A stretch of 64,000 nt of DNA from Vicingaceae bacterium (GTDB lineage Bacteria > Bacteroidota > Bacteroidia > Flavobacteriales_E > Vicingaceae). The position numbers were made by a program, and so were the translations under genes. Numbering within the stretch: the first letter of the stretch is position 1; each line of letters opens with the position of its first letter. Shown one piece after another: positions 1 through 64,000 of this stretch. The stretch is taken from positions 1 through 64,000 of the forward strand of contig JAOKVV010000007.1 of the NCBI GenBank assembly GCA_028336925.1, given 5' to 3'. The notes under the pieces are model-generated. The model did not search any database and had not been told where the DNA came from. It saw nothing but the letters and a program-made list of their open reading frames with translations.

Positions 1-111
1 GCAATTCACGATCATGGTGGCCAAGATTGTTGGGTGTATCAAGTAAAAGGAAAAATAGAAGAAACGCTTTATGCAAAATACAATCGATTTGTTTCGTCGT
101 TTATTTACTGA
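1..111 (+). pseudogene. Cysteine dioxygenase frame, 5' cut by window edge, 3' truncated
   Basis: The frame is open from base 1 and ends in TGA at 109-111. It encodes AIHDHGGQDCW, then a stretch ending KGKIEETLY. This matches the iron-binding HxH motif of cysteine dioxygenase, the cysteine at the crosslink position and the following beta strand. In the family the third iron ligand (His) and the crosslinking Tyr lie roughly 50-70 residues further on. Here the frame stops about 30 residues after HxH and the next gene already starts at base 71 in another frame, so the catalytic C-terminal half is absent. The enzyme would oxidise cysteine to cysteine sulfinate, the substrate of the next gene. I read it as a truncated copy. 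A short divergent cupin is the alternative. Confidence 0.6.
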
Positions 112-1459
112 ATTACTAGAAGACGAAAAAGAAAATACAGTAGCGGAACACATTCCATCTGATCAACTATATGAAACATTAGACCTTTCTCTAAAGGAAA
201 ACCCATTAAGTGAAGAGGAGTTTGAAAAAGTTTTAAAAGAACTGGTTTTTACTACTACTAGAACAGCTACAACCGGATTTTTTAACCAACTTTTTGGTGG
301 AAGAAATGAGAAAGCAATTTTAGGTGATTTACTTGCTGTAGTATTGAACAATAGCATGTACACGTATAAAGCTGCAGGCCCACAAATAGGAGTAGAGAAG
401 GTCATTTTAAATGAGACATGTCTCTTAATTGGTTGGGATGAAAATGCCGATGGAACATTTGCTCCAGGTGGTTCTATGACCAATTTCATGTCTATGCTGA
501 TGGCAAGGGATAAAGCCAATGAAAAAATTAGATACGAAGGAGCTCAGAAAAATTTGAGAGTATATACGTCACAAGAATCACATTACAGCACTCCTAAAAA
601 TGCCGCTTTTTCAGGTATAGGAAGAGACAATGTGCAGTATGTGCCCAGTAATGAGTTTGGTCAAATGGACATCACTCACCTTAGAAGAATGATTGAAGAG
701 GATCTTTCAAAAGGATACGTTCCAACAATGGTAAATTTAACCGCAGGAACTACCGTTTTAGGAGCTTTTGATTCCATTCCTGAGATTAGCCAACTTTGTA
801 AATTACACAATATGTGGCTGCATGTAGATGGTGCTTATTGTGGTTCCGTATTTTTAAGTGAGAAATACAAGCATTTATTACATGGAATAGAACTCGTAGA
901 TTCATTTAGTTATAACGCTCATAAGATGCTTGGAACACCACTTTCGTGCTCTATTATAGTAGTTAAGGACAAAAAGTATTTACATGATTCTTTCTCAAAC
1001 GATGCGAGTTATTTATACCAAACCGATCATGATGAGTTTAATCTCGGGAAAACTTCTTTACAATGTGGTAGAAGAAATGATGCGTTGAAGTTTTGGACAT
1101 TGTGGAAGAGTGTTGGGACTGATGGATTAGAGAAAATAGTAGATCATCAGTTTTATTTGGCAGATGTAGCTCGTGATTATATTAGAGCGAATGAAGATTA
1201 TACGTTGTATAGTTTTGATGAGTCGATTTCAGTGTGTTTCAACTATAAAAATATTCCTGCTAGAGATATTTGTACGTTATTGTTTGAGCATTCCGAGTTA
1301 TTAGTCGGTTATGGTTCATTTAATGGTCAGGAATTTATCCGATTTGTAACTATAAATGCACAGAATGAAAAAGAGGATATTCTAAACTTCTTTAAAACAA
1401 TAGAATCCTTCGTAGAAGAGAACCAACATTTATTTGAAAAGTATTTGGTGGAAGCTTAA
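71..1459 (+). CDS. PLP-dependent group II decarboxylase, probably cysteine sulfinate/aspartate/glutamate decarboxylase
   Basis: A 462-aa fold-type I PLP enzyme that decarboxylates an acidic amino acid in the cytoplasm. It shows a substrate/phosphate-loop segment GGSMTNFM near residue 133, the PLP-pyridine aspartate in HVDGAYCGS (about residue 251) and the Schiff-base lysine in NAHKML (about Lys285). CGRRNDALKFW follows, as in animal CSAD and GAD. Length is normal for the family. The start overlaps the truncated cysteine dioxygenase frame by 41 bases. That neighbour makes cysteine sulfinate the likely substrate, with hypotaurine as product; this is inference, because family members differ mainly in substrate. 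A strong hairpin follows the stop codon. Confidence 0.85.
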   Translation: MQNTIDLFRRLFTELLEDEKENTVAEHIPSDQLYETLDLSLKENPLSEEEFEKVLKELVFTTTRTATTGFFNQLFGGRNEKAILGDLLAVVLNNSMYTYKAAGPQIGVEKVILNETCLLIGWDENADGTFAPGGSMTNFMSMLMARDKANEKIRYEGAQKNLRVYTSQESHYSTPKNAAFSGIGRDNVQYVPSNEFGQMDITHLRRMIEEDLSKGYVPTMVNLTAGTTVLGAFDSIPEISQLCKLHNMWLHVDGAYCGSVFLSEKYKHLLHGIELVDSFSYNAHKMLGTPLSCSIIVVKDKKYLHDSFSNDASYLYQTDHDEFNLGKTSLQCGRRNDALKFWTLWKSVGTDGLEKIVDHQFYLADVARDYIRANEDYTLYSFDESISVCFNYKNIPARDICTLLFEHSELLVGYGSFNGQEFIRFVTINAQNEKEDILNFFKTIESFVEENQHLFEKYLVEA

Positions 1460-1482
1460 ATAGCTTTGATACGTAATTTTTT

Positions 1483-1512
1483 AAGCCGTTTCTTTTAATA
1501 AAGAAGCGGCTT
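1483..1512. terminator. Bidirectional hairpin terminator
   Basis: AAGCCGTTTCTT pairs with AAGAAGCGGCTT (one G-T) around a short loop, followed by T-rich sequence on the plus strand. It lies between the converging decarboxylase and TPR genes. Confidence 0.75.
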
Positions 1513-1522
1513 TTGTTTTCCC

Positions 1523-3511
1523 CTAATTTGGAAACTGACCTCTATTTAATTGAGGGTTAATTGTTGATGCCTGATCGAAAGCTGCTCGAGCTTCTTCCAA
1601 TCTTCCAATTTCTGAATAGGCTAACCCAAGGTTAATATAAAGTTGCTCGCTCTTTGGGAATTTTATAATTCCCTTTTCTAGCAATGCTATACTGTTTTCA
1701 AATTGTCGGCTAAGTGCATAAGCGGTACTCAGATTAATTAATACATCTTTATTGTTTGGAATGAGTTGTTGTGCTTTTTGCAAAGATAAAATGGCATTTG
1801 GCAGATCATTTAGCTGCTGCCCATAGATGTTTCCCATTTGTAAGTGTATAATCCCTGCATTAGAAGCGTAAGGTAAATAGCGTTCCCATTGTTTTATTTT
1901 CTCCGAAGGGTTGGTAAGCTGCTTGATAACTACTTGAATATTTTGATTGGCGTCACCATGTGAGGGATTTATGGCCAAAATGGAAAAGTATTGCGATAAT
2001 GCAGGTTCTGTTTTTTTAGTGGCTTCCCAATAGGCATTGCCTAATAGTAACTTTGGGTCGATATAATTAGGATAAATAGAAACGGCCCTATTGAGGTGCA
2101 TTATCGATCGGTCGATGAGCTGCTTTCGCTCCAATGGGTTAGCTACTTTTTGAGCTTCTTCCAATAAAAGACCTCCGGCCATGGTTTGGCTTTTAGCACC
2201 ATTAATACTTGTTTCAGCATCGGTAGTGGCTAAGGTTAGATTGTTTTTCCAATCTTTATTTCGATTGATTGCTTTTAAACCAAACAACCCAATTATAACC
2301 AATAAAATCACGGTAAATAGTTGTTGATACTGCTGAGTAGATTTAATTATTTTCTTTCCATCAATTACTAAAAAGTAAGCTATGATAATGCAAAAGCCCA
2401 ATGATGGCAAGAAGAGAAAACGCTCATTCATAAAAACCCCAATGGAGAAGATGAGATTAGAAGAAATACTGAGTGCTGCGATGTAAAGGATAATACCAAA
2501 TGCATAAATATTCTTCTTCACTAATCCCACTATAGAAATAATGCCTAAAAATACATAAGAAACGATGCTAAGAATTACCACAGGATTAGTAAAACCAACT
2601 AAAGGGATGTGTTTTGGATAATAATCGAACGTAAGCGGGTGAGGGAAAAATAGGAGCTGAATGTATTTCCAAAGGGTATAAAAAATGGTGGCATATTTTT
2701 CTGAATTAGTGGCTTCTAAAAAAGGATTGTTCATTAAATTATCCGCTACGGAATCTATTGTAAAGCCGCCAACTACATTACCCCGGATAATATACCAAAT
2801 AGCCGAAATAGCCAATAGAGCGACCCCAGAAGTAATCAATTCTTTTTTGAAATTTACTCTAAAAAAGTAAATACTTAATGGCAATACAGCTAAAAATGTA
2901 ATGGCGGTTTCTTTGCTCAAAAGTGCTAAAAAGAAAATTACCGTAGCTGCTATTAAGTGCGGTATTTTTTTATGGTCAACATACTTGAGTAGTAAAATCC
3001 AACTTCCTAGTAGGCCTATTAATGCTAACGTTTCGTCTAGTCCTTTTATATTGGCTACAACTTCGGTGTGTGTGGGGTGTATTAAGTAAAGTAAGCTACA
3101 AATAAGGGCAAATAAGGTTAGGTTTTGATCGTTTAATCGCTCTTTATATAATAGCATCAACAATTGATACAATAAAATAACGCTCAGTCCATAAAGCAGA
3201 ACAGCTATCAAGTGATAGGCGACATTGTTTTCTCCAAAGAATTCATAAACAATAGCGAATACCACATAGGAAAGTGGCCGATATCTGCCACCGGAAACCA
3301 AACTTTTCTGTGAGCCATAAAACCCAACCATAGATTCATTCTTTAATAAATCAGGGATCCCTTTTAGGCCATTTTTTACAAAAGTGTTTTCGGTAATTGC
3401 GATAGCATCATCTAAGACAAAATCATGATTAAGCGTATTGCCATAAATTAGAAATGTAATTCCTAATAAAATTGCATAAGTAGATTTACGGGTAAGTTCT
3501 GCCAATTTCAT
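1523..3511 (-). CDS. TMTC-like multi-pass membrane protein with C-terminal TPRs
   Basis: 662 aa. The N-terminal ~430 residues hold roughly ten hydrophobic helices; the C-terminal ~200 residues are TPR-like repeats (for example around NLGLAYSEIGRLEEARAAFD). The first extracytoplasmic loop carries an aspartate-rich motif HDFVLDD at residues 29-35, as in GT-C glycosyltransferases and the eukaryotic/bacterial TMTC family (transmembrane and TPR, protein O-mannosyltransferase-like). I infer a polyprenyl-linked sugar transferase acting on exported substrates at the inner membrane. Donor and acceptor cannot be read from the sequence. It stands alone, converging on the decarboxylase. Confidence 0.65.
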   Translation of the reverse strand: MKLAELTRKSTYAILLGITFLIYGNTLNHDFVLDDAIAITENTFVKNGLKGIPDLLKNESMVGFYGSQKSLVSGGRYRPLSYVVFAIVYEFFGENNVAYHLIAVLLYGLSVILLYQLLMLLYKERLNDQNLTLFALICSLLYLIHPTHTEVVANIKGLDETLALIGLLGSWILLLKYVDHKKIPHLIAATVIFFLALLSKETAITFLAVLPLSIYFFRVNFKKELITSGVALLAISAIWYIIRGNVVGGFTIDSVADNLMNNPFLEATNSEKYATIFYTLWKYIQLLFFPHPLTFDYYPKHIPLVGFTNPVVILSIVSYVFLGIISIVGLVKKNIYAFGIILYIAALSISSNLIFSIGVFMNERFLFLPSLGFCIIIAYFLVIDGKKIIKSTQQYQQLFTVILLVIIGLFGLKAINRNKDWKNNLTLATTDAETSINGAKSQTMAGGLLLEEAQKVANPLERKQLIDRSIMHLNRAVSIYPNYIDPKLLLGNAYWEATKKTEPALSQYFSILAINPSHGDANQNIQVVIKQLTNPSEKIKQWERYLPYASNAGIIHLQMGNIYGQQLNDLPNAILSLQKAQQLIPNNKDVLINLSTAYALSRQFENSIALLEKGIIKFPKSEQLYINLGLAYSEIGRLEEARAAFDQASTINPQLNRGQFPN

Positions 3512-3593
3512 AGGTGCAAATTAACTAAAAATCTACAGCAGCAGAGTTAAACTAATCATAGCAATTAAAAGAAGTCCTATAAAATTAAACGTA

Positions 3594-3601
3594 TATATTT
3601 G
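3594..3601 (+). promoter_or_regulatory. Bacteroidota -7 element (TATATTTG)
   Basis: Exact match to TAnnTTTG, 34 bases before the DUF3332 start. No convincing TTG/TTTG -33 element at normal spacing, so the call is moderate. Confidence 0.4.
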
Positions 3602-3635
3602 TAAACGGTAATTAACCTATAAAAAACAGATAACT

Positions 3636-4202
3636 ATGAAAAGATTTCTTTTAAGTGGAGCTATGGCTGCTATATTATTAACACAAACGAGTTGTTTGGG
3701 TAGTTTTGTGCTAACAAAAAGTTTGTTAGAATTCAATACTACAGTAACGAATGATAAAATCGTAAATAACTTAGTTTTTATGGGGTTGTGTATTTTGCCT
3801 GTTTACGAAATAGCACTTTTTGTAGATGCTGTTGTTCTTAATCTTATCGAGTTTTGGACAGGAGAAAATCCGGTTGCTATGAATGAAGGAGAGATTCAAG
3901 AGCAGTTGATAACGCATAATGGCGTTGACTATAAAATTTCTGCTACAAAGAATCAATTTAAGTTCGAGAAAGTAGTAGGGGATGAGTTAGTAGATTTAGG
4001 AGTGGTTTCTTACACTTCAGATGATATGGTTTGGAATTATGAGTTTAATGGTGAAACAAATCCAATTGTACAAATCAATGATAATAACTCAGTGACTTAC
4101 TTTACCGCAAATGGAAAAGCTACAGTAGTCAATAACGATATAGAAACATTAGTCTATGAGCGATCTATGGCTAATGGATTAATAGAAATGGCGAAGAAAT
4201 AA
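3636..4202 (+). CDS. DUF3332 family lipoprotein
   Basis: 188 aa with a lipoprotein signal peptide: charged MKR, hydrophobic core, lipobox LTQTSC with Cys20 as lipidation site. A hydrophobic segment (about residues 45-75) ends in an NLIEFWTGENP motif that I associate with DUF3332 proteins of Bacteroidota and Vibrio. The C-terminal half is short beta-strand-like sequence. Function is unknown; an envelope location is supported by the lipobox. It is monocistronic, with its own putative promoter and a good terminator. Confidence 0.7.
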   Translation: MKRFLLSGAMAAILLTQTSCLGSFVLTKSLLEFNTTVTNDKIVNNLVFMGLCILPVYEIALFVDAVVLNLIEFWTGENPVAMNEGEIQEQLITHNGVDYKISATKNQFKFEKVVGDELVDLGVVSYTSDDMVWNYEFNGETNPIVQINDNNSVTYFTANGKATVVNNDIETLVYERSMANGLIEMAKK

Positions 4203-4228
4203 ATTATCTTTTTCAAAAACAATTTTTA

Positions 4229-4264
4229 AAATGCTTTCAGGGTTTCTGAAGGCATTTTTTCTTT
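4229..4264 (+). terminator. Intrinsic terminator after DUF3332 gene
   Basis: ATGCTTTCAG pairs with CTGAAGGCAT (one G-T), loop GGTTT, followed by TTTTTTCTTTT. Confidence 0.8.
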
Positions 4265-4311
4265 TCGCTAAATTGCAAGATTGATTACCTTCGTATTTCT
4301 AAAATAGACGA

Positions 4312-5112
4312 ATGATAGCAGAAGGAAATATTTCTAAAATGAGGGTGGAGCTAGAGCACCCTGTTCACTATTCATTGCAACTTTCTGATGAGGTAAAAGT
4401 CGATATGAATGACTTAATCGGGAAAGAAATTTCATTAGCGTTTAATGGCGTTATTAATTGCGTAAACTGTGGTAGGGTGACTAAAAAGTCATTTGCTCAA
4501 GGTTCTTGTTATCCTTGTTTTATCAACTCTCCAAATAATGCAGAATGTATTATTCGGCCAGAGCTATGCAGAGCGCATTTAGGTGAAGGAAGAGATCCTG
4601 AATGGGAAGAACGTAATCACAATCAACCACACATCGTATACATGGCGATAGGTGCAGGAATAAAAGTTGGGGTAACCCGAGAAACTCAAATTCCAACGAG
4701 ATGGATTGACCAAGGAGCATGGAAAGCAGTAAGATTAGCAAGAACACCTAATCGCTACCAAGCAGGTGTGATTGAAGTCGACATGAAAAGCCATGTTTCG
4801 GATAAAACGCATTGGATGAAAATGCTGAAAAATGAACTGGCTGAGGATTTAGATGTCATAAAAGTGAAGGAAGAGTTACTTCAGATCATGAATGATAAAT
4901 ACAATGATTTTCATTCTGAAGACAATGAAATCATAGAAATTAATTACCCGGTACTTGAGTTCCCAACTAAAGTAAAGAGCCACAACTTAGATAAGTTGCC
5001 ACTTTTGAAAGGTAAACTAATGGGAATTAAAGGACAATACCTCATTTTTGATGGAGGAATTGTCATTAATCTACGGAAGTATTCAGGGTATCATATAGAA
5101 ATAACCGCATGA
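4312..5112 (+). CDS. DUF2797 family zinc-binding-type protein
   Basis: 266 aa. A four-cysteine cluster (Cys50, Cys53, Cys66, Cys69; CVNCG...CYPC) looks like a zinc site and is followed by a conserved RPELCRAH segment. A later stretch, IKVGVTRETQIPTRWIDQGA, resembles the core strand-helix of GIY-YIG-type domains, typical of DUF2797. No biochemical role is established that I know of; nucleic-acid binding is only an inference. It opens the mqnB-mqnD-hldD run, overlapping mqnB by four bases (ATGA), so co-translation is likely. Confidence 0.7.
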   Translation: MIAEGNISKMRVELEHPVHYSLQLSDEVKVDMNDLIGKEISLAFNGVINCVNCGRVTKKSFAQGSCYPCFINSPNNAECIIRPELCRAHLGEGRDPEWEERNHNQPHIVYMAIGAGIKVGVTRETQIPTRWIDQGAWKAVRLARTPNRYQAGVIEVDMKSHVSDKTHWMKMLKNELAEDLDVIKVKEELLQIMNDKYNDFHSEDNEIIEINYPVLEFPTKVKSHNLDKLPLLKGKLMGIKGQYLIFDGGIVINLRKYSGYHIEITA

Positions 5113-5765
5113 AAATTTTAGTCGCTGCCGCCACGTATTTAGAAGTGAAGCCTTTTTTGAATCATTTGGGATTCAGTAAAGAAGAATCATTTTACAGTTA
5201 TGCGACCGATCGTTTTAATACATTGGACGTATTAATTACCGGTGTAGGTATGGTTTCGACTACTTATCAAATAACCAAACAGCTTTCTAAAGTGCATTAC
5301 CACTTAGTCATCAATGCAGGAATAGCGGGCGCTTTTAGTCCTAAATTACTGATTGGTGATGCGGTAATCGTATCTTCTGATTGTTTGGCAGAAATGGGAG
5401 CCGAAAGCCCCAATGGATTGGTGCCTTTTGATAAAATGGCCTTTAGGGGAATTTATCAAGCGAAAGCCAAATCTAATTTCACGATTAAAGCATGGGAGCA
5501 TTTGCCGCGAGTAAATGGAATTACAGTTAATAAAGTTCATGGGAAAGCAGATAGCATTGTGGAAGTAGAAATTCACTTTTCACCAGAGGTGGAAAGCATG
5601 GAAGGTGCAGCGGTTTTGGCTATTTGCGAAGCAGAAAAAATTGACTGTTATCAACTAAGAACCATTTCTAATCGGGTAGAGCCCCGAAATACGGCGAATT
5701 GGAACATCGGCTTAGCCATTCAAAACTTAAATCTATTCTTAACTGATTTATTAAACGAAATATAA
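5109..5765 (+). CDS. mqnB: Futalosine hydrolase
   Basis: 218 aa, nucleoside phosphorylase/MTAN-like fold. Hallmarks are the N-terminal strand MKILVAAATYLE, the glycine-rich INAGIAGAF and the catalytic-region VESMEGAAV. It removes hypoxanthine from futalosine to give dehypoxanthine futalosine in the futalosine menaquinone route. MTA/SAH nucleosidase is the main alternative, but the next gene is mqnD with a one-base overlap, which settles the assignment. The last residues include RTISNRVEPR, common in futalosine hydrolases. Confidence 0.88.
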   Translation: MKILVAAATYLEVKPFLNHLGFSKEESFYSYATDRFNTLDVLITGVGMVSTTYQITKQLSKVHYHLVINAGIAGAFSPKLLIGDAVIVSSDCLAEMGAESPNGLVPFDKMAFRGIYQAKAKSNFTIKAWEHLPRVNGITVNKVHGKADSIVEVEIHFSPEVESMEGAAVLAICEAEKIDCYQLRTISNRVEPRNTANWNIGLAIQNLNLFLTDLLNEI

Positions 5766-6613
5766 TGCAGAAACTAACACTTGGCTATTCTCCTTGCCCA
5801 AATGATACCTTCATTTTTGATGCCATGGTTCATCATAAAATAGACACCGAAGGATTGGATTTTGAGGTTACGTTAGCCGATGTTGAAGAATTGAATCAAA
5901 AAGCATTTAAGCAAGAGTTAGACATCACCAAATTAAGCTACCACGCTTTTGGTAGTTTGACTAATGAATACATTCTGATGAACTCAGGAAGTGCTTTGGG
6001 AAGTGGAGTAGGACCGTTATTGATTGCTAAAAAGGAATATTCCGCTGCTGAGGTAGATCAGTTGAAAATTTCAATACCTGGGAAATTCACTACAGCAAAT
6101 TTCCTGTTGTCGATTGCTTTCCCAAATGCGACTAATAAAGTAGAAATGCTTTTTTCGGATATTGAACAAGCTGTAATAGATGGAAAAGTTGATGCAGGAT
6201 TGATTATCCACGAAAATCGGTTTACCTATCACCAAAGAGGCTTACATAAAATAATGGATATGGGCGCTTTTTGGGAAGCGAAGACCAATGCACTAATCCC
6301 ATTAGGAGGAATAGTTTTAAGAAGAACGTTTGATGAAGCCTTGCAGCAGAAATTAGACCGTGTGCTTCGAAGAAGTATTGAGTTTGCTTTTGCAAATCTA
6401 GAATCTTGTATGGATTATGTGCGTGCAAATGCACAAGAAATGGAGGAAGAAGTGATGAAGAAGCATATTGAACTCTATGTAAATGAGTATTCAGTAGATT
6501 TAGGCGAAAAAGGAAGATATGCTGTAGAAAGCTTGTTTAACTTAGCAGTTCATAAAGAAATAATAGCTGAGGTTCATCCTCAAATTTTTATAAAAAGTAA
6601 ACCATTAACATGA
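5765..6613 (+). CDS. mqnD: 1,4-dihydroxy-6-naphthoate synthase
   Basis: 282 aa, periplasmic-binding-protein-like fold used here as a cytoplasmic enzyme. The N-terminus LGYSPCPNDTFIFDAM is diagnostic of MqnD, and KLSYHAFG plus GSGVGPLLI follow in the expected order. It converts cyclic dehypoxanthine futalosine to 1,4-dihydroxy-6-naphthoate, the last pathway-specific step before prenylation. It abuts mqnB and overlaps hldD by four bases. mqnA, mqnC and mqnE are not in this window. Confidence 0.93.
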   Translation: MQKLTLGYSPCPNDTFIFDAMVHHKIDTEGLDFEVTLADVEELNQKAFKQELDITKLSYHAFGSLTNEYILMNSGSALGSGVGPLLIAKKEYSAAEVDQLKISIPGKFTTANFLLSIAFPNATNKVEMLFSDIEQAVIDGKVDAGLIIHENRFTYHQRGLHKIMDMGAFWEAKTNALIPLGGIVLRRTFDEALQQKLDRVLRRSIEFAFANLESCMDYVRANAQEMEEEVMKKHIELYVNEYSVDLGEKGRYAVESLFNLAVHKEIIAEVHPQIFIKSKPLT

Positions 6614-7575
6614 TTGTAGTTACAGGAGCAGCAGGATTTATAGGTAGTGTTTTAGTTTCCAAATTAAATAAAGAGGGCATTATTGACTTAGTTTTAGTCG
6701 ATGATTTTACTAAAAAGGAAAAGGCCGCAAATCTAGAAAGTGCCTTATTTTTAGCTAAAATAGAACGAGATATTTTCATTGATTGGTTTCAGAAAAATGC
6801 AGCTGAGGTGAAAGGTGTTTATCACATTGGAGCGCGAACAGATACCACTGAATTTGATACTGCTATCTTCGATAAATTAAATGTAGCATACACGAAATTT
6901 ATTTGGAACGTTTGCTCAGAAAATGCCATCCCTTTAGTGTATGCTTCCTCCGCAGCTACTTATGGATTAGGCGAGTATGGTTATAAAGACGATCATGATA
7001 TTGTAGAAAAACTAAAACCACTAAACCCTTATGGGGATTCTAAAAATGATTTTGACATTTGGGCTTTAAAACAAGAAAAACAACCACCTTTTTGGGCAGG
7101 ATTGAAATTCTTCAATGTTTATGGACCAAATGAATACCATAAAGGAAGAATGGCTTCGGTTATTTTTCATGCCTATAAGCAGATTAAAGACACCGGTAAA
7201 ATGAAATTGTTTGCTTCGCATAATCCTGATTATAAAGATGGAGAGCAGATTAGAGATTTCATTTATGTAAAAGATGTGGTAAGTGTTTGTCAATGGTTGA
7301 TGGAAAATAAACCACAATCAGCTTTGTATAATTTAGGAACAGGAACAGCACGTACCTTCTTAGATTTGGTAAAAAATACCTTCTCTGCAATGGATAAGAA
7401 AGCCGATATTTCGTTTATTCCTACACCAGAAGACATTCGTGATAAATACCAGTATTTTACTGAGGCAGATATGAGTAAGTTAATCAATGCAGGATATCAT
7501 CAACCATTTTATACATTAGAAGAAGGTGTGAAGGATTACGTATCTAATTATTTGGTAAACGAGGAAATTTACTAA
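6610..7575 (+). CDS. hldD: ADP-L-glycero-D-manno-heptose 6-epimerase
   Basis: 321-aa extended SDR. The Rossmann motif TGAAGFIG is at residues 5-12, the catalytic Ser/Tyr/Lys set lies in ASSAATYG and YGDSK (Tyr141, Lys145), and FFNVYGPNEYHKGRMAS is characteristic of HldD. It makes the L,D-heptose donor for the LPS inner core. Its neighbours are translationally coupled menaquinone genes, so the operon mixes respiratory quinone and envelope supply; lpxB lies 20 kb away. One base separates it from the next membrane protein. Confidence 0.9.
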   Translation: MIVVTGAAGFIGSVLVSKLNKEGIIDLVLVDDFTKKEKAANLESALFLAKIERDIFIDWFQKNAAEVKGVYHIGARTDTTEFDTAIFDKLNVAYTKFIWNVCSENAIPLVYASSAATYGLGEYGYKDDHDIVEKLKPLNPYGDSKNDFDIWALKQEKQPPFWAGLKFFNVYGPNEYHKGRMASVIFHAYKQIKDTGKMKLFASHNPDYKDGEQIRDFIYVKDVVSVCQWLMENKPQSALYNLGTGTARTFLDLVKNTFSAMDKKADISFIPTPEDIRDKYQYFTEADMSKLINAGYHQPFYTLEEGVKDYVSNYLVNEEIY

Positions 7576-7576
7576 G

Positions 7577-9310
7577 ATGAATACTGCCAAACTACAAGCG
7601 ATAGCCCTGCATGTGTTTTGGCTTTTTTTATTGGTTTTGAGTGTGTTGTTTTATCAAGAACGCACTTTCGCCGATACTTCTTATTTCCTTTTTAAGGTGA
7701 TCAATGAAGGCTTTTTCCATATTCAGCATAATCGGTTGGTGTTGGCAATTTCACAAATTGGTGCCGTTTCAAGTTTATATTTAGGTTTAAGCCTGAATAA
7801 GTTGCTAATTATTCATTCTCTTTTCAATGCGGTTTTCTTTTATGGAATAACTGCTTGGTTATTTCATATCATTAAAAATAAGCAAGCTGCGTGGTTATTT
7901 ACGCTTTTAATGGTGAGTAGCCATTGGGCTTATTTTTCTCCCTATTTGGAGGTGTTTTATGCAGCAGGTTTTGTGGTTTTGTTTTTTGCTGCTTTCGCCA
8001 ATACAGCACATTTTAATAAAAGCTACTTGATTTACTATCCACTTTTGTGGTTGGCTTTAATGGCGCATCCGTCCATATTTCTGATTGTTGGAGCTCATTT
8101 AGTATTTCTGTTTCTTGCTGATGGTAAACTAACCGCACAACTAAAATCGGTTGGATTATTCGTTGGAGCCGCAGTAATAGTTAAAGTATTATCGTTTTCT
8201 GCTTATGAAGTAGGCCGATTAAAAACTGTTAGCGAATCCACAATAAATTGGGGGAGGGAATTCTCTGATTTAGCTCAGAATTATGGCAGCCATTATTTGT
8301 CAGTTACATTATTACTGATTTCTATTCCACTATTATTTTTGATTTCAAATAAGTGGAAACTGGCAGCTTATGTATTATTGAGTTATTTAGCATTGGTTGG
8401 AATCGTATTATTAAATTTAAAGAATGGCGGTTACAAATGGTATAATGAAGTGATGTTTTTGCCGTTTATATTATCGATTATATTGCCGATAATCAGCAAT
8501 AAAGATAATTTTAAATCAAGTGTTAGTTTAATGTTTAGTGTCGGCTTGGTTCTTTTGATTGTTTGGAACATTTCAGAAATTTTTGAACGAGGAGAACTTC
8601 TAAAACATCGTTATCAGCAAATGCAATCTATCTCATCTGAGGCAAAAGATCTATATCCTAATCAGAGTAAGTTTTTGTTAGAAGATGATAATTTTGAGCG
8701 CTCATTTACAGAAGTTGGGATGCAGTTGCCTTATGAGTTCTTTCTTGCTTCGTCGGAATTTGGGCCGCAGAATACAGTCGCTATCGCCATGAATCAAATG
8801 ATGAAAGTGGATAGCTCAAAAGCCTTGTTAAAAGAAAAGGATCAGATTTTACTTTGGGGATTCACCATTGGGCCAATTGCTCAATTGGATACCAATTACT
8901 TTAAAGTGAATGCTATAGAATACCAATCATTGCACAGTGCAGCTTATTCAGGTAATATTGATGAATACATAGAACGAACTACCTTAGAACTAATAGACTT
9001 CCCTAAAACAGCAAGTGTTGATACGATTATTAGTCCATTGGTTCAGATAAGTATTGATGACTTGATTTTACCGTCTAATTTGGACCATACCATTAACTTA
9101 TCCTATCATATTTATGATTCAGAAGGAAATGATATAATTTGGGATGGTGAGAGAACACCCTTAGAAGTAGATATCAAATTTAACCACCTGCAGCGCATAG
9201 ACATTAGAACTCCACAAGTAGCTGGCAATTTCAAAGTGGTTATTGATTTGGTAAAAGAAGGGCAGAAGTGGTTCGAGAAATGGGTTGAGTTTAATGTATT
9301 AATCGAGTAA
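7577..9310 (+). CDS. Unknown multi-pass membrane protein with large soluble C-terminal domain
   Basis: 577 aa. About ten hydrophobic segments fill residues 10-335, then ~240 mostly hydrophilic residues follow, presumably extracytoplasmic and beta-rich near the end. An early TFADTSYFLF loop places acidic residues after the first helix, reminiscent of GT-C glycosyltransferases, but I do not recognise the family. Position directly after hldD (one-base gap) would fit an envelope-glycan role, which is inference only. A TPR or PKD domain is not visible. Confidence 0.6.
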   Translation: MNTAKLQAIALHVFWLFLLVLSVLFYQERTFADTSYFLFKVINEGFFHIQHNRLVLAISQIGAVSSLYLGLSLNKLLIIHSLFNAVFFYGITAWLFHIIKNKQAAWLFTLLMVSSHWAYFSPYLEVFYAAGFVVLFFAAFANTAHFNKSYLIYYPLLWLALMAHPSIFLIVGAHLVFLFLADGKLTAQLKSVGLFVGAAVIVKVLSFSAYEVGRLKTVSESTINWGREFSDLAQNYGSHYLSVTLLLISIPLLFLISNKWKLAAYVLLSYLALVGIVLLNLKNGGYKWYNEVMFLPFILSIILPIISNKDNFKSSVSLMFSVGLVLLIVWNISEIFERGELLKHRYQQMQSISSEAKDLYPNQSKFLLEDDNFERSFTEVGMQLPYEFFLASSEFGPQNTVAIAMNQMMKVDSSKALLKEKDQILLWGFTIGPIAQLDTNYFKVNAIEYQSLHSAAYSGNIDEYIERTTLELIDFPKTASVDTIISPLVQISIDDLILPSNLDHTINLSYHIYDSEGNDIIWDGERTPLEVDIKFNHLQRIDIRTPQVAGNFKVVIDLVKEGQKWFEKWVEFNVLIE

Positions 9311-9381
9311 GCAGGCTTTCTTTTCTTGTAAGATTATCGACAAGGTTGCTCGTTTTTTAAATTAAAGGAACCTTTTTTCAG

Positions 9382-9412
9382 TTTGGTATTAAACTTTTGA
9401 TTTTTATGTTTG
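9382..9412 (+). promoter_or_regulatory. Full Bacteroidota-type promoter
   Basis: -33 TTTG at 9382-9385, 19-base spacer, -7 TATGTTTG at 9405-9412: an exact match to the TTTG/TAnnTTTG consensus. It covers the TTG start listed in the ORF track and so argues for a downstream ATG. Confidence 0.7.
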
Positions 9413-9423
9413 TTTCAGACACT

Positions 9424-9831
9424 ATGAAGCAAACAAATTGGATGAAAATTACACTGCAACTAGCCGCAATCTATAATGTAATTTGGGGAGCGTGGGTCGT
9501 TTTATTCCCTGAACACTTTTTTAAGATTACTAATATGGAAATTCCCAACAACTTGACTATTTGGCAAGGAATGGGAATGATTGTTGGCGTTTACGGCATT
9601 GGATATTGGTTAGCTAGTTATGATGCAGTAAGACATTGGCCCATTGTATTGGTTGGTTTTTTAGGTAAAATATTTGGCCCTTTAGGCTTTTTAATGAATT
9701 ACTTTATTCTCGAATCAGTTCCTTTTGAATTTAGTTATACGCTCTACACCAATGATTTAATATGGTGGATCCCTTTCTTTTTGATATTAAAAACAGTGCA
9801 TGAAACAACCAAATGGAAACTCACTGCCTAA
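9424..9831 (+). CDS. Small four-helix membrane protein, unknown
   Basis: 135 aa from ATG 9424. The track start (TTG 9397) lies inside the promoter, so I chose the first ATG after the expected transcription start; ATG 9442 is also possible. Four hydrophobic segments with conserved-looking motifs NVIWGAW, WQGMGMIVGVYG and GKIFGPLGF. I do not know the function. It overlaps the next gene by 32 bases and starts a three-gene operon of small integral membrane proteins. Confidence 0.65.
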   Translation: MKQTNWMKITLQLAAIYNVIWGAWVVLFPEHFFKITNMEIPNNLTIWQGMGMIVGVYGIGYWLASYDAVRHWPIVLVGFLGKIFGPLGFLMNYFILESVPFEFSYTLYTNDLIWWIPFFLILKTVHETTKWKLTA

Positions 9832-10204
9832 AAAGCTAGGTTTTTACGCTCTCATCTTAGCTTATTTTGCCGGGGGTGTAAATCATTTTGTAGATCCTGA
9901 TATTTATTGGCCCCTTATACCTCCTTATCTAGTTTATATTAAAGAACTGAATTTATTGAGTGGTGCCGCTGAAGTAGTTTTAGCGATAGGATTACTGTTT
10001 CATTCAATGAGAAAGTGGTCGGTATATGGTATTGTATTAATGCTAATTGCCTTTTTACCCTCACATATCTACTTTATTCAAATGGGAAGTTGTATTTCAG
10101 ATTCCATCTGTTTTGACCCTTGGGTAGCTTGGGTCCGACTTATAATTGTTCACCCTCTATTAATGTATTGGGCTTTTATTTACCGTAATTATTCGCTTAA
10201 ATGA
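9800..10204 (+). CDS. DoxX-like small membrane protein
   Basis: 134 aa with four predicted membrane helices. The pattern AGGVNHFVDPDIYWPLIPPYL followed by SGAAEVVLAIGLL is typical of DoxX-like/MauE-type proteins. Homologues are linked to thiol or quinone redox chemistry in some bacteria, but no catalytic residues can be read here. The 32-base overlap with the upstream gene and four-base overlap with the downstream one suggest coupled translation. Confidence 0.68.
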   Translation: MKQPNGNSLPKKLGFYALILAYFAGGVNHFVDPDIYWPLIPPYLVYIKELNLLSGAAEVVLAIGLLFHSMRKWSVYGIVLMLIAFLPSHIYFIQMGSCISDSICFDPWVAWVRLIIVHPLLMYWAFIYRNYSLK

Positions 10205-10617
10205 CGATAGATATAGCAAGAGTTATAATAGATTTTGGCGCTGTGGTTCTGATATGGATGGTCCAGTTAGTGGTTTATCCAAGCTTTACCTACTTTCAAA
10301 AAAAGGAATTGATGGATTGGCATTTGCTCTATACCAACAGGATAACTTATATAGTTGCGCCTATCATGTTTATTCAAAGTGGTGTTATTACTTACCAATC
10401 TTGGATACATTTTAGTATATTGAATGGTATCTCAGTTTTAATATGCCTAAGCCTTTGGCTGTTTACTTTTTTAGAAGCTGTTCCTTTGCATCATCAAATA
10501 GATTTAGGAAATGAAGTGGAGCGTTCTGCCAAAAAACTGGTTCAGATTAATAAAAAACGGGCTGCATTATGGACGATACTTTTTATAATTTCCTTGGGAC
10601 AATTGGTATTGGTTTAA
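10201..10617 (+). CDS. Small membrane protein, unknown (VYPSF type)
   Basis: 138 aa, four hydrophobic helices, with QLVVYPSFTYFQ early and FLEAVPLHHQI near residue 90. The histidine pair in the third loop could bind metal or quinone, but that is speculation. It overlaps the DoxX-like gene by four bases and ends the trio. About 260 bases without a gene follow before rpe, in which I see no clear terminator. Confidence 0.6.
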   Translation: MTIDIARVIIDFGAVVLIWMVQLVVYPSFTYFQKKELMDWHLLYTNRITYIVAPIMFIQSGVITYQSWIHFSILNGISVLICLSLWLFTFLEAVPLHHQIDLGNEVERSAKKLVQINKKRAALWTILFIISLGQLVLV

Positions 10618-10881
10618 TTATGAGGTTGCGTCTTTCTCAATGAACGAATTATTTATAAGTGATTAACTTTTGATTTTTTTAATAGTATCATAGATGATAA
10701 GCTTATTTCGCATGCCTTAATAGATTAGGAATACTAATAATGATCGGTGCAATCATCCACATTCTATGTAAAGTCTACCGAGAACTTACAACAGACTTCA
10801 ATTAGGTATAGTAATCAGTTTTTTTACAGGATTAAACTTGATTATTCAACTGTTGATTAATGCATTAATGAATTGTAGTCT

Positions 10882-11538
10882 TCAAAAATTAAGACTCTTC
10901 AATCCTTCAATAGTCGTTTCTGGATTTTTAGACCCAAAAACATAACTACCAGCCACTAGAACGTCTGCTCCACAAGCAACTAATTCAGCAGCATTCTTAT
11001 CACTAACTCCACCATCAATTTCGATCAATGCAGAGCTATTCTTTTTAGTTATTAATGCTTTAAGTGCTTTTATTTTATCGTAGGTATTTTCTATAAATGA
11101 TTGCCCACCAAATCCTGGGTTTACTGACATTAAACATACTAAATCAATATCTTGGATAATATCTTCCAATAAATTGATAGGGGTATGCGGATTTAATGCC
11201 ACTCCCGCCTTCATTCCTTCAGCCTTTATAGCTTGAATAGTTCTATGAAGATGTGGGCAAGCCTCGTAATGTACCGTTAGAATATCTGCACCTGCAGCTT
11301 TAAAATCTTTGATGTACTTATCTGGCTCTACAATCATCAAGTGCACATCAAACGTTTTGGTAGCATGCTTTTTAATTGCTTTTATAACGGGTAGACCAAA
11401 TGAAATATTAGGAACAAATACACCATCCATCACATCTATATGGTAATAGTCAGCTTTACTGTTATTGATTAATTCACAAGCAGGTAAAAGATTAGCAAAG
11501 TCTGCTGATAAGATAGAAGGGGCTACTAAGTGGGTCAT
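10882..11538 (-). CDS. rpe: Ribulose-phosphate 3-epimerase
   Basis: 218 aa from the ATG at 11538. The track begins five codons earlier at a TTG that lies inside a -7 box, so the ATG is preferred. TIM-barrel hallmarks in order: LVAPSILSADF, HIDVMDGVFVPN, DVHLM, LMSVNPGFGGQ and IDGGV. It interconverts ribulose-5-phosphate and xylulose-5-phosphate in the pentose phosphate pathway. Length is usual. It is separated from rpoD by a terminator and has its own promoter element. Confidence 0.95.
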   Translation of the reverse strand: MTHLVAPSILSADFANLLPACELINNSKADYYHIDVMDGVFVPNISFGLPVIKAIKKHATKTFDVHLMIVEPDKYIKDFKAAGADILTVHYEACPHLHRTIQAIKAEGMKAGVALNPHTPINLLEDIIQDIDLVCLMSVNPGFGGQSFIENTYDKIKALKALITKKNSSALIEIDGGVSDKNAAELVACGADVLVAGSYVFGSKNPETTIEGLKSLNF

Positions 11539-11550
11539 GGTGTTTTTTTG

Positions 11551-11558
11551 CAAAGGTA
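11551..11558 (-). promoter_or_regulatory. -7 element for rpe (TACCTTTG)
   Basis: Minus-strand TACCTTTG matches TAnnTTTG, 12 bases upstream of the rpe ATG and downstream of the rpoD terminator. No clear -33 element. Confidence 0.5.
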
Positions 11559-11573
11559 CTATTCCAAAAAGAA

Positions 11574-11606
11574 AAATCCCTTCTCAGTATTAAATGAAAA
11601 GGGATT
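11574..11606 (-). terminator. rpoD terminator
   Basis: On the minus strand AAATCCCTT... arms pair (AAATCCCTT with AAGGGATTT), followed by TTTTTCTTTTT. It sits ten bases after the rpoD stop codon. Confidence 0.78.
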
Positions 11607-11615
11607 TCTTTGTAT

Positions 11616-12482
11616 TTATCCGAGGTAAACTTTCAAATTCTTGCAGCGTGTATTAAGTCTTAACCTCCGAATTGCTTTTTCTTTTATTTGACGAACTCGT
11701 TCCCTTGTTAAATCAAAAATATCGCCTATTTCTTCTAATGATAATGGCTGTTTACCCGCTAGACCAAAATAAAGCCGAATTACATCAGCTTCACGAGATG
11801 TTAAGGTAGTGAGTGTTCGTTCTATTTCATTCTTTAGTGATTCTCTTATCAAAATATCGTCAGGACAAGGGGTAGAATTATTAATCATTAAGTCTGACAT
11901 ATTACTGCTGTCATCATCTGATGAAATGGGAGCATCTATACTCACATGCTTCCCTGAATGTCGAAAGTTTTCATTTACATCGCTCGTAGTCAAATCTAAC
12001 ACATCGGCGATTTCATCATGCGATGGTTCTCTTTCATATTTTTGCTCTAATTCAGAAAAGGCTCTTTTAATTTTGTTTATTGAGCCAATTTTGTTCAAAG
12101 GCAGTCTTACAATTCTTGCTTGTTCGGCTAAAGCTTGAAGTATGGATTGCCTGATCCACCACACTGCGTAGGAGATAAATTTAAAGCCTCTAGTTTCATC
12201 AAATCTCTGAGCAGCTTTAATTAATCCTAAGTTTCCTTCATTTATTAAGTCTGGCAAGCTTAATCCTTGATTTTGGTATTGCTTTGATACAGAAACTACG
12301 AAACGCAAGTTAGCTTTAGTTAGTTTTTCAAGTGCAATTTGATCACCTTGTTTTATTCTTATGGCCAATTCCACTTCTTCATCAGCAGTAATTAATTCTA
12401 CTCTGCCTATTTCTTGTAAATATTTGTCAAGAGAAACAGTTTCCCTATTGGTAACCTTTTTCGTAATTTTTAATTGACGCAT
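11616..12482 (-). CDS. rpoD: Primary (group 1-like) sigma-70 factor, short Bacteroidota form
   Basis: 288 aa with no large N-terminal 1.1 region, as in the Bacteroidota housekeeping sigma (SigABfr type). Region 1.2 is [14 protein letters not shown], region 2.1-2.4 is [13 protein letters not shown] to [15 protein letters not shown], region 3 follows, and the 4.2 helix-turn-helix is [20 protein letters not shown]. It directs core polymerase to the -33/-7 promoters seen repeatedly in this window. It is monocistronic, with a terminator just after the stop. Confidence 0.93.
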
Positions 12483-12638
12483 GAAAGAAAATAATTTAAG
12501 ATTATTACTTAGTCCTGATTCGAAAACGAATGCCCATAAATTTAACGAAAATTAACGCTCAAAAAACATGCGTACGTATTTTATGCAAAAATAGTTTATC
12601 GAATGAATGAAATACTTAAAATATGTTACGTTAGTGGC

Positions 12639-12670
12639 AAAAAAAAGAGGCTAACCAATTGGCTAGCCTC
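12639..12670 (-). terminator. pnp terminator
   Basis: GAGGCTA pairs with TAGCCTC around a loop that is itself CCAATTGG; on the minus strand it is followed by a run of eight T. It lies 23 bases past the pnp stop codon. Confidence 0.85.
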
Positions 12671-12692
12671 TGTAAATAAAAGGGCTAAAAAC

Positions 12693-14837
12693 TTAGTTTT
12701 TAGCTTCTTCTTTTTCTGGTTTTGATAAAAGAGCTTTTCTTGATAGTTTTAGCTTCTTCGTTTTTGGATCAATTGCAATTAATTTCACCTCTACGATTTG
12801 ACCTTCTTTCAATTCGTCTTCTACTTTTTCAACTTTGTGGTGAGCAATTTCAGAGATGTGTAATAAACCATCTTGACCCGGAATTACTTCTACAAAAGCA
12901 CCAAAAGCAACGATAGACTTTACTTTTCCTTTGTAAACTTCGCCTACTTCAGGAACAGCTGTAATTGCTTTAATTCGTGCTAATGCATCTTGAGCGCCAA
13001 CACCATCAGTAGATACGATGTCTATAACTCCTCTACCATCTACTTCTTCTAATACGATAGTTGTACCCGTTTCTTCTTGGATAGACTGAATAATTTTTCC
13101 GCCTGGTCCGATTACTGCTCCAATCATTTCTTTAGGAATAGTAATCTGAATAATACGAGGTGCATTCGTTTTGTAATCTTCTCTTGGAGCAGAAAGCGTT
13201 TTCATCATCTCACCTAAGATATGCATACGTCCTTCTTTCGCTTGATTAAGCGCTTGCTCTAAAATTTCATAAGATAAACCTTCTACTTTAATATCCATCT
13301 GACAAGCAGTGATACCATCTTTCGTTCCGGTTACTTTAAAGTCCATATCTCCTAAGTGATCTTCATCTCCTAAGATATCAGATAAGATGGCAAAGTTGCC
13401 ATCTTTACCGCTAATTAATCCCATAGCGATACCACTCACTGGCTTCTTCATTTTCACACCTGCATCCATCAATGCCAATGTTCCTGCACATACAGTTGCC
13501 ATTGAAGATGAACCATTAGATTCTAAAATGTCAGAAACAACACGAATTGTATAAGGATTCTCGTTTCCTGTTGGAATCATTGGCTTCAAAGCTCTCATTG
13601 CTAAGTTACCGTGACCAACTTCTCTTCTACCTGGCCCTCTATTTGGACGAGTCTCTCCTGTAGAGAACGACGGGAAGTTATAGTGTAAAATAAATTTATC
13701 AGAACCTTCAAATAAAGCAGCATCAATACGTTGCTCATCTAATTTAGTTCCTAACGTTACCGAAGTTAACGATTGAGTTTCACCTCTTGTAAACACAGCA
13801 GAACCATGAGATCCTGGTAAGTAATCTACTTCTGACCATATTGGACGAATATCAGTGCTCTTACGACCATCTAATCTTACTTTTTCATTTAAAACTGCAT
13901 CTCTTACAGCTTCTTTTTCTACATCATGGAAATATTTTCCAATCAAGAATTTATTCTCAGCGACAGTAGTTTCATCCAAAGTTGCAACAAAATTTTCTTT
14001 CGCTTCTTTAAATAAACGAGCTCTCTCATATTTATCGGCTAATCCATTCTTTGCAATATCATAGCAAGGCTGGTAACAAGCAGCTTCGATTTGCTTCAAC
14101 AAATCTTCGTTACTTTTTTCGTGGTTATACTCACGCTTTACTTTTGCCTTTTCAATTTGTGCCGCTAATTGATTAATTCCTTCTAATTGAATTCTAATCT
14201 TATCGTGAGCCAGTTTGATTGCTTCTAACATTTCTGCTTCAGAAACTTCTAGCATTTCACCTTCTACCATTACTACACTATCCATAGTTGCAGCAACCAT
14301 AATATCGATATCAGCAGACTTCATTTGAGAGAACGTTGGATTAGTAATCCATTCTCCATTGATTCTTACTACTCGTACTTCTGAAATTGGTCCGTTAAAC
14401 GGAATATCTGAAACTGCTAATGCAGCAGATGCAGCTAAACATGCTAATGCATCAGGTTGCGTGTCGTTTCCTGCAGATATTAAAGATATTTGTAATTGTG
14501 TATCCGCGTGATAATTACTTGGAAATAATGGACGTAAAGCTCTATCTACTAATCTACAAACTAATATTTCATAATCTGATGATCTTGTTTCACGCTTTAA
14601 AAATCCACCTGGGAATTTTCCTGCAGCGGAGAATTTCTCTCTGTAATCTACCATTAATGGCATAAAATCAACATCTTCGCCTGCGGTTTTTGCTGAAACT
14701 ACTGTTGCTAATAACATGGTATCACCCTGCTTTACAACTACAGCACCGTCTGCTTGTTTTGCTAATCTTCCTGTTTCGATTGTAATGACCGTGCCATTAC
14801 CTAAATCGATTGTTTGTTCAAATCCTAATTGTGACAT
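12693..14837 (-). CDS. pnp: Polynucleotide phosphorylase
   Basis: 714 aa, full family length. Two RNase PH domains (second one with [20 protein letters not shown]), a KH domain with IGPGGKIIQ near residue 570, and a C-terminal S1 domain with [17 protein letters not shown]. It degrades RNA from the 3' end using phosphate and can add tails in reverse. It follows rpsO, the classic rpsO-pnp order, with a hairpin terminator between them that would limit readthrough. The C-terminus ends in Lys/Glu-rich sequence. Confidence 0.97.
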
Positions 14838-14870
14838 AATTTATTGTTTTCTTTTGTCAGTTGATAAATA

Positions 14871-14901
14871 AAAAAAAGGGGACATGTATAAACAGTCCCC
14901 C
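14871..14901 (-). terminator. Terminator between rpsO and pnp
   Basis: On the minus strand GGGGAC pairs with GTCCCC around an 11-base loop, followed by seven T. It lies 44 bases after rpsO and 34 before pnp, so pnp needs readthrough or its own promoter. Confidence 0.82.
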
Positions 14902-14944
14902 AATAGAATCTTATAGAATGTATGTTAAAGATTTACTCAAGAAA

Positions 14945-15214
14945 TTATTTTCTAATTCCTAAATCTTTAATTAACTCTCTGTATTTGTTAATGTCTTTGT
15001 TTTTTAAGTAATCTAAAAGATTTCTTCTTTTACCTACTAATCTTACTAACGAACGCTCAGTGTTAAAATCTTTGTGATTTCTTTTTAAATGCTCAGTAAG
15101 GTGGCTAATACGGTGCGTAAAAAGCGCTATCTGACCTTCAGTAGAACCTGTATTTGTTTTCTTCTCTCCGTATTTTTCGAAAAATCCTTCTTTAATTTCA
15201 GTTGTAAGATACAT
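14945..15214 (-). CDS. rpsO: 30S ribosomal protein S15
   Basis: 89 aa, normal for S15, with the core GSTEGQIALFTHRISHLTEHLKRN split here by its usual loop and VGKRRNLLDYLK near the end. It binds 16S rRNA helix 22 region early in 30S assembly. It is followed by a strong terminator and pnp. In enterobacteria S15 autoregulates through its leader; the 28-base leader here looks too short for that pseudoknot. Confidence 0.97.
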   Translation of the reverse strand: MYLTTEIKEGFFEKYGEKKTNTGSTEGQIALFTHRISHLTEHLKRNHKDFNTERSLVRLVGKRRNLLDYLKNKDINKYRELIKDLGIRK

Positions 15215-15248
15215 ATCTAATCTTTTATTCTTGTAAATTTTAAGGGTG

Positions 15249-15256
15249 CAAATGTA
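15249..15256 (-). promoter_or_regulatory. -7 element for rpsO (TACATTTG)
   Basis: Minus-strand TACATTTG matches TAnnTTTG, 34 bases upstream of the rpsO start. No convincing -33 element. Confidence 0.5.
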
Positions 15257-15287
15257 ATAATATTATTTAATATTTTACTTTTTAAGC

Positions 15288-16133
15288 TTAATTTTTAAAT
15301 AAATTCAACACTTGATTTAATTTTGTTTTTAATTGCTTTCTATTCACGATAAAGTCAAGGAAACCGTGCTCCAAAAGGAATTCCGAAGTTTGGAAATCTT
15401 TCGGTAAATCTTTACCTATCGTTTCTTTTACTACTCTTGGTCCGGCAAAACCAATTAAGGCACCTGGTTCTGCAATATTAATATCGCCAAGCATTGCAAA
15501 AGAAGCTGTAATTCCTCCAGTTGTAGGATCAGTTAATAGCGATATATAAGGAATACCTGCTTTTGATAATTGTGAAAGTTTTGCAGATGTTTTAGCCATC
15601 TGCATTAATGAAAATGCTGCTTCCATCATTCTAGCTCCACCTGACTTTGAGATCATCATAAATGGAACCTTATGCTCCAACGAATAGTCAATTGCTCTGG
15701 CTATTTTTTCACCAACCACAGACCCCATAGAACCTCCAATAAAAGCAAAGTCCATCGCTGCAACAACCAATGTGTTTTCGCCAACTTCACCAACGGCTGT
15801 TCTTACAGCATCCTTTAGTTTCGTTTTCTTCTGTGTTGCTTTTAGTCGATCGGTGTATTTCTTGGTATCCGTAAATTTTAACGGATCTCCTGAGGTCATA
15901 TCTGGGTTTAATTCCAAACATTTTCCATCGTTAAATAAGATTTGAAAATACTCCTCAGAACTTGCTCTTTCGTGATAACCACACTCCTCACAAACCTTTT
16001 GGTTTTCTAAATGGTCGTTGTTAGGTACTACGTGTTTACATTTCGGACAGCTATACCACAATCCTTCAGGTAATTCCTTTTTTTCCTTAGTAGGAGTTAA
16101 GATACCTTCTTTTATTCTTTTGAACCAACTCAT
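15288..16133 (-). CDS. accD: Acetyl-CoA carboxylase carboxyltransferase beta subunit
   Basis: 281 aa from the ATG at 16133. The track's upstream start is a TTG six codons earlier, while GGAGG lies 11 bases before the ATG and MSWFKR is the usual AccD start. A four-cysteine zinc ribbon (CPKC...CEEC) is near residues 30-55, followed by the crotonase-like core with [11 protein letters not shown] and [14 protein letters not shown]. With AccA it transfers carboxyl from biotin to acetyl-CoA, giving malonyl-CoA for fatty acids. It is co-transcribed behind the class I aldolase gene. Confidence 0.95.
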
Positions 16134-16156
16134 TTGCTCTTCTGCCTCCAAAATTT

Positions 16157-17215
16157 TTAGCTTATGGTAATATCATTCGATAGGTAAACATCTTGAATAG
16201 AATTCAATAATTGAATGCCTTCATTCATTGGTTTTTGGAAAGCTTTTCTTCCCGAAATTAAACCATGTCCACCTGCTCTTTTGTTGATTACAGCTGTAAT
16301 AACTGCTTCTGATAAATCTGATGCTCCCGCTGATGCACCACCTGAATTAATTAATCCGTTTCTACCCATGTAGCAGTTAGCTACTTGGTATCGGCATAAA
16401 TCAATTGGGTGATCAGTAGTTAATTCAGAATATACTTGTTTATGTGTTTTTCCAAAGTTAATGGCATTGTATCCGCCATTATTAGTTGGTAACTTTTGTT
16501 TAATAATATCTGCTTGTATCGTTACTCCTAAGTGATTTGCTTGAGCAGTAATGTCAGTAGCAGTATGGTAATCTACGCCATCTTTTTTGAAACCGGGGTT
16601 TCTAAGGTAGCACCATAAGATAGTTGCCATTCCTAATTCATGAGCTCGTTCAAATGCTTGAGCTATTTCTACGATTTGACGATTACTATCATCAGAACCA
16701 AAGTAAATGGTAGCTCCAACCGCTGTTGCTCCTAAATTCCAGGCTTCATCAACTGAACCAAATGAAATTTGAGAATATGTTTCAGGGTAGGTTAAAAATT
16801 CATTGTGATTTAATTTCACAATAAATGGAATTTTATGTGCGTATTTTCTTGAATTTGCTGCTAAAACACCAAATGTAGAAGCTACTGCATTACAACCACC
16901 TTCTATGGCTAGTTTTACAATATTTTCAGGGTCAAAGAAAATCGGGTTTGGTGCAAAAGACGCACCTGCTGAATGTTCTATACCTTGATCTACAGGAAGA
17001 ATACTTACATATCCAGTATTTGCTAATCGGCCATGACCGTAAAGCGCTTGTAAACTTCTTAAAACCTGAGGATTTCTATTTGTATCTTTAAAAGATCGAT
17101 CAATAAAATCTGCACCAGGTAGGTGCAGTAAATCTTTGCTTATGGTCTTGCACTCGTGGTTCAAAAGATGTTCGGCATCTTTTCCTAGTAAGTCTACAAT
17201 ATTGCTATAGGACAT
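16157..17215 (-). CDS. fbaB: Class I fructose-bisphosphate aldolase (DhnA/FbaB type)
   Basis: 352 aa. A TIM barrel with [12 protein letters not shown] near residue 72, [11 protein letters not shown] (a candidate Schiff-base lysine strand is further on, around GATIYFGS), and [11 protein letters not shown] forming the phosphate site late in the protein. It cleaves fructose-1,6-bisphosphate without metal, in glycolysis and gluconeogenesis. It is first in an operon with accD (23 bases to its ATG), an unusual glycolysis/lipid pairing. A full promoter lies upstream. Confidence 0.9.
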
Positions 17216-17252
17216 CTGGTTTTCTTTTAAAGATTGTTTTAATACAGGAGCA

Positions 17253-17281
17253 CAAAACTAATAAAATTATAAAAGATGCAA
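17253..17281 (-). promoter_or_regulatory. Full promoter for fbaB-accD
   Basis: Minus strand: TTG at 17281-17279, 18-base spacer, TAGTTTTG at 17260-17253, which matches the flavobacterial TTG/TAnnTTTG consensus. Expected start about 30 bases before the aldolase ATG. Confidence 0.65.
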
Positions 17282-17325
17282 CTTTTGTTCGCAGCTTAAA
17301 TTGTTTGTTTTATTAACTTGTTAGC

Positions 17326-18345
17326 TCATTTTATCATAGATAATGCTGTTTCGGTTGTTTCTAAGGTTTTTGATGGTAAATTTAAATGCGTTACAAATCG
17401 TATTTTTGAATGCCCCATTTTAACGGCTTTTATTCCTTGTTGATTCAATTGTTCAAGTAAATCTTCTGTTTTGTAGTTATTTGTGTGCTCAAAAATAATA
17501 ATGTTGGTATCAATAGGAGCGACCGATTTTACAAACGACTGTCCTTTTAAAACCTCACCAATGGATGTGGCGAGTTGATGGTCATCCTTTAATCCGGATA
17601 TATTATTTTTTAACGCAAACAATCCTGCTGCAGCGATATAGCCAGTTTGTCGCATTCCACCTCCTAAAATTTTACGTATTCTTCTTGATTTCTTTATAAA
17701 ATCTGCTTTACCTAATAATAAGGAACCAACTGGTGCACCTAATCCTTTTGACAAACAAATTGAAATGGAATCGAAGTACTTGCCATAGTCTTTTTCTGTT
17801 TCAGTGGTTTCTATGAGTGCATTAAATAATCGAGCTCCATCCAGATGCAAAGGAATGTGATGTTGATCGCAAATAGCTTTGATTTTTTTAATTTCTTCAA
17901 AATCGTAATAACACCCACCACCCTTATTTACCGTATTTTCCAAGGAGACCAATTGTGTAATTGGAGCGTGTATATCATCCGGGTTTATATTGGCTGTTAC
18001 TTGGTCTGCTGTAATTCTACCGTTGTTACCTTTTAACAATCGTGTAGATAATCCTGAATTAAATCCAATTCCTCCGCCTTCATAATGATAGATATGCGAT
18101 AAATCTCCACAAATAACTTCACCGGGACTGTTTGTATGAACTTTTATAGCGATTTGATTCGTCATGGTTCCTGAAGGGCAAAAAAGTGCGGCTTCCATTC
18201 CAAATAGCTCTGCTGCATAGTTTTCTAATTCTATTGTAGTTGGGTCATCACCCAACACATCGTCACCAACAGGGGCTGAAATCATGGCTTTTAGCATTTT
18301 TTCAGTTGGTTGAGTTACCGTATCGCTCCGAAAATCAATTATCAT
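17326..18345 (-). CDS. ltaE: Low-specificity L-threonine aldolase
   Basis: 339 aa, fold-type I PLP enzyme. FRSDTVTQPT at the N-terminus, GDLSHIYHYEGGG, the PLP aspartate in HLDGARLFNA (about residue 170) and the lysine in SICLSKGLGAPVGS (about residue 200) give the family in order. It cleaves threonine or allo-threonine to glycine and acetaldehyde. It stands alone, divergent from the barrel protein with 41 bases between them, so their promoters must overlap or abut. Confidence 0.92.
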   Translation of the reverse strand: MIIDFRSDTVTQPTEKMLKAMISAPVGDDVLGDDPTTIELENYAAELFGMEAALFCPSGTMTNQIAIKVHTNSPGEVICGDLSHIYHYEGGGIGFNSGLSTRLLKGNNGRITADQVTANINPDDIHAPITQLVSLENTVNKGGGCYYDFEEIKKIKAICDQHHIPLHLDGARLFNALIETTETEKDYGKYFDSISICLSKGLGAPVGSLLLGKADFIKKSRRIRKILGGGMRQTGYIAAAGLFALKNNISGLKDDHQLATSIGEVLKGQSFVKSVAPIDTNIIIFEHTNNYKTEDLLEQLNQQGIKAVKMGHSKIRFVTHLNLPSKTLETTETALSMIK

Positions 18346-18352
18346 ATATTTG
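18345..18352 (+). promoter_or_regulatory. -7 element (TATATTTG) in divergent region
   Basis: Exact TAnnTTTG match 34 bases before the barrel-protein ATG and touching the ltaE start codon on the other strand. No -33 element at normal spacing. Confidence 0.38.
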
Positions 18353-18386
18353 TCTCTTTATTTTATAACTGCCAATTTACTGAGCT

Positions 18387-19097
18387 ATGCGCTTAATACC
18401 TTTATTTATCCTTTTTTTATTTTCAACAATCGTTATAGCGCAAAAAGAAGAAGTAGACGAATACAATCGAAATTTAGACGACCTAACCATTCCTAAAAAA
18501 GGGCCCAATAAATCAAAATATACGCATGCCTTTTTGGCTTATGGTTTTCTTGTAGGCTCATCAGAAGGGGATAGCTCTTCTTTAAAATATGGTAATTCAT
18601 CCACCTTTAGTGTGGGATTTAGAAATAAATACCGATTATCCAAGTTTTATGAACTGGGGTTTGATTTTTCTTACTTACGAACTCGCTTTTTACCTGTTCA
18701 AGATTCAGCTAAAAATGTTCCTAATAGAGAGCTGCATGATAAAGAAATGCTAGGTATAAATGCCTTAGAACTTTTGCTTTTTAACCGATTTAAATTTAAG
18801 AATAAGGTACATTCGGCAGGCATCTTTTTAGATTTAGGAGCTTATTTTAATTGGAATTACAGAACTGTTCATTACCGAAGAAATGATAAAGCTGTGACAG
18901 GCTCTAAAGAGACATTGGTTAAAGATTATCACCTCGATTATATGACGGATTACGCTTACGGAGTTTCAGTTCGCCTAGGATTTAATCGCTTTGCTATCGA
19001 CGTCCGATACCGACTGTCAGACGTGTTTGAAGGAAATAACAATTATGGTGAATTTCCTAATATGACTATTGGGCTTCAGTTAGGATTACATCAGTAA
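18387..19097 (+). CDS. Outer-membrane beta-barrel protein (PorT/OMP_b-brl-like), unknown
   Basis: 236 aa with a signal peptide (MRLIPLFILFLFSTIVIAQ). The rest alternates amphipathic strands and aromatic-rich segments such as YELGFDFSYLR, HSAGIFLDLGAYFNW and FAIDVRYRLSDV, ending in a short terminal strand MTIGLQLGLHQ. This is the look of an 8-10 strand barrel of the PorT/OMP_b-brl_2 clan. I cannot claim it is the T9SS PorT itself. It converges on ybaB with a two-base gap. Confidence 0.65.
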   Translation: MRLIPLFILFLFSTIVIAQKEEVDEYNRNLDDLTIPKKGPNKSKYTHAFLAYGFLVGSSEGDSSSLKYGNSSTFSVGFRNKYRLSKFYELGFDFSYLRTRFLPVQDSAKNVPNRELHDKEMLGINALELLLFNRFKFKNKVHSAGIFLDLGAYFNWNYRTVHYRRNDKAVTGSKETLVKDYHLDYMTDYAYGVSVRLGFNRFAIDVRYRLSDVFEGNNNYGEFPNMTIGLQLGLHQ

Positions 19098-19099
19098 AC

Positions 19100-19405
19100 C
19101 TACAATCCCATTCCCGGAAGAAAACCTTTAGCGGCTCCTGCCATTTCGGCATCGGATACATCTTCTGCTTTTGCTAAAGCTTTGTTTAGAGCAATCATAG
19201 TCAAGTCTTCAATTTGCTCTTTATCTCCCTCTGCCATAAGTTCATTACTAATGGTGATAGAAGTTACTTTTTTATTGGCAGTTACTACCACTTTAACCAT
19301 TCCACCTTCAGCATCTCCATCAACGCTTATGGAGTCTAATCTTTTTTTAATTTTTTCTGTTTGTTGCTTCATTTCTTGCAACTTACCCATCATATCTCCA
19401 AACAT
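19100..19405 (-). CDS. ybaB: YbaB/EbfC family nucleoid-associated protein
   Basis: 101 aa. Short N-terminal coiled segment LQEMKQQTEKIKKRLDSI, then the conserved core VVVTANKKVTSITIS and a glycine-rich C-terminal tail typical of YbaB. It forms DNA-binding dimers. In many bacteria it follows dnaX and precedes recR; here it instead follows a 61-aa membrane protein gene by three bases, so the usual recR context is missing. Confidence 0.9.
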   Translation of the reverse strand: MFGDMMGKLQEMKQQTEKIKKRLDSISVDGDAEGGMVKVVVTANKKVTSITISNELMAEGDKEQIEDLTMIALNKALAKAEDVSDAEMAGAAKGFLPGMGL

Positions 19406-19408
19406 AAC

Positions 19409-19594
19409 TCAGTCTTTTTCTTTGTCTTCGAATTTTTTACCAATAACGTAAATAGAAACTAACCAAACTAGGCAACCACCTAGGGCGGTGTATTTGGTAA
19501 TTGTGCTATCGCCACCAAACACAAAAAAACTAATCCCAATCAATCCAAAAAGTATGATCGCTACAATGCCTTTTACCTGGTCTTTTCTATACAT
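19409..19594 (-). CDS. Small two-helix membrane protein, unknown
   Basis: 61 aa: a positively charged start MYRKDQVKG, two hydrophobic segments (about residues 9-27 and 34-51) and a charged tail KKFEDKEKD. Too short for a family call. Reality is supported by the tight three-base spacing to ybaB and by an exact -7 element just upstream. That element is only five bases from the ATG, so the transcript may be almost leaderless. Confidence 0.6.
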   Translation of the reverse strand: MYRKDQVKGIVAIILFGLIGISFFVFGGDSTITKYTALGGCLVWLVSIYVIGKKFEDKEKD

Positions 19595-19599
19595 AGTTG

Positions 19600-19607
19600 C
19601 AAATTTA
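19600..19607 (-). promoter_or_regulatory. -7 element abutting a start codon (TAAATTTG)
   Basis: Minus-strand TAAATTTG, five bases before the ATG of the 61-aa protein. No -33 element visible. Confidence 0.42.
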
Positions 19608-19644
19608 GTAAACTAAAACACTATTAAAGCCTACTCATTTTAAT

Positions 19645-19652
19645 TACTTTTG
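19645..19652 (+). promoter_or_regulatory. -7 element for the glmU-like gene (TACTTTTG)
   Basis: Exact TAnnTTTG match that covers the track's TTG start at 19650. It favours the ATG at 19671. Confidence 0.45.
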
Positions 19653-19670
19653 GTAGTCAAATATAATTTT

Positions 19671-20864
19671 ATGAATATTATCCTTTTCGACGATCATTAC
19701 AGAACTGAATTGCTGCCACTTACTTTTATGCGGACTGCTGCACAACTTAGAATAGGAATAGATACTTTAGCCGAAAAGTGGGGCAGGTTACTTGCAGAAG
19801 AAATAGAAACAGGAGCTGCTGAAATCTCATATTTAACAGAGGATTATCTATCTGAAAAGTTTGGAGTCTGTTACAGCGCTGAAAATATTTATATCAATGC
19901 ACGAATAATTCCAACGATTGAACTATTGGAATCGATTAAGAAGCTTCAAGAAAAGGAAGTATTATTCTTAAACGATGAAATCATCGCATTTAAATCTGTT
20001 GAAGAGCTTTCTTACACGGAAGTTCAAGAAATAGAAGGAACAAAATTAGTTGAATTTGATCTATTATTAATTCATCATTGGAGCGATTTGTTTATACACA
20101 ATGGGGAAGTTTTAGTAGCTGATTTTAATCAAATTACTGAAGGTAGAATCTCTGAACCAATTGAAGAATCTAATCGAGTAATAGGTGATAATAAGTTGAT
20201 CTTTATTGAATCAGGGGCTTCAGTGGAAACGGCCATTTTAAATACGAAGAATGGACCGATTTATATAGGAGTAAATGCAGAAATAATGGAGGGAAGTATT
20301 GTGCGTGGGCCTTTTGCTATGGGAGAGGAATCTACCTTAAAATGTGCTTCTAAAATTTATGGGCCTACTACATTAGGTCCGCATTGTAAAGTAGGAGGAG
20401 AGGTCAATAATTCCATCCTGACGGGTTTTTCCAATAAAGGGCATGAAGGCTTTTTGGGTAACTCCGTGATTGGGGAATGGTGTAATTTAGGAGCAGATAC
20501 CAATAATTCTAATCTAAAGAATAACTACAGTTCAGTAAGTTGTTACAACTATACCACTGAAAAAATGGAGGACACCAGTTTGCAATTTTGTGGATTAGTG
20601 ATGGGCGATCATGCTAAAAGTGGAATAAACACCATGTTTAATACAGGAACTGTGATAGGTGTTTGTGCTAATGTTTTTGGTGGTGGATTTCCTTTGAAAC
20701 ACATTCCAAGTTTTAGTTGGGGTGGAAGTGATGGTTTTGAAAAATTTCGATTAGATAAAGCTTATGAAGTAGCACAGCGAATGATGGAACGCAGAGGAAT
20801 GGATTTATCTGTAGAAGAGGAACAGATATTGAAATTCATTTTTGAGCATTCAGAAATTGATTAA
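19671..20864 (+). CDS. GlmU-like sugar-1-phosphate nucleotidyl/acetyltransferase (alternative bacterial GlmU)
   Basis: 397 aa from ATG 19671; the earlier TTG sits in the -7 box. The N-terminal half starts MNIILFDDHYRTELLPLTF and resembles the divergent nucleotidyltransferase domain of the Bacteroidota alternative GlmU family. The C-terminal half is a left-handed beta helix with hexapeptide-type repeats (IYIGVNAEIMEGSIVRGPFA onward) and an acetyltransferase-like NTGTVIG segment. It probably supplies UDP-GlcNAc for peptidoglycan and LPS. The canonical pyrophosphorylase motif is not visible, so substrate is inferred. Confidence 0.75.
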   Translation: MNIILFDDHYRTELLPLTFMRTAAQLRIGIDTLAEKWGRLLAEEIETGAAEISYLTEDYLSEKFGVCYSAENIYINARIIPTIELLESIKKLQEKEVLFLNDEIIAFKSVEELSYTEVQEIEGTKLVEFDLLLIHHWSDLFIHNGEVLVADFNQITEGRISEPIEESNRVIGDNKLIFIESGASVETAILNTKNGPIYIGVNAEIMEGSIVRGPFAMGEESTLKCASKIYGPTTLGPHCKVGGEVNNSILTGFSNKGHEGFLGNSVIGEWCNLGADTNNSNLKNNYSSVSCYNYTTEKMEDTSLQFCGLVMGDHAKSGINTMFNTGTVIGVCANVFGGGFPLKHIPSFSWGGSDGFEKFRLDKAYEVAQRMMERRGMDLSVEEEQILKFIFEHSEID

Positions 20865-20890
20865 TTTGACAATATTGCCGATTAACTAAA

Positions 20891-20907
20891 TTGGCACAAC
20901 CCTTGAA
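20891..20907 (+). promoter_or_regulatory. Sigma-54-like -24/-12 promoter upstream of lon
   Basis: TTGGCACAACCCTTGAA has an intact TTGGCAC -24 block, correct spacing and TTG of the -12 block. It deviates from YTGGCACGrNNNTTGCW at two positions, including GC to GA at -12. The predicted start is about 65 bases before the lon ATG. Confidence 0.5.
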
Positions 20908-20959
20908 TAATGGGGTGAAAGAATTAGAATAAGGCGGAGAACATAATTTTTCTGCCATT

Positions 20960-21001
20960 ATGACTAAAAAGAGAAAGGATATACATGAAGAAGAGCTTTG
21001 A
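20960..21001 (+). other. Short leader ORF overlapping the lon start
   Basis: ATG at 20960 opens a 13-codon frame ([16 protein letters not shown] at 20999-21001) that overlaps the first codons of lon in another frame. Translation of it could couple to or interfere with lon initiation. No independent evidence that it is translated. Confidence 0.3.
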
Positions 21002-23429
21002 TTTCGACCACTTGAATTTTTCAGAAGCGGTAGATGAAGAAACAGAATTTATACCATTAATGACAACGGAAGACGAGGAGAGTATGAACTCCGAAGAAAT
21101 TCCGGAATCATTACCAATTTTACCTTTAAAAAATACAGTACTTTTTCCAGGTGTTGTAATCCCAATTACTGTAGGCCGAGATAAATCAATTAAATTGATT
21201 CAAGATGCCAATAAGGGTGAAAAGACTATTGGAGTAGTGGCGCAACTTGATGATAAAGTTGAAGATCCGACTATAGAGCAGATGAATAGGGTAGGAACTG
21301 TGGCTAGAATTCTAAAAATGTTTAGAATGCCTGATGGTAATACCACGGTAATTATTCAAGGTAAAAAGCGATTTGAGTTGGTTGAGTTCACTGAGCTTGA
21401 GCCTTATCATAAAGCTACCATTGCCGCGTATGAAGTAGAGGATGTTCCTTCTGATGATGCTTTTGCAGCATTAATAGATTCAATTAAAGATATGTCCTTA
21501 CGGATTATTGATAACTCTCCTAATTTACCATCAGAGGCATCTTTTGCTATTAAAAACATTGATAGTAATGCGTTTTTGATCAATTTCATTGCTTCTAATA
21601 TGAATGCTACTGTTGCTCAAAAGCAAAAGATATTAGTAGAAAAAGATACCAAGGAACGTGCATTGATGTTGCTAACACATTTATCGAAAGATTTACAGAT
21701 GTTAGAGTTGAAAAACGATATTCAGAGTAAAGTAAAAACGGATATTGATAAGCAACAAAAAGAGTACTTCTTGAATCAGCAAATGAAGTTGATACAAGAA
21801 GAATTGGGTGGTAATCCGCAGGAACAAGAAGTAGAAGAATATAAAAAGAAGGCGCTTAAAAAGAAATGGCCTAAAACCGTAAAAGATCGTTTTGAAAAAG
21901 AGCTAGGTAAATTACAACGAATGAATTCTGCTTCAGCGGAATATTCTGTTCAAGTAAATTATATAGAAACTTTAATTGACTTGCCATGGAGCGAATATAC
22001 CAAGGATAAATTCGACTTAAAGCGAGCACAAAAAGTATTGGATCGAGATCATTTTGGATTAAAAGATGTAAAAAAGCGAATAATTGAGCATTTGGCGGTA
22101 CTAAAGTTAAAAGGAGATATGAAATCTCCAATTTTATGCCTTTACGGACCTCCTGGAGTTGGTAAAACTTCATTGGGTAAGTCTATTGCAGAAGCCTTGG
22201 GCCGTAAATATGTGCGTATGTCATTAGGTGGCTTGCGCGATGAAGCAGAATTGAGAGGACACCGGAAAACTTATATTGGTGCAATGCCAGGTAGAATTTT
22301 ACAGAGTTTAAAAAAGACGAAAACATCGAATCCTGTTTTTGTTCTAGATGAGATAGATAAATTGGGATCAGATCATCATGGAGATCCTTCATCAGCGATG
22401 CTAGAGGTATTGGATCCTGAGCAAAATGGTACATTCTACGACAATTTTGTGGAAATGGACTATGATCTTTCAAAGATTTTATTCATTGCTACAGCCAATA
22501 ATTTGGCTTCTATACAGCCTGCTTTGCGCGATAGAATGGAAATTATTGAGATCAATGGCTACACAGTTGAGGAAAAAATAGAAATTGCTAAAAAGCACTT
22601 GATTCCAAGCTTAATTTCATCACATGGAATTAAAAAATCGGATGTAGCTATTTCTAAAGAAGTGATCGAGAAAGTATGCGAAGAGCATACAAGAGAGTCG
22701 GGAGTGCGTGGATTGGAGAAAAAATTAGCGGGCATTGTTCGTTTTGTGGCAAAATCTATTACATTGGAAGAAGATTACAATCCAACAATTTCAGTGGAAG
22801 ATTTACAAACTATTTTAGGTCCTGGTCATTCCAAGGATAAATATCAAGGTAATGATGCAGCCGGTGTGGTTACGGGATTAGCTTGGACATCGGTAGGTGG
22901 TGATATTCTATTTATTGAAACAAGTTTAAGCAAAGGAAAAGGGAAGTTTACATTGACCGGAAATTTAGGGAATGTAATGAAGGAATCGGCCACATTAGCT
23001 TTAGAATACCTGAAGGCTCACGCTGACAAATTGAACCTGACCACAGAAATTTTTGAGAATTGGAATGTTCACATTCACGTGCCGGAAGGCGCTACTCCTA
23101 AAGATGGCCCATCAGCAGGTATCGCTATGCTTACTGCCTTGGCTTCGGCCTTTACGCAGAGAAAGGTGAAGCGAAATTTAGCCATGACCGGTGAAATTAC
23201 ATTGAGAGGTAGAGTGCTACCCGTTGGTGGAATTAAAGAAAAAATTCTTGCTGCTAAACGAGCTGATATCAAAGAAATTATTCTTTCAGCTGATAACGAA
23301 AAAGACATCAATGAAATCGATAAAGCTTACGTAAAAGGCTTGAAATTTCATTATGTTACTGAGATGATTGATGTGATAGAATTGGCATTATTAAAAACGA
23401 AAGTGGATAATCCGATAACGATTAGTTAA
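20985..23429 (+). CDS. lon: ATP-dependent Lon protease
   Basis: 814 aa, normal for LonA. N-terminal substrate-binding domain ([19 protein letters not shown]), coiled region, AAA+ module with Walker [10 protein letters not shown] and Walker [10 protein letters not shown], then the C-terminal protease domain with catalytic serine in DGPSAGIAM and lysine in [14 protein letters not shown]. It degrades misfolded and regulatory proteins in the cytoplasm. A sigma-54-like element and a small leader ORF lie upstream, and a strong terminator follows. Confidence 0.97.
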
Positions 23430-23449
23430 TCAGATTTTAAGATAAAAGA

Positions 23450-23486
23450 AAGCCTCATTTCAATAAACCGAAATGAGGCTTTTTTA
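23450..23486 (+). terminator. lon terminator
   Basis: AAGCCTCATTTC pairs perfectly with GAAATGAGGCTT around an eight-base loop, then TTTTTT. Confidence 0.9.
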
Positions 23487-23621
23487 TGCTTTTATTTTTA
23501 GTTAATCAACTTGGCCCTATTGAGGGAGAATAATTACCTCTGACTTAATATATCTAATTATTCAAAATTTACTTATTGTTTATTATATCCACCCCAAAGA
23601 ACTAATCCCATTAATATCCGT

Positions 23622-23629
23622 TAAATTTG
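23622..23629 (+). promoter_or_regulatory. -7 element for lycopene cyclase (TAAATTTG)
   Basis: Exact TAnnTTTG match 23 bases before the TTG start codon, which it supports. No -33 element. Confidence 0.42.
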
Positions 23630-23652
23630 TTTCTTTATTAAAATCGATTTAA

Positions 23653-24828
23653 TTGAATTCATCAACTACTTATGATTATGCCATAATTGGTTTCGGAGCA
23701 GCCGGAGCTAACCTAGCGTTACAAATGGCAGCGGATGCATTTTTTGCCTCCAAATCGATCTTAATTATCGATGAAAATCTAAGTCTGCCGATTACAAAAA
23801 AATGGAGCTTTTGGTCTACAGCCCAAGAAACTGCTTTTCCCATCATTAAAACGTGGAGAAAGGCCAACTTTATTTCCACGGAAGTCAATAAAGAGATTGA
23901 TTTAGAAGACTATCACTACCGCACAGTTGATGCCAATGCATTTAGAGCGTTTGCATTAAATCAAGTAAAAAAACATAAATATGCAAAAGTAGAGGCGTGT
24001 GAAGTACTTCATGTAAATGAAGAACCTAATGCCGTAGAAATATTAACTAACAAGGAGAAAATTACTGCCGCTCATGTTTTTGATAGTCGGGTAACAGCGG
24101 AGTTTAATCACTACATAGACGGAATAAAGTTATTGCAACATTTTAAAGGCATTGTCATAGAAACAGAATCGCCTACTTTTGATGCAGACGCCTTCACCAT
24201 GATGGATTTTAGAAAACCACACGAAGACACGTGCAGCTTTATGTACGTTTTGCCGTTTACTGAGTCTAAGGTGCTGTTTGAGTTCACGTTCTTTAGTCAT
24301 ACTATAGTTTCAGACCAAGTCTATGATGGTGCTATTACAGCTTATCTGAACGAGTATTTCCCTGCTACTAAATTTACCATAGTGGAAACGGAACAAGGCG
24401 TAATTCCGATGACGGATTACCGATTTCATCAGCACAACACCAACCGAATTACTAAGATAGGAACAGCAGGCGGTTGGGTAAAACCATCTACGGGTTATTC
24501 CTTTAATAATTCACAGAAATATGCGAAGGAAATCGTGAATAGGATAAAGAAAGGGGAGCGGTTATCTAAAAAATTAGGTACTAAAGAAGGGGCTATTTAC
24601 GATACCGTATTTTTGGAAGTCTTGAACCATAGCAATGCATTTGGCCAAACCTTATTTACTCAAATGTATACACGAAATCATATTGCCACCATCTTCCGAT
24701 TCTTAGATGAAGAAACTACTTTTTGTGAGGAGTTAAAAATAATGGCGTCTTTTGATTCGACTCCATTCTTGAAGTCTATTTTACGCCTCGTTAAGCGCAA
24801 TGTGTTTGGCTACCCAAAATCCCGTTGA
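23653..24828 (+). CDS. crtY: Lycopene beta-cyclase (CrtY/CrtL type)
   Basis: 391 aa starting at TTG; no in-frame ATG precedes the dinucleotide-binding motif DYAIIGFGAAGANLA. Other family signatures in order: KKWSFWS, CSFMYVLPF, a FEFTFFS strand in place of the common LVEETRFS, EQGVIPMTDY and GTAGGWVKPSTGYSF. It cyclises lycopene ends to beta-carotene, a membrane pigment step. Other crt genes are not in the window. Its last 48 bases overlap the convergent flavoprotein gene. Confidence 0.85.
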   Translation: MNSSTTYDYAIIGFGAAGANLALQMAADAFFASKSILIIDENLSLPITKKWSFWSTAQETAFPIIKTWRKANFISTEVNKEIDLEDYHYRTVDANAFRAFALNQVKKHKYAKVEACEVLHVNEEPNAVEILTNKEKITAAHVFDSRVTAEFNHYIDGIKLLQHFKGIVIETESPTFDADAFTMMDFRKPHEDTCSFMYVLPFTESKVLFEFTFFSHTIVSDQVYDGAITAYLNEYFPATKFTIVETEQGVIPMTDYRFHQHNTNRITKIGTAGGWVKPSTGYSFNNSQKYAKEIVNRIKKGERLSKKLGTKEGAIYDTVFLEVLNHSNAFGQTLFTQMYTRNHIATIFRFLDEETTFCEELKIMASFDSTPFLKSILRLVKRNVFGYPKSR

Positions 24829-25950
24829 AAAACAGCCTTGCAATAAAAAACCACCTGTAGGTGCATCCCAATTTATCATTTCACCGGCACAAAATACATT
24901 CGGAAAAGCTTTGAGGCTATAATTATCGTTTAAGCTTTCAAAATCTAATCCACCTGCAGTAGAAATGGCTTCATCAATTGGTCTTAATCCTTCAATACAA
25001 ATGGGTAAGGCTTTTACTTTTTGAATTCCAACCGAATGATCTATATATTCCGCTTTGGTAGTGAACTGCTTTAATAAGGCATTCTTTTGTGGGCTTAATT
25101 GCAACTTATCTTTATAATTATTGCTGTTTCCTAATCGGATTTTTAGCTCTTCCGCTGTATTATGTGGTTTTAAATCGATCTCTATCAGGACACTTCCATT
25201 TTTATTCAGTTCATTTCTAATCAGAGAAACGAGCGGATAAATAATATTGCCTTCTAGTCCATAATGAGTAATGGTAGCTTCTCCTTTTAATTCTTGTCCA
25301 CTTAGATTGATGGCAATGTTCTTTAATGGTTTGCCTTCATGAGCCACCAAGAAATCTGGGCCCCATTTAACCGTTATGCCGCAGTTTGCAGCTTCAAACG
25401 GGCTTGTTTTTATTCCTTTTTGGTTAAATAGATGAATCCAATTGCCATTGCTGCCAGTTTTCTTCCAAGATGCACCGCCTAATGCTAAAATAGAATAGTC
25501 GGCTTTGATTAATTCTCCATTTGCGAATGTAAGTTGCTCATTGTTAAAGTCAGTCAATTCATAACCTGTGTTAATGTGTACTCCTTTTTCTAATAAATTA
25601 TATTCTATTCGCCGCAGCACAGAAATAGGCTTTATGCCCTCTTCAGGAAATACACGACCACTAGAGCCTTCATAAGTAGGAATGTATAATTGGGCTAACC
25701 ACATTCGTAAGTGTTTATTAGAAAATGTAGTCAATGGATTTCTTACTTTTACACTAGGGGAGTAGCTTGCTATTAAGTCGTTGCCTTTTTTGGCATTGGT
25801 TAGGTTAAATCCTCCTTTGCCGGCTACTAAAAACTTTCTGCCAATGGTTTTTTCCTTTTCATAAATGGTTACAGCAAACTGATCGCTTAAGAAATAGGCG
25901 GCTATAAGCGCTGTAGGACCTCCACCAATTATAGCTACTGATTTTTTCAC
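24781..25950 (-). CDS. HI0933/TIGR03862-type FAD-dependent oxidoreductase
   Basis: 389 aa. FAD-binding Rossmann motif VAIIGGGPTALIAAYFL at the N-terminus, then the family block KTIGRKFLVAGKGGFNLTN, a GRVFPEEGIKP segment and the C-terminal AGEMINWDAPTGGFLLQGC. This is the HI0933-like flavoprotein family (BaiN/YhiN relatives). Substrate is unknown; a reductase role is family inference. Convergent overlap of 48 bases with crtY means the two transcripts are antisense at their ends. Confidence 0.85.
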   Translation of the reverse strand: MKKSVAIIGGGPTALIAAYFLSDQFAVTIYEKEKTIGRKFLVAGKGGFNLTNAKKGNDLIASYSPSVKVRNPLTTFSNKHLRMWLAQLYIPTYEGSSGRVFPEEGIKPISVLRRIEYNLLEKGVHINTGYELTDFNNEQLTFANGELIKADYSILALGGASWKKTGSNGNWIHLFNQKGIKTSPFEAANCGITVKWGPDFLVAHEGKPLKNIAINLSGQELKGEATITHYGLEGNIIYPLVSLIRNELNKNGSVLIEIDLKPHNTAEELKIRLGNSNNYKDKLQLSPQKNALLKQFTTKAEYIDHSVGIQKVKALPICIEGLRPIDEAISTAGGLDFESLNDNYSLKAFPNVFCAGEMINWDAPTGGFLLQGCFSTGFWVAKHIALNEA

Positions 25951-25954
25951 ACTG

Positions 25955-25987
25955 CAAACTTAGAAAAACGAACAGCAGTTAGAACAA
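25955..25987 (-). promoter_or_regulatory. Promoter for the flavoprotein gene
   Basis: Minus strand: TTG at 25987-25985, 22-base spacer, TAAGTTTG at 25962-25955. Only four bases separate the -7 box from the ATG, so a nearly leaderless message is implied. Confidence 0.5.
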
Positions 25988-26013
25988 TTACAGCTCCTTT
26001 TATTTTTTGTACT

Positions 26014-26021
26014 TAGCTTTG
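26014..26021 (+). promoter_or_regulatory. -7 element for surE operon (TAGCTTTG)
   Basis: Exact TAnnTTTG match 22 bases before the surE ATG. No clear -33 element. Confidence 0.45.
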
Positions 26022-26043
26022 TGAAGCAAATAAAAGAAGTAAC

Positions 26044-26823
26044 ATGGCAAACAAGCAACCACTAATATTGATCACGAATGATGATGGAATTACTGCACCT
26101 GGAATCCTTCATTTAATTGCAATCGCGAAAACGATTAGTAATCAAATTTATGTAGTAGCACCAGACAAGCCACAGAGCGGAATGGGTCATGCGATTACCA
26201 TTAATGCCATGTTGAGAATTCAACCATTTCAAATGGATGGAGTTACGGCGTTTAGTTGTACTGGAACTCCTGTTGATTGTGTTAAGTTGGCTATTTCTAA
26301 AGTAGTTCCTCGTACTCCGGATTTGATTTTATCTGGTGTGAATCACGGTTCAAATTCATCGATTAATGTAATTTACAGCGGCACTATGTCTGCAGCTGTG
26401 GAAGGTGCAATAGAAGGTGTTCCATCAATCGGTTTTTCATTGTGTGATCACAGTATCGATGCATATTTTGCACCTACTGGACCTTATATCAAGCAAATTA
26501 TTGAGTTTGCTCTAAAAAATAAAATGGAGAAACATACTTGTTGGAATGTGAACTTTCCATCCATCTCATCAGAGTTGATTAAAGGTATTAGAATTTGTCG
26601 ACAGGCAAGAGCTGTTTGGGAGGAAGAGTTTCAAGAAAGACAAGATCCATCAGGGAAACCATATTATTGGTTAACTGGTAAGTTTGTAAACCATGAGCCA
26701 GATCGTGAAGATACGGATGAATGGGCATTGAGTCAGGGTTATATTAGTTTAGTGCCTGTGCAGTATGATGTGACTGCTTACCATGTAATCGATCAAATAA
26801 AAGGATTAGAAAATGAAAAATAA
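26044..26823 (+). CDS. surE: 5'-nucleotidase SurE
   Basis: 259 aa. Metal-binding ILITNDDGITAPGI at the N-terminus, APDKPQSGMGHAIT, and LSGVNHGSN, then YSGTMSAAVEGA: the complete SurE signature. It removes phosphate from nucleoside monophosphates and aids stationary-phase survival in other bacteria. It heads a compact run with a small membrane protein (11-base overlap), lpxB and the SpoIID-like gene. Confidence 0.95.
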   Translation: MANKQPLILITNDDGITAPGILHLIAIAKTISNQIYVVAPDKPQSGMGHAITINAMLRIQPFQMDGVTAFSCTGTPVDCVKLAISKVVPRTPDLILSGVNHGSNSSINVIYSGTMSAAVEGAIEGVPSIGFSLCDHSIDAYFAPTGPYIKQIIEFALKNKMEKHTCWNVNFPSISSELIKGIRICRQARAVWEEEFQERQDPSGKPYYWLTGKFVNHEPDREDTDEWALSQGYISLVPVQYDVTAYHVIDQIKGLENEK

Positions 26824-27115
26824 AATTGATCATATTTGGATGGGAATGCTATTAGGTATTATTTTGCCTATCATTGTTTTAGCTATTTTTTACTTATCGA
26901 GCTATTCTTATCTAACCGTTCCTTCATTTTTGCGAAAAATGGCCTTTATGGAAATTATCATCAAGTTGTTAAGTTTGTGCGCTATTTCTAACATGGGGCT
27001 GTTCTTTACGTTTTACTATTTTCAAAAAGACAAGGCGGCAAGAGGAGTTTTACTTTCTACTTTTATCTATGCATTTGGTGTAGTAGTATATAAATTATTA
27101 AACGGGACCTTATAA
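26813..27115 (+). CDS. Small three-helix membrane protein, unknown
   Basis: 100 aa with hydrophobic segments at about residues 9-30, 45-68 and 78-95. No recognisable family motif. It overlaps surE by 11 bases and lpxB by one base, which strongly supports it being a real gene and places it in the surE-lpxB unit. A role linked to lipid A or envelope is only suggested by position. Confidence 0.65.
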   Translation: MKNKIDHIWMGMLLGIILPIIVLAIFYLSSYSYLTVPSFLRKMAFMEIIIKLLSLCAISNMGLFFTFYYFQKDKAARGVLLSTFIYAFGVVVYKLLNGTL

Positions 27116-28233
27116 TGAAGTACTACATAATAGCAGGTGAGGCCTCCGGCGATTTGCACGGCGCTAATTTGATAAAACAATTAAAACTGAAAGACCCAAA
27201 TGCGGAGTTTAGGTGTTGGGGCGGAGATTTAATGCAAGCTCAAGGCGCTGAGGTAGTAAAGCATTACCGTGATTTGGCATTTATGGGATTCATTGAAGTA
27301 GTGATGAACCTAAAAACCATCTTATCAAATATAAAAGTATGTAAAGTAGATATAGCAAATTATCAACCTGATGCGGTGATATTGATAGATTATCCCGGGT
27401 TTAATTTACGAATTGCAGAGTTTGTAAAAGGATTAGGAATAAAGGTGTTCTATTATATTTCACCTCAAATATGGGCTTGGAAACAAAATAGAGTGCATAA
27501 AATCAAGAAGGTAGTCGACAAAATGTTTGTGATTTTACCTTTCGAAAAGGATTTTTATAAGAAGTTTGATATGGAGGTCGACTTTGTAGGCCATCCATTA
27601 ATTGATGCGATTGCCGCAGAGCGAAAAGTACAACCTACTTTTGAGGAGTTTACATCGGCTAATAATTTGCAGAATAAGCCAATTATTGCTTTATTGCCGG
27701 GTAGTCGTAAACAAGAGATCTCGGCCATGCTTCCTATTATGTTAAGCTCAATAAATGATTTTCCTGATTATCAATTTGTGGTTGCAGGAGCACCTTCGCA
27801 AGAATTTGCTCTATATGAACCTTTTTTAAAGGCTGGAAATGCCGATGTCATTTTTGGTAGAACGTATGACTTATTGCAGCAGTCTGAAGCGGCTTTGGTA
27901 ACATCTGGAACCGCTACATTAGAAACAGCTCTTTTCAAATTGCCGGAAGTGGTGTGTTATAAAGGAAGCGCTATTTCTTATGCCATAGCAAAACAGTTGA
28001 TTAAAGTGAAATATATCTCTCTGGTGAACTTAATCATGGACCGAGAAGTGGTAAAAGAATTGATTCAAGGCGAATTGAACACTGTAATGTTGAAAGATGA
28101 ACTATCTAAGGTATTGAAAGGTGGCGAAAAGAGGGATAAATTGCAAGCTGATTATGATGAGTTAATTCAGAAACTTGGGGGCGCAGGTGCTTCGGAGAAA
28201 ACAGCTCAATTAATGATTGATAATTTAACATAA
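27115..28233 (+). CDS. lpxB: Lipid-A-disaccharide synthase
   Basis: 372 aa, GT19 family. AGEASGDLHGANL at the N-terminus, YYISPQIWAWKQNRVHKIKK, DFVGHPLID and LLPGSRKQEI occur in the expected order, with TATLETALF and the nucleotide-site region near the end. It joins UDP-2,3-diacylglucosamine and lipid X at the inner membrane. The SpoIID-like gene begins directly after its stop codon. Confidence 0.96.
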   Translation: MKYYIIAGEASGDLHGANLIKQLKLKDPNAEFRCWGGDLMQAQGAEVVKHYRDLAFMGFIEVVMNLKTILSNIKVCKVDIANYQPDAVILIDYPGFNLRIAEFVKGLGIKVFYYISPQIWAWKQNRVHKIKKVVDKMFVILPFEKDFYKKFDMEVDFVGHPLIDAIAAERKVQPTFEEFTSANNLQNKPIIALLPGSRKQEISAMLPIMLSSINDFPDYQFVVAGAPSQEFALYEPFLKAGNADVIFGRTYDLLQQSEAALVTSGTATLETALFKLPEVVCYKGSAISYAIAKQLIKVKYISLVNLIMDREVVKELIQGELNTVMLKDELSKVLKGGEKRDKLQADYDELIQKLGGAGASEKTAQLMIDNLT

Positions 28234-29377
28234 TTGAAAGCAGTATACTTATTCCTATTTCTTGCCATTCAGGCGTTCAACATTAGAGCAGAACTAATTA
28301 ATATTGGTGTGTTTGCAGATTATTCTGTACAACAATTTGAATTTAATGCACGTGCTGGTTCATATACTATTTTCACTGAAAAGGGTCGATTAAAAGAGAT
28401 ATCACCTCAAGATATAATAATGCTCACTTACTTAAATAAGCAGATTGAAATAAAGCATAATAAAATAAGTTTAGGTCAATTCGATAAAGTCAGTTTTATT
28501 GGAACGGGCTGGTATAACCATTTTAAAATCGCGATTAAGTCTCCCATTCAGAAGGAACACCGATATGATGATAATTTAAAGATTCAACTAACGAATAAGG
28601 GTTTTCAGTTAATTAATAACATTGATCTCGATAATTATATTGCTGGAGTAGTGGAAGCTGAGGTGGGTACAAGACCCGTAGAAGAATACCATAAATTACA
28701 GGCAATTATTTGTAGAACCTATGCTTTAGCGAATTTAAAAAAGCATTTTGCCGATGGCTACAACTTGTGTGACCGAGTTCATTGTCAGGCATATCATGGT
28801 AAAACATTTTTTGATCAGATATCTAAAGCTAGTCAAAGTACAAGAGGTGAGGTAATTGTAGATAGTGATATAGAGTTAATAACAGCTGCATTTCACAGTA
28901 ATTGTGGTGGAGAAACGGTTAAGTCAGGTAATGTTTGGAGTAAAAATCTGTATTATCTCGATGAGGTGATGGATACTTTTTGTCTAAAAACTTCTAATGC
29001 TCATTGGGAGAAAGTAATACCAAAAGTTAATTGGATTAATTATGTAACCGCTCGCGCTCCTCAGGTACAAAAAAAATGATTTTAAACAGAATTTTACTTC
29101 AACACAACGCACTTTAACATATTTAAATATAAGTGAGTTAAGGGTAAAAGATATTCGACATGATTGGAAACTTCGTTCTACTTATTTTTCTGTGTTTTCT
29201 GAAGGTGATAATATACTTTTAAAGGGCCGAGGTTATGGTCATGGAGTTGGTTTATGTCAACAAGGAGCAATGGAAATGGCTAGACTCGGGTTCTCATATT
29301 CTGATATACTCCATAAATACTACAAAGGAGTGCATTTAATCAATTTGTCTGCATTAGAATTCTTTAGAGAAAATTAA
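28234..29377 (+). pseudogene. SpoIID/LytB-domain protein, frame broken at an A8 run
   Basis: The first frame (281 aa, TTG start directly after the lpxB stop) has a signal peptide, then a SpoIID domain with NYIAGVVEAEVG, KLQAIICRTYAL, and FHSNCGGETVKSG. It ends in TGA immediately after eight A at 29069-29076. With one A fewer the frame continues through to 29377 and includes the expected family end GRGYGHGVGLCQQGAMEMA. The intact product would be about 380 aa, a peptidoglycan-acting exported protein related to SpoIID lytic transglycosylases. It may be a pseudogene, slippage-corrected, or an assembly error. Confidence 0.72.
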
Positions 29378-29382
29378 TTTTG
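29375..29382 (+). promoter_or_regulatory. -7 element before comEC (TAATTTTG)
   Basis: Exact TAnnTTTG overlapping the stop codon of the SpoIID-like gene, 30 bases before the comEC ATG. No -33 element. Confidence 0.35.
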
Positions 29383-29390
29383 TACATTTA

Positions 29391-29411
29391 GCTATCTCAT
29401 AAATAGATAGC
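29391..29411 (+). promoter_or_regulatory. Perfect inverted repeat at the comEC start
   Basis: GCTATCT and AGATAGC (7 bp) separated by seven bases, ending one base before the ATG at 29413. As RNA it would hide the ribosome-binding region; as DNA it could be an operator. Confidence 0.4.
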
Positions 29412-29412
29412 A

Positions 29413-31452
29413 ATGTTTAGATGGAGTCAAATTCCGTTGATTCGCCTTATAATTCCATTTATAATTGGAATTTTAGCTCAACCGCACCTTAACTTATCTA
29501 CTCTTTGGCTTTCACTTTCTTTTATTGTTTTAGGATTACTATCCCTAATTACAAGTAAAGTAACTATATCATATCGCTTTAGGTCATTAGTCGGTTTATT
29601 TTATTTCATAGTTCTATTTGTAGGTGGAGTAGTTTGTTCTCAATTTTATAATAAATCGCCCGATTCTACATTAGAGAAGTTAGGTTCATATTATGCTCAA
29701 GTGATCGAGCATCCTGAGGAAAAGGAGAAGTCATTATTACTTTCATTAAAATTAATTGGTTTGAATAACCAATTTAGTGAAGAACAAATTCTCGCATATC
29801 TTGAAAAAGATGCTTTAGCCAAACAAATTCAAGTTGGAGACTTTATTTTGTTCAAGGGTACTTCAGCATTGATTAGCAAAAAAAGAAACCCAGGAACTTT
29901 TGATTACGCTAAATACCTTGCAAAAAAGAATATCTATCATCAAGTATATCTACAAAGTGGAAGCTGGAGAATAACAGATTCTAAAGTTGGATTTTACCCC
30001 ATCATTTGGTCAAAAAGGATTCAAAGATATATTCGTTTGTTATTTGATCGTTATTTAACCAATAATTCAGCTAAATCGATATTGTACGCCTTAGTATTGG
30101 GTGATAAGTCTGAACTGGATGATGATTTAAGTAATCAATTTGCTGTGGCAGGAGCGATGCATGTTTTGGCAGTATCAGGCCTTCATGTTGGTATTATTTA
30201 TAAAGTATAGGAAGCGATAATTTTATTGTTGTTTTCAAAAAAGTCATTTAACCAGATAAGGGTCGTATTGCTCATTTCCTTTTTATGGATCTATGCATTT
30301 ATAACTGGTTTATCACCTTCAGTTTTAAGAGCGGTGTTTATGTTTACCTTCATTATCGTTGCAAAAGCACGAATGGACAGACCAAATTTTTACAATACAT
30401 TAGCTGCTTCAGCATTTATTATACTAATTGTTTGGCCAAATTATATTTATCATGTTGGCTTTCAGTTATCCTATTCAGCTGTTTTGGCTATTGTATCTAT
30501 TTATCCGTTGCTTTATCCCTATGTTGTCACTAAAAATAAGTTCATAAATTCAGTAACTAGTTTACTAATTGTTTCCATTGCGGCCCAAATAGGAACAGCC
30601 CCATTCGCCATATATTACTTTCATCAATTTCCTACTTACTTTATCATTACTAACTTAATAGCCATACCTGCCGCTTTTTTATTGCTTTCAGGAGGACTAT
30701 TGCTAATTCCTTTTCACTTTATTTCTACTGATATGGCTAAGTTCTTCGGACTAATAATCGATTGGATAGGCCAAGTATTAAGTTCTTTAATCAGTTGGAT
30801 TAGTAAGTTACCCAACGCCAATCTTAATCAACTGTGGATAGATCAAGTACAGTTATTATCATTATATGTATTCTTAAGCATCCTTATTTATACAGCATCT
30901 AATTTTTGGAAAAAAGGTATTTATATTACATTTTTGGTTTTGATTTTTAGTTTATACTATACCTTAAACTTGAAGTTAGTGCAAAATAGGCAAGAATTAA
31001 TTGTTTTATATTCAGTGAATAACGCCACGGTGTTTAGTTTCATTAAAGGGACAAATTCATTTGTTTATTCATCATGTGATTCGATTTTTACTACTGAAGA
31101 TTGGAACTACCAAATAAAACCATCATTAGATAGCCTTGGTATCATTAATATTCACTTTAATTCAACTAGCTTTCCTTGGGTTTCGTATCTCAAACATGGA
31201 ACAAATGAACTATTTCAGTTAGAGGATAAAGTAGTAGTTATAAGAAATGACACTGCATTAGACCTTTTAATAAAAAAGCATAAAAACGTATTTGTTGTTG
31301 AAAACAATTTAGAACTTACTGAGATTGAAATTCTACCTAATCGCCATTTCGTAACATCATCAGTTACTTGGTGGGAAATAAATAACTTAGAAGGCAATAG
31401 TCAAATGACTTCAATAAGAAAGCTGTACAACAAAGGGTTAATAATTCCTTAA
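29413..31452 (+). pseudogene. comEC: ComEC/Rec2-type DNA-uptake protein, split by an in-frame amber codon
   Basis: Both track ORFs (265 and 408 aa) are in the same frame and are separated only by TAG at 30208-30210. The first part has N-terminal membrane helices, a DUF4131-like region and the Competence-domain block LGDKSELDDDL... followed by VLAVSGLHVGII; the amber lies four codons later. The second part continues the membrane domain with TGLSPSVLRAVFMF. The joined product of about 679 aa has normal Bacteroidota ComEC size, with a short soluble C-terminal domain. A truncated product should not form a DNA channel, so I call a recent nonsense mutation. Confidence 0.8.
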
Positions 31453-31552
31453 GTAAAGATATTCTAATCATGTTAATTCAAACTTCTTTGCTAAATAAAT
31501 GTTAATTTTAAAATAATTTATATTAAACATATTACTTTATATTCTTAGAAAG

Positions 31553-34500
31553 ATGAAAATTAAATTAATAGCTATGTTTTCGCTTTTTCTTTTATCAATT
31601 GGCTTACATTCAAAAACCCTTGTGGGTAAATCGGCGAGCGCAATTTTTAAAAGCGCGAGTGAAATTCGATACACGAAACAATCAAAGGTACCTTCTTTTA
31701 TTAGCTTTAAGGTAGACGAAAGACCTGTAGGTTCTTCTTTTAGTCAAGTAATGAGTAGCTTTTTTAAAAATAGTTCTGAAACTTCGTTTGAATTAATTAA
31801 ATCATCGGTTGATGAGTTAGGATACACTCACCATAAATACCAACAATACTTTAAAGAAATTAAAGTAGAACATGCAACATACACTAGCCATGAAAAGAAT
31901 GGATTGATAGAATCAATCAGTGGATTTGGTTTAAATCTAGAGGATTTTTCAGTTGGAGCGTTCTATCCTGAGAAGAATTCATTGAACAGTGTTTTGGATT
32001 TCATCGGAGCAACAAAATACAAGTGGGAGGTTGCTGAAGAAGAAGGATTGTTAAAGCTAATAGAAGATAATTCTAATGCTACATACTACCCTAAAGGAGA
32101 GCAAGTGATATTGGCTTACAATGCTGAGTATGAAAATTTAGATTACCGTTTAGCGTGGAAATTTAATGTTTATGCTCATTCTCCAATGTCTAGAGCTGAA
32201 TATTATATTGATGCAATGTCAAATGAAATTATTTTTGTTAATGGTCAGATTCATACAGGAAATGTTACAGGCACAGCAGCAACCGCTTATAGTGGAACCC
32301 AAACTATTACTACAGATAGTGTTTCATCAACATTATACAGGTTAAGAAATACTGAACGAGGAAATGGAATTGTAACATTAGATTGTAATACAGGTACTAA
32401 TTACGGTGCCGCTGTAGACTTCACCGATTCAGATAATTTCTGGAATAATGTGAATGCAGATAAAGACGAGTATGCAACTGATGCTCATTGGGGAGCTGAA
32501 CAAACTTGGGATTATTTTTGGAATGTTCATAACAGAAATAGTATTGATGGGAACGGTTTTACCCTTTTTTCATATGTACATTATGATCAAAATTATGCAA
32601 ATGCCTTTTGGGATGGTCAGCGCATGACCTATGGAGATGGAAGCCCTACTTCTGTTTTAAATTCTCCATTAACTGCTTTGGATATTGCTGGGCATGAAAT
32701 TGCACACGGACTAACTTCGAATACTGCTGACTTGATTTACCAACGAGAATCTGGTGCTTTAAATGAATCATTTTCAGATATTTTTGGTACTGCAATAGAA
32801 TTTTATTCAAGACCGAATAACGCAGATTGGTTAATTGGTGATGATTTAGGGAATTCAATTAGAAGTATGGTGAACCCAAATGCTTATGGTGATCCTGACA
32901 CTTACGGCGGCACTTCATGGACAAACCCAAATTGCGGAGCACCAACGCAAGCAAACGATTATTGTGGTGTGCATTCAAATAGTGGTGTTCAAAATTATTG
33001 GTTTTACCTTTTATCTGAAGGAGGCACAGGTGTTAATGATTTATCAAATTCATTTTCTGTAAATGGTTTAGGTATTGATACCGCAAGTAAAATTGCATTT
33101 AGAAATCTTACGGTTTATTTATCTCAAAATTCTACTTTTGCAGATGCTCGTTTCTATTCAATTCGTTCAGCAATAGATTTGTATGGGCCTTGTTCTCCAC
33201 AGGTTGAATCAGTAACAAATGCGTGGTACGCAGTGGGTGTTGGTCTACCATACATGCCAGGGGTAGGTGCCGATTTTGTTTCTTCCGATACTTCGTCTTG
33301 TATAGCTCCATTTAGAGTAAGATTTCAAAATAATAGTAATAATGCAGTAAGTTATACTTGGGATTTTGGCGATGGTACTTCTAGCACAGCAAATAATCCT
33401 TCCAAATGGTATAATTCAATCGGAAATTTTAATGTAACACTTATTGCTGACGGAGGAACTTGTGGAATTGACACCCTAACAAAAACAGCTTATATTTCTG
33501 TCGATACAGCTAACTTATGTAATACAGTTTTAACCAATGGTGTAAATGTTACACAAACTTCTTGTATTGGTAAACTTTTCGACAGTGGCGGTTCAAGCAG
33601 TAATTATGAGGATAATACCAATGCCACAATTACAATTGCGCCGCAAGGTGCTGCCTCAGTTCGGTTAGACTTTTTGAGTTTTGATGTAGAGGCAGGGCAA
33701 GGAAATTCTTGTAATTATGATTATATGCAAATTTTTGATGGACCTTCGGTAAACGATCCATCATTGGGAGTATTTTGCAATAATAATATTCCTACTAGTA
33801 TATCATCTACTAAAAGCGCTATTACTATTCGTTTTGTTTCAGATGTAAATACAACAGGTACAGGATTTGAAATAGATTGGACCTGCATCATGCCTACGTC
33901 CGCTCCAACTACCAATTTTTATGTTAATATAGATACCTCTTGCTCAGGATTTGTTCAGTTTTTTGATTATTCCTCAAATGGTCCTTCTTCATGGGTATGG
34001 GATTTTGGTGATGGAACTTCTTCTAATTTACAAAATCCAACAAAAATATATACTACCAACGGTGTATATAACATCAAATTAGTAACCACAAATGGTTTTG
34101 GATCAGATTCATTAGTTCAAAGTAACTATGTTTCTATTAGAAGACCTCGAATTACTTCATTCTCCGGAGATACTGCTTGTCCTAACAGTCCTGCTATTCT
34201 ATCCGTTAATGGATCTGGAAATGTCAACTGGTTTGATGCTTCTTCCGGTGGAAACTTAGTAGGGAATGGAAATCCATTCACAGCACCATTAGTTAACAAT
34301 ACGGCTACTTATTATGCAGAAGCTTATGATAAGAGTGGTGCAGTTTCTGCCGGTGCTGTCGATAACTCAATTGGGGGGGGTGGTTCATTTAATGGTAACC
34401 AACACCTCGTTTTTTCTGCTTTGAAAGATTTTATCTTAAAATCAGTTGAGGTCTATGCAACGAGTTCAGGCAATAGAACCATAGAGTTGAGAAATAGTAT

Positions 34501-35089
34501 TGGGGTGGTTTTACAAAGCAAAATTGTGAATATACCTTCAGGAAACCAAAGAATTACCTTAGACTTTGAAGTTGAAATAGGAACCGATTATCAATTAGGT
34601 GTTGCAATGGGCTCGTCACCTGCTTTATTTAGAAATAATTCTGGTGCTCAATATCCATACAATAATGGTGTTGTAAATATTACTTCAAGCAGTGCATCTA
34701 CAGCTCCTTTAGATTATTATTACTTCTTTTATGACTGGGAAGTTCAGGAGCTTTGTAAGTTTTCAAGAATACCTGTTACTGCTGTTTACGATCCAAATTG
34801 CACAGCAACATCAATTCAAGATTATTCTAAATTAGTTTCATTGAATTTAGTACCCAATCCGACTAAAGATGAATTAACTATTAATTTGGAGTTATTACAT
34901 GCCACTCAGAGTGCTATTGCAATAACTAATATAAATGGACAAGTAGTGAAAGAGGTAAATTCAGGTATCCTTTCACAAGGTTCTACAAGTTTTAGAGTAG
35001 ATGTTACTAGTCTTACTCAAGGGATTTATTTTGTAAGCTTTAGAAGTGATCAGATCAATAAAGTGACAAAATTAGTGATCATGGACTAA
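31553..35089 (+). CDS. T9SS-secreted M4 (thermolysin-family) metalloprotease with PKD and CUB domains
   Basis: 1178 aa. Signal peptide, then an FTP-type propeptide (about residues 40-230). The M4 catalytic domain follows, with zinc motif HEIAH near residue 380 and the third ligand in GALNESFSD near 402. Then a PKD domain (YTWDFGDGTSS), a CUB-like domain with CNYDYMQIFDGP, a second PKD (WVWDFGDGTSS), an Ig-like segment and a type A sorting domain starting LNLVPNPTKDELTI and ending KVTKLVIMD. It is exported, cleaved and attached or released by the type IX system. Its own terminator follows. Confidence 0.92.
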   Translation: MKIKLIAMFSLFLLSIGLHSKTLVGKSASAIFKSASEIRYTKQSKVPSFISFKVDERPVGSSFSQVMSSFFKNSSETSFELIKSSVDELGYTHHKYQQYFKEIKVEHATYTSHEKNGLIESISGFGLNLEDFSVGAFYPEKNSLNSVLDFIGATKYKWEVAEEEGLLKLIEDNSNATYYPKGEQVILAYNAEYENLDYRLAWKFNVYAHSPMSRAEYYIDAMSNEIIFVNGQIHTGNVTGTAATAYSGTQTITTDSVSSTLYRLRNTERGNGIVTLDCNTGTNYGAAVDFTDSDNFWNNVNADKDEYATDAHWGAEQTWDYFWNVHNRNSIDGNGFTLFSYVHYDQNYANAFWDGQRMTYGDGSPTSVLNSPLTALDIAGHEIAHGLTSNTADLIYQRESGALNESFSDIFGTAIEFYSRPNNADWLIGDDLGNSIRSMVNPNAYGDPDTYGGTSWTNPNCGAPTQANDYCGVHSNSGVQNYWFYLLSEGGTGVNDLSNSFSVNGLGIDTASKIAFRNLTVYLSQNSTFADARFYSIRSAIDLYGPCSPQVESVTNAWYAVGVGLPYMPGVGADFVSSDTSSCIAPFRVRFQNNSNNAVSYTWDFGDGTSSTANNPSKWYNSIGNFNVTLIADGGTCGIDTLTKTAYISVDTANLCNTVLTNGVNVTQTSCIGKLFDSGGSSSNYEDNTNATITIAPQGAASVRLDFLSFDVEAGQGNSCNYDYMQIFDGPSVNDPSLGVFCNNNIPTSISSTKSAITIRFVSDVNTTGTGFEIDWTCIMPTSAPTTNFYVNIDTSCSGFVQFFDYSSNGPSSWVWDFGDGTSSNLQNPTKIYTTNGVYNIKLVTTNGFGSDSLVQSNYVSIRRPRITSFSGDTACPNSPAILSVNGSGNVNWFDASSGGNLVGNGNPFTAPLVNNTATYYAEAYDKSGAVSAGAVDNSIGGGGSFNGNQHLVFSALKDFILKSVEVYATSSGNRTIELRNSIGVVLQSKIVNIPSGNQRITLDFEVEIGTDYQLGVAMGSSPALFRNNSGAQYPYNNGVVNITSSSASTAPLDYYYFFYDWEVQELCKFSRIPVTAVYDPNCTATSIQDYSKLVSLNLVPNPTKDELTINLELLHATQSAIAITNINGQVVKEVNSGILSQGSTSFRVDVTSLTQGIYFVSFRSDQINKVTKLVIMD

Positions 35090-35112
35090 TTAAGTTTTCA
35101 ATAAATTTTAAG

Positions 35113-35141
35113 ACGCCTCATATTTATATGAGGCGTTTTTA
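35113..35141 (+). terminator. Terminator after the M4 protease
   Basis: ACGCCTCATAT pairs perfectly with ATATGAGGCGT, followed by TTTTTATTTT. Confidence 0.9.
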
Positions 35142-35197
35142 TTTTATTAAAACTCCATACTTGGAAGATGAAACAACTTTTAACTTAACTTTAAAAC

Positions 35198-35554
35198 GTG
35201 AATATTCAAGAAAGAGAAAAATATAATTGGATGGTTTTGGCTTCAATTAACGATCGTCAACTAATAGATCAACTAGAGGAAGGAAAGATCATCAGAAGGT
35301 TTGTTGATGACCAATGGATTTGTGTGACAAAAAATGATAACAAAGTTTATTCTTTTAAAGACAAGTGTCCACATGCCAGAGCTAGTTTTTTTAGAGGAAG
35401 TTGTGAGGATGGGAAGGTTGTATGTCCTGTACATCATTTTGGTTTTGATTTAAATACAGGTAGAGGCCATGGATTGTATTTAGAAAATTACCCTGTTATC
35501 CTTCATGAAGATCAGTATTTGATTGGCTTTGAGAAAAATATATTTGGATTTTGA
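35198..35554 (+). CDS. Rieske [2Fe-2S] domain protein
   Basis: 118 aa from a GTG start (in-frame stops lie just upstream). A single Rieske domain with cluster ligands in CPHARA and, 17 residues later, CPVHHFGFD, giving the Cys-His/Cys-His pattern. No signal peptide or membrane anchor, so it is likely a soluble ferredoxin-like electron carrier. The partner is unknown; no oxygenase lies nearby. Its stop codon overlaps the TTG start of the DUF2279 gene (TTGA). Confidence 0.82.
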   Translation: MNIQEREKYNWMVLASINDRQLIDQLEEGKIIRRFVDDQWICVTKNDNKVYSFKDKCPHARASFFRGSCEDGKVVCPVHHFGFDLNTGRGHGLYLENYPVILHEDQYLIGFEKNIFGF

Positions 35555-36450
35555 AATTAGCCTTTTCTATATTACTAATTAGTTGTCTTGGCTATTTAGG
35601 TTTATCTGGTCAAGATTCAATTTCGGTTGATAAAAAACGATTGAAAGCAATCATAATTACCGAATCTGTCCTTTCTGCCGGAACGATGGGTATTTTATCA
35701 ACTCAATGGTATAGTAAAGAAGATCGTCGGTCATTCCACACTTTTAATGATAATAAGCAATGGTTACAGATGGACAAGATAGGGCATGTGTTTTCTGCTT
35801 ACCAAACTGGTCGGATAGGAATAGATGTTTTAAAATGGGCAAACGTAGATGACAAAAAAGCGGCAATATATGGCGGTAGCCTAGGTATTCTATTTCTTAG
35901 TGGAGTAGAAGTACTAGATGGATTTTCTAAAGATTGGGGCTTTTCTTGGGGTGATTTTGGAGCAAATACTTTTGGGGCGGGATTAGCTATTTCTCAAGAG
36001 TTGCTTTTCGAAAAACAGATAGCAATAATTAAAATGTCTTATCATCCGACTGATTTTAGAGAATATCGACCAAATGTTTTAGGAGAATCTGAGCAGGCGG
36101 GAATTTTAAAAGATTATAATGGCCAAACTTACTGGTTGTCCCTAAATTTAAAAGACATTACTCAAGCAGATTATATGCCAGATTGGTTGAGTATAAGCGG
36201 AGGTTATAGCGGTACAGGAATGTTTGTAGGGTCAGAAAATCCTATGGCTAATTCTAATGGAGTAAGTATTCCAAATGTCAATAGATATCGACAGTATTAC
36301 ATTTCTTTAGATATCGATCTGGAGCGAATTCCAACAAAGTCTAAATTTTTGAAAACAACCTTAAAAGCACTTAATTTTATTAAAGTTCCTTTGCCAACTG
36401 TTCGTTTTCAAGATGGAGCTTCTCCCAAATTTTATCCTTTCTATTTTTAA
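35551..36450 (+). CDS. DUF2279 family exported protein
   Basis: 299 aa with TTG start and N-terminal signal peptide ending near GLSGQ. The first half has family features QMDKIGHVFSAYQTGR and WGDFGANTFGAGLAISQE; the second half is beta-strand-rich and ends in a C-terminal aromatic FYPFYF, as for an outer-membrane or periplasmic protein. Function is unknown. It is four-base coupled to the Rieske gene and converges on the NUDIX gene with a seven-base gap. Confidence 0.72.
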   Translation: MKLAFSILLISCLGYLGLSGQDSISVDKKRLKAIIITESVLSAGTMGILSTQWYSKEDRRSFHTFNDNKQWLQMDKIGHVFSAYQTGRIGIDVLKWANVDDKKAAIYGGSLGILFLSGVEVLDGFSKDWGFSWGDFGANTFGAGLAISQELLFEKQIAIIKMSYHPTDFREYRPNVLGESEQAGILKDYNGQTYWLSLNLKDITQADYMPDWLSISGGYSGTGMFVGSENPMANSNGVSIPNVNRYRQYYISLDIDLERIPTKSKFLKTTLKALNFIKVPLPTVRFQDGASPKFYPFYF

Positions 36451-36457
36451 GGGTTGC

Positions 36458-37012
36458 TTAAACAGCCCCTTGATCGATTAATATCTTCGTTTTTAAAACT
36501 CCTGCTACTGTAAGACTATCAGTCATGTCTCCATTCATAACAGCTTTATACAATTGTTCAAAGGGCAATTTTTTTATAATCAATTCTTCATCTATATCAG
36601 GGGCTGAAGCTTGAAAAGTTAAACCTTTAGCGATATAAATTAAACCAAATTCATCACTTACTGAATTACTTAGATGCATTTTTTGAATTAATTCGTAATG
36701 CTCAGCAACTATTCCTGCTTCTTCTGCTAATTCTCGTTTAGCAGATTCTATTGGATCAATGCCCATTTTACCTCCACCTTCTATGATCTCCCAACTGTAT
36801 GAATCGAGTGGAAATCGATGTTGACCAACGATCCATGTATTGTAATCATCATCTAAAGGAATAATTCCAATAGCAATATTCTTAAAATGAATTTCACCAT
36901 ATATGCCATCACCGCCTCCTGGATTCACTACTTTATACTCGGTAACATTGATCCAAGGGTTATCATATTTTTCTTCAGAAGATTTTATTTTCCAAGAACC
37001 TCTCTCTTTCAT
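36458..37012 (-). CDS. NUDIX hydrolase (ADP-ribose/ADP-sugar pyrophosphatase-like)
   Basis: 184 aa. Nudix helix region GGGKMGIDPIESAKRELAEE then AGI, with the REL.EE core intact. The upstream Glu of the canonical Gx5Ex7REUxEExGU pattern is replaced by Ile, a change seen in some relatives of this clade as far as I recall. WIVGQHRFPLDSYSWEI upstream is typical of ADP-sugar pyrophosphatases. It is transcribed alone, divergent from the Smr gene. Substrate is inferred. Confidence 0.83.
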   Translation of the reverse strand: MKERGSWKIKSSEEKYDNPWINVTEYKVVNPGGGDGIYGEIHFKNIAIGIIPLDDDYNTWIVGQHRFPLDSYSWEIIEGGGKMGIDPIESAKRELAEEAGIVAEHYELIQKMHLSNSVSDEFGLIYIAKGLTFQASAPDIDEELIIKKLPFEQLYKAVMNGDMTDSLTVAGVLKTKILIDQGAV

Positions 37013-37034
37013 CGTATTCGTAAATTGAAATGGA

Positions 37035-37042
37035 TATTTTTG
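37035..37042 (+). promoter_or_regulatory. -7 element for the Smr gene (TATTTTTG)
   Basis: Exact TAnnTTTG match 21 bases before ATG 37064. It supports that start over the track's upstream ATG, which lies inside the divergent NUDIX gene. Confidence 0.45.
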
Positions 37043-37063
37043 AACCTTGAATCTAAATTGATC

Positions 37064-37624
37064 ATGGTATTTAAAGTTGGCGATAAAGTTAGGCTATTGA
37101 ATGAAGTTGGAGAAGGAATTATCATTGAAATAATTTCTGCTTCTGAAATAATTGTTCAAACAGATTTTGGAATGGATTTTCCTTATCATGAAAATGATTT
37201 ATTAAAGATCAATGATGATAATTCGGTTACGTTTAAGAAAAGAGAGCCCATTGAAGAGAAGCCTACAACAAGAACCAAACAAGCTTTTCTAGATTCTTTG
37301 CCTATAACACCCAGTAAATCGCCTCTAAGAGGTGTTTATGAAATAGATTTACATATAGAAGAATTAGTAACCGAACCTGGTAAGTTAACTCCTACTGAGA
37401 TGTTACAAATTCAAGTTACTCACTTTAGGGAATGTTTAAATGAGGCTATTGCCTTTAAAATTTCTCGACTTGTTGCTATACATGGAGTAGGAGAGGGCAT
37501 TTTACGTAAAGAAATTAGAACCATTATGCGAGATAATTATCCATCGGTAGAATATGAAGATGGGAATACACGAAAATATGGTTTTGGAGCTACTGAAATA
37601 ACGATACGCAATCTACATAAATAG
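37064..37624 (+). CDS. Smr-domain protein (DUF2027-like N-terminus)
   Basis: 186 aa from ATG 37064; the track's 59-residue extension is antisense to the NUDIX gene and lacks support. The N-terminal ~60 residues form a small SH3-like beta domain (MVFKVGDKVRLLNEVGEGII). The C-terminal Smr domain shows YEIDLHIEEL near residue 95 and IHGVGEGILRKEIR near residue 147. Smr domains cut DNA or RNA; the HGVG loop in place of HGxG is a normal variant. It ends in TAG, three bases before an rnpB -7 element. Confidence 0.83.
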   Translation: MVFKVGDKVRLLNEVGEGIIIEIISASEIIVQTDFGMDFPYHENDLLKINDDNSVTFKKREPIEEKPTTRTKQAFLDSLPITPSKSPLRGVYEIDLHIEELVTEPGKLTPTEMLQIQVTHFRECLNEAIAFKISRLVAIHGVGEGILRKEIRTIMRDNYPSVEYEDGNTRKYGFGATEITIRNLHK

Positions 37625-37626
37625 TG

Positions 37627-37634
37627 TAGTTTTG
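37627..37634 (+). promoter_or_regulatory. -7 element for rnpB (TAGTTTTG)
   Basis: Exact TAnnTTTG immediately after the Smr stop codon and a few bases before the predicted RNA 5' end. Confidence 0.5.
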
Positions 37635-37636
37635 CA

Positions 37637-37976
37637 GAGCAAACCGCTCTATCGCTCTTTTAGTAATAGAAGGGAGGAAAGTCCGGGCAACACAGAGCGC
37701 CGTACCTTAGAGAAACTGAGGGCATACTTCAGGAATGGAGTATGACAGAAAGTGCAGCAGAAAGTAAACCGTCATGTCCTAGATATGATAAGGGTGAAAC
37801 GGTGAGGTAAGAGCTCACCAGTAATGTCAGTAATGCATTAGCTGGGTAAACCTTGCGGGTTGAAAAGTCAAATATACCGAGGCTTGAGGGCTGCTCGCCT
37901 GATCTCGGAGGGTAGACCGATTAGATAAATGATAGAGAATTGTTTCGGCAATTACAGAACCCGGCTTATAGGTTTG
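37637..37976 (+). ncRNA. rnpB: RNase P RNA, class A
   Basis: The conserved cores occur in order: GAGGAAAGTCCGGGC at 37674-37688 (CR I, P4 5' strand), ACAGAAAGTGCAGCAGAAAG, GGTAAGAGCTCACCAG (CR II/III area), GGGTAAACC, GGAGGGTAGACCGATTAGAT (P15 region), and ACAGAACCCGGCTTATAGG at 37954-37972 (CR V). The complementary ends near GAGCAAACCGCTC and the 3' tail close P1/P2. This is the catalytic RNA that trims tRNA 5' ends. Ends are estimated to within about ten bases. A terminator follows directly. Confidence 0.95.
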
Positions 37977-37987
37977 TATTATTAAAA

Positions 37988-38020
37988 AAGCCCTTCCCGC
38001 ATAGCGGAAAGGGCTTTCTT
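37988..38020. terminator. Bidirectional terminator (rnpB / adhesin)
   Basis: AAAGCCCTTCCCGC pairs with GCGGAAAGGGCTTT around ATA, with T-rich tails on both strands. It ends rnpB and the convergent adhesin gene. Confidence 0.85.
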
Positions 38021-38039
38021 TATTCTAAGTGTTTCCTGA

Positions 38040-41000
38040 TTATTTAATAATCAGTTTTTCAACTTTAACACCATTATCATTAATCAATCTTACGAAGTAA
38101 AGACCTCTTTCAACATTTAAGTTGATGTCTTTGCTCAGAGAACCATTGATGTTTAGATTTTCAGAATAAACTATCTGACCATTAATGTTAACTACCTCAA
38201 TTGTTGAATTAAGTGCTGTTACATTTTCAATCTGTAATTTAAACTGTCCATCATTTGGATTCGGATAGAATGAGATGATTGCATTGTTTTTTACAACATC
38301 ATTAATCCCAACACATACTGTAACAGTAACATTAACTGTATCTGTTGCTGTACATCCATTTGCGTCCATTACTGTTACGATATACTGAGAATTAGCAGTA
38401 GTTGGCGTAATCATCTGGGTAGTATCACCTGTATTCCACATATATGATGCAAAAGCACCTGCATCTAGCATAAATCCGTTTGTATCACATACAATTGTAT
38501 CGGATCCTAAGTCTACTGTTGGTGCAAAAACAACATCGGTGTAACGCATTGGGAAAATTTGATATCCACTAGTGTAAGGATTTGAATTGTCAAATTGACC
38601 TCCAATACCATTAACTGAGCAAATAACGTCACCAACCGTGAATGTTAAACTATCTAATACATCAGTATCAGAATCAATCCTCATAGTGAAAGTGTTAGTT
38701 CCATCAAACAAATCAATGTTTTTAGATGAACCACTTGGAACGTTGGTTACTGTTAAGTTCTCCATTCTGATTAACTGAGATTCTGTTGTCTCATCTAATG
38801 AAGTAACTAATGTATGTGCAGGTAAAGATGCATTTGTAGAAATAATCATGATCGAATCAGGGAATAACTCAGTTAATCCATTATATTGATCAATATAACC
38901 TCTTACCATTATGGAATCACCTTCATTAACTACATAATTACTAACATCTGTAAAATTGTAGATATTAATTCCTTCAGGAGTCGATCCTGATTGATCAATG
39001 ATAGTGAAAGAAATACCATTATTACCATCTAAATCTATACCTGCAACTGTACCTGATGTAAAGCAAGTAACGTTTAATGAATCTGCAACACCTGTAGTTG
39101 CATCAACTGTGTTAATTGTTCCAATTGGGTAGTAAGGAACTGGTGCAGGTGGGTTTCCAAATTCTACATAGTCAACATAGTATGTTTCTGAAGCAGTTGG
39201 GGATGTACCAAAATTATAGAAAATTGACATTTTGTTGTAAGTACTTGCAAAATTAATTGCAGGTGTATTAGCAACATTTAAAGTCATATCAAAATTCAAA
39301 GTATCCCATCCATTGGCTACCGTAGTTAACACTTCTGATTCTACACTAATTGTTCCATTGTTGTAATCTTCAACTTTTAATCGAACAGGTGTACCTGCTG
39401 AGGGAGAATAAACTACCGCTCTTATGGTTGTATTTCCTGTTGAGAATGGAATTGCTGTAGACAATGAATCTCCTAGAGTTGTACCTGCCCAAACTTGAGC
39501 TCCAATTCCTTTGATAGATTGTAATACAAGATTAGTAGCATTTGTTGGATCAGCTACTAAAGCAGAAGCGTTACCACCAAAATCTATTGTACTGTAGTTA
39601 ACATTCGTTGTATCATCCCAAGTTATTGGTAAAGCAATTACTGCTTTAGTTGGAGCAGGCGGTCCTGCATTTACACTTACGTCCTCTACATAATCTACAT
39701 AATATGTTTCTGCAGTAGTCGGCGAAACACCGAAATTGTAAAATATTGACATTTTATCGTAAGTGTTTGCAAAGTTAATTGCTGCTGTACCTACAATATG
39801 ATTGCTAAAGTTAAAACTTAAAGTATCCCAACCGTTAGCAACAGTTGTATTAACAGCTGTTTCAACACTTATTCCGGGATTTGTTTTATCTTCAACTTTT
39901 AATCGAACTTCAAGATTTGCTGCAGGAGAATATACAACTGCTCTAATAGTAGTAGTACCTGATGCAAATGCAATTGGAGTTGCTAAAGAATCTCCTAAAG
40001 TTGTACCTGCCCAAACTTGAGCACCAATACCTTTGATAGATTGCAATACCTTATTGGAAGCATTTGTTGGATCTGCTACTAAACTAGAAGCATTTCCACC
40101 GAAATCTATCGTAGTGTAATCAACATTAGCTGTATCATCCCAAGTTATTGGTAAAGAAATTGGTGATAATGGTGTTACTTCAATAGTATAATCTTCAAAA
40201 GAAGCCCATGTTCCTGTATAGCATGGAGTTGGAGGTCCAACATCTGCACCACCAATTCTCATTCTATATTGTCCAAGAGGCACATTTGAAGGTACATTCC
40301 AATTTGCTGTTAATGTAGTTGGATTAGTGCTTAACGATACTCCTGAGTACACATTTTCTAATGTGTCATCAAAATCTAAATCATTATTCCAATCCACCCA
40401 AATTTCAGTTGTGTATGTATATCCTGTTGAATACGTAATGTCAATTGAAACTGGGCCTCCAATTTTAACTGCACCAATTAAGTTGGTATAATCTGCATAG
40501 TTTCCTGGTTCTGCACCTGTTGTATTATTTACCGTATCAAAAGATACATTTGTAATACCACTTCCGTCAACTGAAGCAGGTGCAGGAATACAATATCCTG
40601 TGTAAAAAGAAGATTGGATCCTCATTGTGGTGTCTCCAGCAGAGCATATAGCTCTTACGTACCAATCATAATTAGTATTAGCGGTTAAGCCTGTAAGACT
40701 AGCATTTGTTGCTGAAACAATAACAGAAGTACCTGTACCTAATACAAACCCTGCTGTATCGTATTCTAACTCAAAGGTTGCTGTAGGGTTAATATCAACC
40801 CAATTTAAATCAACCGAAGTTTGAGTTAAGTTAGCAATAGATGGGGAAGAAGGTTGGAAACAACTAGGAGGCATTCCAAGACTAATGTCGTCAATTCCTA
40901 AATCTCCTGTAAAGCTACTACCTGCAACTCCTACAAATTTCAACTGGATTAATTTTCCTTCTAATCCATTAATTAGGTGAGCATCTAATCTCCAAGCATC

Positions 41001-44000
41001 AGATTGATTAGCCTGTTGTTGACCTGTAAATGAACTAATAGGAATTAGCGTTCCATTTGTATCTACAAAAACTTCTAAGGCACCCATTGAAGCACCATAC
41101 ATATGATACCAATATTCAAGATAAACTGTCGTATCATTTGGACCTAAAAAGATCTGAGGTGATACAAGCGTATCTGAGTTTCCTTGAGTTGATCCAGAAG
41201 TTTCAAGGTATACAAATGTTCCTCCTGCACCAATTGTGTGGTCAGCAGCAGGTCCTGTACCTGAAGAACCTGTGGATGATCCTGATTGAAATCTAGGATT
41301 AGTCGCAGCTGTTCTCGTCCACCCATTTGTTCCAATTGAAGAACTAGTTCCAAAAATTTCGAAATCCTCCATAAATGGCACTAATTCAGGAGCTGTAAAT
41401 TCAACTGCACCAATATCAGGTGTGGTTGTGCTTCTTGGATTTCCATTAATATCAGTCGTTAAACCTGTTACAGGAGTTCCCTTATTATCCAATGAGTCAG
41501 ATAGTGGAGTAAGATCATTGGGTACATTAATAAACATTGGGTCATCGCTAAGTGAGTTAACGTTTAAAGTAGCATTTGCTGATTGAAAAGCTGCTAAATC
41601 CGTATAAACAGGGATTCCAAATTTAACGAGATTTGAACCACTAGTATAGAAAATATTGTAATCCATGGTAATTGGGTTTCCATCTAAACCATAAAATGCA
41701 TAATCCCCACCATTACTACTGAAAATATTATTACTAATGTCAAGATTAACATCATCGTTAAGGTAAATACCATAATCCGATGCAGAGGTTGTGTTGTGAT
41801 AAACGTTTATTTCTTCTACGTCATCTAGATATAAACCATCATCACCGCCTATAAAGATATTGTTAGCAATTAGTGATTTAGTGCTAACTGTATTATCATA
41901 GTTGTAATCATTACCTTCTAATCCATTGTCATTTCCCTTAAATCGGTTACCCGTAATAGTAAAGTTTTCAAGATCTGAAGAGTACATTCCATCACTAAAA
42001 GAACTGTTTAAACCATCGACAAAATTATTAGTAATTGTTACGTCGTTGTAACCTACTGTGTATAATCCATTATCATCTGCATCTCTAATAACATTATTAT
42101 TAATGGTTAAAGTTTGACTTCTTGCAGCAGCATTGTAGTTCCCATAAACAGATATTCCCCTTTCACCACCTGTTACCAAGTTGTTTGAAATAGTCAAACT
42201 GTCAACATCTGATGTATTATTATCAGAAGTTTCAAGACCTGAAATCATAATACCTGCAACATCTGAAGATGTTCCCACAGGCATTGTTATTATATTGTTA
42301 TCGATAATGATATTATTAGCTCCATTCCATATATGAATACCCCACTTATCAAAGCCAGTACCCGCAGAAACATCAATAGTCATATTTCTAATCGTAAGAT
42401 AACTGGTTCCATCAAGGTTAATAGTTGAAGCTCTGATTGATTGATCATGTGTTACAATAGTATTAACAGCATTACCTCCATCTAATGTAACTGTGTTTGT
42501 TGCACTAGCCCCAGGTATCGAACCAAGGGATACTTGATCATTGTAGGTGCCTGCAGCTACATTTACTGTTACAGGGCCTGATACGCCAATATTGGCAATT
42601 AAATTGGTAAAATCTGCAAAACTTTGAAAGTTAGTACCTCCTGTAGCAACTGCAGAATCAATAGTAAATGTTCCACTCATTGGAAGTCCAACAAAGAAGT
42701 TATTAGCATCACTCCAATCACTGCTATCATTTACTCCACAGATACTTCTTACATACCAATCTAAAGAACTATAAGTTGTAAGACCTGCTAAAGTGTATGG
42801 ATTAGTAATACTAGTAGATACTCTTGTACCTGTTCCTAAAGTAAATCCGGTAGTTCCGTATTCAATTTCCCATGCAGTAGCAGAACCATTTTCTGTCCAT
42901 CCTAAAGTTGCAGCAGTGTTAGTAATGTTACTTGCGGATAAAGATGTTGGTTTTGGACAAGTAACACAAGAGGTAACTTCTACAAGATCAATTGCCATAT
43001 CACCTGTGTAACTAGCACCCCTTGTACTTTTAAATTCTAAATAGATTTGCTGACCTAAGTAGGTATCTAAATTAACTCCAACATTCACAAAAGGATCCGC
43101 TTGATTTGCTTGAACTTGACCACTGTAAGTAAATACATTGGTAAATGGTCCGGAAGCTGAAGTACTAACACCAACTTCAAGTGTTCCCATTGTTGCTCCA
43201 TGTGCATGATACCAAAAAGATAGTTCTGCACCTGATGTAGCCGATGATAAATTTATCAATGGGGATACAGCTGATGTTGTTGCGCCTAATGACCCCGAAG
43301 AAGTTTCAGTATATAAGTAATTTACTCCACTATGCGCAGTGTTTGGACCTGTACCTGAAGAGCCAGTTCCATTTGCATCATAAATCCATCCAAATCCTGA
43401 AGTAACAGTTCCTGTCCAACCACCAACGGTTTCGAAATCGTCAGAAAAATATACTTGTGGACCACCGACTGTACAATTTACTCCTTGTGCAGATTGAATC
43501 AACGTTGTAAATGTAGCTGATGTTGACCAAGGACTAGTATCCCCAACTGTGCAAATACTTCTAACTGTCCAATCGTAGGAGGTAGCGCCTGTTAAACCGC
43601 TTAAAAAAGCAGATTGGCTTGAAGCCATCATTTTAGTTCCTGCGCCCGGCGTGTAACCAGTAGGACCATATTCAAATTGCCAAGAAGTTGCTGTTCCAGC
43701 TTCTGTCCAAGAGATACTTGCAGAGTCTGAAGTAATGTTACTTGTAGCAAGAGATAATGGCTCAGGGCACATTGGTACAGGGCTGTAATAAGCAACAACT
43801 TCCCATGTGTTGTTAACTACATAATTATAAGTTGCACCGCAACCCGTACCTCCATAAGTTCTTCCTAATTCTAATTGAATAAGAACTGTACCTACAGCGC
43901 CATTTGCAAACGTAAGGCCTGTTCTTGAATAAAGTGATGTTCCACCTGAATTTCCAAGACCATTACTTAGCGTTGCTTCTGCAGAATTAGTAGTTGAAGA

Positions 44001-44285
44001 GGATAATCTAGAACGCTGCTCCGACATCCAACCGCCGCCTGCTGCTGTAAAATCGTAAGAAGTAGAAATACTGTCAATTCTATTTCCCGGTGGAATTACT
44101 AACGTAACGGATCCAGGACAACTAGAGCTGCCCGAGCTTGATGTAAAGGAACGATCTGAATCTATATTCCCTGTTTGATAAGTAGCACAGACTGCCCCCG
44201 GAGGACACTGAGCCTTTGAATTGTTAATACTCGCTATAAACCCGACAAATGCGACGATAGCGTAGAAAAAAGTACTTTTCTTCAT
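38040..44285 (-). CDS. Giant multidomain T9SS surface adhesin
   Basis: 2081 aa with signal peptide. Order of domains: N-terminal beta domain; FnIII modules (ASISWTEAGTATSW; TAATLGWTENGSATAW; later SVDLNWVD) alternating with two MAM/jelly-roll-like modules; a right-handed parallel beta-helix (about residues 560-900, many TISNN/ITNN turns); and a GEVED-type module (YTTEIWVDWNNDLDFDD). Two 174-residue tandem modules follow, then an OB-like module, a PKD/Ig-like module with MWNTGDTTQ and a type A sorting domain (ISFYPNPNDGQFKLQI to VEKLIIK). It is a secreted, cell-surface protein; ligand unknown. A matching promoter lies 80 bases upstream. Confidence 0.88.
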   Translation of the reverse strand: MKKSTFFYAIVAFVGFIASINNSKAQCPPGAVCATYQTGNIDSDRSFTSSSGSSSCPGSVTLVIPPGNRIDSISTSYDFTAAGGGWMSEQRSRLSSSTTNSAEATLSNGLGNSGGTSLYSRTGLTFANGAVGTVLIQLELGRTYGGTGCGATYNYVVNNTWEVVAYYSPVPMCPEPLSLATSNITSDSASISWTEAGTATSWQFEYGPTGYTPGAGTKMMASSQSAFLSGLTGATSYDWTVRSICTVGDTSPWSTSATFTTLIQSAQGVNCTVGGPQVYFSDDFETVGGWTGTVTSGFGWIYDANGTGSSGTGPNTAHSGVNYLYTETSSGSLGATTSAVSPLINLSSATSGAELSFWYHAHGATMGTLEVGVSTSASGPFTNVFTYSGQVQANQADPFVNVGVNLDTYLGQQIYLEFKSTRGASYTGDMAIDLVEVTSCVTCPKPTSLSASNITNTAATLGWTENGSATAWEIEYGTTGFTLGTGTRVSTSITNPYTLAGLTTYSSLDWYVRSICGVNDSSDWSDANNFFVGLPMSGTFTIDSAVATGGTNFQSFADFTNLIANIGVSGPVTVNVAAGTYNDQVSLGSIPGASATNTVTLDGGNAVNTIVTHDQSIRASTINLDGTSYLTIRNMTIDVSAGTGFDKWGIHIWNGANNIIIDNNIITMPVGTSSDVAGIMISGLETSDNNTSDVDSLTISNNLVTGGERGISVYGNYNAAARSQTLTINNNVIRDADDNGLYTVGYNDVTITNNFVDGLNSSFSDGMYSSDLENFTITGNRFKGNDNGLEGNDYNYDNTVSTKSLIANNIFIGGDDGLYLDDVEEINVYHNTTSASDYGIYLNDDVNLDISNNIFSSNGGDYAFYGLDGNPITMDYNIFYTSGSNLVKFGIPVYTDLAAFQSANATLNVNSLSDDPMFINVPNDLTPLSDSLDNKGTPVTGLTTDINGNPRSTTTPDIGAVEFTAPELVPFMEDFEIFGTSSSIGTNGWTRTAATNPRFQSGSSTGSSGTGPAADHTIGAGGTFVYLETSGSTQGNSDTLVSPQIFLGPNDTTVYLEYWYHMYGASMGALEVFVDTNGTLIPISSFTGQQQANQSDAWRLDAHLINGLEGKLIQLKFVGVAGSSFTGDLGIDDISLGMPPSCFQPSSPSIANLTQTSVDLNWVDINPTATFELEYDTAGFVLGTGTSVIVSATNASLTGLTANTNYDWYVRAICSAGDTTMRIQSSFYTGYCIPAPASVDGSGITNVSFDTVNNTTGAEPGNYADYTNLIGAVKIGGPVSIDITYSTGYTYTTEIWVDWNNDLDFDDTLENVYSGVSLSTNPTTLTANWNVPSNVPLGQYRMRIGGADVGPPTPCYTGTWASFEDYTIEVTPLSPISLPITWDDTANVDYTTIDFGGNASSLVADPTNASNKVLQSIKGIGAQVWAGTTLGDSLATPIAFASGTTTIRAVVYSPAANLEVRLKVEDKTNPGISVETAVNTTVANGWDTLSFNFSNHIVGTAAINFANTYDKMSIFYNFGVSPTTAETYYVDYVEDVSVNAGPPAPTKAVIALPITWDDTTNVNYSTIDFGGNASALVADPTNATNLVLQSIKGIGAQVWAGTTLGDSLSTAIPFSTGNTTIRAVVYSPSAGTPVRLKVEDYNNGTISVESEVLTTVANGWDTLNFDMTLNVANTPAINFASTYNKMSIFYNFGTSPTASETYYVDYVEFGNPPAPVPYYPIGTINTVDATTGVADSLNVTCFTSGTVAGIDLDGNNGISFTIIDQSGSTPEGINIYNFTDVSNYVVNEGDSIMVRGYIDQYNGLTELFPDSIMIISTNASLPAHTLVTSLDETTESQLIRMENLTVTNVPSGSSKNIDLFDGTNTFTMRIDSDTDVLDSLTFTVGDVICSVNGIGGQFDNSNPYTSGYQIFPMRYTDVVFAPTVDLGSDTIVCDTNGFMLDAGAFASYMWNTGDTTQMITPTTANSQYIVTVMDANGCTATDTVNVTVTVCVGINDVVKNNAIISFYPNPNDGQFKLQIENVTALNSTIEVVNINGQIVYSENLNINGSLSKDINLNVERGLYFVRLINDNGVKVEKLIIK
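39164..40160 (-). repeat. Two tandem 174-codon modules within the adhesin
   Basis: Two copies offset by exactly 522 bases, each running from LPITWDD to ETYYVDYVE. They share stretches such as LQSIKGIGAQVWAGTTLGDS identically and long near-identical DNA blocks, while loops differ. This points to tandem duplication of a lectin- or CBM-like jelly-roll module. Confidence 0.85.
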
Positions 44286-44364
44286 AAGTTAAGTAATTGA
44301 TTATTAATTAATTAGTTCACTCTCTAGTTGTTGTAGTAGATCATCACTCGAGAAAAATGAATCT

Positions 44365-44395
44365 CAAAGCTATCTTAATTCATTGGATTCTCAAA
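44365..44395 (-). promoter_or_regulatory. Full Bacteroidota promoter for the adhesin
   Basis: Minus strand: TTTG at 44395-44392, 19-base spacer, TAGCTTTG at 44372-44365. Predicted leader is about 70 bases. Confidence 0.68.
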
Positions 44396-44711
44396 ATTTT
44401 ACCCACCCAATTGTTAATAACTTTTTAAATATTATTTAATTTTAGAAGTTAAAGTTATTTTTAAAATTGGGTAAAATGAATAAAATAATAATTAAATCTA
44501 TTGAATACAATACAGGAATAATTCTCTACACACACCCTAATAATTTAGAGTTTAGTTGCGTTTTAATTTATTATTAATTAAGTATAAAATTGCTTTAGGA
44601 GTTTACTATACTTTAACCAACTTGTGTAAGATTAAAAAAGTTGAACTCCGTAAATTTTATTTAAATTTTAGGATTATTACCTAAAAGGCTATTTTAGGTT
44701 CAACTATTATA

Positions 44712-44739
44712 TTGAAAGAAAAAAACATTTTTAGTTTTG
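44712..44739 (+). promoter_or_regulatory. Full promoter before the T10-tract gene
   Basis: TTG at 44712-44714, 17-base spacer, TAGTTTTG at 44732-44739, 20 bases before ATG 44760. It supports transcription of the upstream, out-of-frame signal peptide. Confidence 0.62.
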
Positions 44740-44759
44740 AGAGTGAAATCATTTATGTT

Positions 44760-45259
44760 ATGCTGTATAAAGTATTTATAACTATTTTTTTTTTAGTTGT
44801 TTAGTAACAAAAGCGTTTAATTCAGATTCTCTAAGTTTAAAGCTTAAAGGGGAAATTTTAATCCAAACTGATGAGCCTTCAATTTGTGATATTTATTTAT
44901 ATCGAGGTAATGATTTGATCGATAGTATTAAATCTTCTGCAGCAGGTATATTTGAAATAGATGTTAAATTAGGATATAATTACACCTTAGAAATTAGTAA
45001 GCCTGGATTTTATTCAAAAAGGTTTTGTATAAATGCAGAGGTAGATGACATTAACACAAATTTCCCTAATTTTGAGTTTATATGTGAAATGTTTCATAGA
45101 AACAATGAGATAGAATATACTATTTTAGATTTTCCTGTAACAATTATCCAAGTAAATAAAAAGAAGGAAGAATTTGAATACAGTAAATCTTATACAAAGC
45201 ACATTAATAAAAAACGAAAAAGTCTTAATCAAGAAATGTCACAAAATTTTGAATTCTAA
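44760..45259 (+). CDS. Small exported CarboxypepD_reg-like protein, signal peptide out of frame at a T10 tract
   Basis: The track lists only the 3' part (from TTG 44915), but the same frame is open back to 44771 and encodes NSDSLSLKLKGEILIQTDE, continuing into a carboxypeptidase-regulatory-like beta domain (GIFEIDVKLGYNYTLEISK). ATG 44760 starts MLYKVFITIFF, a typical signal peptide, in another frame. The two frames join if the run of ten T at 44785-44794 had eleven (MLYKVFITIFFFSCLVTKAF). As sequenced, translation from the ATG stops after 14 codons. Roughly 165 aa if joined. Function unknown; possible phase-variable or slippage-expressed surface/periplasmic protein. Confidence 0.55.
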
Positions 45260-45390
45260 AATATGGTGGCCAATGTGTGTTAGGGATTGCACACATTAAT
45301 GTTAAACGACTTAAAAATAAGTACCTACTACTTTTGACAGCATATCGTCAATTCCAAAAGGAGTTTGTAAGTTTGTTTTAACCCCCATTA

Positions 45391-45420
45391 AGCCGTTCTA
45401 TTTCTGAATAGAACGGCTTT
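45391..45420. terminator. Bidirectional terminator
   Basis: AGCCGTTCTATT pairs perfectly with AATAGAACGGCT (12 bp, loop TCTG). It serves the plus-strand small gene and the convergent PorE-like operon end. Confidence 0.78.
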
Positions 45421-45421
45421 C

Positions 45422-47230
45422 TTATTTTATCCGGATTGCTCGAATTTCAATTTTTCTACTTTTTATTGCATCATATAAGTAGATAGAGTTTATATCTTCA
45501 TTGTATTGATCTTCTTGACCTTCACCTAATGCTTCTTTCTGTAAAACTAATTGGCCTTTATCTATAAAAGGTATAAAAGCACCGTTATCATATTGTTCTA
45601 AGGTTTGAACAAAGCTATTTATTCTTCTTTGACTTAATGAGTAGTTATAATCCTTATCGGCAAGGGAACTCGAAAACCCCTGAATTAATAAAGTGATGCT
45701 GTCGTTATTTGATAACTCACTTTTCAAAAATTTAAATATTCTTAATAAATAGGTTTCACTCAATAGAGACCATTCAAAAAAGTCTTCGATTTCATCATGA
45801 TTAATAATAGAAGTCGCTGTCTTTTGAAGGTATTCATTTTTCTTGTTTTGGTAGTTATCTAGTAATTGGAAATAAGTCTTTGTGCTTATGTTTTCATTCT
45901 CTGAAAACTTTGGTTGGTCATTGTCAAAGTAAAGTGTGATTGGGAAATAGTTTTCTAAAGAGTCAATTTGAGGGTTGTTTTTTAAAGAATCTACTTTATA
46001 AAACAATAGGTCGTTACAACAAAAACCATTTAACAAAGAATTGTTTGATAAACGATTACTAGTTAAAAAGTAGGTATTGTTGTTAATAGAAAAGTAAAGA
46101 TCGTTTAAGGGCGAGTTTACTGCACTAAAATTCTTAACCTCATCAACATGATTGAATAAATCCGTATTTACACTGAAAACATCAAATCCACCTTTGTTTG
46201 CGTGCCAATTACTTGAAAAATATAATGTTCCCGATAAGTAAAATGGTGTTAATTCATCACCTGGGGTATTAATTGTTGATGGCAGTAATTTAGGGGTTTC
46301 ATAATTGCCGTTGTTTACTTTACTCGCCCATAAATCATAACCACCCAAACCGCCCGGCCTATTAGAAGAGAATATTAAAAAACTTTCATTATTTACCTCT
46401 GCTATGGTGGGCTGAGTATTTGTGAATCCATTTTTTTGAAGCGACTTGACGATGGTAAATTGCATGCTTTTTGTAGTATCAAATTCTGTATAGGCAATAT
46501 TGCAAATACCATTGGTGTCACAAACACTAAAATAGAGTAGATTTTTGCTTTTTAAATAAAATGGATTAGCTATTTGATAAACAGTTGCATCAATACCGAA
46601 ATTAAGTTCTTTTCCCTTTGTCCAGCTTTCATTGACTTGGATGGTTTGATAAATTTTACTTTTGATGTTTTCTCCTTTGGAATTTACTGCAGCATATAAG
46701 CCTAATTGATCCGCAATTGAATAAAATGAATATTCTGCATTTTCAGAATTAACACCTGTTCCAAAGGATTTGAAGGGAATTATCTCCCCTTCCGCTTGAA
46801 GCGCGAATTCACAGGACGTAAGGTATTGTTTTATAAGCTGGTAAGAGGAGCTTTCCTTTTTTCTTCTGAACGGGGTGAGTGCTCTTTGGTAGTATCTTTT
46901 CGCATTTCTATAGTCTCCTAATTGGTTGTAAGATAGAGCTATTAATAAACTAACTTGAGTGAATTTTCTATCTCTATCAGTATTGTAAATTGGTTTTAAT
47001 AGGGATACAGCTTTATTAAAATTGTTTACCTCAAAATAGGATTTGGCTAGTAAATAGCGAGCTCGTATTTCATTAGGGTAAACCTTAGTAAAATCTTTAA
47101 GTAATTCAATAGTAGATATGTATTCTCCTTTTGAGTATGCCTCGTTGGCTAATTGAATAACTTGTTTCTTATTTTGAGAATAGACAAATGAAAAGATAAA
47201 AAAGAATATAAAAGTAAGTTTTATCTTCAT
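45422..47230 (-). CDS. PorE-like TPR/WD40/OmpA outer-membrane protein
   Basis: 602 aa. Signal peptide ending FSFVYSQ, three or so TPRs (about residues 20-150), a PD40/WD40-like propeller (FSSNRPGGLGGYDLW near 300; LYFSSNWHANKGGFDVF near 345), and a C-terminal OmpA-like peptidoglycan-binding domain with NYSLSQRRINSF near 540. This architecture (TPR, WD40, OmpA) is that of PorE, which links the T9SS outer-membrane complex to the cell wall. No CarboxypepD_reg domain is obvious between the parts. It ends the operon with the SprF-like and type B CTD genes. Confidence 0.82.
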   Translation of the reverse strand: MKIKLTFIFFFIFSFVYSQNKKQVIQLANEAYSKGEYISTIELLKDFTKVYPNEIRARYLLAKSYFEVNNFNKAVSLLKPIYNTDRDRKFTQVSLLIALSYNQLGDYRNAKRYYQRALTPFRRKKESSSYQLIKQYLTSCEFALQAEGEIIPFKSFGTGVNSENAEYSFYSIADQLGLYAAVNSKGENIKSKIYQTIQVNESWTKGKELNFGIDATVYQIANPFYLKSKNLLYFSVCDTNGICNIAYTEFDTTKSMQFTIVKSLQKNGFTNTQPTIAEVNNESFLIFSSNRPGGLGGYDLWASKVNNGNYETPKLLPSTINTPGDELTPFYLSGTLYFSSNWHANKGGFDVFSVNTDLFNHVDEVKNFSAVNSPLNDLYFSINNNTYFLTSNRLSNNSLLNGFCCNDLLFYKVDSLKNNPQIDSLENYFPITLYFDNDQPKFSENENISTKTYFQLLDNYQNKKNEYLQKTATSIINHDEIEDFFEWSLLSETYLLRIFKFLKSELSNNDSITLLIQGFSSSLADKDYNYSLSQRRINSFVQTLEQYDNGAFIPFIDKGQLVLQKEALGEGQEDQYNEDINSIYLYDAIKSRKIEIRAIRIK

Positions 47231-47231
47231 T

Positions 47232-48242
47232 TTACATAAAATTAGGACACTTAGTGCCTCTTTTATAGTGTGGTTTATAATTGTTAATCAAATGAACAAT
47301 TGATATTTCCAATCCACCTTTATTGTTATTCGCTTGGGTCAAGTCTGATGTTCCAATATCATAACTAAAGGAAAGGGATGTTTGGGTTAATTCTAAACCG
47401 ACATTTATTATTGCTGCATCCTTATTTCTATAAAAAACACCTCCTGTTATTGCTTTTCTAGCGTACCTCGTTTTTTCAAAGTAATACCTTAAATTGCTTC
47501 CTATAATAACTTCTTGTGCTTTCCCTTGTTTCATAAACAATACACTTGGTTGAATATCAATAAGCTGATTTACTAGAAATGTTGATGAGAAATGATAGGC
47601 AGTTCGCATTTCTAATTGTTGATCTTCAAGTTGTAAGAAGCTATTTTTAGGCCGCAGTAAATTGTGAAATGCAATTCCGAATTTTATAGCATTATCAGAA
47701 TTTATAGCATAATTAATATGAGATCCTACAGATGGATTGAAATAGCCAAAAGATTCACTGTTAAAGTTTTCGCCATTTGGATTATTTGGATTGTACGAAT
47801 TACCAACATATTGCTTGTCAAATGAAAAGCTGTTTACATCTACTTTAACTTGCTGATAGGAAAGTCCGGCGCCAATACTTACCGATAATGTAGAATCATA
47901 ATTTAAGTTTTGTGAGTAATTGAAATTTATAGCGAAATTCGATTGTGTTAAGTTTTCCGATCCTGCTTGATCCTGAAACAATAGTAATCCGTAGCTAATT
48001 CGTTTTACTTTAAATAAATTTTTACCTTCTACAGAAAAGGAGTAGGTTTTATAACCTTCTCCAATAGAACTCCATTGATTTCTAAAATTTCCAACTAGTC
48101 TGTATTTAGCATTAAAATTTCCGGTAAGTGAAGGATTTAAATTTAATGGAGATTGGTTGTATTGCGAAAAATGTATGTCCTGTCCCACCAAGGGATGGAA
48201 AAGTGTAATTAGTAAAATGAATATGTAGTATTGTTTCTTCAA
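47232..48242 (-). CDS. PorP/SprF family T9SS outer-membrane protein
   Basis: 336 aa from a TTG start one base after the upstream stop; that start is needed for the signal peptide. After the signal comes the family N-terminus GQDIHFSQYNQSPLNLNPSL, followed by FRNQWSSIG and strand-rich barrel sequence. PorP/SprF proteins are needed for secretion and anchoring of type B CTD cargo, such as SprB with SprF in Flavobacterium johnsoniae. Its position between the giant type B CTD protein and a PorE-like protein fits a dedicated export unit. Confidence 0.9.
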   Translation of the reverse strand: MKKQYYIFILLITLFHPLVGQDIHFSQYNQSPLNLNPSLTGNFNAKYRLVGNFRNQWSSIGEGYKTYSFSVEGKNLFKVKRISYGLLLFQDQAGSENLTQSNFAINFNYSQNLNYDSTLSVSIGAGLSYQQVKVDVNSFSFDKQYVGNSYNPNNPNGENFNSESFGYFNPSVGSHINYAINSDNAIKFGIAFHNLLRPKNSFLQLEDQQLEMRTAYHFSSTFLVNQLIDIQPSVLFMKQGKAQEVIIGSNLRYYFEKTRYARKAITGGVFYRNKDAAIINVGLELTQTSLSFSYDIGTSDLTQANNNKGGLEISIVHLINNYKPHYKRGTKCPNFM

Positions 48243-48243
48243 T

Positions 48244-51200
48244 TTATCGAATTAATGTAACATCTCCTTTACTAAAATAGGTGGTTCCATTATAGCAGAT
48301 TGCCTTTAGTTGGTAGGCATAAACTGCAGGTGGAGCATCTTCACCTTTGTATTTCCCATTCCATCCAATATCTATATTGTTGGTTTCAAATACTAATTCT
48401 CCCCATCGATTAAACACTTGAAAAGTTAATTCTTTGATGTTAGGGCCACGAACGAAAAGTTGATCATTTGTACCGTCATTGTTTGGAGTAAATGCGGTAG
48501 GAACAAAAACAAAAGGATCAGCGCATTGGTCGTCATGTACGGCCAATCGCAGCTCTCCATTATAGGTGCAACCTGTAGAATCGTCTAAAATACTAAGGGT
48601 GTATAAAGTGTCATAAAGTGCTTTAGTGTATGTGCTGGCATTAAAAGGGGTTTCAACTAATTGCTCGGGCTTCCATCGATATTGGAAGTAAGGTTCTTGT
48701 ATATCTGAAGTGAGCAATATTGTTTTACCTAAGGGAACAGTGTCTTCTGCCGTAAAGGGAAATAATTGATTCACAATTGGTGGGTTCACAATAACTTTAA
48801 CTGAATCTTCAAAACGACACCCTTCATCTGTGTAAAGATCTAAGTGGTAAGTTGTGTTTTGATCTGCATTGATTAATATGGAGTTTGATGTATCAGAACC
48901 AAGAATAAAATTTGATGGGCTCCAGATATAAGTAACATTGTTTGAGCTGCTTGAAACATTTGCAACTATTCTAATCGTATCCTTTAAGCATTTCTTTATC
49001 ACATCCTCTAGCGTAACATTCAAGCTAGGTGCAGTTATGACAAAAGAAATTAAGGTATCGCAATTTTCATTACTCGCTTTTAAATAGTAAGCTTTTGTTG
49101 TTTGAATATTGGAGATAAAAAGGGTAGAAGTAGTTGTAATGGTGTCGCTTAAGTTTGAGGAGTTGGACCAAATGTAACGATTCGCCGTGCCATTATCATT
49201 GGGCGTAATGATAATATCTCCACCGTTACAGACAATAGAATCTCTTAAATTATTTATTTTAACTGATTGATAAACTTCAATTGAATCACTATAGACAGAG
49301 TCTGTAGCACAGTTGAAATTAAAAGCTTTTAAATCAATGGTATACTTACCTTGAGAATGATACGTAATTCGAGGATTTATTTGGCTGGAGGTGATGCCAT
49401 TGCCAAAATCCCATAAAAGAGAGTCATAATTTTCACTTAAGTCAAAAAATTGAAAAGTTGCAGGCATACACAAAGCAGAGTCTGCGATTACGAATTGTGG
49501 CTTAATAACCCGGTTATAAACAACTATGGTATCATAAGCACTGCATCCAAAACCTTTAATTCTAGCATAATATGTCGTGGTCGTATCCGGTTTTACTGTT
49601 ATTGAATTAGATCCTTTTGGATTAATTCGATTTGTAAATTTATTATTTACACTCCAAACTACGTCCTCTACGGTTCCTGTATAGTTTGGAATTAATACAA
49701 TACTATCTGAATTACAAATCGTAGTGTCATTTAAAGGAGTTACTTGGATGTCGTTGCTGAAAACATAAATGTTCTTTATTGTTGTATCGGAAGAGCCGCA
49801 TATAGAATCTCCAACAATTAGCTGCACAGGATATAGCCCTGGTTGTGTATATGTAATTGATATATTTTTATTAATCGAATCAATTTGTCCATTGCCATAA
49901 CTCCAAATAAAAAATTCATTGCTTCCAAGTTCTGTTTCAAAGTTTACAACACTTGGTGCACAAACACTATCATCATCTACAGTTATTGTGGCAGTAGGCA
50001 AAACTTCTAAAGATATTTTGAAAAGAGCATTAGAGCAAGATGGGGATACATTGACAGGGAAAAGTGGATTACTCAGTTGGAAATCATTTCTATTTCTGCA
50101 ATCAGCACAAACCGATTGGTAAATTATTCCATCTTGATTAAATCGACTTGTTCCACCATCTACATGATCGCTAGTTCCCGGTCCTCCACCAAAAAAAGAG
50201 GCAAACTCCAAGCTTTGTGCATCTTTAGAGAGTACCATAAAATAGAAATTATATCCATGAGTGGTGCTTTTAAATGCATCAGATGTAATTGGCATTTGTG
50301 AACTTAAAGGCTGAGTATTTACTCCGCCTGCAAGTGTATTACCCCATCCGGTGAGGTAAATGTTCTGACATCTATCTACTAGAAATGCTGTTGGAGATAG
50401 ATCAATATTTCCTGACCCAAGTTGGCTTCCGACTGTGGTAGAAAATATAGAAGAGGTTAGATTTTGATTAAACTTTATAATGAATTGGCCGGCATTTGCA
50501 TTAACATAAGGGGCATTTTTTACAGGGAAATTACCTCCTGCGCTATGGCCAAACGCATAAACGTCATCATATCGATCAATTTCTACAAAAAAGGATTGAT
50601 CATAACCATTAGTTCCTACAAAAGTCCCTGCAGAAAGTGAGCTTCCATCATTTGAAATTTTTAATACATATCCATCAGAAAGACCACCATTAAAATTAGA
50701 TTGAAAGGAGGATGTCACGCTACCTAATGAAAAGTCATTACTTGCAGTTCCTCCTGATGCATAGACTTCTCCTACTGAATTAAACTTAACCGAATACCCC
50801 GCATCGTCATCGGTTCCTCCAAAGTATGAACTCCATAAAATGCTATTTAGCTGTTGATTCATTTTAATAACGATGATGTCCTGCTCCCCAAATGAGCTAT
50901 CATTCAGTGCGTTTACCATTGGAAAATCAGTAGAAAAAGATGAACTAACGATAAAAACATTTCCATTTGCATCTACATTAATCTCTCCTCTTGCTTGGTC
51001 GCCATATCCATAGAGTAGTCCATTGTTATAAGCTGTTCCAACAGAGTTTGAAACTAAATTTAGACCATCATTTTCACTTCCCCCCAGGTATGTGGAAGCA
51101 AGGAATTGGGTACCATCCGCACTTATTTTAGCTACAAAAATGTCTGAGCCTAAATTAAAGAATTGTATTGCACTGACTGGTGTTCCTCCATTAAATGACG

Positions 51201-52260
51201 TATCTATTGCATTTACAGATGGTAAATCAGTTGAGCTAGTCGTTCCAAAGAAAATAAGTTCATTTTGGGCGTTTACTACCATACTATGAATCATTTCTGT
51301 TTCATTTCCGCCGTAGTAAGTTGTATAGATTAGCGATTGCCCATCGGTTGAATATTTTGAGATGGCTACATCAACAGTTCCTCCATTGTATGAACTGTCT
51401 GCAAAAGATGCAGGAAAAGGATACCCTGCGCCATAAATAACTCCGCCTGTATATCCATTACCAAACTCGTCATAAGTTGCTGTCATTCCAAAGTTATTTA
51501 ATGTGGCACCTGAGAAAGTTGAAAATATCAATTCGGGGTCAATAATTAACTCAAATTGAGCATTGTACTCTTTCGGGAATTCAAAAGTAACGGTGTCATT
51601 GTTTACATTAAAATTACAGGGTATTTCTATTTTAGTGTTGTTAATAATTTGATATGCATAGGGCTTTATTTCAATTAATTGACCTAAGGTATGTGTTAAA
51701 ACTAAGTGCTCATCTACAATATCTATCTTTTCATGACCTGAATAATATGTTTTTATAGATTTTGGATTGCCTGAGGGCTTCACTATGTAGTCGTATTTAA
51801 TGGAAGAGTTTTCAGCTTTGTATAGCTTTAAATCAATGTTTTTATAAATGGAGGAGTAAATGACTTCATTAAATGATTTAGCTTTTGAGGCCCATTTGTT
51901 TTTATCCTTACCTAGGTAATAATTGTGGTAAGTTTCCGATTTTGCAGAACCTATTATAGTTGCTTTTTCGTTAGCAGAGATAAACCTACTTCTTATTGCG
52001 CTTTCTTTAAATATGGGCTTTTTTATCAGTTCATTTTCTTGACCGTCTGGGTGAGTATGCCCTCCAAATTCAAAAAAATGATAAGTAAAGCCACCATTTT
52101 CTACGTACAAGGCTCCATTAGTTGTGTTAGCTTTGAAGTCAACAAATGAAGGCCATTGTCCTTTATTCTCTACAAAAAGTCCACTCTGAGCAGCTAAAAT
52201 ATTGATAGATAGAATTAATGCAGTAGCGCAATAGAAATAAAGAGGATGGTTTTTAAACAT
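48244..52260 (-). CDS. Giant T9SS cargo with beta-propeller repeats and type B C-terminal domain
   Basis: 1338 aa. Signal peptide, an N-terminal GLFVENKGQWP segment (DUF7948-like, common before SBBP repeats), then SBBP-type beta-propeller repeats (WSSYFGGTDDDAGYSV, STYLGGSENDG, and others) over roughly residues 240-720. PKD-like modules follow (LWDFGNGITSSQINP), and a gliding-motility type B C-terminal domain starts FVPTAFTPNNDGTNDQL. It is exported by T9SS. First gene of a three-gene operon with SprF-like and PorE-like partners. The ligand or role in motility is unknown. Confidence 0.88.
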   Translation of the reverse strand: MFKNHPLYFYCATALILSINILAAQSGLFVENKGQWPSFVDFKANTTNGALYVENGGFTYHFFEFGGHTHPDGQENELIKKPIFKESAIRSRFISANEKATIIGSAKSETYHNYYLGKDKNKWASKAKSFNEVIYSSIYKNIDLKLYKAENSSIKYDYIVKPSGNPKSIKTYYSGHEKIDIVDEHLVLTHTLGQLIEIKPYAYQIINNTKIEIPCNFNVNNDTVTFEFPKEYNAQFELIIDPELIFSTFSGATLNNFGMTATYDEFGNGYTGGVIYGAGYPFPASFADSSYNGGTVDVAISKYSTDGQSLIYTTYYGGNETEMIHSMVVNAQNELIFFGTTSSTDLPSVNAIDTSFNGGTPVSAIQFFNLGSDIFVAKISADGTQFLASTYLGGSENDGLNLVSNSVGTAYNNGLLYGYGDQARGEINVDANGNVFIVSSSFSTDFPMVNALNDSSFGEQDIIVIKMNQQLNSILWSSYFGGTDDDAGYSVKFNSVGEVYASGGTASNDFSLGSVTSSFQSNFNGGLSDGYVLKISNDGSSLSAGTFVGTNGYDQSFFVEIDRYDDVYAFGHSAGGNFPVKNAPYVNANAGQFIIKFNQNLTSSIFSTTVGSQLGSGNIDLSPTAFLVDRCQNIYLTGWGNTLAGGVNTQPLSSQMPITSDAFKSTTHGYNFYFMVLSKDAQSLEFASFFGGGPGTSDHVDGGTSRFNQDGIIYQSVCADCRNRNDFQLSNPLFPVNVSPSCSNALFKISLEVLPTATITVDDDSVCAPSVVNFETELGSNEFFIWSYGNGQIDSINKNISITYTQPGLYPVQLIVGDSICGSSDTTIKNIYVFSNDIQVTPLNDTTICNSDSIVLIPNYTGTVEDVVWSVNNKFTNRINPKGSNSITVKPDTTTTYYARIKGFGCSAYDTIVVYNRVIKPQFVIADSALCMPATFQFFDLSENYDSLLWDFGNGITSSQINPRITYHSQGKYTIDLKAFNFNCATDSVYSDSIEVYQSVKINNLRDSIVCNGGDIIITPNDNGTANRYIWSNSSNLSDTITTTSTLFISNIQTTKAYYLKASNENCDTLISFVITAPSLNVTLEDVIKKCLKDTIRIVANVSSSSNNVTYIWSPSNFILGSDTSNSILINADQNTTYHLDLYTDEGCRFEDSVKVIVNPPIVNQLFPFTAEDTVPLGKTILLTSDIQEPYFQYRWKPEQLVETPFNASTYTKALYDTLYTLSILDDSTGCTYNGELRLAVHDDQCADPFVFVPTAFTPNNDGTNDQLFVRGPNIKELTFQVFNRWGELVFETNNIDIGWNGKYKGEDAPPAVYAYQLKAICYNGTTYFSKGDVTLIR

Positions 52261-52403
52261 AATAAAATTGACTTCACGTAAATTTACAGATTATTCAAAT
52301 ATTTACATTCCTTTGGACGCTTTAAAAAGCCTTCTAGTTGCTTAAACAATTCAACCACTTTTAAGTTAATATTGTCCTAATGATTCAAACCGGAAATTAG
52401 TTT

Positions 52404-54674
52404 ATGTCTGATAAGTACAAAAAATATAGTTATTTAGCTTTATTATTCATAGTTATTATTACACTATTTAGTGGAAGTCAGGCGATAAAACTTCGTTTTG
52501 ATTATGATTTTGAAAAGTTTTTTCCTCAAGAAGATGATGACTTAGACTTTTTTACATCGTATAGGAAAACATTTGAAAATGATAATGACTTTGTTCTATT
52601 TGCGTTAAAAAATAACGCTGGAGTTTTTGATCAAGATTTTTTAAATAAGGCTCAGGAATTTACTAATCACTTAAATACCCTTCCACATGTTAGAGAGGTT
52701 ATTTCGCCTTTGGAGGCAAAGTATCCTAAGTTTGATTTTTCATCAATTGGAGACTTTCAAGTACCTTATTTTCATATAAAAGAACCTGCTAAATACAGCG
52801 CTGATTCTTTGTTTATTTCACAAAGCAATGATCCTATCTCTAATGTAGTTTCTATAGAAAATGGGGTATTAGTAATTGTACTAAAGAATAAAGAGTTGAT
52901 TAATAAGGATGATTCAGATGAGCTCAGTACAGCGATTAATTCTTTAGTAGATTCATCTGATTTTGATGAAATTTATGTAATTGGTAAAATTTTAGGACAG
53001 CAACTTTATATTGATATAATGAAGGTGGAGTTCGGAACTTTCATGGCAATTTCTATATTAATTCTAATTATCTTTTTAATAATTGCTTATCGATCATTGT
53101 GGGGAATAGTTATACCCATGACAACTGTTTTACTTTCAGTTGTAGTTAGCCTAGGTATTATGCAGCTTTTTGGGCGGCCATTAAATATGATGACAACACT
53201 ATTGCCAGTAATTATGCTTGTTGTTGGCATGAGTGATGTGGTGCACCTTGTTGCTAAATATCTTGAAGAGATTAGGATTGGTAAATCAAAGGTAGATGCA
53301 ATTCGCTACACCTTGAAAAGTGTTGGGATGGCAACTTTATTAACTTCAATAACCACTTCTTTGGGTTTTATTACCCTTATTTTCGTTAATATGGAGCCTG
53401 TTCAAGACTTTGGAATATTCACGGCTGTGGGGGTTATGAGTGCCTTTGGTATCGCAATAATTTTTATTCCAGCAATTTTATACTTGGCTAAAACTCCGAA
53501 AATAGCTGATCCGACTAAGTCAAATGCTGATTGGGATAAATGGCTGAGAAAGTGTTTTGTCCTGCTAATCAGAAACAAGAAATCCGTTTTTATAGGTTAC
53601 ATAATCATTGGTTTTATTGCATTAATTGGTGCTTTTCAAATACAGTTTGATTACTTTTTGATGCAAGAGTTAGGCGACGATGATCCTCTTGTTAAAGAAA
53701 TTAAGTTCTTTGAGGCAAATTTCGATGGTATACGTCCATTTGAAATGGCCGTAGTTGCAAAAAAAGAAGGTGCTACTGTTTTTGATTTCGAAGTAATGAA
53801 CGAGATCAATAAAATGGAAGAGTTCTTGATTGATGATTATGAAGTCGGGCAAATGATTAGTCCGACCACTCCTTTTAAATTTGTCAATAGAGGACTCCGA
53901 AATGGGAAGCCTGAGTTTTACACGTTTCCGCTTAAAGAGATGCGATACAATTACATTGCTGAAAAAATGAAAGAAAGCGGCGTAAGCAATAAGCTAGTCG
54001 ACATTATTTCTGAAGATGGAAAAATGGCAAGGTTGAGTGGTAGGATGGTTGATCCCGGTAGCCGACAAATTCTTGTTAGAAATGATTCACTCGAGAATTT
54101 CTATCAAAAATACATTGATACAACAGTTATTGATTACAAACTCACCGGAACTCCTGTTATTATAGATAAAAGTAGTAGGTATTTAGCCTTAAATGTTTTA
54201 AGTGGATTGGCTGTTGCATTTATACTAATTGCAGTAATGATGTCTTTACTGTTTAAATCAATCAAAATGGGTCTCATTTCTTTAATTCCTAACTTTTTCC
54301 CCATTTTGCTGATTGCAGGAATTATAGGTTATTTTGGGATTGACCTAAACATTACAACATCCATTGTTTTTACAGTTGCTTTTGGAATAGCCGTCGATGA
54401 CACCATTCATTTTTTAAGTCGATATGCTCAAGAGTTGAAAAAGGGCAGAAGCAATTTGTATGCAATAAAACGCACATTTTTATCAACTGGAAAGGCAATT
54501 GTAATTACTTCTATCATATTACTTGGGGGATTTTGTAGTTTGATATTTTCAGACTTTATGAGCACATTCTATATTGGAGTATTTGTAAGTTTAACTCTAC
54601 TTTTTGCTGTAATTACTGATATGATGCTATTACCGCTTGTGCTAATCTTCTGGAATAAACAGAAGCCTTGTTAG
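52404..54674 (+). CDS. RND/MMPL superfamily exporter
   Basis: 756 aa, twelve membrane segments in two repeats of one plus five, each followed or preceded by a large extracytoplasmic loop. The key functional motifs are GMSDVVHLVAKYLEE in TM4 of the first half and GIAVDDTIHFLSRYAQE in the second; these carry the proton-relay acidic residues of the HAE-3/MMPL type. It likely moves a lipid or hydrophobic substrate using the proton gradient. It is alone on this strand with no adaptor gene nearby. Confidence 0.88.
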   Translation: MSDKYKKYSYLALLFIVIITLFSGSQAIKLRFDYDFEKFFPQEDDDLDFFTSYRKTFENDNDFVLFALKNNAGVFDQDFLNKAQEFTNHLNTLPHVREVISPLEAKYPKFDFSSIGDFQVPYFHIKEPAKYSADSLFISQSNDPISNVVSIENGVLVIVLKNKELINKDDSDELSTAINSLVDSSDFDEIYVIGKILGQQLYIDIMKVEFGTFMAISILILIIFLIIAYRSLWGIVIPMTTVLLSVVVSLGIMQLFGRPLNMMTTLLPVIMLVVGMSDVVHLVAKYLEEIRIGKSKVDAIRYTLKSVGMATLLTSITTSLGFITLIFVNMEPVQDFGIFTAVGVMSAFGIAIIFIPAILYLAKTPKIADPTKSNADWDKWLRKCFVLLIRNKKSVFIGYIIIGFIALIGAFQIQFDYFLMQELGDDDPLVKEIKFFEANFDGIRPFEMAVVAKKEGATVFDFEVMNEINKMEEFLIDDYEVGQMISPTTPFKFVNRGLRNGKPEFYTFPLKEMRYNYIAEKMKESGVSNKLVDIISEDGKMARLSGRMVDPGSRQILVRNDSLENFYQKYIDTTVIDYKLTGTPVIIDKSSRYLALNVLSGLAVAFILIAVMMSLLFKSIKMGLISLIPNFFPILLIAGIIGYFGIDLNITTSIVFTVAFGIAVDDTIHFLSRYAQELKKGRSNLYAIKRTFLSTGKAIVITSIILLGGFCSLIFSDFMSTFYIGVFVSLTLLFAVITDMMLLPLVLIFWNKQKPC

Positions 54675-54801
54675 GAACCAAAGCATAAAAAAAGAGCCTT
54701 TGCTTACAGGTTTTTAAATATAAATAATAAAGGAGTTAGGTTTATGTCGGAAGAATTATTCCATTAAATAAAAATCGAGTTTTGAAATCGGTTTAATGGC
54801 A

Positions 54802-55701
54802 TTATTTACTTTGCTTGAACAAGAAATTCTTTTCTTCTTTTGATAAGCTATCGTATCCTGATTTAGATATTTTATCTAAGATGGCATCTAACGCCTCTTG
54901 ATTATTTTTCTTTTGAGCGTTGTACTGATAATCAGATTTAGGAACTGCTGACTTATATTTTACATCAAATTTTGGCTTTCTTCTTTTATTGAATGTTTGC
55001 TGAAAAAAGTCACGGATTGGCCAAACCCACGCGCTGATATCTCTTCCTTTCTTTAATTGGATCGCGAAAAAGTACCCATAAATAGCTCCACCAATATGTG
55101 AAATATGTCCACCGCTGTTACTTTGGCTAATACTTAGTAAGTCAATTACAAAGAGAAATATAACAATCCATTTTAGTTTTATATTTCCTAAGAAGAACAT
55201 GCGCACTTCCATATTGGGCATGTAGGTCGCAATACCTGCAATAATTGCCATGATAGAAGCAGATGCTCCAATAGCTTTTGATCCACTCAGCGCATCCCCA
55301 AAAACAGGAAATAAATTATAAGACAGAATGTAAAGCACAGCTCCTGCAAGTCCACCATTTATATAGACACTCCAAATTTTCTTTTGCCCTAAAAATTGAC
55401 TAAATAGTTGACCACCATAATACAACGCAACCATATTAAACAGTAAATGTAAAATGCCTGTATGCATAAACATGTACGTGAAGATGGTCCATGGCTTATA
55501 AAGAAGGCTAGTGATGTAGGTAGGTACCGCAAAGTATTGGTCAACCAATACATTTCCGCCACCTTGAATAGAAAAGAGCCATAAAATAAGTCCTAATAGG
55601 TGGATAAAAATAAATACAGCTGCATTAATATAGATTAATCTGGTAGCCGAATCTGCATCATTATAGCTTTTACGAAGCTGATCGAAGGAGAATTTATTCA
55701 T
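54802..55701 (-). CDS. Rhomboid-family intramembrane serine protease (1)
   Basis: 299 aa. Six membrane helices in the first ~215 residues; catalytic Ser147 in GASAS and catalytic His202 in HISHIGG, with FMHTGILHLLFNM as the L1/TM2 HxxxN element. The soluble charged tail (residues 215-299) has no known domain. Four bases separate it from a second rhomboid gene. Substrate is unknown; in Bacteroidota rhomboids often sit next to mutL, as here. Confidence 0.88.
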   Translation of the reverse strand: MNKFSFDQLRKSYNDADSATRLIYINAAVFIFIHLLGLILWLFSIQGGGNVLVDQYFAVPTYITSLLYKPWTIFTYMFMHTGILHLLFNMVALYYGGQLFSQFLGQKKIWSVYINGGLAGAVLYILSYNLFPVFGDALSGSKAIGASASIMAIIAGIATYMPNMEVRMFFLGNIKLKWIVIFLFVIDLLSISQSNSGGHISHIGGAIYGYFFAIQLKKGRDISAWVWPIRDFFQQTFNKRRKPKFDVKYKSAVPKSDYQYNAQKKNNQEALDAILDKISKSGYDSLSKEEKNFLFKQSK

Positions 55702-55705
55702 TGGT

Positions 55706-56521
55706 TTAATAGAAATTATTCGTGTCTTTTTTCCAATATTGGATCAGGAAAAATCCAAAAAGCATACCGCCTAAATGGGCAAAATGAGCCACATTGTCAC
55801 CTGGATTATTGCTGATTCCTGAATACAACTCTAAAGCGCCATAAATTATTACGAAGTACTTCGCTTTAATCGGAATAGGTGGAATTAATAGCATCAACTG
55901 AGTATTTGGGAAGAGCATACCAAAGGCTAATAGAATTCCAAAAACTGAACCGGAGGCGCCCACGGTAGGCACATCTCGCGTCATTACCAACATTTGTTGA
56001 GCTTTCTCAATCGTAGCTGTTATGTATTCATTATTTTGAGCATTTTGAGTAAAATCCGCTATGAATTGCATGTAGTTTCCACCGCTACCATATTGGTCTA
56101 AAAATAGCTCGAAGTTAGATGGCGTAGGGTTTTGAACATAGTAATTCACCGCTTCTTCCATGCCACTTAAAGAGAATGATTGTATAACCATATTGACAAT
56201 AGCAGCACCAATTCCGGTTACCATGTAATACAGTAAAAATCGCTTAGGACCCCAAACAGTTTCCAATACCTTACCAAACATGTACAAAGCAAACATGTTG
56301 AAAAATAAGTGGGTGACTCCGCCATGCATAAACATGTAGGTCACGAATTGAAATGGTTTAAATTCAGGGCTAGAGTAATGATGAATACCTAATAAATTAT
56401 TCAGATTTACTCCGCGGCTTTCCATAACCATAGTAGCCAAAAGCATAATCACATTAATGATAAGCAAGTTTTTAACTACTTCAGGTATATTACTTAAGAA
56501 TGATTGTCGTTGAAAATTCAT
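55706..56521 (-). CDS. Rhomboid-family intramembrane serine protease (2), with a large loop insertion
   Basis: 271 aa. Catalytic Ser190 in GASGSVFG and His in NVAHFAHLGG; HGGVTHLFFNMFALY provides the TM2 element. Between TM3 and the catalytic helix there is a hydrophilic stretch of about 65 residues (about 117-183) that the sister protein lacks. It overlaps mutL by four bases (ATGA) and precedes rhomboid 1, so the three are one transcription unit. Confidence 0.88.
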   Translation of the reverse strand: MNFQRQSFLSNIPEVVKNLLIINVIMLLATMVMESRGVNLNNLLGIHHYSSPEFKPFQFVTYMFMHGGVTHLFFNMFALYMFGKVLETVWGPKRFLLYYMVTGIGAAIVNMVIQSFSLSGMEEAVNYYVQNPTPSNFELFLDQYGSGGNYMQFIADFTQNAQNNEYITATIEKAQQMLVMTRDVPTVGASGSVFGILLAFGMLFPNTQLMLLIPPIPIKAKYFVIIYGALELYSGISNNPGDNVAHFAHLGGMLFGFFLIQYWKKDTNNFY

Positions 56522-58377
56522 ACGCGTTGAAATCTTTTGTCTAGTTCGTCGATACTATAAGTAATCACAATGGGTTTTCCATTGGGCAAGTTATTGGGCA
56601 TTTCGCAAGCGAAGAGTTCATCTATTAAATTTTGCATCTCTTCTTCATGCAATAGTTTTCCACGTTTTATGGCTGTATTATGAGCCAAAGAACGGGCTAA
56701 ACTTTCAAGTTTATCGAGTTTTAAATCATCACTGTTCAGTTTAAACTGATCCAAAAGTTTTTCTAGTAAATCAGTTAAATTACTTTCAGTTAATTCTACA
56801 GGAACAGCATTGACCACAAAGGTGTTTTTACCAAACTCATTGATTTCAAATCCCAAAAGATTTATTTCATCAACTAAGCCGGTCATTAATGCAAAATCAT
56901 CCGGAGCAAACTCAATGGTTTCAGGGAAAAGTAACCGTTGGCTAGCATGTTTTTTCTCATTAAACGCTTTTATAAATCGTTCGTAAAGAATGCGTTCATG
57001 TGCTCTGGCTTGATCTATTATTACTGCCCCCGATTTTATCTGAGTCATGATGTATCGCTGATGCAATTGTACCATTTTGTGGTTGTGCTGCGCAGGTGTT
57101 TCGTCCCAATTAGCAGTAACTACATTCGTTGCAGGTTCTGAATGTGCAGGAATACTTGGCGATTCATTTTCAAAATCTTGTTGAGAGTAAAGTGATTGCC
57201 AGTTGGTTTCTACTTTTTCTTTTTTAAAGTCAAAATGGCCTCCTGTTGATGGACGTGGTGGTTTTTGAGTCGTCTCAAAAGGATTAAAATTTGGATTAAC
57301 TTCTATGGTCGGTACACGCACACGGTCTGGTACTGCATGCGAGGCGGTAAAGCTCGTTTCTTGTTCAAAGTCTATGCTTGGCGCAATATTATACTTTCCT
57401 AATGCTTGTTTTACAGAAGTTCGAATAATCGCGTAAATAGACCGCTCATCTTCAAACTTAATTTCTGTTTTAGTCGGGTGAATATTGATATCAATCCGAG
57501 CAGGATCAATTTCTAATTTTAAAAAATAGGAGGGATGTTGATCTTTTGTAATTAACTCGTCAAAAGCCAATTGAATTGCATGATTTAAATAAGGACTTTT
57601 AATAAACCGATCATTGACAAAAAAGTATTGTTCGCCTCTAGTTTTCTTAGCGTATTCAGGTTTGCCCATAAATCCACTTATGGAAACTATGTCTGTTTGT
57701 TCTTCAACAGGTACAAGCCGCTGATTATATTTCTCACCGAAAATTCCAACGATTCGCTGTTTAAAACTTCCTTTTGACAAATTAAAAACCTCGTTGCCTT
57801 CAGAGTACATTTTACAGATAATCTCAGGATGTACCATAGCTACTCGATAAAACTCCTCTATAATATGTTTGGTTTCTACCGGATTTCCTTTCAAAAAGTT
57901 TCTGCGAGCAGGTACATTAAAAAATAGGTTTTTAATACTGAGATTTGATCCAACAACTGTCGAACAAGGTTCTTGAGAATCAACGACGCTTCCTTCAATT
58001 ATTAATCGAGAACCAAGATCGTTACCTTCTTGTTTGGTTTTTAATTCTACTTGACTAATTGCTGCGATAGAAGCCAAGGCCTCACCTCTGAACCCCATGG
58101 TTCTTAAAGCAAATAAATCATCAGCAGATTTTATTTTAGAGGTCGCATGTCGCTCGAATGCCATCCGTGCATCGGTAATACTCATACCTTTCCCATTATC
58201 AATCACTTGAATGAGTGTTTTTCCTGCATTCTTGATAATAAGAGATATTTCTGTTGCTCCTGCATCTATTGCATTCTCTAGTAATTCTTTAACAGCTGAT
58301 GAGGGGCGTTGAACAACTTCGCCTGCAGCTATTTGATTAGCTACGGAATCGGGAAGAAGTTGTATTATGTCTGACAT
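56518..58377 (-). CDS. mutL: DNA mismatch repair protein MutL
   Basis: 619 aa. GHKL ATPase motifs ELLENAIDAGA (about residue 32), DNGKGM (about 60) and GFRGEALASI (about 92), followed by the transducer domain with HPTKTEIKF near residue 308. The C-terminal dimerisation domain ends GKPIVITYSIDEL. The endonuclease metal motif DQHAx2E is altered to DQARAHE, so nicking activity is uncertain. It is followed by two rhomboid genes. Confidence 0.95.
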   Translation of the reverse strand: MSDIIQLLPDSVANQIAAGEVVQRPSSAVKELLENAIDAGATEISLIIKNAGKTLIQVIDNGKGMSITDARMAFERHATSKIKSADDLFALRTMGFRGEALASIAAISQVELKTKQEGNDLGSRLIIEGSVVDSQEPCSTVVGSNLSIKNLFFNVPARRNFLKGNPVETKHIIEEFYRVAMVHPEIICKMYSEGNEVFNLSKGSFKQRIVGIFGEKYNQRLVPVEEQTDIVSISGFMGKPEYAKKTRGEQYFFVNDRFIKSPYLNHAIQLAFDELITKDQHPSYFLKLEIDPARIDINIHPTKTEIKFEDERSIYAIIRTSVKQALGKYNIAPSIDFEQETSFTASHAVPDRVRVPTIEVNPNFNPFETTQKPPRPSTGGHFDFKKEKVETNWQSLYSQQDFENESPSIPAHSEPATNVVTANWDETPAQHNHKMVQLHQRYIMTQIKSGAVIIDQARAHERILYERFIKAFNEKKHASQRLLFPETIEFAPDDFALMTGLVDEINLLGFEINEFGKNTFVVNAVPVELTESNLTDLLEKLLDQFKLNSDDLKLDKLESLARSLAHNTAIKRGKLLHEEEMQNLIDELFACEMPNNLPNGKPIVITYSIDELDKRFQRV

Positions 58378-58414
58378 GGATTAGCGATCTAAATAAGAAA
58401 TAAAATTGATGGCA

Positions 58415-58422
58415 CAAAAATA
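58415..58422 (-). promoter_or_regulatory. -7 element for mutL operon (TATTTTTG)
   Basis: Minus-strand TATTTTTG, 37 bases upstream of the mutL ATG. No -33 element at normal spacing. Confidence 0.42.
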
Positions 58423-58497
58423 CAAAAATGAAAAGGCTTTAAATAACCCCTTCCAAACAAAAGAAGGCTACCAACTGCTTAATATGTTATTAATTCA

Positions 58498-58542
58498 AAA
58501 AAAACACCTTCTGATCTTAGTTCTAGGATAATCTAAAGTGTT
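58498..58542 (-). terminator. Possible terminator of the 99-aa gene
   Basis: On the minus strand AACACTTT can pair imperfectly with AAGGTGTT across a long loop, and eight T follow. Weak stem. Confidence 0.35.
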
Positions 58543-58552
58543 GATTAATTTT

Positions 58553-58852
58553 CTACTTCAAAACCAAGTACACGATACCAAATAAAAGAAGAAGGATGAG
58601 GATAATACGACTATTTGATTTTTTTGAAAAGTTGGAAGTACTTTTATTTTTAGACCACTGTTGCTTTAAGGAACCCCTTAAATGCGTTGAATCATAATTA
58701 TTGGTGTCGACTTTCTCACGTTCTAATTCAGCTTTGATTCGGGCTCTCCGCTCTTGCATTACTTCCTTAGCTTCGTTGTAATAGCGTGGGGTAAATTCAA
58801 ACTGTTTTGCTTGTCTACTTTTAAAAAACGAAGGTAATCTCATTCTTGCCAT
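58553..58852 (-). CDS. Small tail-anchored membrane protein, unknown
   Basis: 99 aa: basic N-terminus MARMRLPSFF, a charged helical middle (NEAKEVMQERRARIKAELERE), a Ser/Lys-rich linker and a single C-terminal hydrophobic segment (RIILILLLLFGIVYLVL) ending at the last residues. This is the layout of a tail-anchored cytoplasmic protein. No domain recognised. It lies upstream of mutL in the same direction, separated by 175 bases. Confidence 0.6.
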   Translation of the reverse strand: MARMRLPSFFKSRQAKQFEFTPRYYNEAKEVMQERRARIKAELEREKVDTNNYDSTHLRGSLKQQWSKNKSTSNFSKKSNSRIILILLLLFGIVYLVLK

Positions 58853-59211
58853 AATTCAAAATTACGAATTCTGTTAAGAGATTTAATTAATTGTTTTCAT
58901 CTCTATTTTTTCGCATTTTATTAATGTATTTAAATTGATTTCGATTAACTGGAACAATCTATTTATACTTATTAGGTCACTTTTGAAGCAATTTATTGGA
59001 ATCAAACTATTTAATTGAGTGGGGTGTTGTTATTTAATGTTTTATATTGAGCTAAGTGATTTGTTGGTAGATGATTTCAATTTATTAATAATCAAAATAA
59101 TAACTAGTTATTGTTAAGATTAATAGGTATTAAATTTAATTAAAAGTCTGTTGTTAAAAAGTTTATCATCTTTTTTAATGTAGCTAGCAATCCTAAGCTT
59201 GTATTTATGTG
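58853..59211. other. AT-rich gene-free stretch
   Basis: About 350 bases between the divergent 99-aa and ppa genes. A -7 element lies at each end; the middle is AT-rich and shows no ORF, RNA gene or strong hairpin. Confidence 0.55.
58857..58864 (-). promoter_or_regulatory. -7 element abutting a start codon (TAATTTTG)
   Basis: Minus-strand TAATTTTG only four bases before the ATG of the 99-aa protein. The Met at codon 4 is an alternative start. Confidence 0.4.
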
Positions 59212-59219
59212 TATTTTTG
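59212..59219 (+). promoter_or_regulatory. -7 element for ppa (TATTTTTG)
   Basis: Exact TAnnTTTG match that overlaps the track's first codons. It supports the ATG at 59254. Confidence 0.5.
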
Positions 59220-59253
59220 CACCCCTAAAATTGAATTATTTAAAAAAATATAT

Positions 59254-59790
59254 ATGAAAAATCCTTGGCACGACATCATTCCTGGAGACGATATACCTAG
59301 AGTTGTGAATGCTTGTATTGAAATTTCTAAAGGAAGTAAAGGTAAGTTTGAATTGCACAAAGAGAGTGGTCTAATTATGTTAGATAGAGTATTATTCTCT
59401 GCTGTTCATTATCCTGCAAATTATGGTTTTATCCCACAAACTTATTGTGATGATAATGATCCATTAGATATAATGGTGATTACTTCTATTGATGTTCCAC
59501 CATTATGCTTACTAAATGCTAAGGTGGTTGGAGTAATGCGCATGATTGATAATGGTGAGGCTGATGATAAAATTATCGCAGTTGCCGATAATGATATGAG
59601 CGTCAATCATATAAATGATATCAGTGAGCTTCCTCCACACACATTGAAAGAAATCAAACGTTTTTTTGAGGATTATAAGAAGTTGGAAAATAAAGAGGTA
59701 ATTGTAGATGACTTTTTAGGTCGTGAAGATGCCTTTAAAATTATTGATGAGAGTATAGAATTGTATAAGAAAACGTTTCCTAAGAATTAA
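59254..59790 (+). CDS. ppa: Soluble inorganic pyrophosphatase (family I)
   Basis: 178 aa from ATG 59254; the track's upstream ATG (59209) overlaps the -7 box. Family I signature DDNDPLDIM near residue 67, preceded by the [11 protein letters not shown] strand, with further metal ligands in the [10 protein letters not shown] region. It hydrolyses pyrophosphate to drive biosynthesis. Length is normal for the bacterial hexameric form. It overlaps the next gene by one base. Confidence 0.95.
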
Positions 59791-60149
59791 TGAAACTAAT
59801 TTTCGTCTACAATGCCAAAAATGGCATCTTCAACTCCTCAGTTGACTTCTTTCATAAAATGATAAGCCCCAAAACCTACCCATGTTCGCTTAATTTACTC
59901 ACCCAAGGAAGTAAAAAGGAAAAGGAGATTTGGACGAAATTTGTGAACGAAACGTCTCAAAAGATTGTTTTTCATCACATTGATGATTTTGAAGGACAGT
60001 ACCGTACAACTTATGACTACCCTGTTGTAGTTAGAGAGGAAGAGGATCAGATGCGCGTTATCTTTACAAAGGATCAATTATCAAAGTTTAAAAGTACCGA
60101 ATCGTTTATTGAAGCGATTCGGTCTTTAAATATGATAGAAGTACACTAA
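59790..60149 (+). CDS. Conserved small protein of unknown function
   Basis: 119 aa, no membrane segment or signal. [16 protein letters not shown] at the start and MISPKTYPCSLNLLTQG resemble a small conserved family common in Bacteroidota for which I know no function. One-base overlap with ppa suggests co-expression. Its last four bases overlap the convergent lipoprotein gene. Confidence 0.65.
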   Translation: MKLIFVYNAKNGIFNSSVDFFHKMISPKTYPCSLNLLTQGSKKEKEIWTKFVNETSQKIVFHHIDDFEGQYRTTYDYPVVVREEEDQMRVIFTKDQLSKFKSTESFIEAIRSLNMIEVH

Positions 60150-60370
60150 TTTATTGGTGTATTATCCAATTGTGTGCTGTCAATTTCAGTTGTTTCTATA
60201 TCTCCTTTACACCTCGCTAATTCTGCGCTAACATTTATTAGTTGAGCTTCGGTTGCGGTCAGTTTTACTTCTAACTCTTTTATTGCCTCATTATTGTTAT
60301 TCAGAGGTGTTACACAACTAGCTAAAAAAAGGCTGAAGAGTGTCAAGGTAATCATTATAGGATTTTTCAT
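60146..60370 (-). CDS. Small lipoprotein with coiled-coil segment
   Basis: 74 aa. Lipobox LASC with Cys19 after a hydrophobic signal segment; then a heptad-like stretch AIKELEVKLTATEAQLINVS suggesting a short coiled coil, and an acidic tail. Function unknown; it resembles small envelope lipoproteins that trimerise. Fifteen bases separate it from the upstream patatin gene stop, so the two may be co-transcribed. Confidence 0.65.
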   Translation of the reverse strand: MKNPIMITLTLFSLFLASCVTPLNNNNEAIKELEVKLTATEAQLINVSAELARCKGDIETTEIDSTQLDNTPIN

Positions 60371-60385
60371 GGTTGAAATAGTTAG

Positions 60386-62617
60386 TTATTCAATCAAATC
60401 TAATACTTTATTAGCAGCTTTTTGATTTCCTTTTTCATATATTGATTTCATTACTTTCTCTCTTTCTTGCGCAGTCAGGTGCCAACTAAGCGAAATTGGT
60501 TTGTCTTCAGCCGAGCTTAAAACAAAGTCAATCACTTCTACTTTTTCATTCATCCAGCCGTTGGCATAATTTACACTGGCTATGTTGTTGTAATCTTGAA
60601 TATTGAAAAGGTTTCCATAAATACTACCAAATGGTGAGGTTAGGTTTTGAAATAAAGAATTCGAGTTGCCTTTGGCTTTTATTTGAGCCTGTTGTTTACC
60701 ATATCTAACCTGAATTACTACTACTCCAGATGTATTTTCGTTTACCCAATCTTTAAACTGAAATAGATAGCGTAAACTGGTTTTTATTCCATAATTATCC
60801 CTCATACCTGCATCAATTATTTCTAATGTAGGATCAGTAGGTAACTCTATTGTGGGCATTATGTATGGAAAGGTGGCGCTCATTCTTAGTGCACTTAAAA
60901 ATCGTGTATTCAACGGATTTCTGCCAGATAGCAAACGACTATATTCTACGTTCTCATTCATGCTAATTCCATAAGCTGTTTTATCTTGACACATAAAACT
61001 TAAAGGATGATTAGCAGTTAATAGAATTTTACCGTCATTAATTATTGCAGGGGAAAGAATCATCAACGGTAGTTCCGATTTGAGTTCTTTATTCAAATAA
61101 GAACTCATTGGATGATCCAATAAGCGGTTCGTATTTTTATTTAAACGCTGCTCAAAAGCATAACCTCTGTCTTTCCAATAGGCTTTTCCTTCATATTTAA
61201 ATTTTTGAAACCGTATAAAGAAATCATTAATCGCAAGGCTAAATACAATTGGATTTAGTAGGTCTTTTCCTAGGTCGTAATTGTATTTAGTATGATGAAG
61301 ATTAAAGTTTATATCTTCCTTTCGCCTATTCAATAATTCTCGAAAATAGGCTGCTCCAATCATTCCTCCTGATGAACCAGTAATTAAATGAATTTGCTCA
61401 CTAGTTTGACCTTCACTAATACTATCGAGGTATTGCATTACCCGAAATGCCCACATACTTGCTCTCGAGCCTCCACCACTTACGTTAAATAAAATCAGTT
61501 TTGGCTTTTGGCTCAAATGATTGTTTTTTTCTTTCCAATTATTTAAAATAGTAACGTGATAGAGTGAATCAGCCGTTACTGTATCTTTACCTACAGGTTG
61601 TGGATTATAAGTATTTGGAGGAGAGTCATAAAATAGTCCATATACCTTATTCGAATAGGTAAAAGTATCAAATTGGGATAGTGAATTAATAATAAGAAAA
61701 ACAGCAACAAAGACGACAAATGTCCAACCATAAAGCCATGATCTAATAGCTGATGCTATCATCACTAAAACAGTAAAAAGTAGTAATAAACTAGCGCCTG
61801 CAGGAATCACAAAAGCATTTATCTCTCTAAAAAGACCGATTAGTAGAATAGAAATAATTGCAATAATCTCAAAAATAGAGGCATTTAAATTATTCTGCTT
61901 AAAAACCTGATTCAGTTGATCTTTATTGTAATGAGAGAAATCTCTTACTAGTTTTAACTTAAAAGGACGAACCAAATAAGATTCTACATGCCATGCTTTG
62001 TTATTAAATGTATCTGTAAACCATTCCTTATGTTGTTTATGTGAAGTCAATCTAATTATAGTTTCATCACCATCTTTTACCCCAAAGATTTTAAAAAAGT
62101 CTTTATTGGTATTGATGAAATAGGTCATTGTTAATAATATAATTAAAGTGTACCCAACATAGAAACCAAATAGGTTGTAAATAATTTCAATTAAATGTTT
62201 AGTTTCATAATCTAACTTAAAATAAATAATTAACCAACTATAATAGCCAATGAATAGCAGAGGTATAAAGGAGTTGTTAATACAATATTTTAGGAATGGT
62301 CGTTCCTGTGTAGCTAAAAACGGGAATCGAAACCCATTATTAACATAGCTTGCAATATTAAATGCCATAACAAATCCGCCTAATGAGAAGCCAACAATGA
62401 GATAGCTCATAAAGTTGACCTTGCCTAGGTATTCAGGGTCGAGAAAAAGATAGAGAATACCATATCTCTCTCCAAAATTTCCTGAAATAATTAAGAATAA
62501 TAAAATCCAGAAGATGAGTAGCTGTTGTGATTTTTTTAAATGGACGAAAACCAATTGTATCGGGAAGAAGTAAATCAGCCGAGAGAGTCGTTTTCTAAAT
62601 GTGACAGGTTGGTCCAT
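60386..62617 (-). CDS. Membrane-anchored patatin-like phospholipase
   Basis: 743 aa. The first ~330 residues contain about seven or eight hydrophobic helices. The C-terminal ~380 residues are a patatin domain: oxyanion motif NVSGGGSRA, nucleophile in TGSSGGMIGAA, and the aspartate in IIDAGMRDNYGI, completing the Ser-Asp dyad. It should hydrolyse acyl esters on the inner side of the membrane, or on the outer side if topology is reversed. Located between ftcD (33 bases upstream) and a lipoprotein gene. Confidence 0.82.
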   Translation of the reverse strand: MDQPVTFRKRLSRLIYFFPIQLVFVHLKKSQQLLIFWILLFLIISGNFGERYGILYLFLDPEYLGKVNFMSYLIVGFSLGGFVMAFNIASYVNNGFRFPFLATQERPFLKYCINNSFIPLLFIGYYSWLIIYFKLDYETKHLIEIIYNLFGFYVGYTLIILLTMTYFINTNKDFFKIFGVKDGDETIIRLTSHKQHKEWFTDTFNNKAWHVESYLVRPFKLKLVRDFSHYNKDQLNQVFKQNNLNASIFEIIAIISILLIGLFREINAFVIPAGASLLLLFTVLVMIASAIRSWLYGWTFVVFVAVFLIINSLSQFDTFTYSNKVYGLFYDSPPNTYNPQPVGKDTVTADSLYHVTILNNWKEKNNHLSQKPKLILFNVSGGGSRASMWAFRVMQYLDSISEGQTSEQIHLITGSSGGMIGAAYFRELLNRRKEDINFNLHHTKYNYDLGKDLLNPIVFSLAINDFFIRFQKFKYEGKAYWKDRGYAFEQRLNKNTNRLLDHPMSSYLNKELKSELPLMILSPAIINDGKILLTANHPLSFMCQDKTAYGISMNENVEYSRLLSGRNPLNTRFLSALRMSATFPYIMPTIELPTDPTLEIIDAGMRDNYGIKTSLRYLFQFKDWVNENTSGVVVIQVRYGKQQAQIKAKGNSNSLFQNLTSPFGSIYGNLFNIQDYNNIASVNYANGWMNEKVEVIDFVLSSAEDKPISLSWHLTAQEREKVMKSIYEKGNQKAANKVLDLIE

Positions 62618-62650
62618 AAAAGGGAATTAGTCTCTAAAAATATCAATTAT

Positions 62651-63643
62651 TTAGACCATATAATCGATTATTCTACTTTTTGGTATAAAATCACTTAAAT
62701 CAAATAATCCTAGCCGCTTTACTGCGATATTGATTAATTTATCTTCTTCTGTTTCTGTTGTATCAAAATACATTCCTGCATCTAGCAATGCTTCTTTAGG
62801 GATTAATCCAATTAGTTCACTACCTGTAACTTTTACGCCTTTTTTTGCTGCTAATTCTTCGATTGCTTCCATCACCTCATGAAGCGGTGTTTCTCTGAAA
62901 TTAGAAAAGTTGCAAGAAACCTGTGCCACGCCAAAGTCTTTTAAGAACCATCCAATTGCTTTTAAATCCTTGAATATACCCGGGATTCTTACTTTATTTC
63001 CCTCAGCATCAACTTTTATTTTTCCACTTTCTCGTATGCTAGCAGCTATTTCTTTAGCAATAGAAACATCCGACGTATTCAAATTGAAATTATAAGCGAT
63101 CAAGAAGTTACGAGCACCCAGAATAGTAGCTCCACTTTTAGAATTAAAATCTGTTCCGTAATCAGGTTTCCACTCTTCCAACTTCATTTTTTGTTCAAGA
63201 CCTTCATATTCTCCATTTCTGATAGCGGCTAAGTGCTTTCTTTGTGAAGTTTGGGCACTATTTTCATATAAATAAACGGGAATGTTGAGTTCGTTATTTA
63301 TCCGTTTAGCTAATTGATTTGAAAGTTCAACTACTTCATCCATAGAAATTCCGCTAATTGGCACTAGCGGGCAAACATCGCAAGCTCCCATTCGCGGATG
63401 CTCTCCTTTTTGCACATGCATATCAATTAATTTGGATGCTACTTTTATGGCCTGGAATGCAGCCTCTACAACACTAAACGGTTTGCCTATAAATGTATAA
63501 ACGGTTCTATTAGCGGCCACTCCGCTGTCAATATGCAGTAATTCTACTCCCTTAATTTTCCGAATAGCTTGTGCTATCGCTTTAATTGTTTCATTGTTTT
63601 GTCCTTCACTAAAATTGGGAACACATTCAAGTAATTGACTCAT
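62651..63643 (-). CDS. ftcD: Glutamate formimidoyltransferase
   Basis: 330 aa, without the fused cyclodeaminase domain of the animal enzyme. CVPNFSEGQN at the N-terminus and GEHPRMGACDVCPLVPI near residue 80 are family motifs. It moves the formimino group from formiminoglutamate to tetrahydrofolate in histidine breakdown. It directly follows (two-base gap) a gene for an arginase-family enzyme on the same strand. Confidence 0.93.
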   Translation of the reverse strand: MSQLLECVPNFSEGQNNETIKAIAQAIRKIKGVELLHIDSGVAANRTVYTFIGKPFSVVEAAFQAIKVASKLIDMHVQKGEHPRMGACDVCPLVPISGISMDEVVELSNQLAKRINNELNIPVYLYENSAQTSQRKHLAAIRNGEYEGLEQKMKLEEWKPDYGTDFNSKSGATILGARNFLIAYNFNLNTSDVSIAKEIAASIRESGKIKVDAEGNKVRIPGIFKDLKAIGWFLKDFGVAQVSCNFSNFRETPLHEVMEAIEELAAKKGVKVTGSELIGLIPKEALLDAGMYFDTTETEEDKLINIAVKRLGLFDLSDFIPKSRIIDYMV

Positions 63644-63645
63644 AA

Positions 63646-64000
63646 TTAAAACGTTTTTCGTGATTTTATAAAATCGGTGGCCAAATAAGCAAGTAACTTT
63701 CCTATTTGGTCAGGCTGCTGAGATAGGCTAGGAGCGGCTTCACATAAATGTAAATAGGCCGCATTGGAACTATTTGCTGCAGTGTGTGTAAATTTTCGGG
63801 CATCAATTACTGAAATACCGGATGGAGTTTGCGCACTTGAAGCAACATTTTCTACTGCATCTAAATCAATTTCAATTCCATAAAGAGATTGATTAACTAT
63901 CATTAATGCATTGTTTATTGCTGTTTTAAAGGTTATTTCTTCTCTGATAAAAATAGCCTCAAAAGTAGAGTAGTTTATACCTTTTCGATCTAGTTCGGTC
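63646..64000 (-). CDS. Arginase/formiminoglutamase-family hydrolase, 5' end beyond the window
   Basis: The frame is open to the right edge; the track's ATG at 63903 is internal. The visible C-terminal part reads GINYSTFEAIFIREEI, then GIEIDLDAVENVASS with the metal-ligand-type DLD of ureohydrolases, and ends DFIKSRKTF. Adjacent ftcD suggests formiminoglutamase (HutG-like), but arginase or agmatinase cannot be excluded without the N-terminal half. Confidence 0.7.
   Translation of the reverse strand, partial: TELDRKGINYSTFEAIFIREEITFKTAINNALMIVNQSLYGIEIDLDAVENVASSAQTPSGISVIDARKFTHTAANSSNAAYLHLCEAAPSLSQQPDQIGKLLAYLATDFIKSRKTF

Follow-up and report, generated by a model that had tools for sequence, protein, structure and literature searches.

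A conserved sigma-54-type promoter upstream of lon in a Vicingaceae bacterium, and a recurring dyad as its candidate enhancer

The switching of chaperone and protease genes in Bacteroidota is poorly described, and the lon locus of this Vicingaceae bacterium raises the question of which RNA polymerase, and which regulator, starts transcription of the gene. The window (the whole stretch of DNA that was analysed, 64,000 nucleotides long) corresponds to contig C61 of a 1.75-Mb assembly that is 69.8% complete. Its Lon protein is 88-93% identical to those of Acidiluteibacter ferrifornacis and of a metagenome-assembled 'Vicingaceae bacterium', which are placed in the same genus; Acidiluteibacter belongs to the Flavobacteriales, Bacteroidota, according to NCBI. 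Upstream of lon, TGGCAC is followed by TTG at the distance of the sigma-54 consensus (14 bp, from the T of TGGCA to the G of TTG), with an A instead of a C as the next base. When re-read, the element proved to be exactly as a sequence-only reading had claimed, in its letters and in its spacing (Table 1). It is located 27 bp beyond the end of the upstream nucleotidyltransferase gene and 78 bp before the lon ATG at 20985. The transcription start predicted by that reading is also the value that we obtain from the sigma-54 spacing.

Table 1. The lon locus and its predicted control elements (positions in the window)
Feature	Position	Strand	Basis or remark
Sugar nucleotidyltransferase gene (PF13562), co-directional, upstream of lon	19650..20864	+	
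Weak upstream dyad copy, TGACAATATTGCC	20867..20879	+	Offset of -25 from TGGCA, as for the strong grpE dyad
Sigma-54 -24/-12 element of lon, TTGGCAC-AACCC-TTGAA, TTGGCACAACCCTTGAA	20891..20907	+	Motif, spacing, conservation
Predicted lon transcription start (+1)	20918	+	Inferred from the sigma-54 spacing rule (12 nt after the -12 position) and the mapped lon start of F. psychrophilum
Predicted 5' leader of the lon mRNA, 67 nt	20918..20984	+	Folds, with a hairpin over part of the dyad
Dyad of lon, TGCCATTATGAC (TGNCA-N3-TGNC)	20953..20964	+	Starts at +61 from TGGCA, inside the leader; candidate downstream enhancer
lon, ATP-dependent protease, 814 aa, all Lon domains	20985..23429	+	

Within the 64-kb window, TGGCAY-N5-TTG matches once with 1.15 matches expected, which is not significant alone, and allowing one mismatch gives two matches with 4.07 expected. 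The same pattern is present upstream of lon in all 30 same-family loci, seven of which, with ATTG or GTTG, were judged by eye. Across 80 named Bacteroidota loci the strict motif precedes lon in 49 (0.2 in dinucleotide shuffles; 0-3 with wrong spacings or reversal) and the relaxed form TGGYA-N7-TG in 70 (3-5 with wrong spacings), although the relatives share ancestry and these counts, like the others given here, overstate independence. On these sequence comparisons the lon motif is clearly beyond chance, and it is phylogenetic footprinting that decides this, not the window statistics. The footprint also bears on the -12 position, where GA had been named as the sole departure from the consensus: the base is indeed an A, but an A follows TTG in 41 of the 49 strict lon motifs, so that in this lineage a -12 element without the C is normal and no defect. 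Genome-wide scans with TGGCAYRNNNNTTGNW gave few matches per genome, about twice the number in the reversed control (5 versus 2; 9 versus 4); a scan with so short a pattern is therefore uninformative, and footprinting gene by gene was used instead.

Chaperone genes had been suggested as a place to look for the same motif, and this genome carries it upstream of groES (TGGCATAAAATGTGA), grpE (TGGCAAAAAAGTTGA) and dnaK (TGGCATAAACATTGC). Among the genes examined, TGGYA-N7-TG precedes 24 of 29 groES, 17 of 18 grpE and all 17 dnaK genes; lon probably belongs, with these genes, to a sigma-54 regulon for protein quality control. Sigma-54 control of lon is already known from Flavobacterium psychrophilum, where the start of lon (THC0290_0994) was mapped by 5'-end RNA sequencing at an SM4 (sigma-54) promoter, and where the gene falls into one expression cluster with groESL, dnaK, grpE-dnaJ and htpG (PMC9723704). 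Gene, promoter class and gene company are the same as here, in a different family; in its promoter section, that study mentions neither an enhancer motif nor a responsible activator. For Flavobacteriia and Bacteroidia, a survey from 2025 (PMC12316311) found an enrichment of predicted sigma-54 promoters at the genes for Lon (COG0466), GroES/EL, GrpE, DnaK and DnaJ. It is matrix-based and, in the available portion of its text, contains no enhancer site, activator assignment or positional analysis. Because the lon element is conserved across tens of families, is common to the groES, grpE and dnaK genes of the same genome and has a mapped sigma-54 counterpart at lon of F. psychrophilum, it is very probably a promoter recognised by sigma-54 (RpoN) RNA polymerase.

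At grpE, an ATG farther upstream (MRKLSICRYFKFGKK...; G000:C12, and likewise in G002) begins a reading frame that runs without a stop through the gene's sigma-54 promoter. Gene callers may thus start grpE too early, the promoter implying a later start.

A sigma-54 promoter raises the question of its sigma factor, and a genome without rpoN had been named beforehand as grounds for abandoning the promoter. We did not find rpoN in the 69.8%-complete assembly, but it is present in both 99%-complete genomes of the same genus and in 57 of 60 relatives; its absence is for this reason most likely a gap in the assembly, and the organism probably has the gene. One genome of the same class, G053, is 100% complete and has no detectable rpoN; its lon gene is without the sigma-54 motif, and it is a natural case of loss of the regulon. 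The presence of rpoN does not predict the lon motif perfectly: four class members (G070, G077, G078 and G079) have rpoN and miss the strict motif at lon, and in the reverse direction G076, an assembly of 460 contigs, has the motif at lon and no match to rpoN.

Near these promoters a second element recurs, the dyad TGNCA-N3-TGNC, the positions of which are given from the T of TGGCA to the start of the dyad. It is present at 41 of 80 lon, 20 of 29 groES, all 18 grpE and 6 of 17 dnaK loci, while controls with altered half-site spacing gave mostly 0-3 and at most 6 per gene; the dyad was first noticed in the sequences in which it was then counted, a circularity that the spacing controls and the additional genes partly answer. 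In grpE the dyad starts at -25, in groES at about -68, -77, -88 or -98, and in dnaK mostly at -88 when one mismatch is allowed. The lon dyad has its start at -25 in several lineages; in others, the family of the window among them, the start is at +50/51 or +60/61, and a few have it farther downstream. With each genus counted once, the groES positions follow a period of about 10.25 bp (R = 0.91, p < 5e-5; 20,000 uniform draws never gave so high an R); helix phasing is less clear at lon. Such phasing is how a protein site facing the polymerase would behave, and a sigma-54 enhancer could work from such varied distances. In each of the six genomes scanned, lon is the single place where promoter and downstream dyad are combined; the reversed control has no such place. 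As a finder of other regulon members the composite pattern failed, returning lon only, since the remaining genes have their dyads at different positions.

Two full-length PF00158 proteins are encoded in this genome. The first (G000:C47) is the full NtrC-family activator that had been sought: it has 423 residues, a GSFTGA loop, a Walker A motif and a Fis-type helix-turn-helix (HTH_8), and no receiver domain. Its gene is flanked by miaB and lptE and shares its strand with groES, which lies downstream. The order miaB-activator-lptE upstream of groES is kept in most of the relatives examined, the activator being matched in 16 of 20, a count limited by contigs or stretches that end too early. From sequence, it is about an even bet that this protein pairs with the TGNCA-N3-TGNC dyad. 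The second protein (L009:1081-2247; G000:C12), of 388 residues, combines a receiver with an AAA+ domain of the NtrC family, has GAFTSA instead of GAFTGA and lacks a helix-turn-helix; its way of acting on sigma-54 may be atypical. With its altered loop and no DNA-binding domain, it is unlikely to be the activator of lon and was set aside.

Putting these elements together, sigma-54 polymerase would wait at the lon element as a closed complex, to be opened by an AAA+ activator of the NtrC type, most likely the miaB-lptE protein. The activator would most likely bind the dyad, 25 bp upstream of the -24 element at grpE, about 77, 88 or 98 bp upstream at groES and about 88 bp upstream at dnaK. At lon, its site would be 61 bp downstream of the -24 element, with the weak copy at -25 in addition, and the lon promoter would be opened together with those of the chaperone genes. 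We infer the binding of the dyad by the activator, the signal that it senses and the induction of lon by heat, damaged protein or other stress in this bacterium. With a probability of roughly 0.5, then, a single NtrC-type activator without a receiver, the gene of which this class of Bacteroidota carries between miaB and lptE ahead of groESL, governs lon, groESL, grpE and dnaK through the dyad, an enhancer that has moved between lineages in steps of a helix turn and that acts at lon from within the transcribed leader. If this is true, an activator occupies the place held elsewhere by sigma-32, HrcA/CIRCE or CtsR. A lon promoter found in many families, a candidate enhancer and a linked candidate activator make up a testable model with named sites. 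Neither the dyad nor the assignment of the activator was found described in the literature searched, the main texts from part of the journals; to our knowledge, the recurrence of the dyad at these promoters, its place on one helix face at groES and its position downstream of the start at lon are new.

Some of the observations fit an enhancer less comfortably: sites for such activators usually lie farther from the promoter than a dyad centred near -45, a downstream site is unusual, and the strict dyad is present at only the minority of dnaK genes given above. It is possible, though unlikely, that the dyad is instead the operator of a repressor or other regulator, comparable to the CIRCE heat-shock operator. 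Its centres, adjoining the polymerase at about -45 or lying just past the start at about +41, are also typical positions for a repressor. However, the dyad recurs at sigma-54 promoters at many distances, both upstream and downstream, and in helix-turn steps at groES. A sigma-54 promoter moreover requires a site for its activator, and inspection showed no further element in common. The geometry of the half-sites also argues for an enhancer: NorR, an activator of sigma-54 promoters, uses as its enhancer the inverted repeat GT-(N7)-AC (PMC1274295, PMC4987338), which has the same core spacing as GTCA-N3-TGAC here, a likeness of geometry and not of membership. NorR has a GAF domain that senses nitric oxide, and tandem sites at norVW, whereas Pfam shows no N-terminal sensor domain in the candidate activator, and the dyads lie beside chaperone and protease genes.

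We consider it improbable that the downstream element of lon works as RNA, as a leader hairpin or thermometer acting on translation, in which case its spacing from the promoter would only reflect a place near the 5' end. The predicted lon leader does fold into a strong hairpin that overlaps the dyad (-14.5 kcal/mol, z about -4 to -4.7), and hairpins of variable sequence recur in members of the family, but across 47 leaders z averages only -1.3. The same dyad lies upstream of the start, and thus outside the RNA, at groES, grpE and dnaK. Within the family of the window, the lon dyad keeps a fixed distance to the promoter (59-61) and a variable one to the ATG (23-59 nt).

It is very improbable that lon is driven by the housekeeping sigma factor of Bacteroidota (TTTG / TAnnTTTG), with a TTTG at 20865-20868 and TAAATTGG at 20887 forming a weak promoter and the -24-like element being an accident of overlap: the sequence does contain TTTG-N18-TAAATTGG, its -7 box off by one mismatch, but neither of the two same-genus relatives retains this box, TAnnTTTG before lon is at chance level (14 of 80 loci versus 15.1 in shuffles) where the sigma-54 form is found in 49-70 of 80, and lon of F. 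psychrophilum starts at a sigma-54 promoter. The box, which overlaps the -24 element, is the best match to TAnnTTTG before lon, in agreement with the earlier statement that no housekeeping -7 box could be found there. A scan for promoters of the sigma-70 style was likewise discarded, giving 7 sites with 6.1 expected.

The sigma-54 promoter need not be the only source of lon transcripts. The upstream gene is on the same strand and ends at 20864, and no terminator was found between this end and lon; read-through from it is therefore possible and may provide some basal expression of lon. Of the sequence-only reading's proposal that lon depends on RpoN and an activator and not on the housekeeping sigma factor, the sigma-54 promoter is upheld, while exclusive dependence is too strong a claim. 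At groES (G000:C47), the dyad at -88, TGTCAGAATGTCA, also forms one arm of a hairpin that resembles a terminator, TGTCAGAATGTCATATTCTGACACTTTTTTT; a regulatory site and the terminator of the preceding gene may thus be combined in one sequence.

Follow-up and report, generated by a model that had tools for sequence, protein, structure and literature searches.

In Citrobacter rodentium, the gene tssM1 is broken at a homopolymer of about ten bases (A11), and its longer product arises via one added base; the A11 run rescues tssM at ~20-25% (PMC4256274). Two arrangements of dnaX around such a tract are already known, one from Thermus (PMC1088944) and the other a two-ORF dnaX with 10 A (Antonov et al. 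2013, PMC3711429). Runs of 9A and 9T are slippage-prone in bacteria, and nine-T runs are held equal to A runs (PMC1088944). Contingency loci with homopolymers include poly-A p78 of Mycoplasma fermentans and poly-G/C genes (cited in PMC3711429).

Here we describe a gene with a run of ten T (T10) in the window, a 64,000-nucleotide stretch of DNA from an Acidiluteibacter-like bacterium. Like tssM1, this gene is broken at a homopolymer of about ten bases and would give a longer product via one added base; however, both products and the slipped transcripts were measured for tssM1, whereas the window T10 lies in a signal peptide, gives a 14-residue product and is known from sequence alone. The tract has the same length as that of two-ORF dnaX (A10), for which Thermus thermophilus dnaX (A9) is the companion comparison, and the direction of the shift is that of 10 of the 30 dnaX genes in the family. 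In contrast to T10, which was seen once and in a dispensable gene, the A9-A11 run of dnaX is conserved across the family and is used to make an essential subunit pair. With contingency loci, the gene shares a homopolymer near the 5' end, an exported product and a frame that is out by one base; it differs from them in that the tract is not conserved, the gene was lost in a sister species and no length variants are known.

The genome that holds the window (G000) is a fragmented assembly of 1.75 Mb in 63 contigs, ~70% complete. Together with Acidiluteibacter ferrifornacis S-15 (G001) and the Vicingaceae MAG M30B7 (G002), it makes up one genus of three genomes, and the species of the window is represented by one genome in all comparisons.

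The interrupted gene and its surroundings

The features of the locus, with the evidence for each, are as follows.

44712-44739, + strand: candidate promoter TTG-N17-TAGTTTTG of the Bacteroidota -33/-7 type (sequence; element aligned with A. ferrifornacis)
44760-44804, + strand: start ATG and signal-peptide frame MLYKVFITIFFLVV with its stop codon (sequence; hydrophobic core comparable with the A. ferrifornacis signal peptide)
44785-44794, + strand: T10 tract, the meeting point of two frames, including the heptamer T_TTT_TTA at 44789-44795 (sequence, pattern search)
44795-45259, + strand: mature domain in the -1 frame, predicted to be a small exported protein, distantly CarboxypepD_reg-like (transthyretin-type beta-sandwich) (homology, Pfam)
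45422-47230, - strand: TPR/OmpA-like protein, convergent neighbour and last gene of a type IX secretion cassette (synteny in A. ferrifornacis and M30B7)
47232-48242, - strand: PorP/SprF protein, cassette member (annotation, synteny in the same two genomes)
48244-52260, - strand: CHU_C/PKD adhesin, cassette member (annotation, synteny in the same two genomes)

A reading of the sequence made without database searches (the sequence-only reading) had proposed that an ATG and a signal peptide stand out of frame with the mature domain at T10, and that the ORF track hides the upstream part of the gene; both claims were borne out. The frame of ATG 44760 reads MLYKVFITIFFLVV and is ended by TAG 44802-44804, giving an unshifted product of 14 residues, whereas the -1 frame is stop-free from 44771 to TAA 45257-45259. 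Because the mature frame has no ATG, GTG or TTG before TTG 44915, the ORF track lists only its last 114 aa. We also looked for a start codon of the mature frame upstream of T10 and found none; TAA 44768 closes that frame, leaving only a non-standard ATT. The 154 stop-free codons of the -1 frame have P ~2e-7 in random sequence of the same composition, and relatives encode the same protein; the open frame is more than chance. An A/T run of at least nine bases stands at the frame junction, with the shift direction that gives the longer product, as in programmed transcriptional slippage. The tract also lies near the 5' end and its length sets the reading frame, as in contingency loci, and the window copy carries one break relative to the intact A. 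ferrifornacis ortholog, as in a pseudogene.

Homology shows that the sequence downstream of the tract belongs to a genuine gene, which encodes a distantly CarboxypepD_reg-like exported protein. The closest homolog of the mature domain (37% identical) is encoded in A. ferrifornacis by an ordinary ORF of 168 codons, which has its own start codon and signal peptide and no T tract. Neither the window copy (15.2 bits) nor this ortholog (25.1 bits) reached the curated cut-off of Pfam PF13620 (CarboxypepD_reg; 32.3 bits), and the window protein is only a distant relative of that family. Related proteins are present in all 46 genomes of the bacterial family. Between the window and A. ferrifornacis, identity at codon positions 1, 2 and 3 is 0.54, 0.67 and 0.42, respectively, which is coding-type conservation, highest at position 2 and lowest at position 3.

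The sequence-only reading had called the upstream region a full promoter. The element TTG-N17-TAGTTTTG at 44712-44739 agrees with the Bacteroidota promoter consensus; however, matches of this type are common (18 in the window vs ~11 expected). Better support comes from the TAnnTTTG element within it, which aligns with TACTTTTG in the intact A. ferrifornacis gene and is gone in the M30B7 pseudogene. A promoter at this position is therefore plausible only.

Orthologs and the age of the break

The same neighbourhood, comprising the CHU_C/PKD adhesin, PorP/SprF and TPR/OmpA-like genes and a small gene convergent to the last of these, is found in all three genomes of the genus. In M30B7, the syntenic copy of the small gene is a pseudogene that has lost its start and carries frameshifts and many stops in every frame, while the adjacent secretion cassette is intact. 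The sequence-only reading had itself named degenerate sequence in relatives, together with an absence of length variation, as a refutation of its proposal; the first half of this test is borne out by the wrecked M30B7 copy. The T10 arrangement is not conserved, as the tract is absent from both the A. ferrifornacis ortholog and the M30B7 pseudogene. Given its loss in M30B7, the gene is dispensable in the genus. Plain in-frame stops are seen in two further members of the protein family, from G037 and G032.

On the other side of the T10 gene, and divergent from it, window positions 38040-44285 encode a 2081-aa type IX secreted protein (MAM, fn3, beta-helix, GEVED, Por_Secre_tail). In A. ferrifornacis, the equivalent position is occupied by a secreted protein that is Por_Secre_tail-like.

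Cassette proteins of the window genome and M30B7 are 50-77% identical, and fourfold sites between the two genomes are saturated (~0.65 different). The probability that the -1 frame would survive 0.1 substitutions/site of neutral drift is 0.06 when stops alone are counted and 0.0006 with indels, for which a rate of one per ten substitutions was assumed. Considering these values and the coding-type conservation, the frame was kept by selection until recently, or it is partly expressed; the break is either recent or incomplete.

Homopolymer runs and dnaX in the family

We surveyed homopolymers in the window genome by a pattern search, together with the stretches around every run of at least nine bases. 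Across the 1.75 Mb, A/T runs of at least nine occur at 48 separate places; three of these are runs of ten and none is longer. The three are the window T10, an A10 in dnaX and, downstream of a rhodopsin-like gene (G000:C9:18470), the U-tract of a terminator whose hairpin was recognised by eye. Within ORFs of at least 80 codons there are 19 other A/T runs of at least nine, and all 19 are in frame. An A9 on another contig (C12, L057), suspected of marking a second broken gene, proved to lie at the ordinary end of a gene, after which an rfbC-like gene comes next.

A paralog of the same exported family on contig C23 (G000:C23:96007-96015) has T9 directly after its ATG, in frame; its orthologs in A. 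ferrifornacis and M30B7 are without T9. This paralog adjoins a type III pantothenate kinase gene. Only two genes were found with a coding-strand T run of at least nine in the first 15 codons, and both belong to this one small family; in other exported genes, the start is followed by A9 (L051, L063). The pairing of T10 and T9 in one family is suggestive, and was noticed after the fact. The sequence-only reading had suggested a look for the same arrangement in other exported genes; among the leaders of 30 related loci, 28 of them readable, there was no other frame break at a homopolymer. Apart from that of the T9 paralog, these 28 leaders hold no run of at least nine, although a T8 occurs in one and an A9 lies immediately before the start in one. 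Of six further stop-flagged members that were read, two contain plain in-frame stops, and in no case does a break fall at a long run. A DNA scan of viral contigs identified no other copy of the tract, and a first scan of genome contigs using the single protein identified no relative.

In dnaX, a run of A9-A11 was present in all 30 family genomes read (A10 in 28), at codon 361-366 as counted from a conserved N-terminal motif in the 30 genes. In 20 of them tau continues in the frame of the run, and neither of the other two frames stays open for more than seven codons; the remaining 10 have a template frame that ends one codon past the run, and insertion of one base is needed to read on into tau. 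An insertion of this kind would also connect the halves of the window gene. Members of a single bacterial family thus differ in which of the two arrangements they have, yet all retain the tract. The copy in the window genome (contig C34, L044:1501-1510) is A10, a length shared by the three independently assembled genomes of the genus. Since a run of ten A sits at the dnaX frame junction across the family, slippage by a polymerase is a plausible event in these bacteria.

Explanations of the interrupted frame

The explanation that we favor, with about even confidence, is that a hypermutable tract has recently suffered a frameshift, in an exported-protein gene that is dispensable and that probably leaks some full-length protein via RNA polymerase slippage. 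The reading frame would have shifted by one base within a poly-T run of the signal-peptide codons. Faithful transcripts of T10, presumably the majority, would encode the 14-residue peptide and no protein, whereas a slip of RNA polymerase by which one U is gained would bring the mature domain into frame with the signal peptide, so that a minority of full-length protein is probably still produced. Because the gene is dispensable in the genus, early and leaky decay appears most likely, rather than a selected switch. The data show the frame arrangement, the homology and synteny, the loss in M30B7 and the recency of the break, whereas slippage at T10, the amount of product it yields and the lack of a selected role are inferred. 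Against this account of decay, the dnaX case concerns an A run and speaks for selected slippage there rather than for slippage at the window T10, and pure decay would leave the T9 in the leader of a second family member as an unexplained coincidence. The earlier interpretation was right about the break in frame, the signal peptide and a tract that is prone to slippage, and dnaX makes slippage plausible; no length variant supports the switch.

Assembly or sequencing error, with a true tract of another length and an ordinary, intact gene, is possible but unlikely. Homopolymers of this length are the commonest place of single-base errors, and T10 falls in this class; the genome is fragmented and incomplete, and the protein, signal peptide and promoter element are otherwise fully intact. 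However, the 19 in-frame coding runs and the equal length of the dnaX tract in the three genomes of the genus indicate that the assembly is not generally wrong at homopolymers, and we reject a general homopolymer error as the sole cause.

Phase variation by slipped-strand mispairing, in which the T run would change length at replication and turn the exported protein on or off, was a candidate explanation in the sequence-only reading. That T10 sets the frame is upheld, and the run is of the longest class in the genome, in the leader of an exported-protein gene whose frame is otherwise intact; the T9 after the ATG of the C23 paralog, one of only two such genes found, also fits. Nevertheless, no length variant supports it from the one genome of the species, the T runs are missing from the orthologs of both genes, the T9 paralog is alone among the 28 readable leaders in having a run of at least nine, and the gene has decayed in M30B7. 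We regard phase variation as improbable. A wider proposal, that homopolymers in the leader control a small exported family (T10 out of frame, T9 in frame), with export flipped or metered by slippage of DNA or RNA polymerase, strikes us as a slim prospect.

Programmed transcriptional slippage, in which T10 would be kept out of frame and a set fraction of transcripts would yield the exported protein, has a precedent in the family, as the dnaX frame junction falls at a ten-base run and 10 of 30 genes need the shifted frame for the longer product. Neither relative in the genus has the T10 arrangement, however, and the 14-residue unshifted product is without evident use; we consider this explanation very improbable. 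Ribosomal -1 frameshifting at T_TTT_TTA (44789-44795) would fit the phase of the heptamer and the direction of the shift, but the heptamer is not conserved in relatives, no downstream stimulatory structure was found (z-score -0.02) and U_UUU_UUA is far weaker than A_AAA_AAG as a frameshift site in E. coli (PMC5009743), which leaves it the faintest of chances.

If full-length protein is still made, the T10 gene would illustrate how slippage of RNA polymerase can soften a frameshift in nature, in a lineage that has the same trick fixed in the essential dnaX, and it would show how long homopolymers can delay gene loss. It also serves as a warning that genes of this type lose their start in the output of ORF callers. 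If length variants exist, a free-living member of the Flavobacteriales would have a contingency locus in this gene; likewise, homopolymer control of the exported family, if true, would amount to a contingency system in such an organism.
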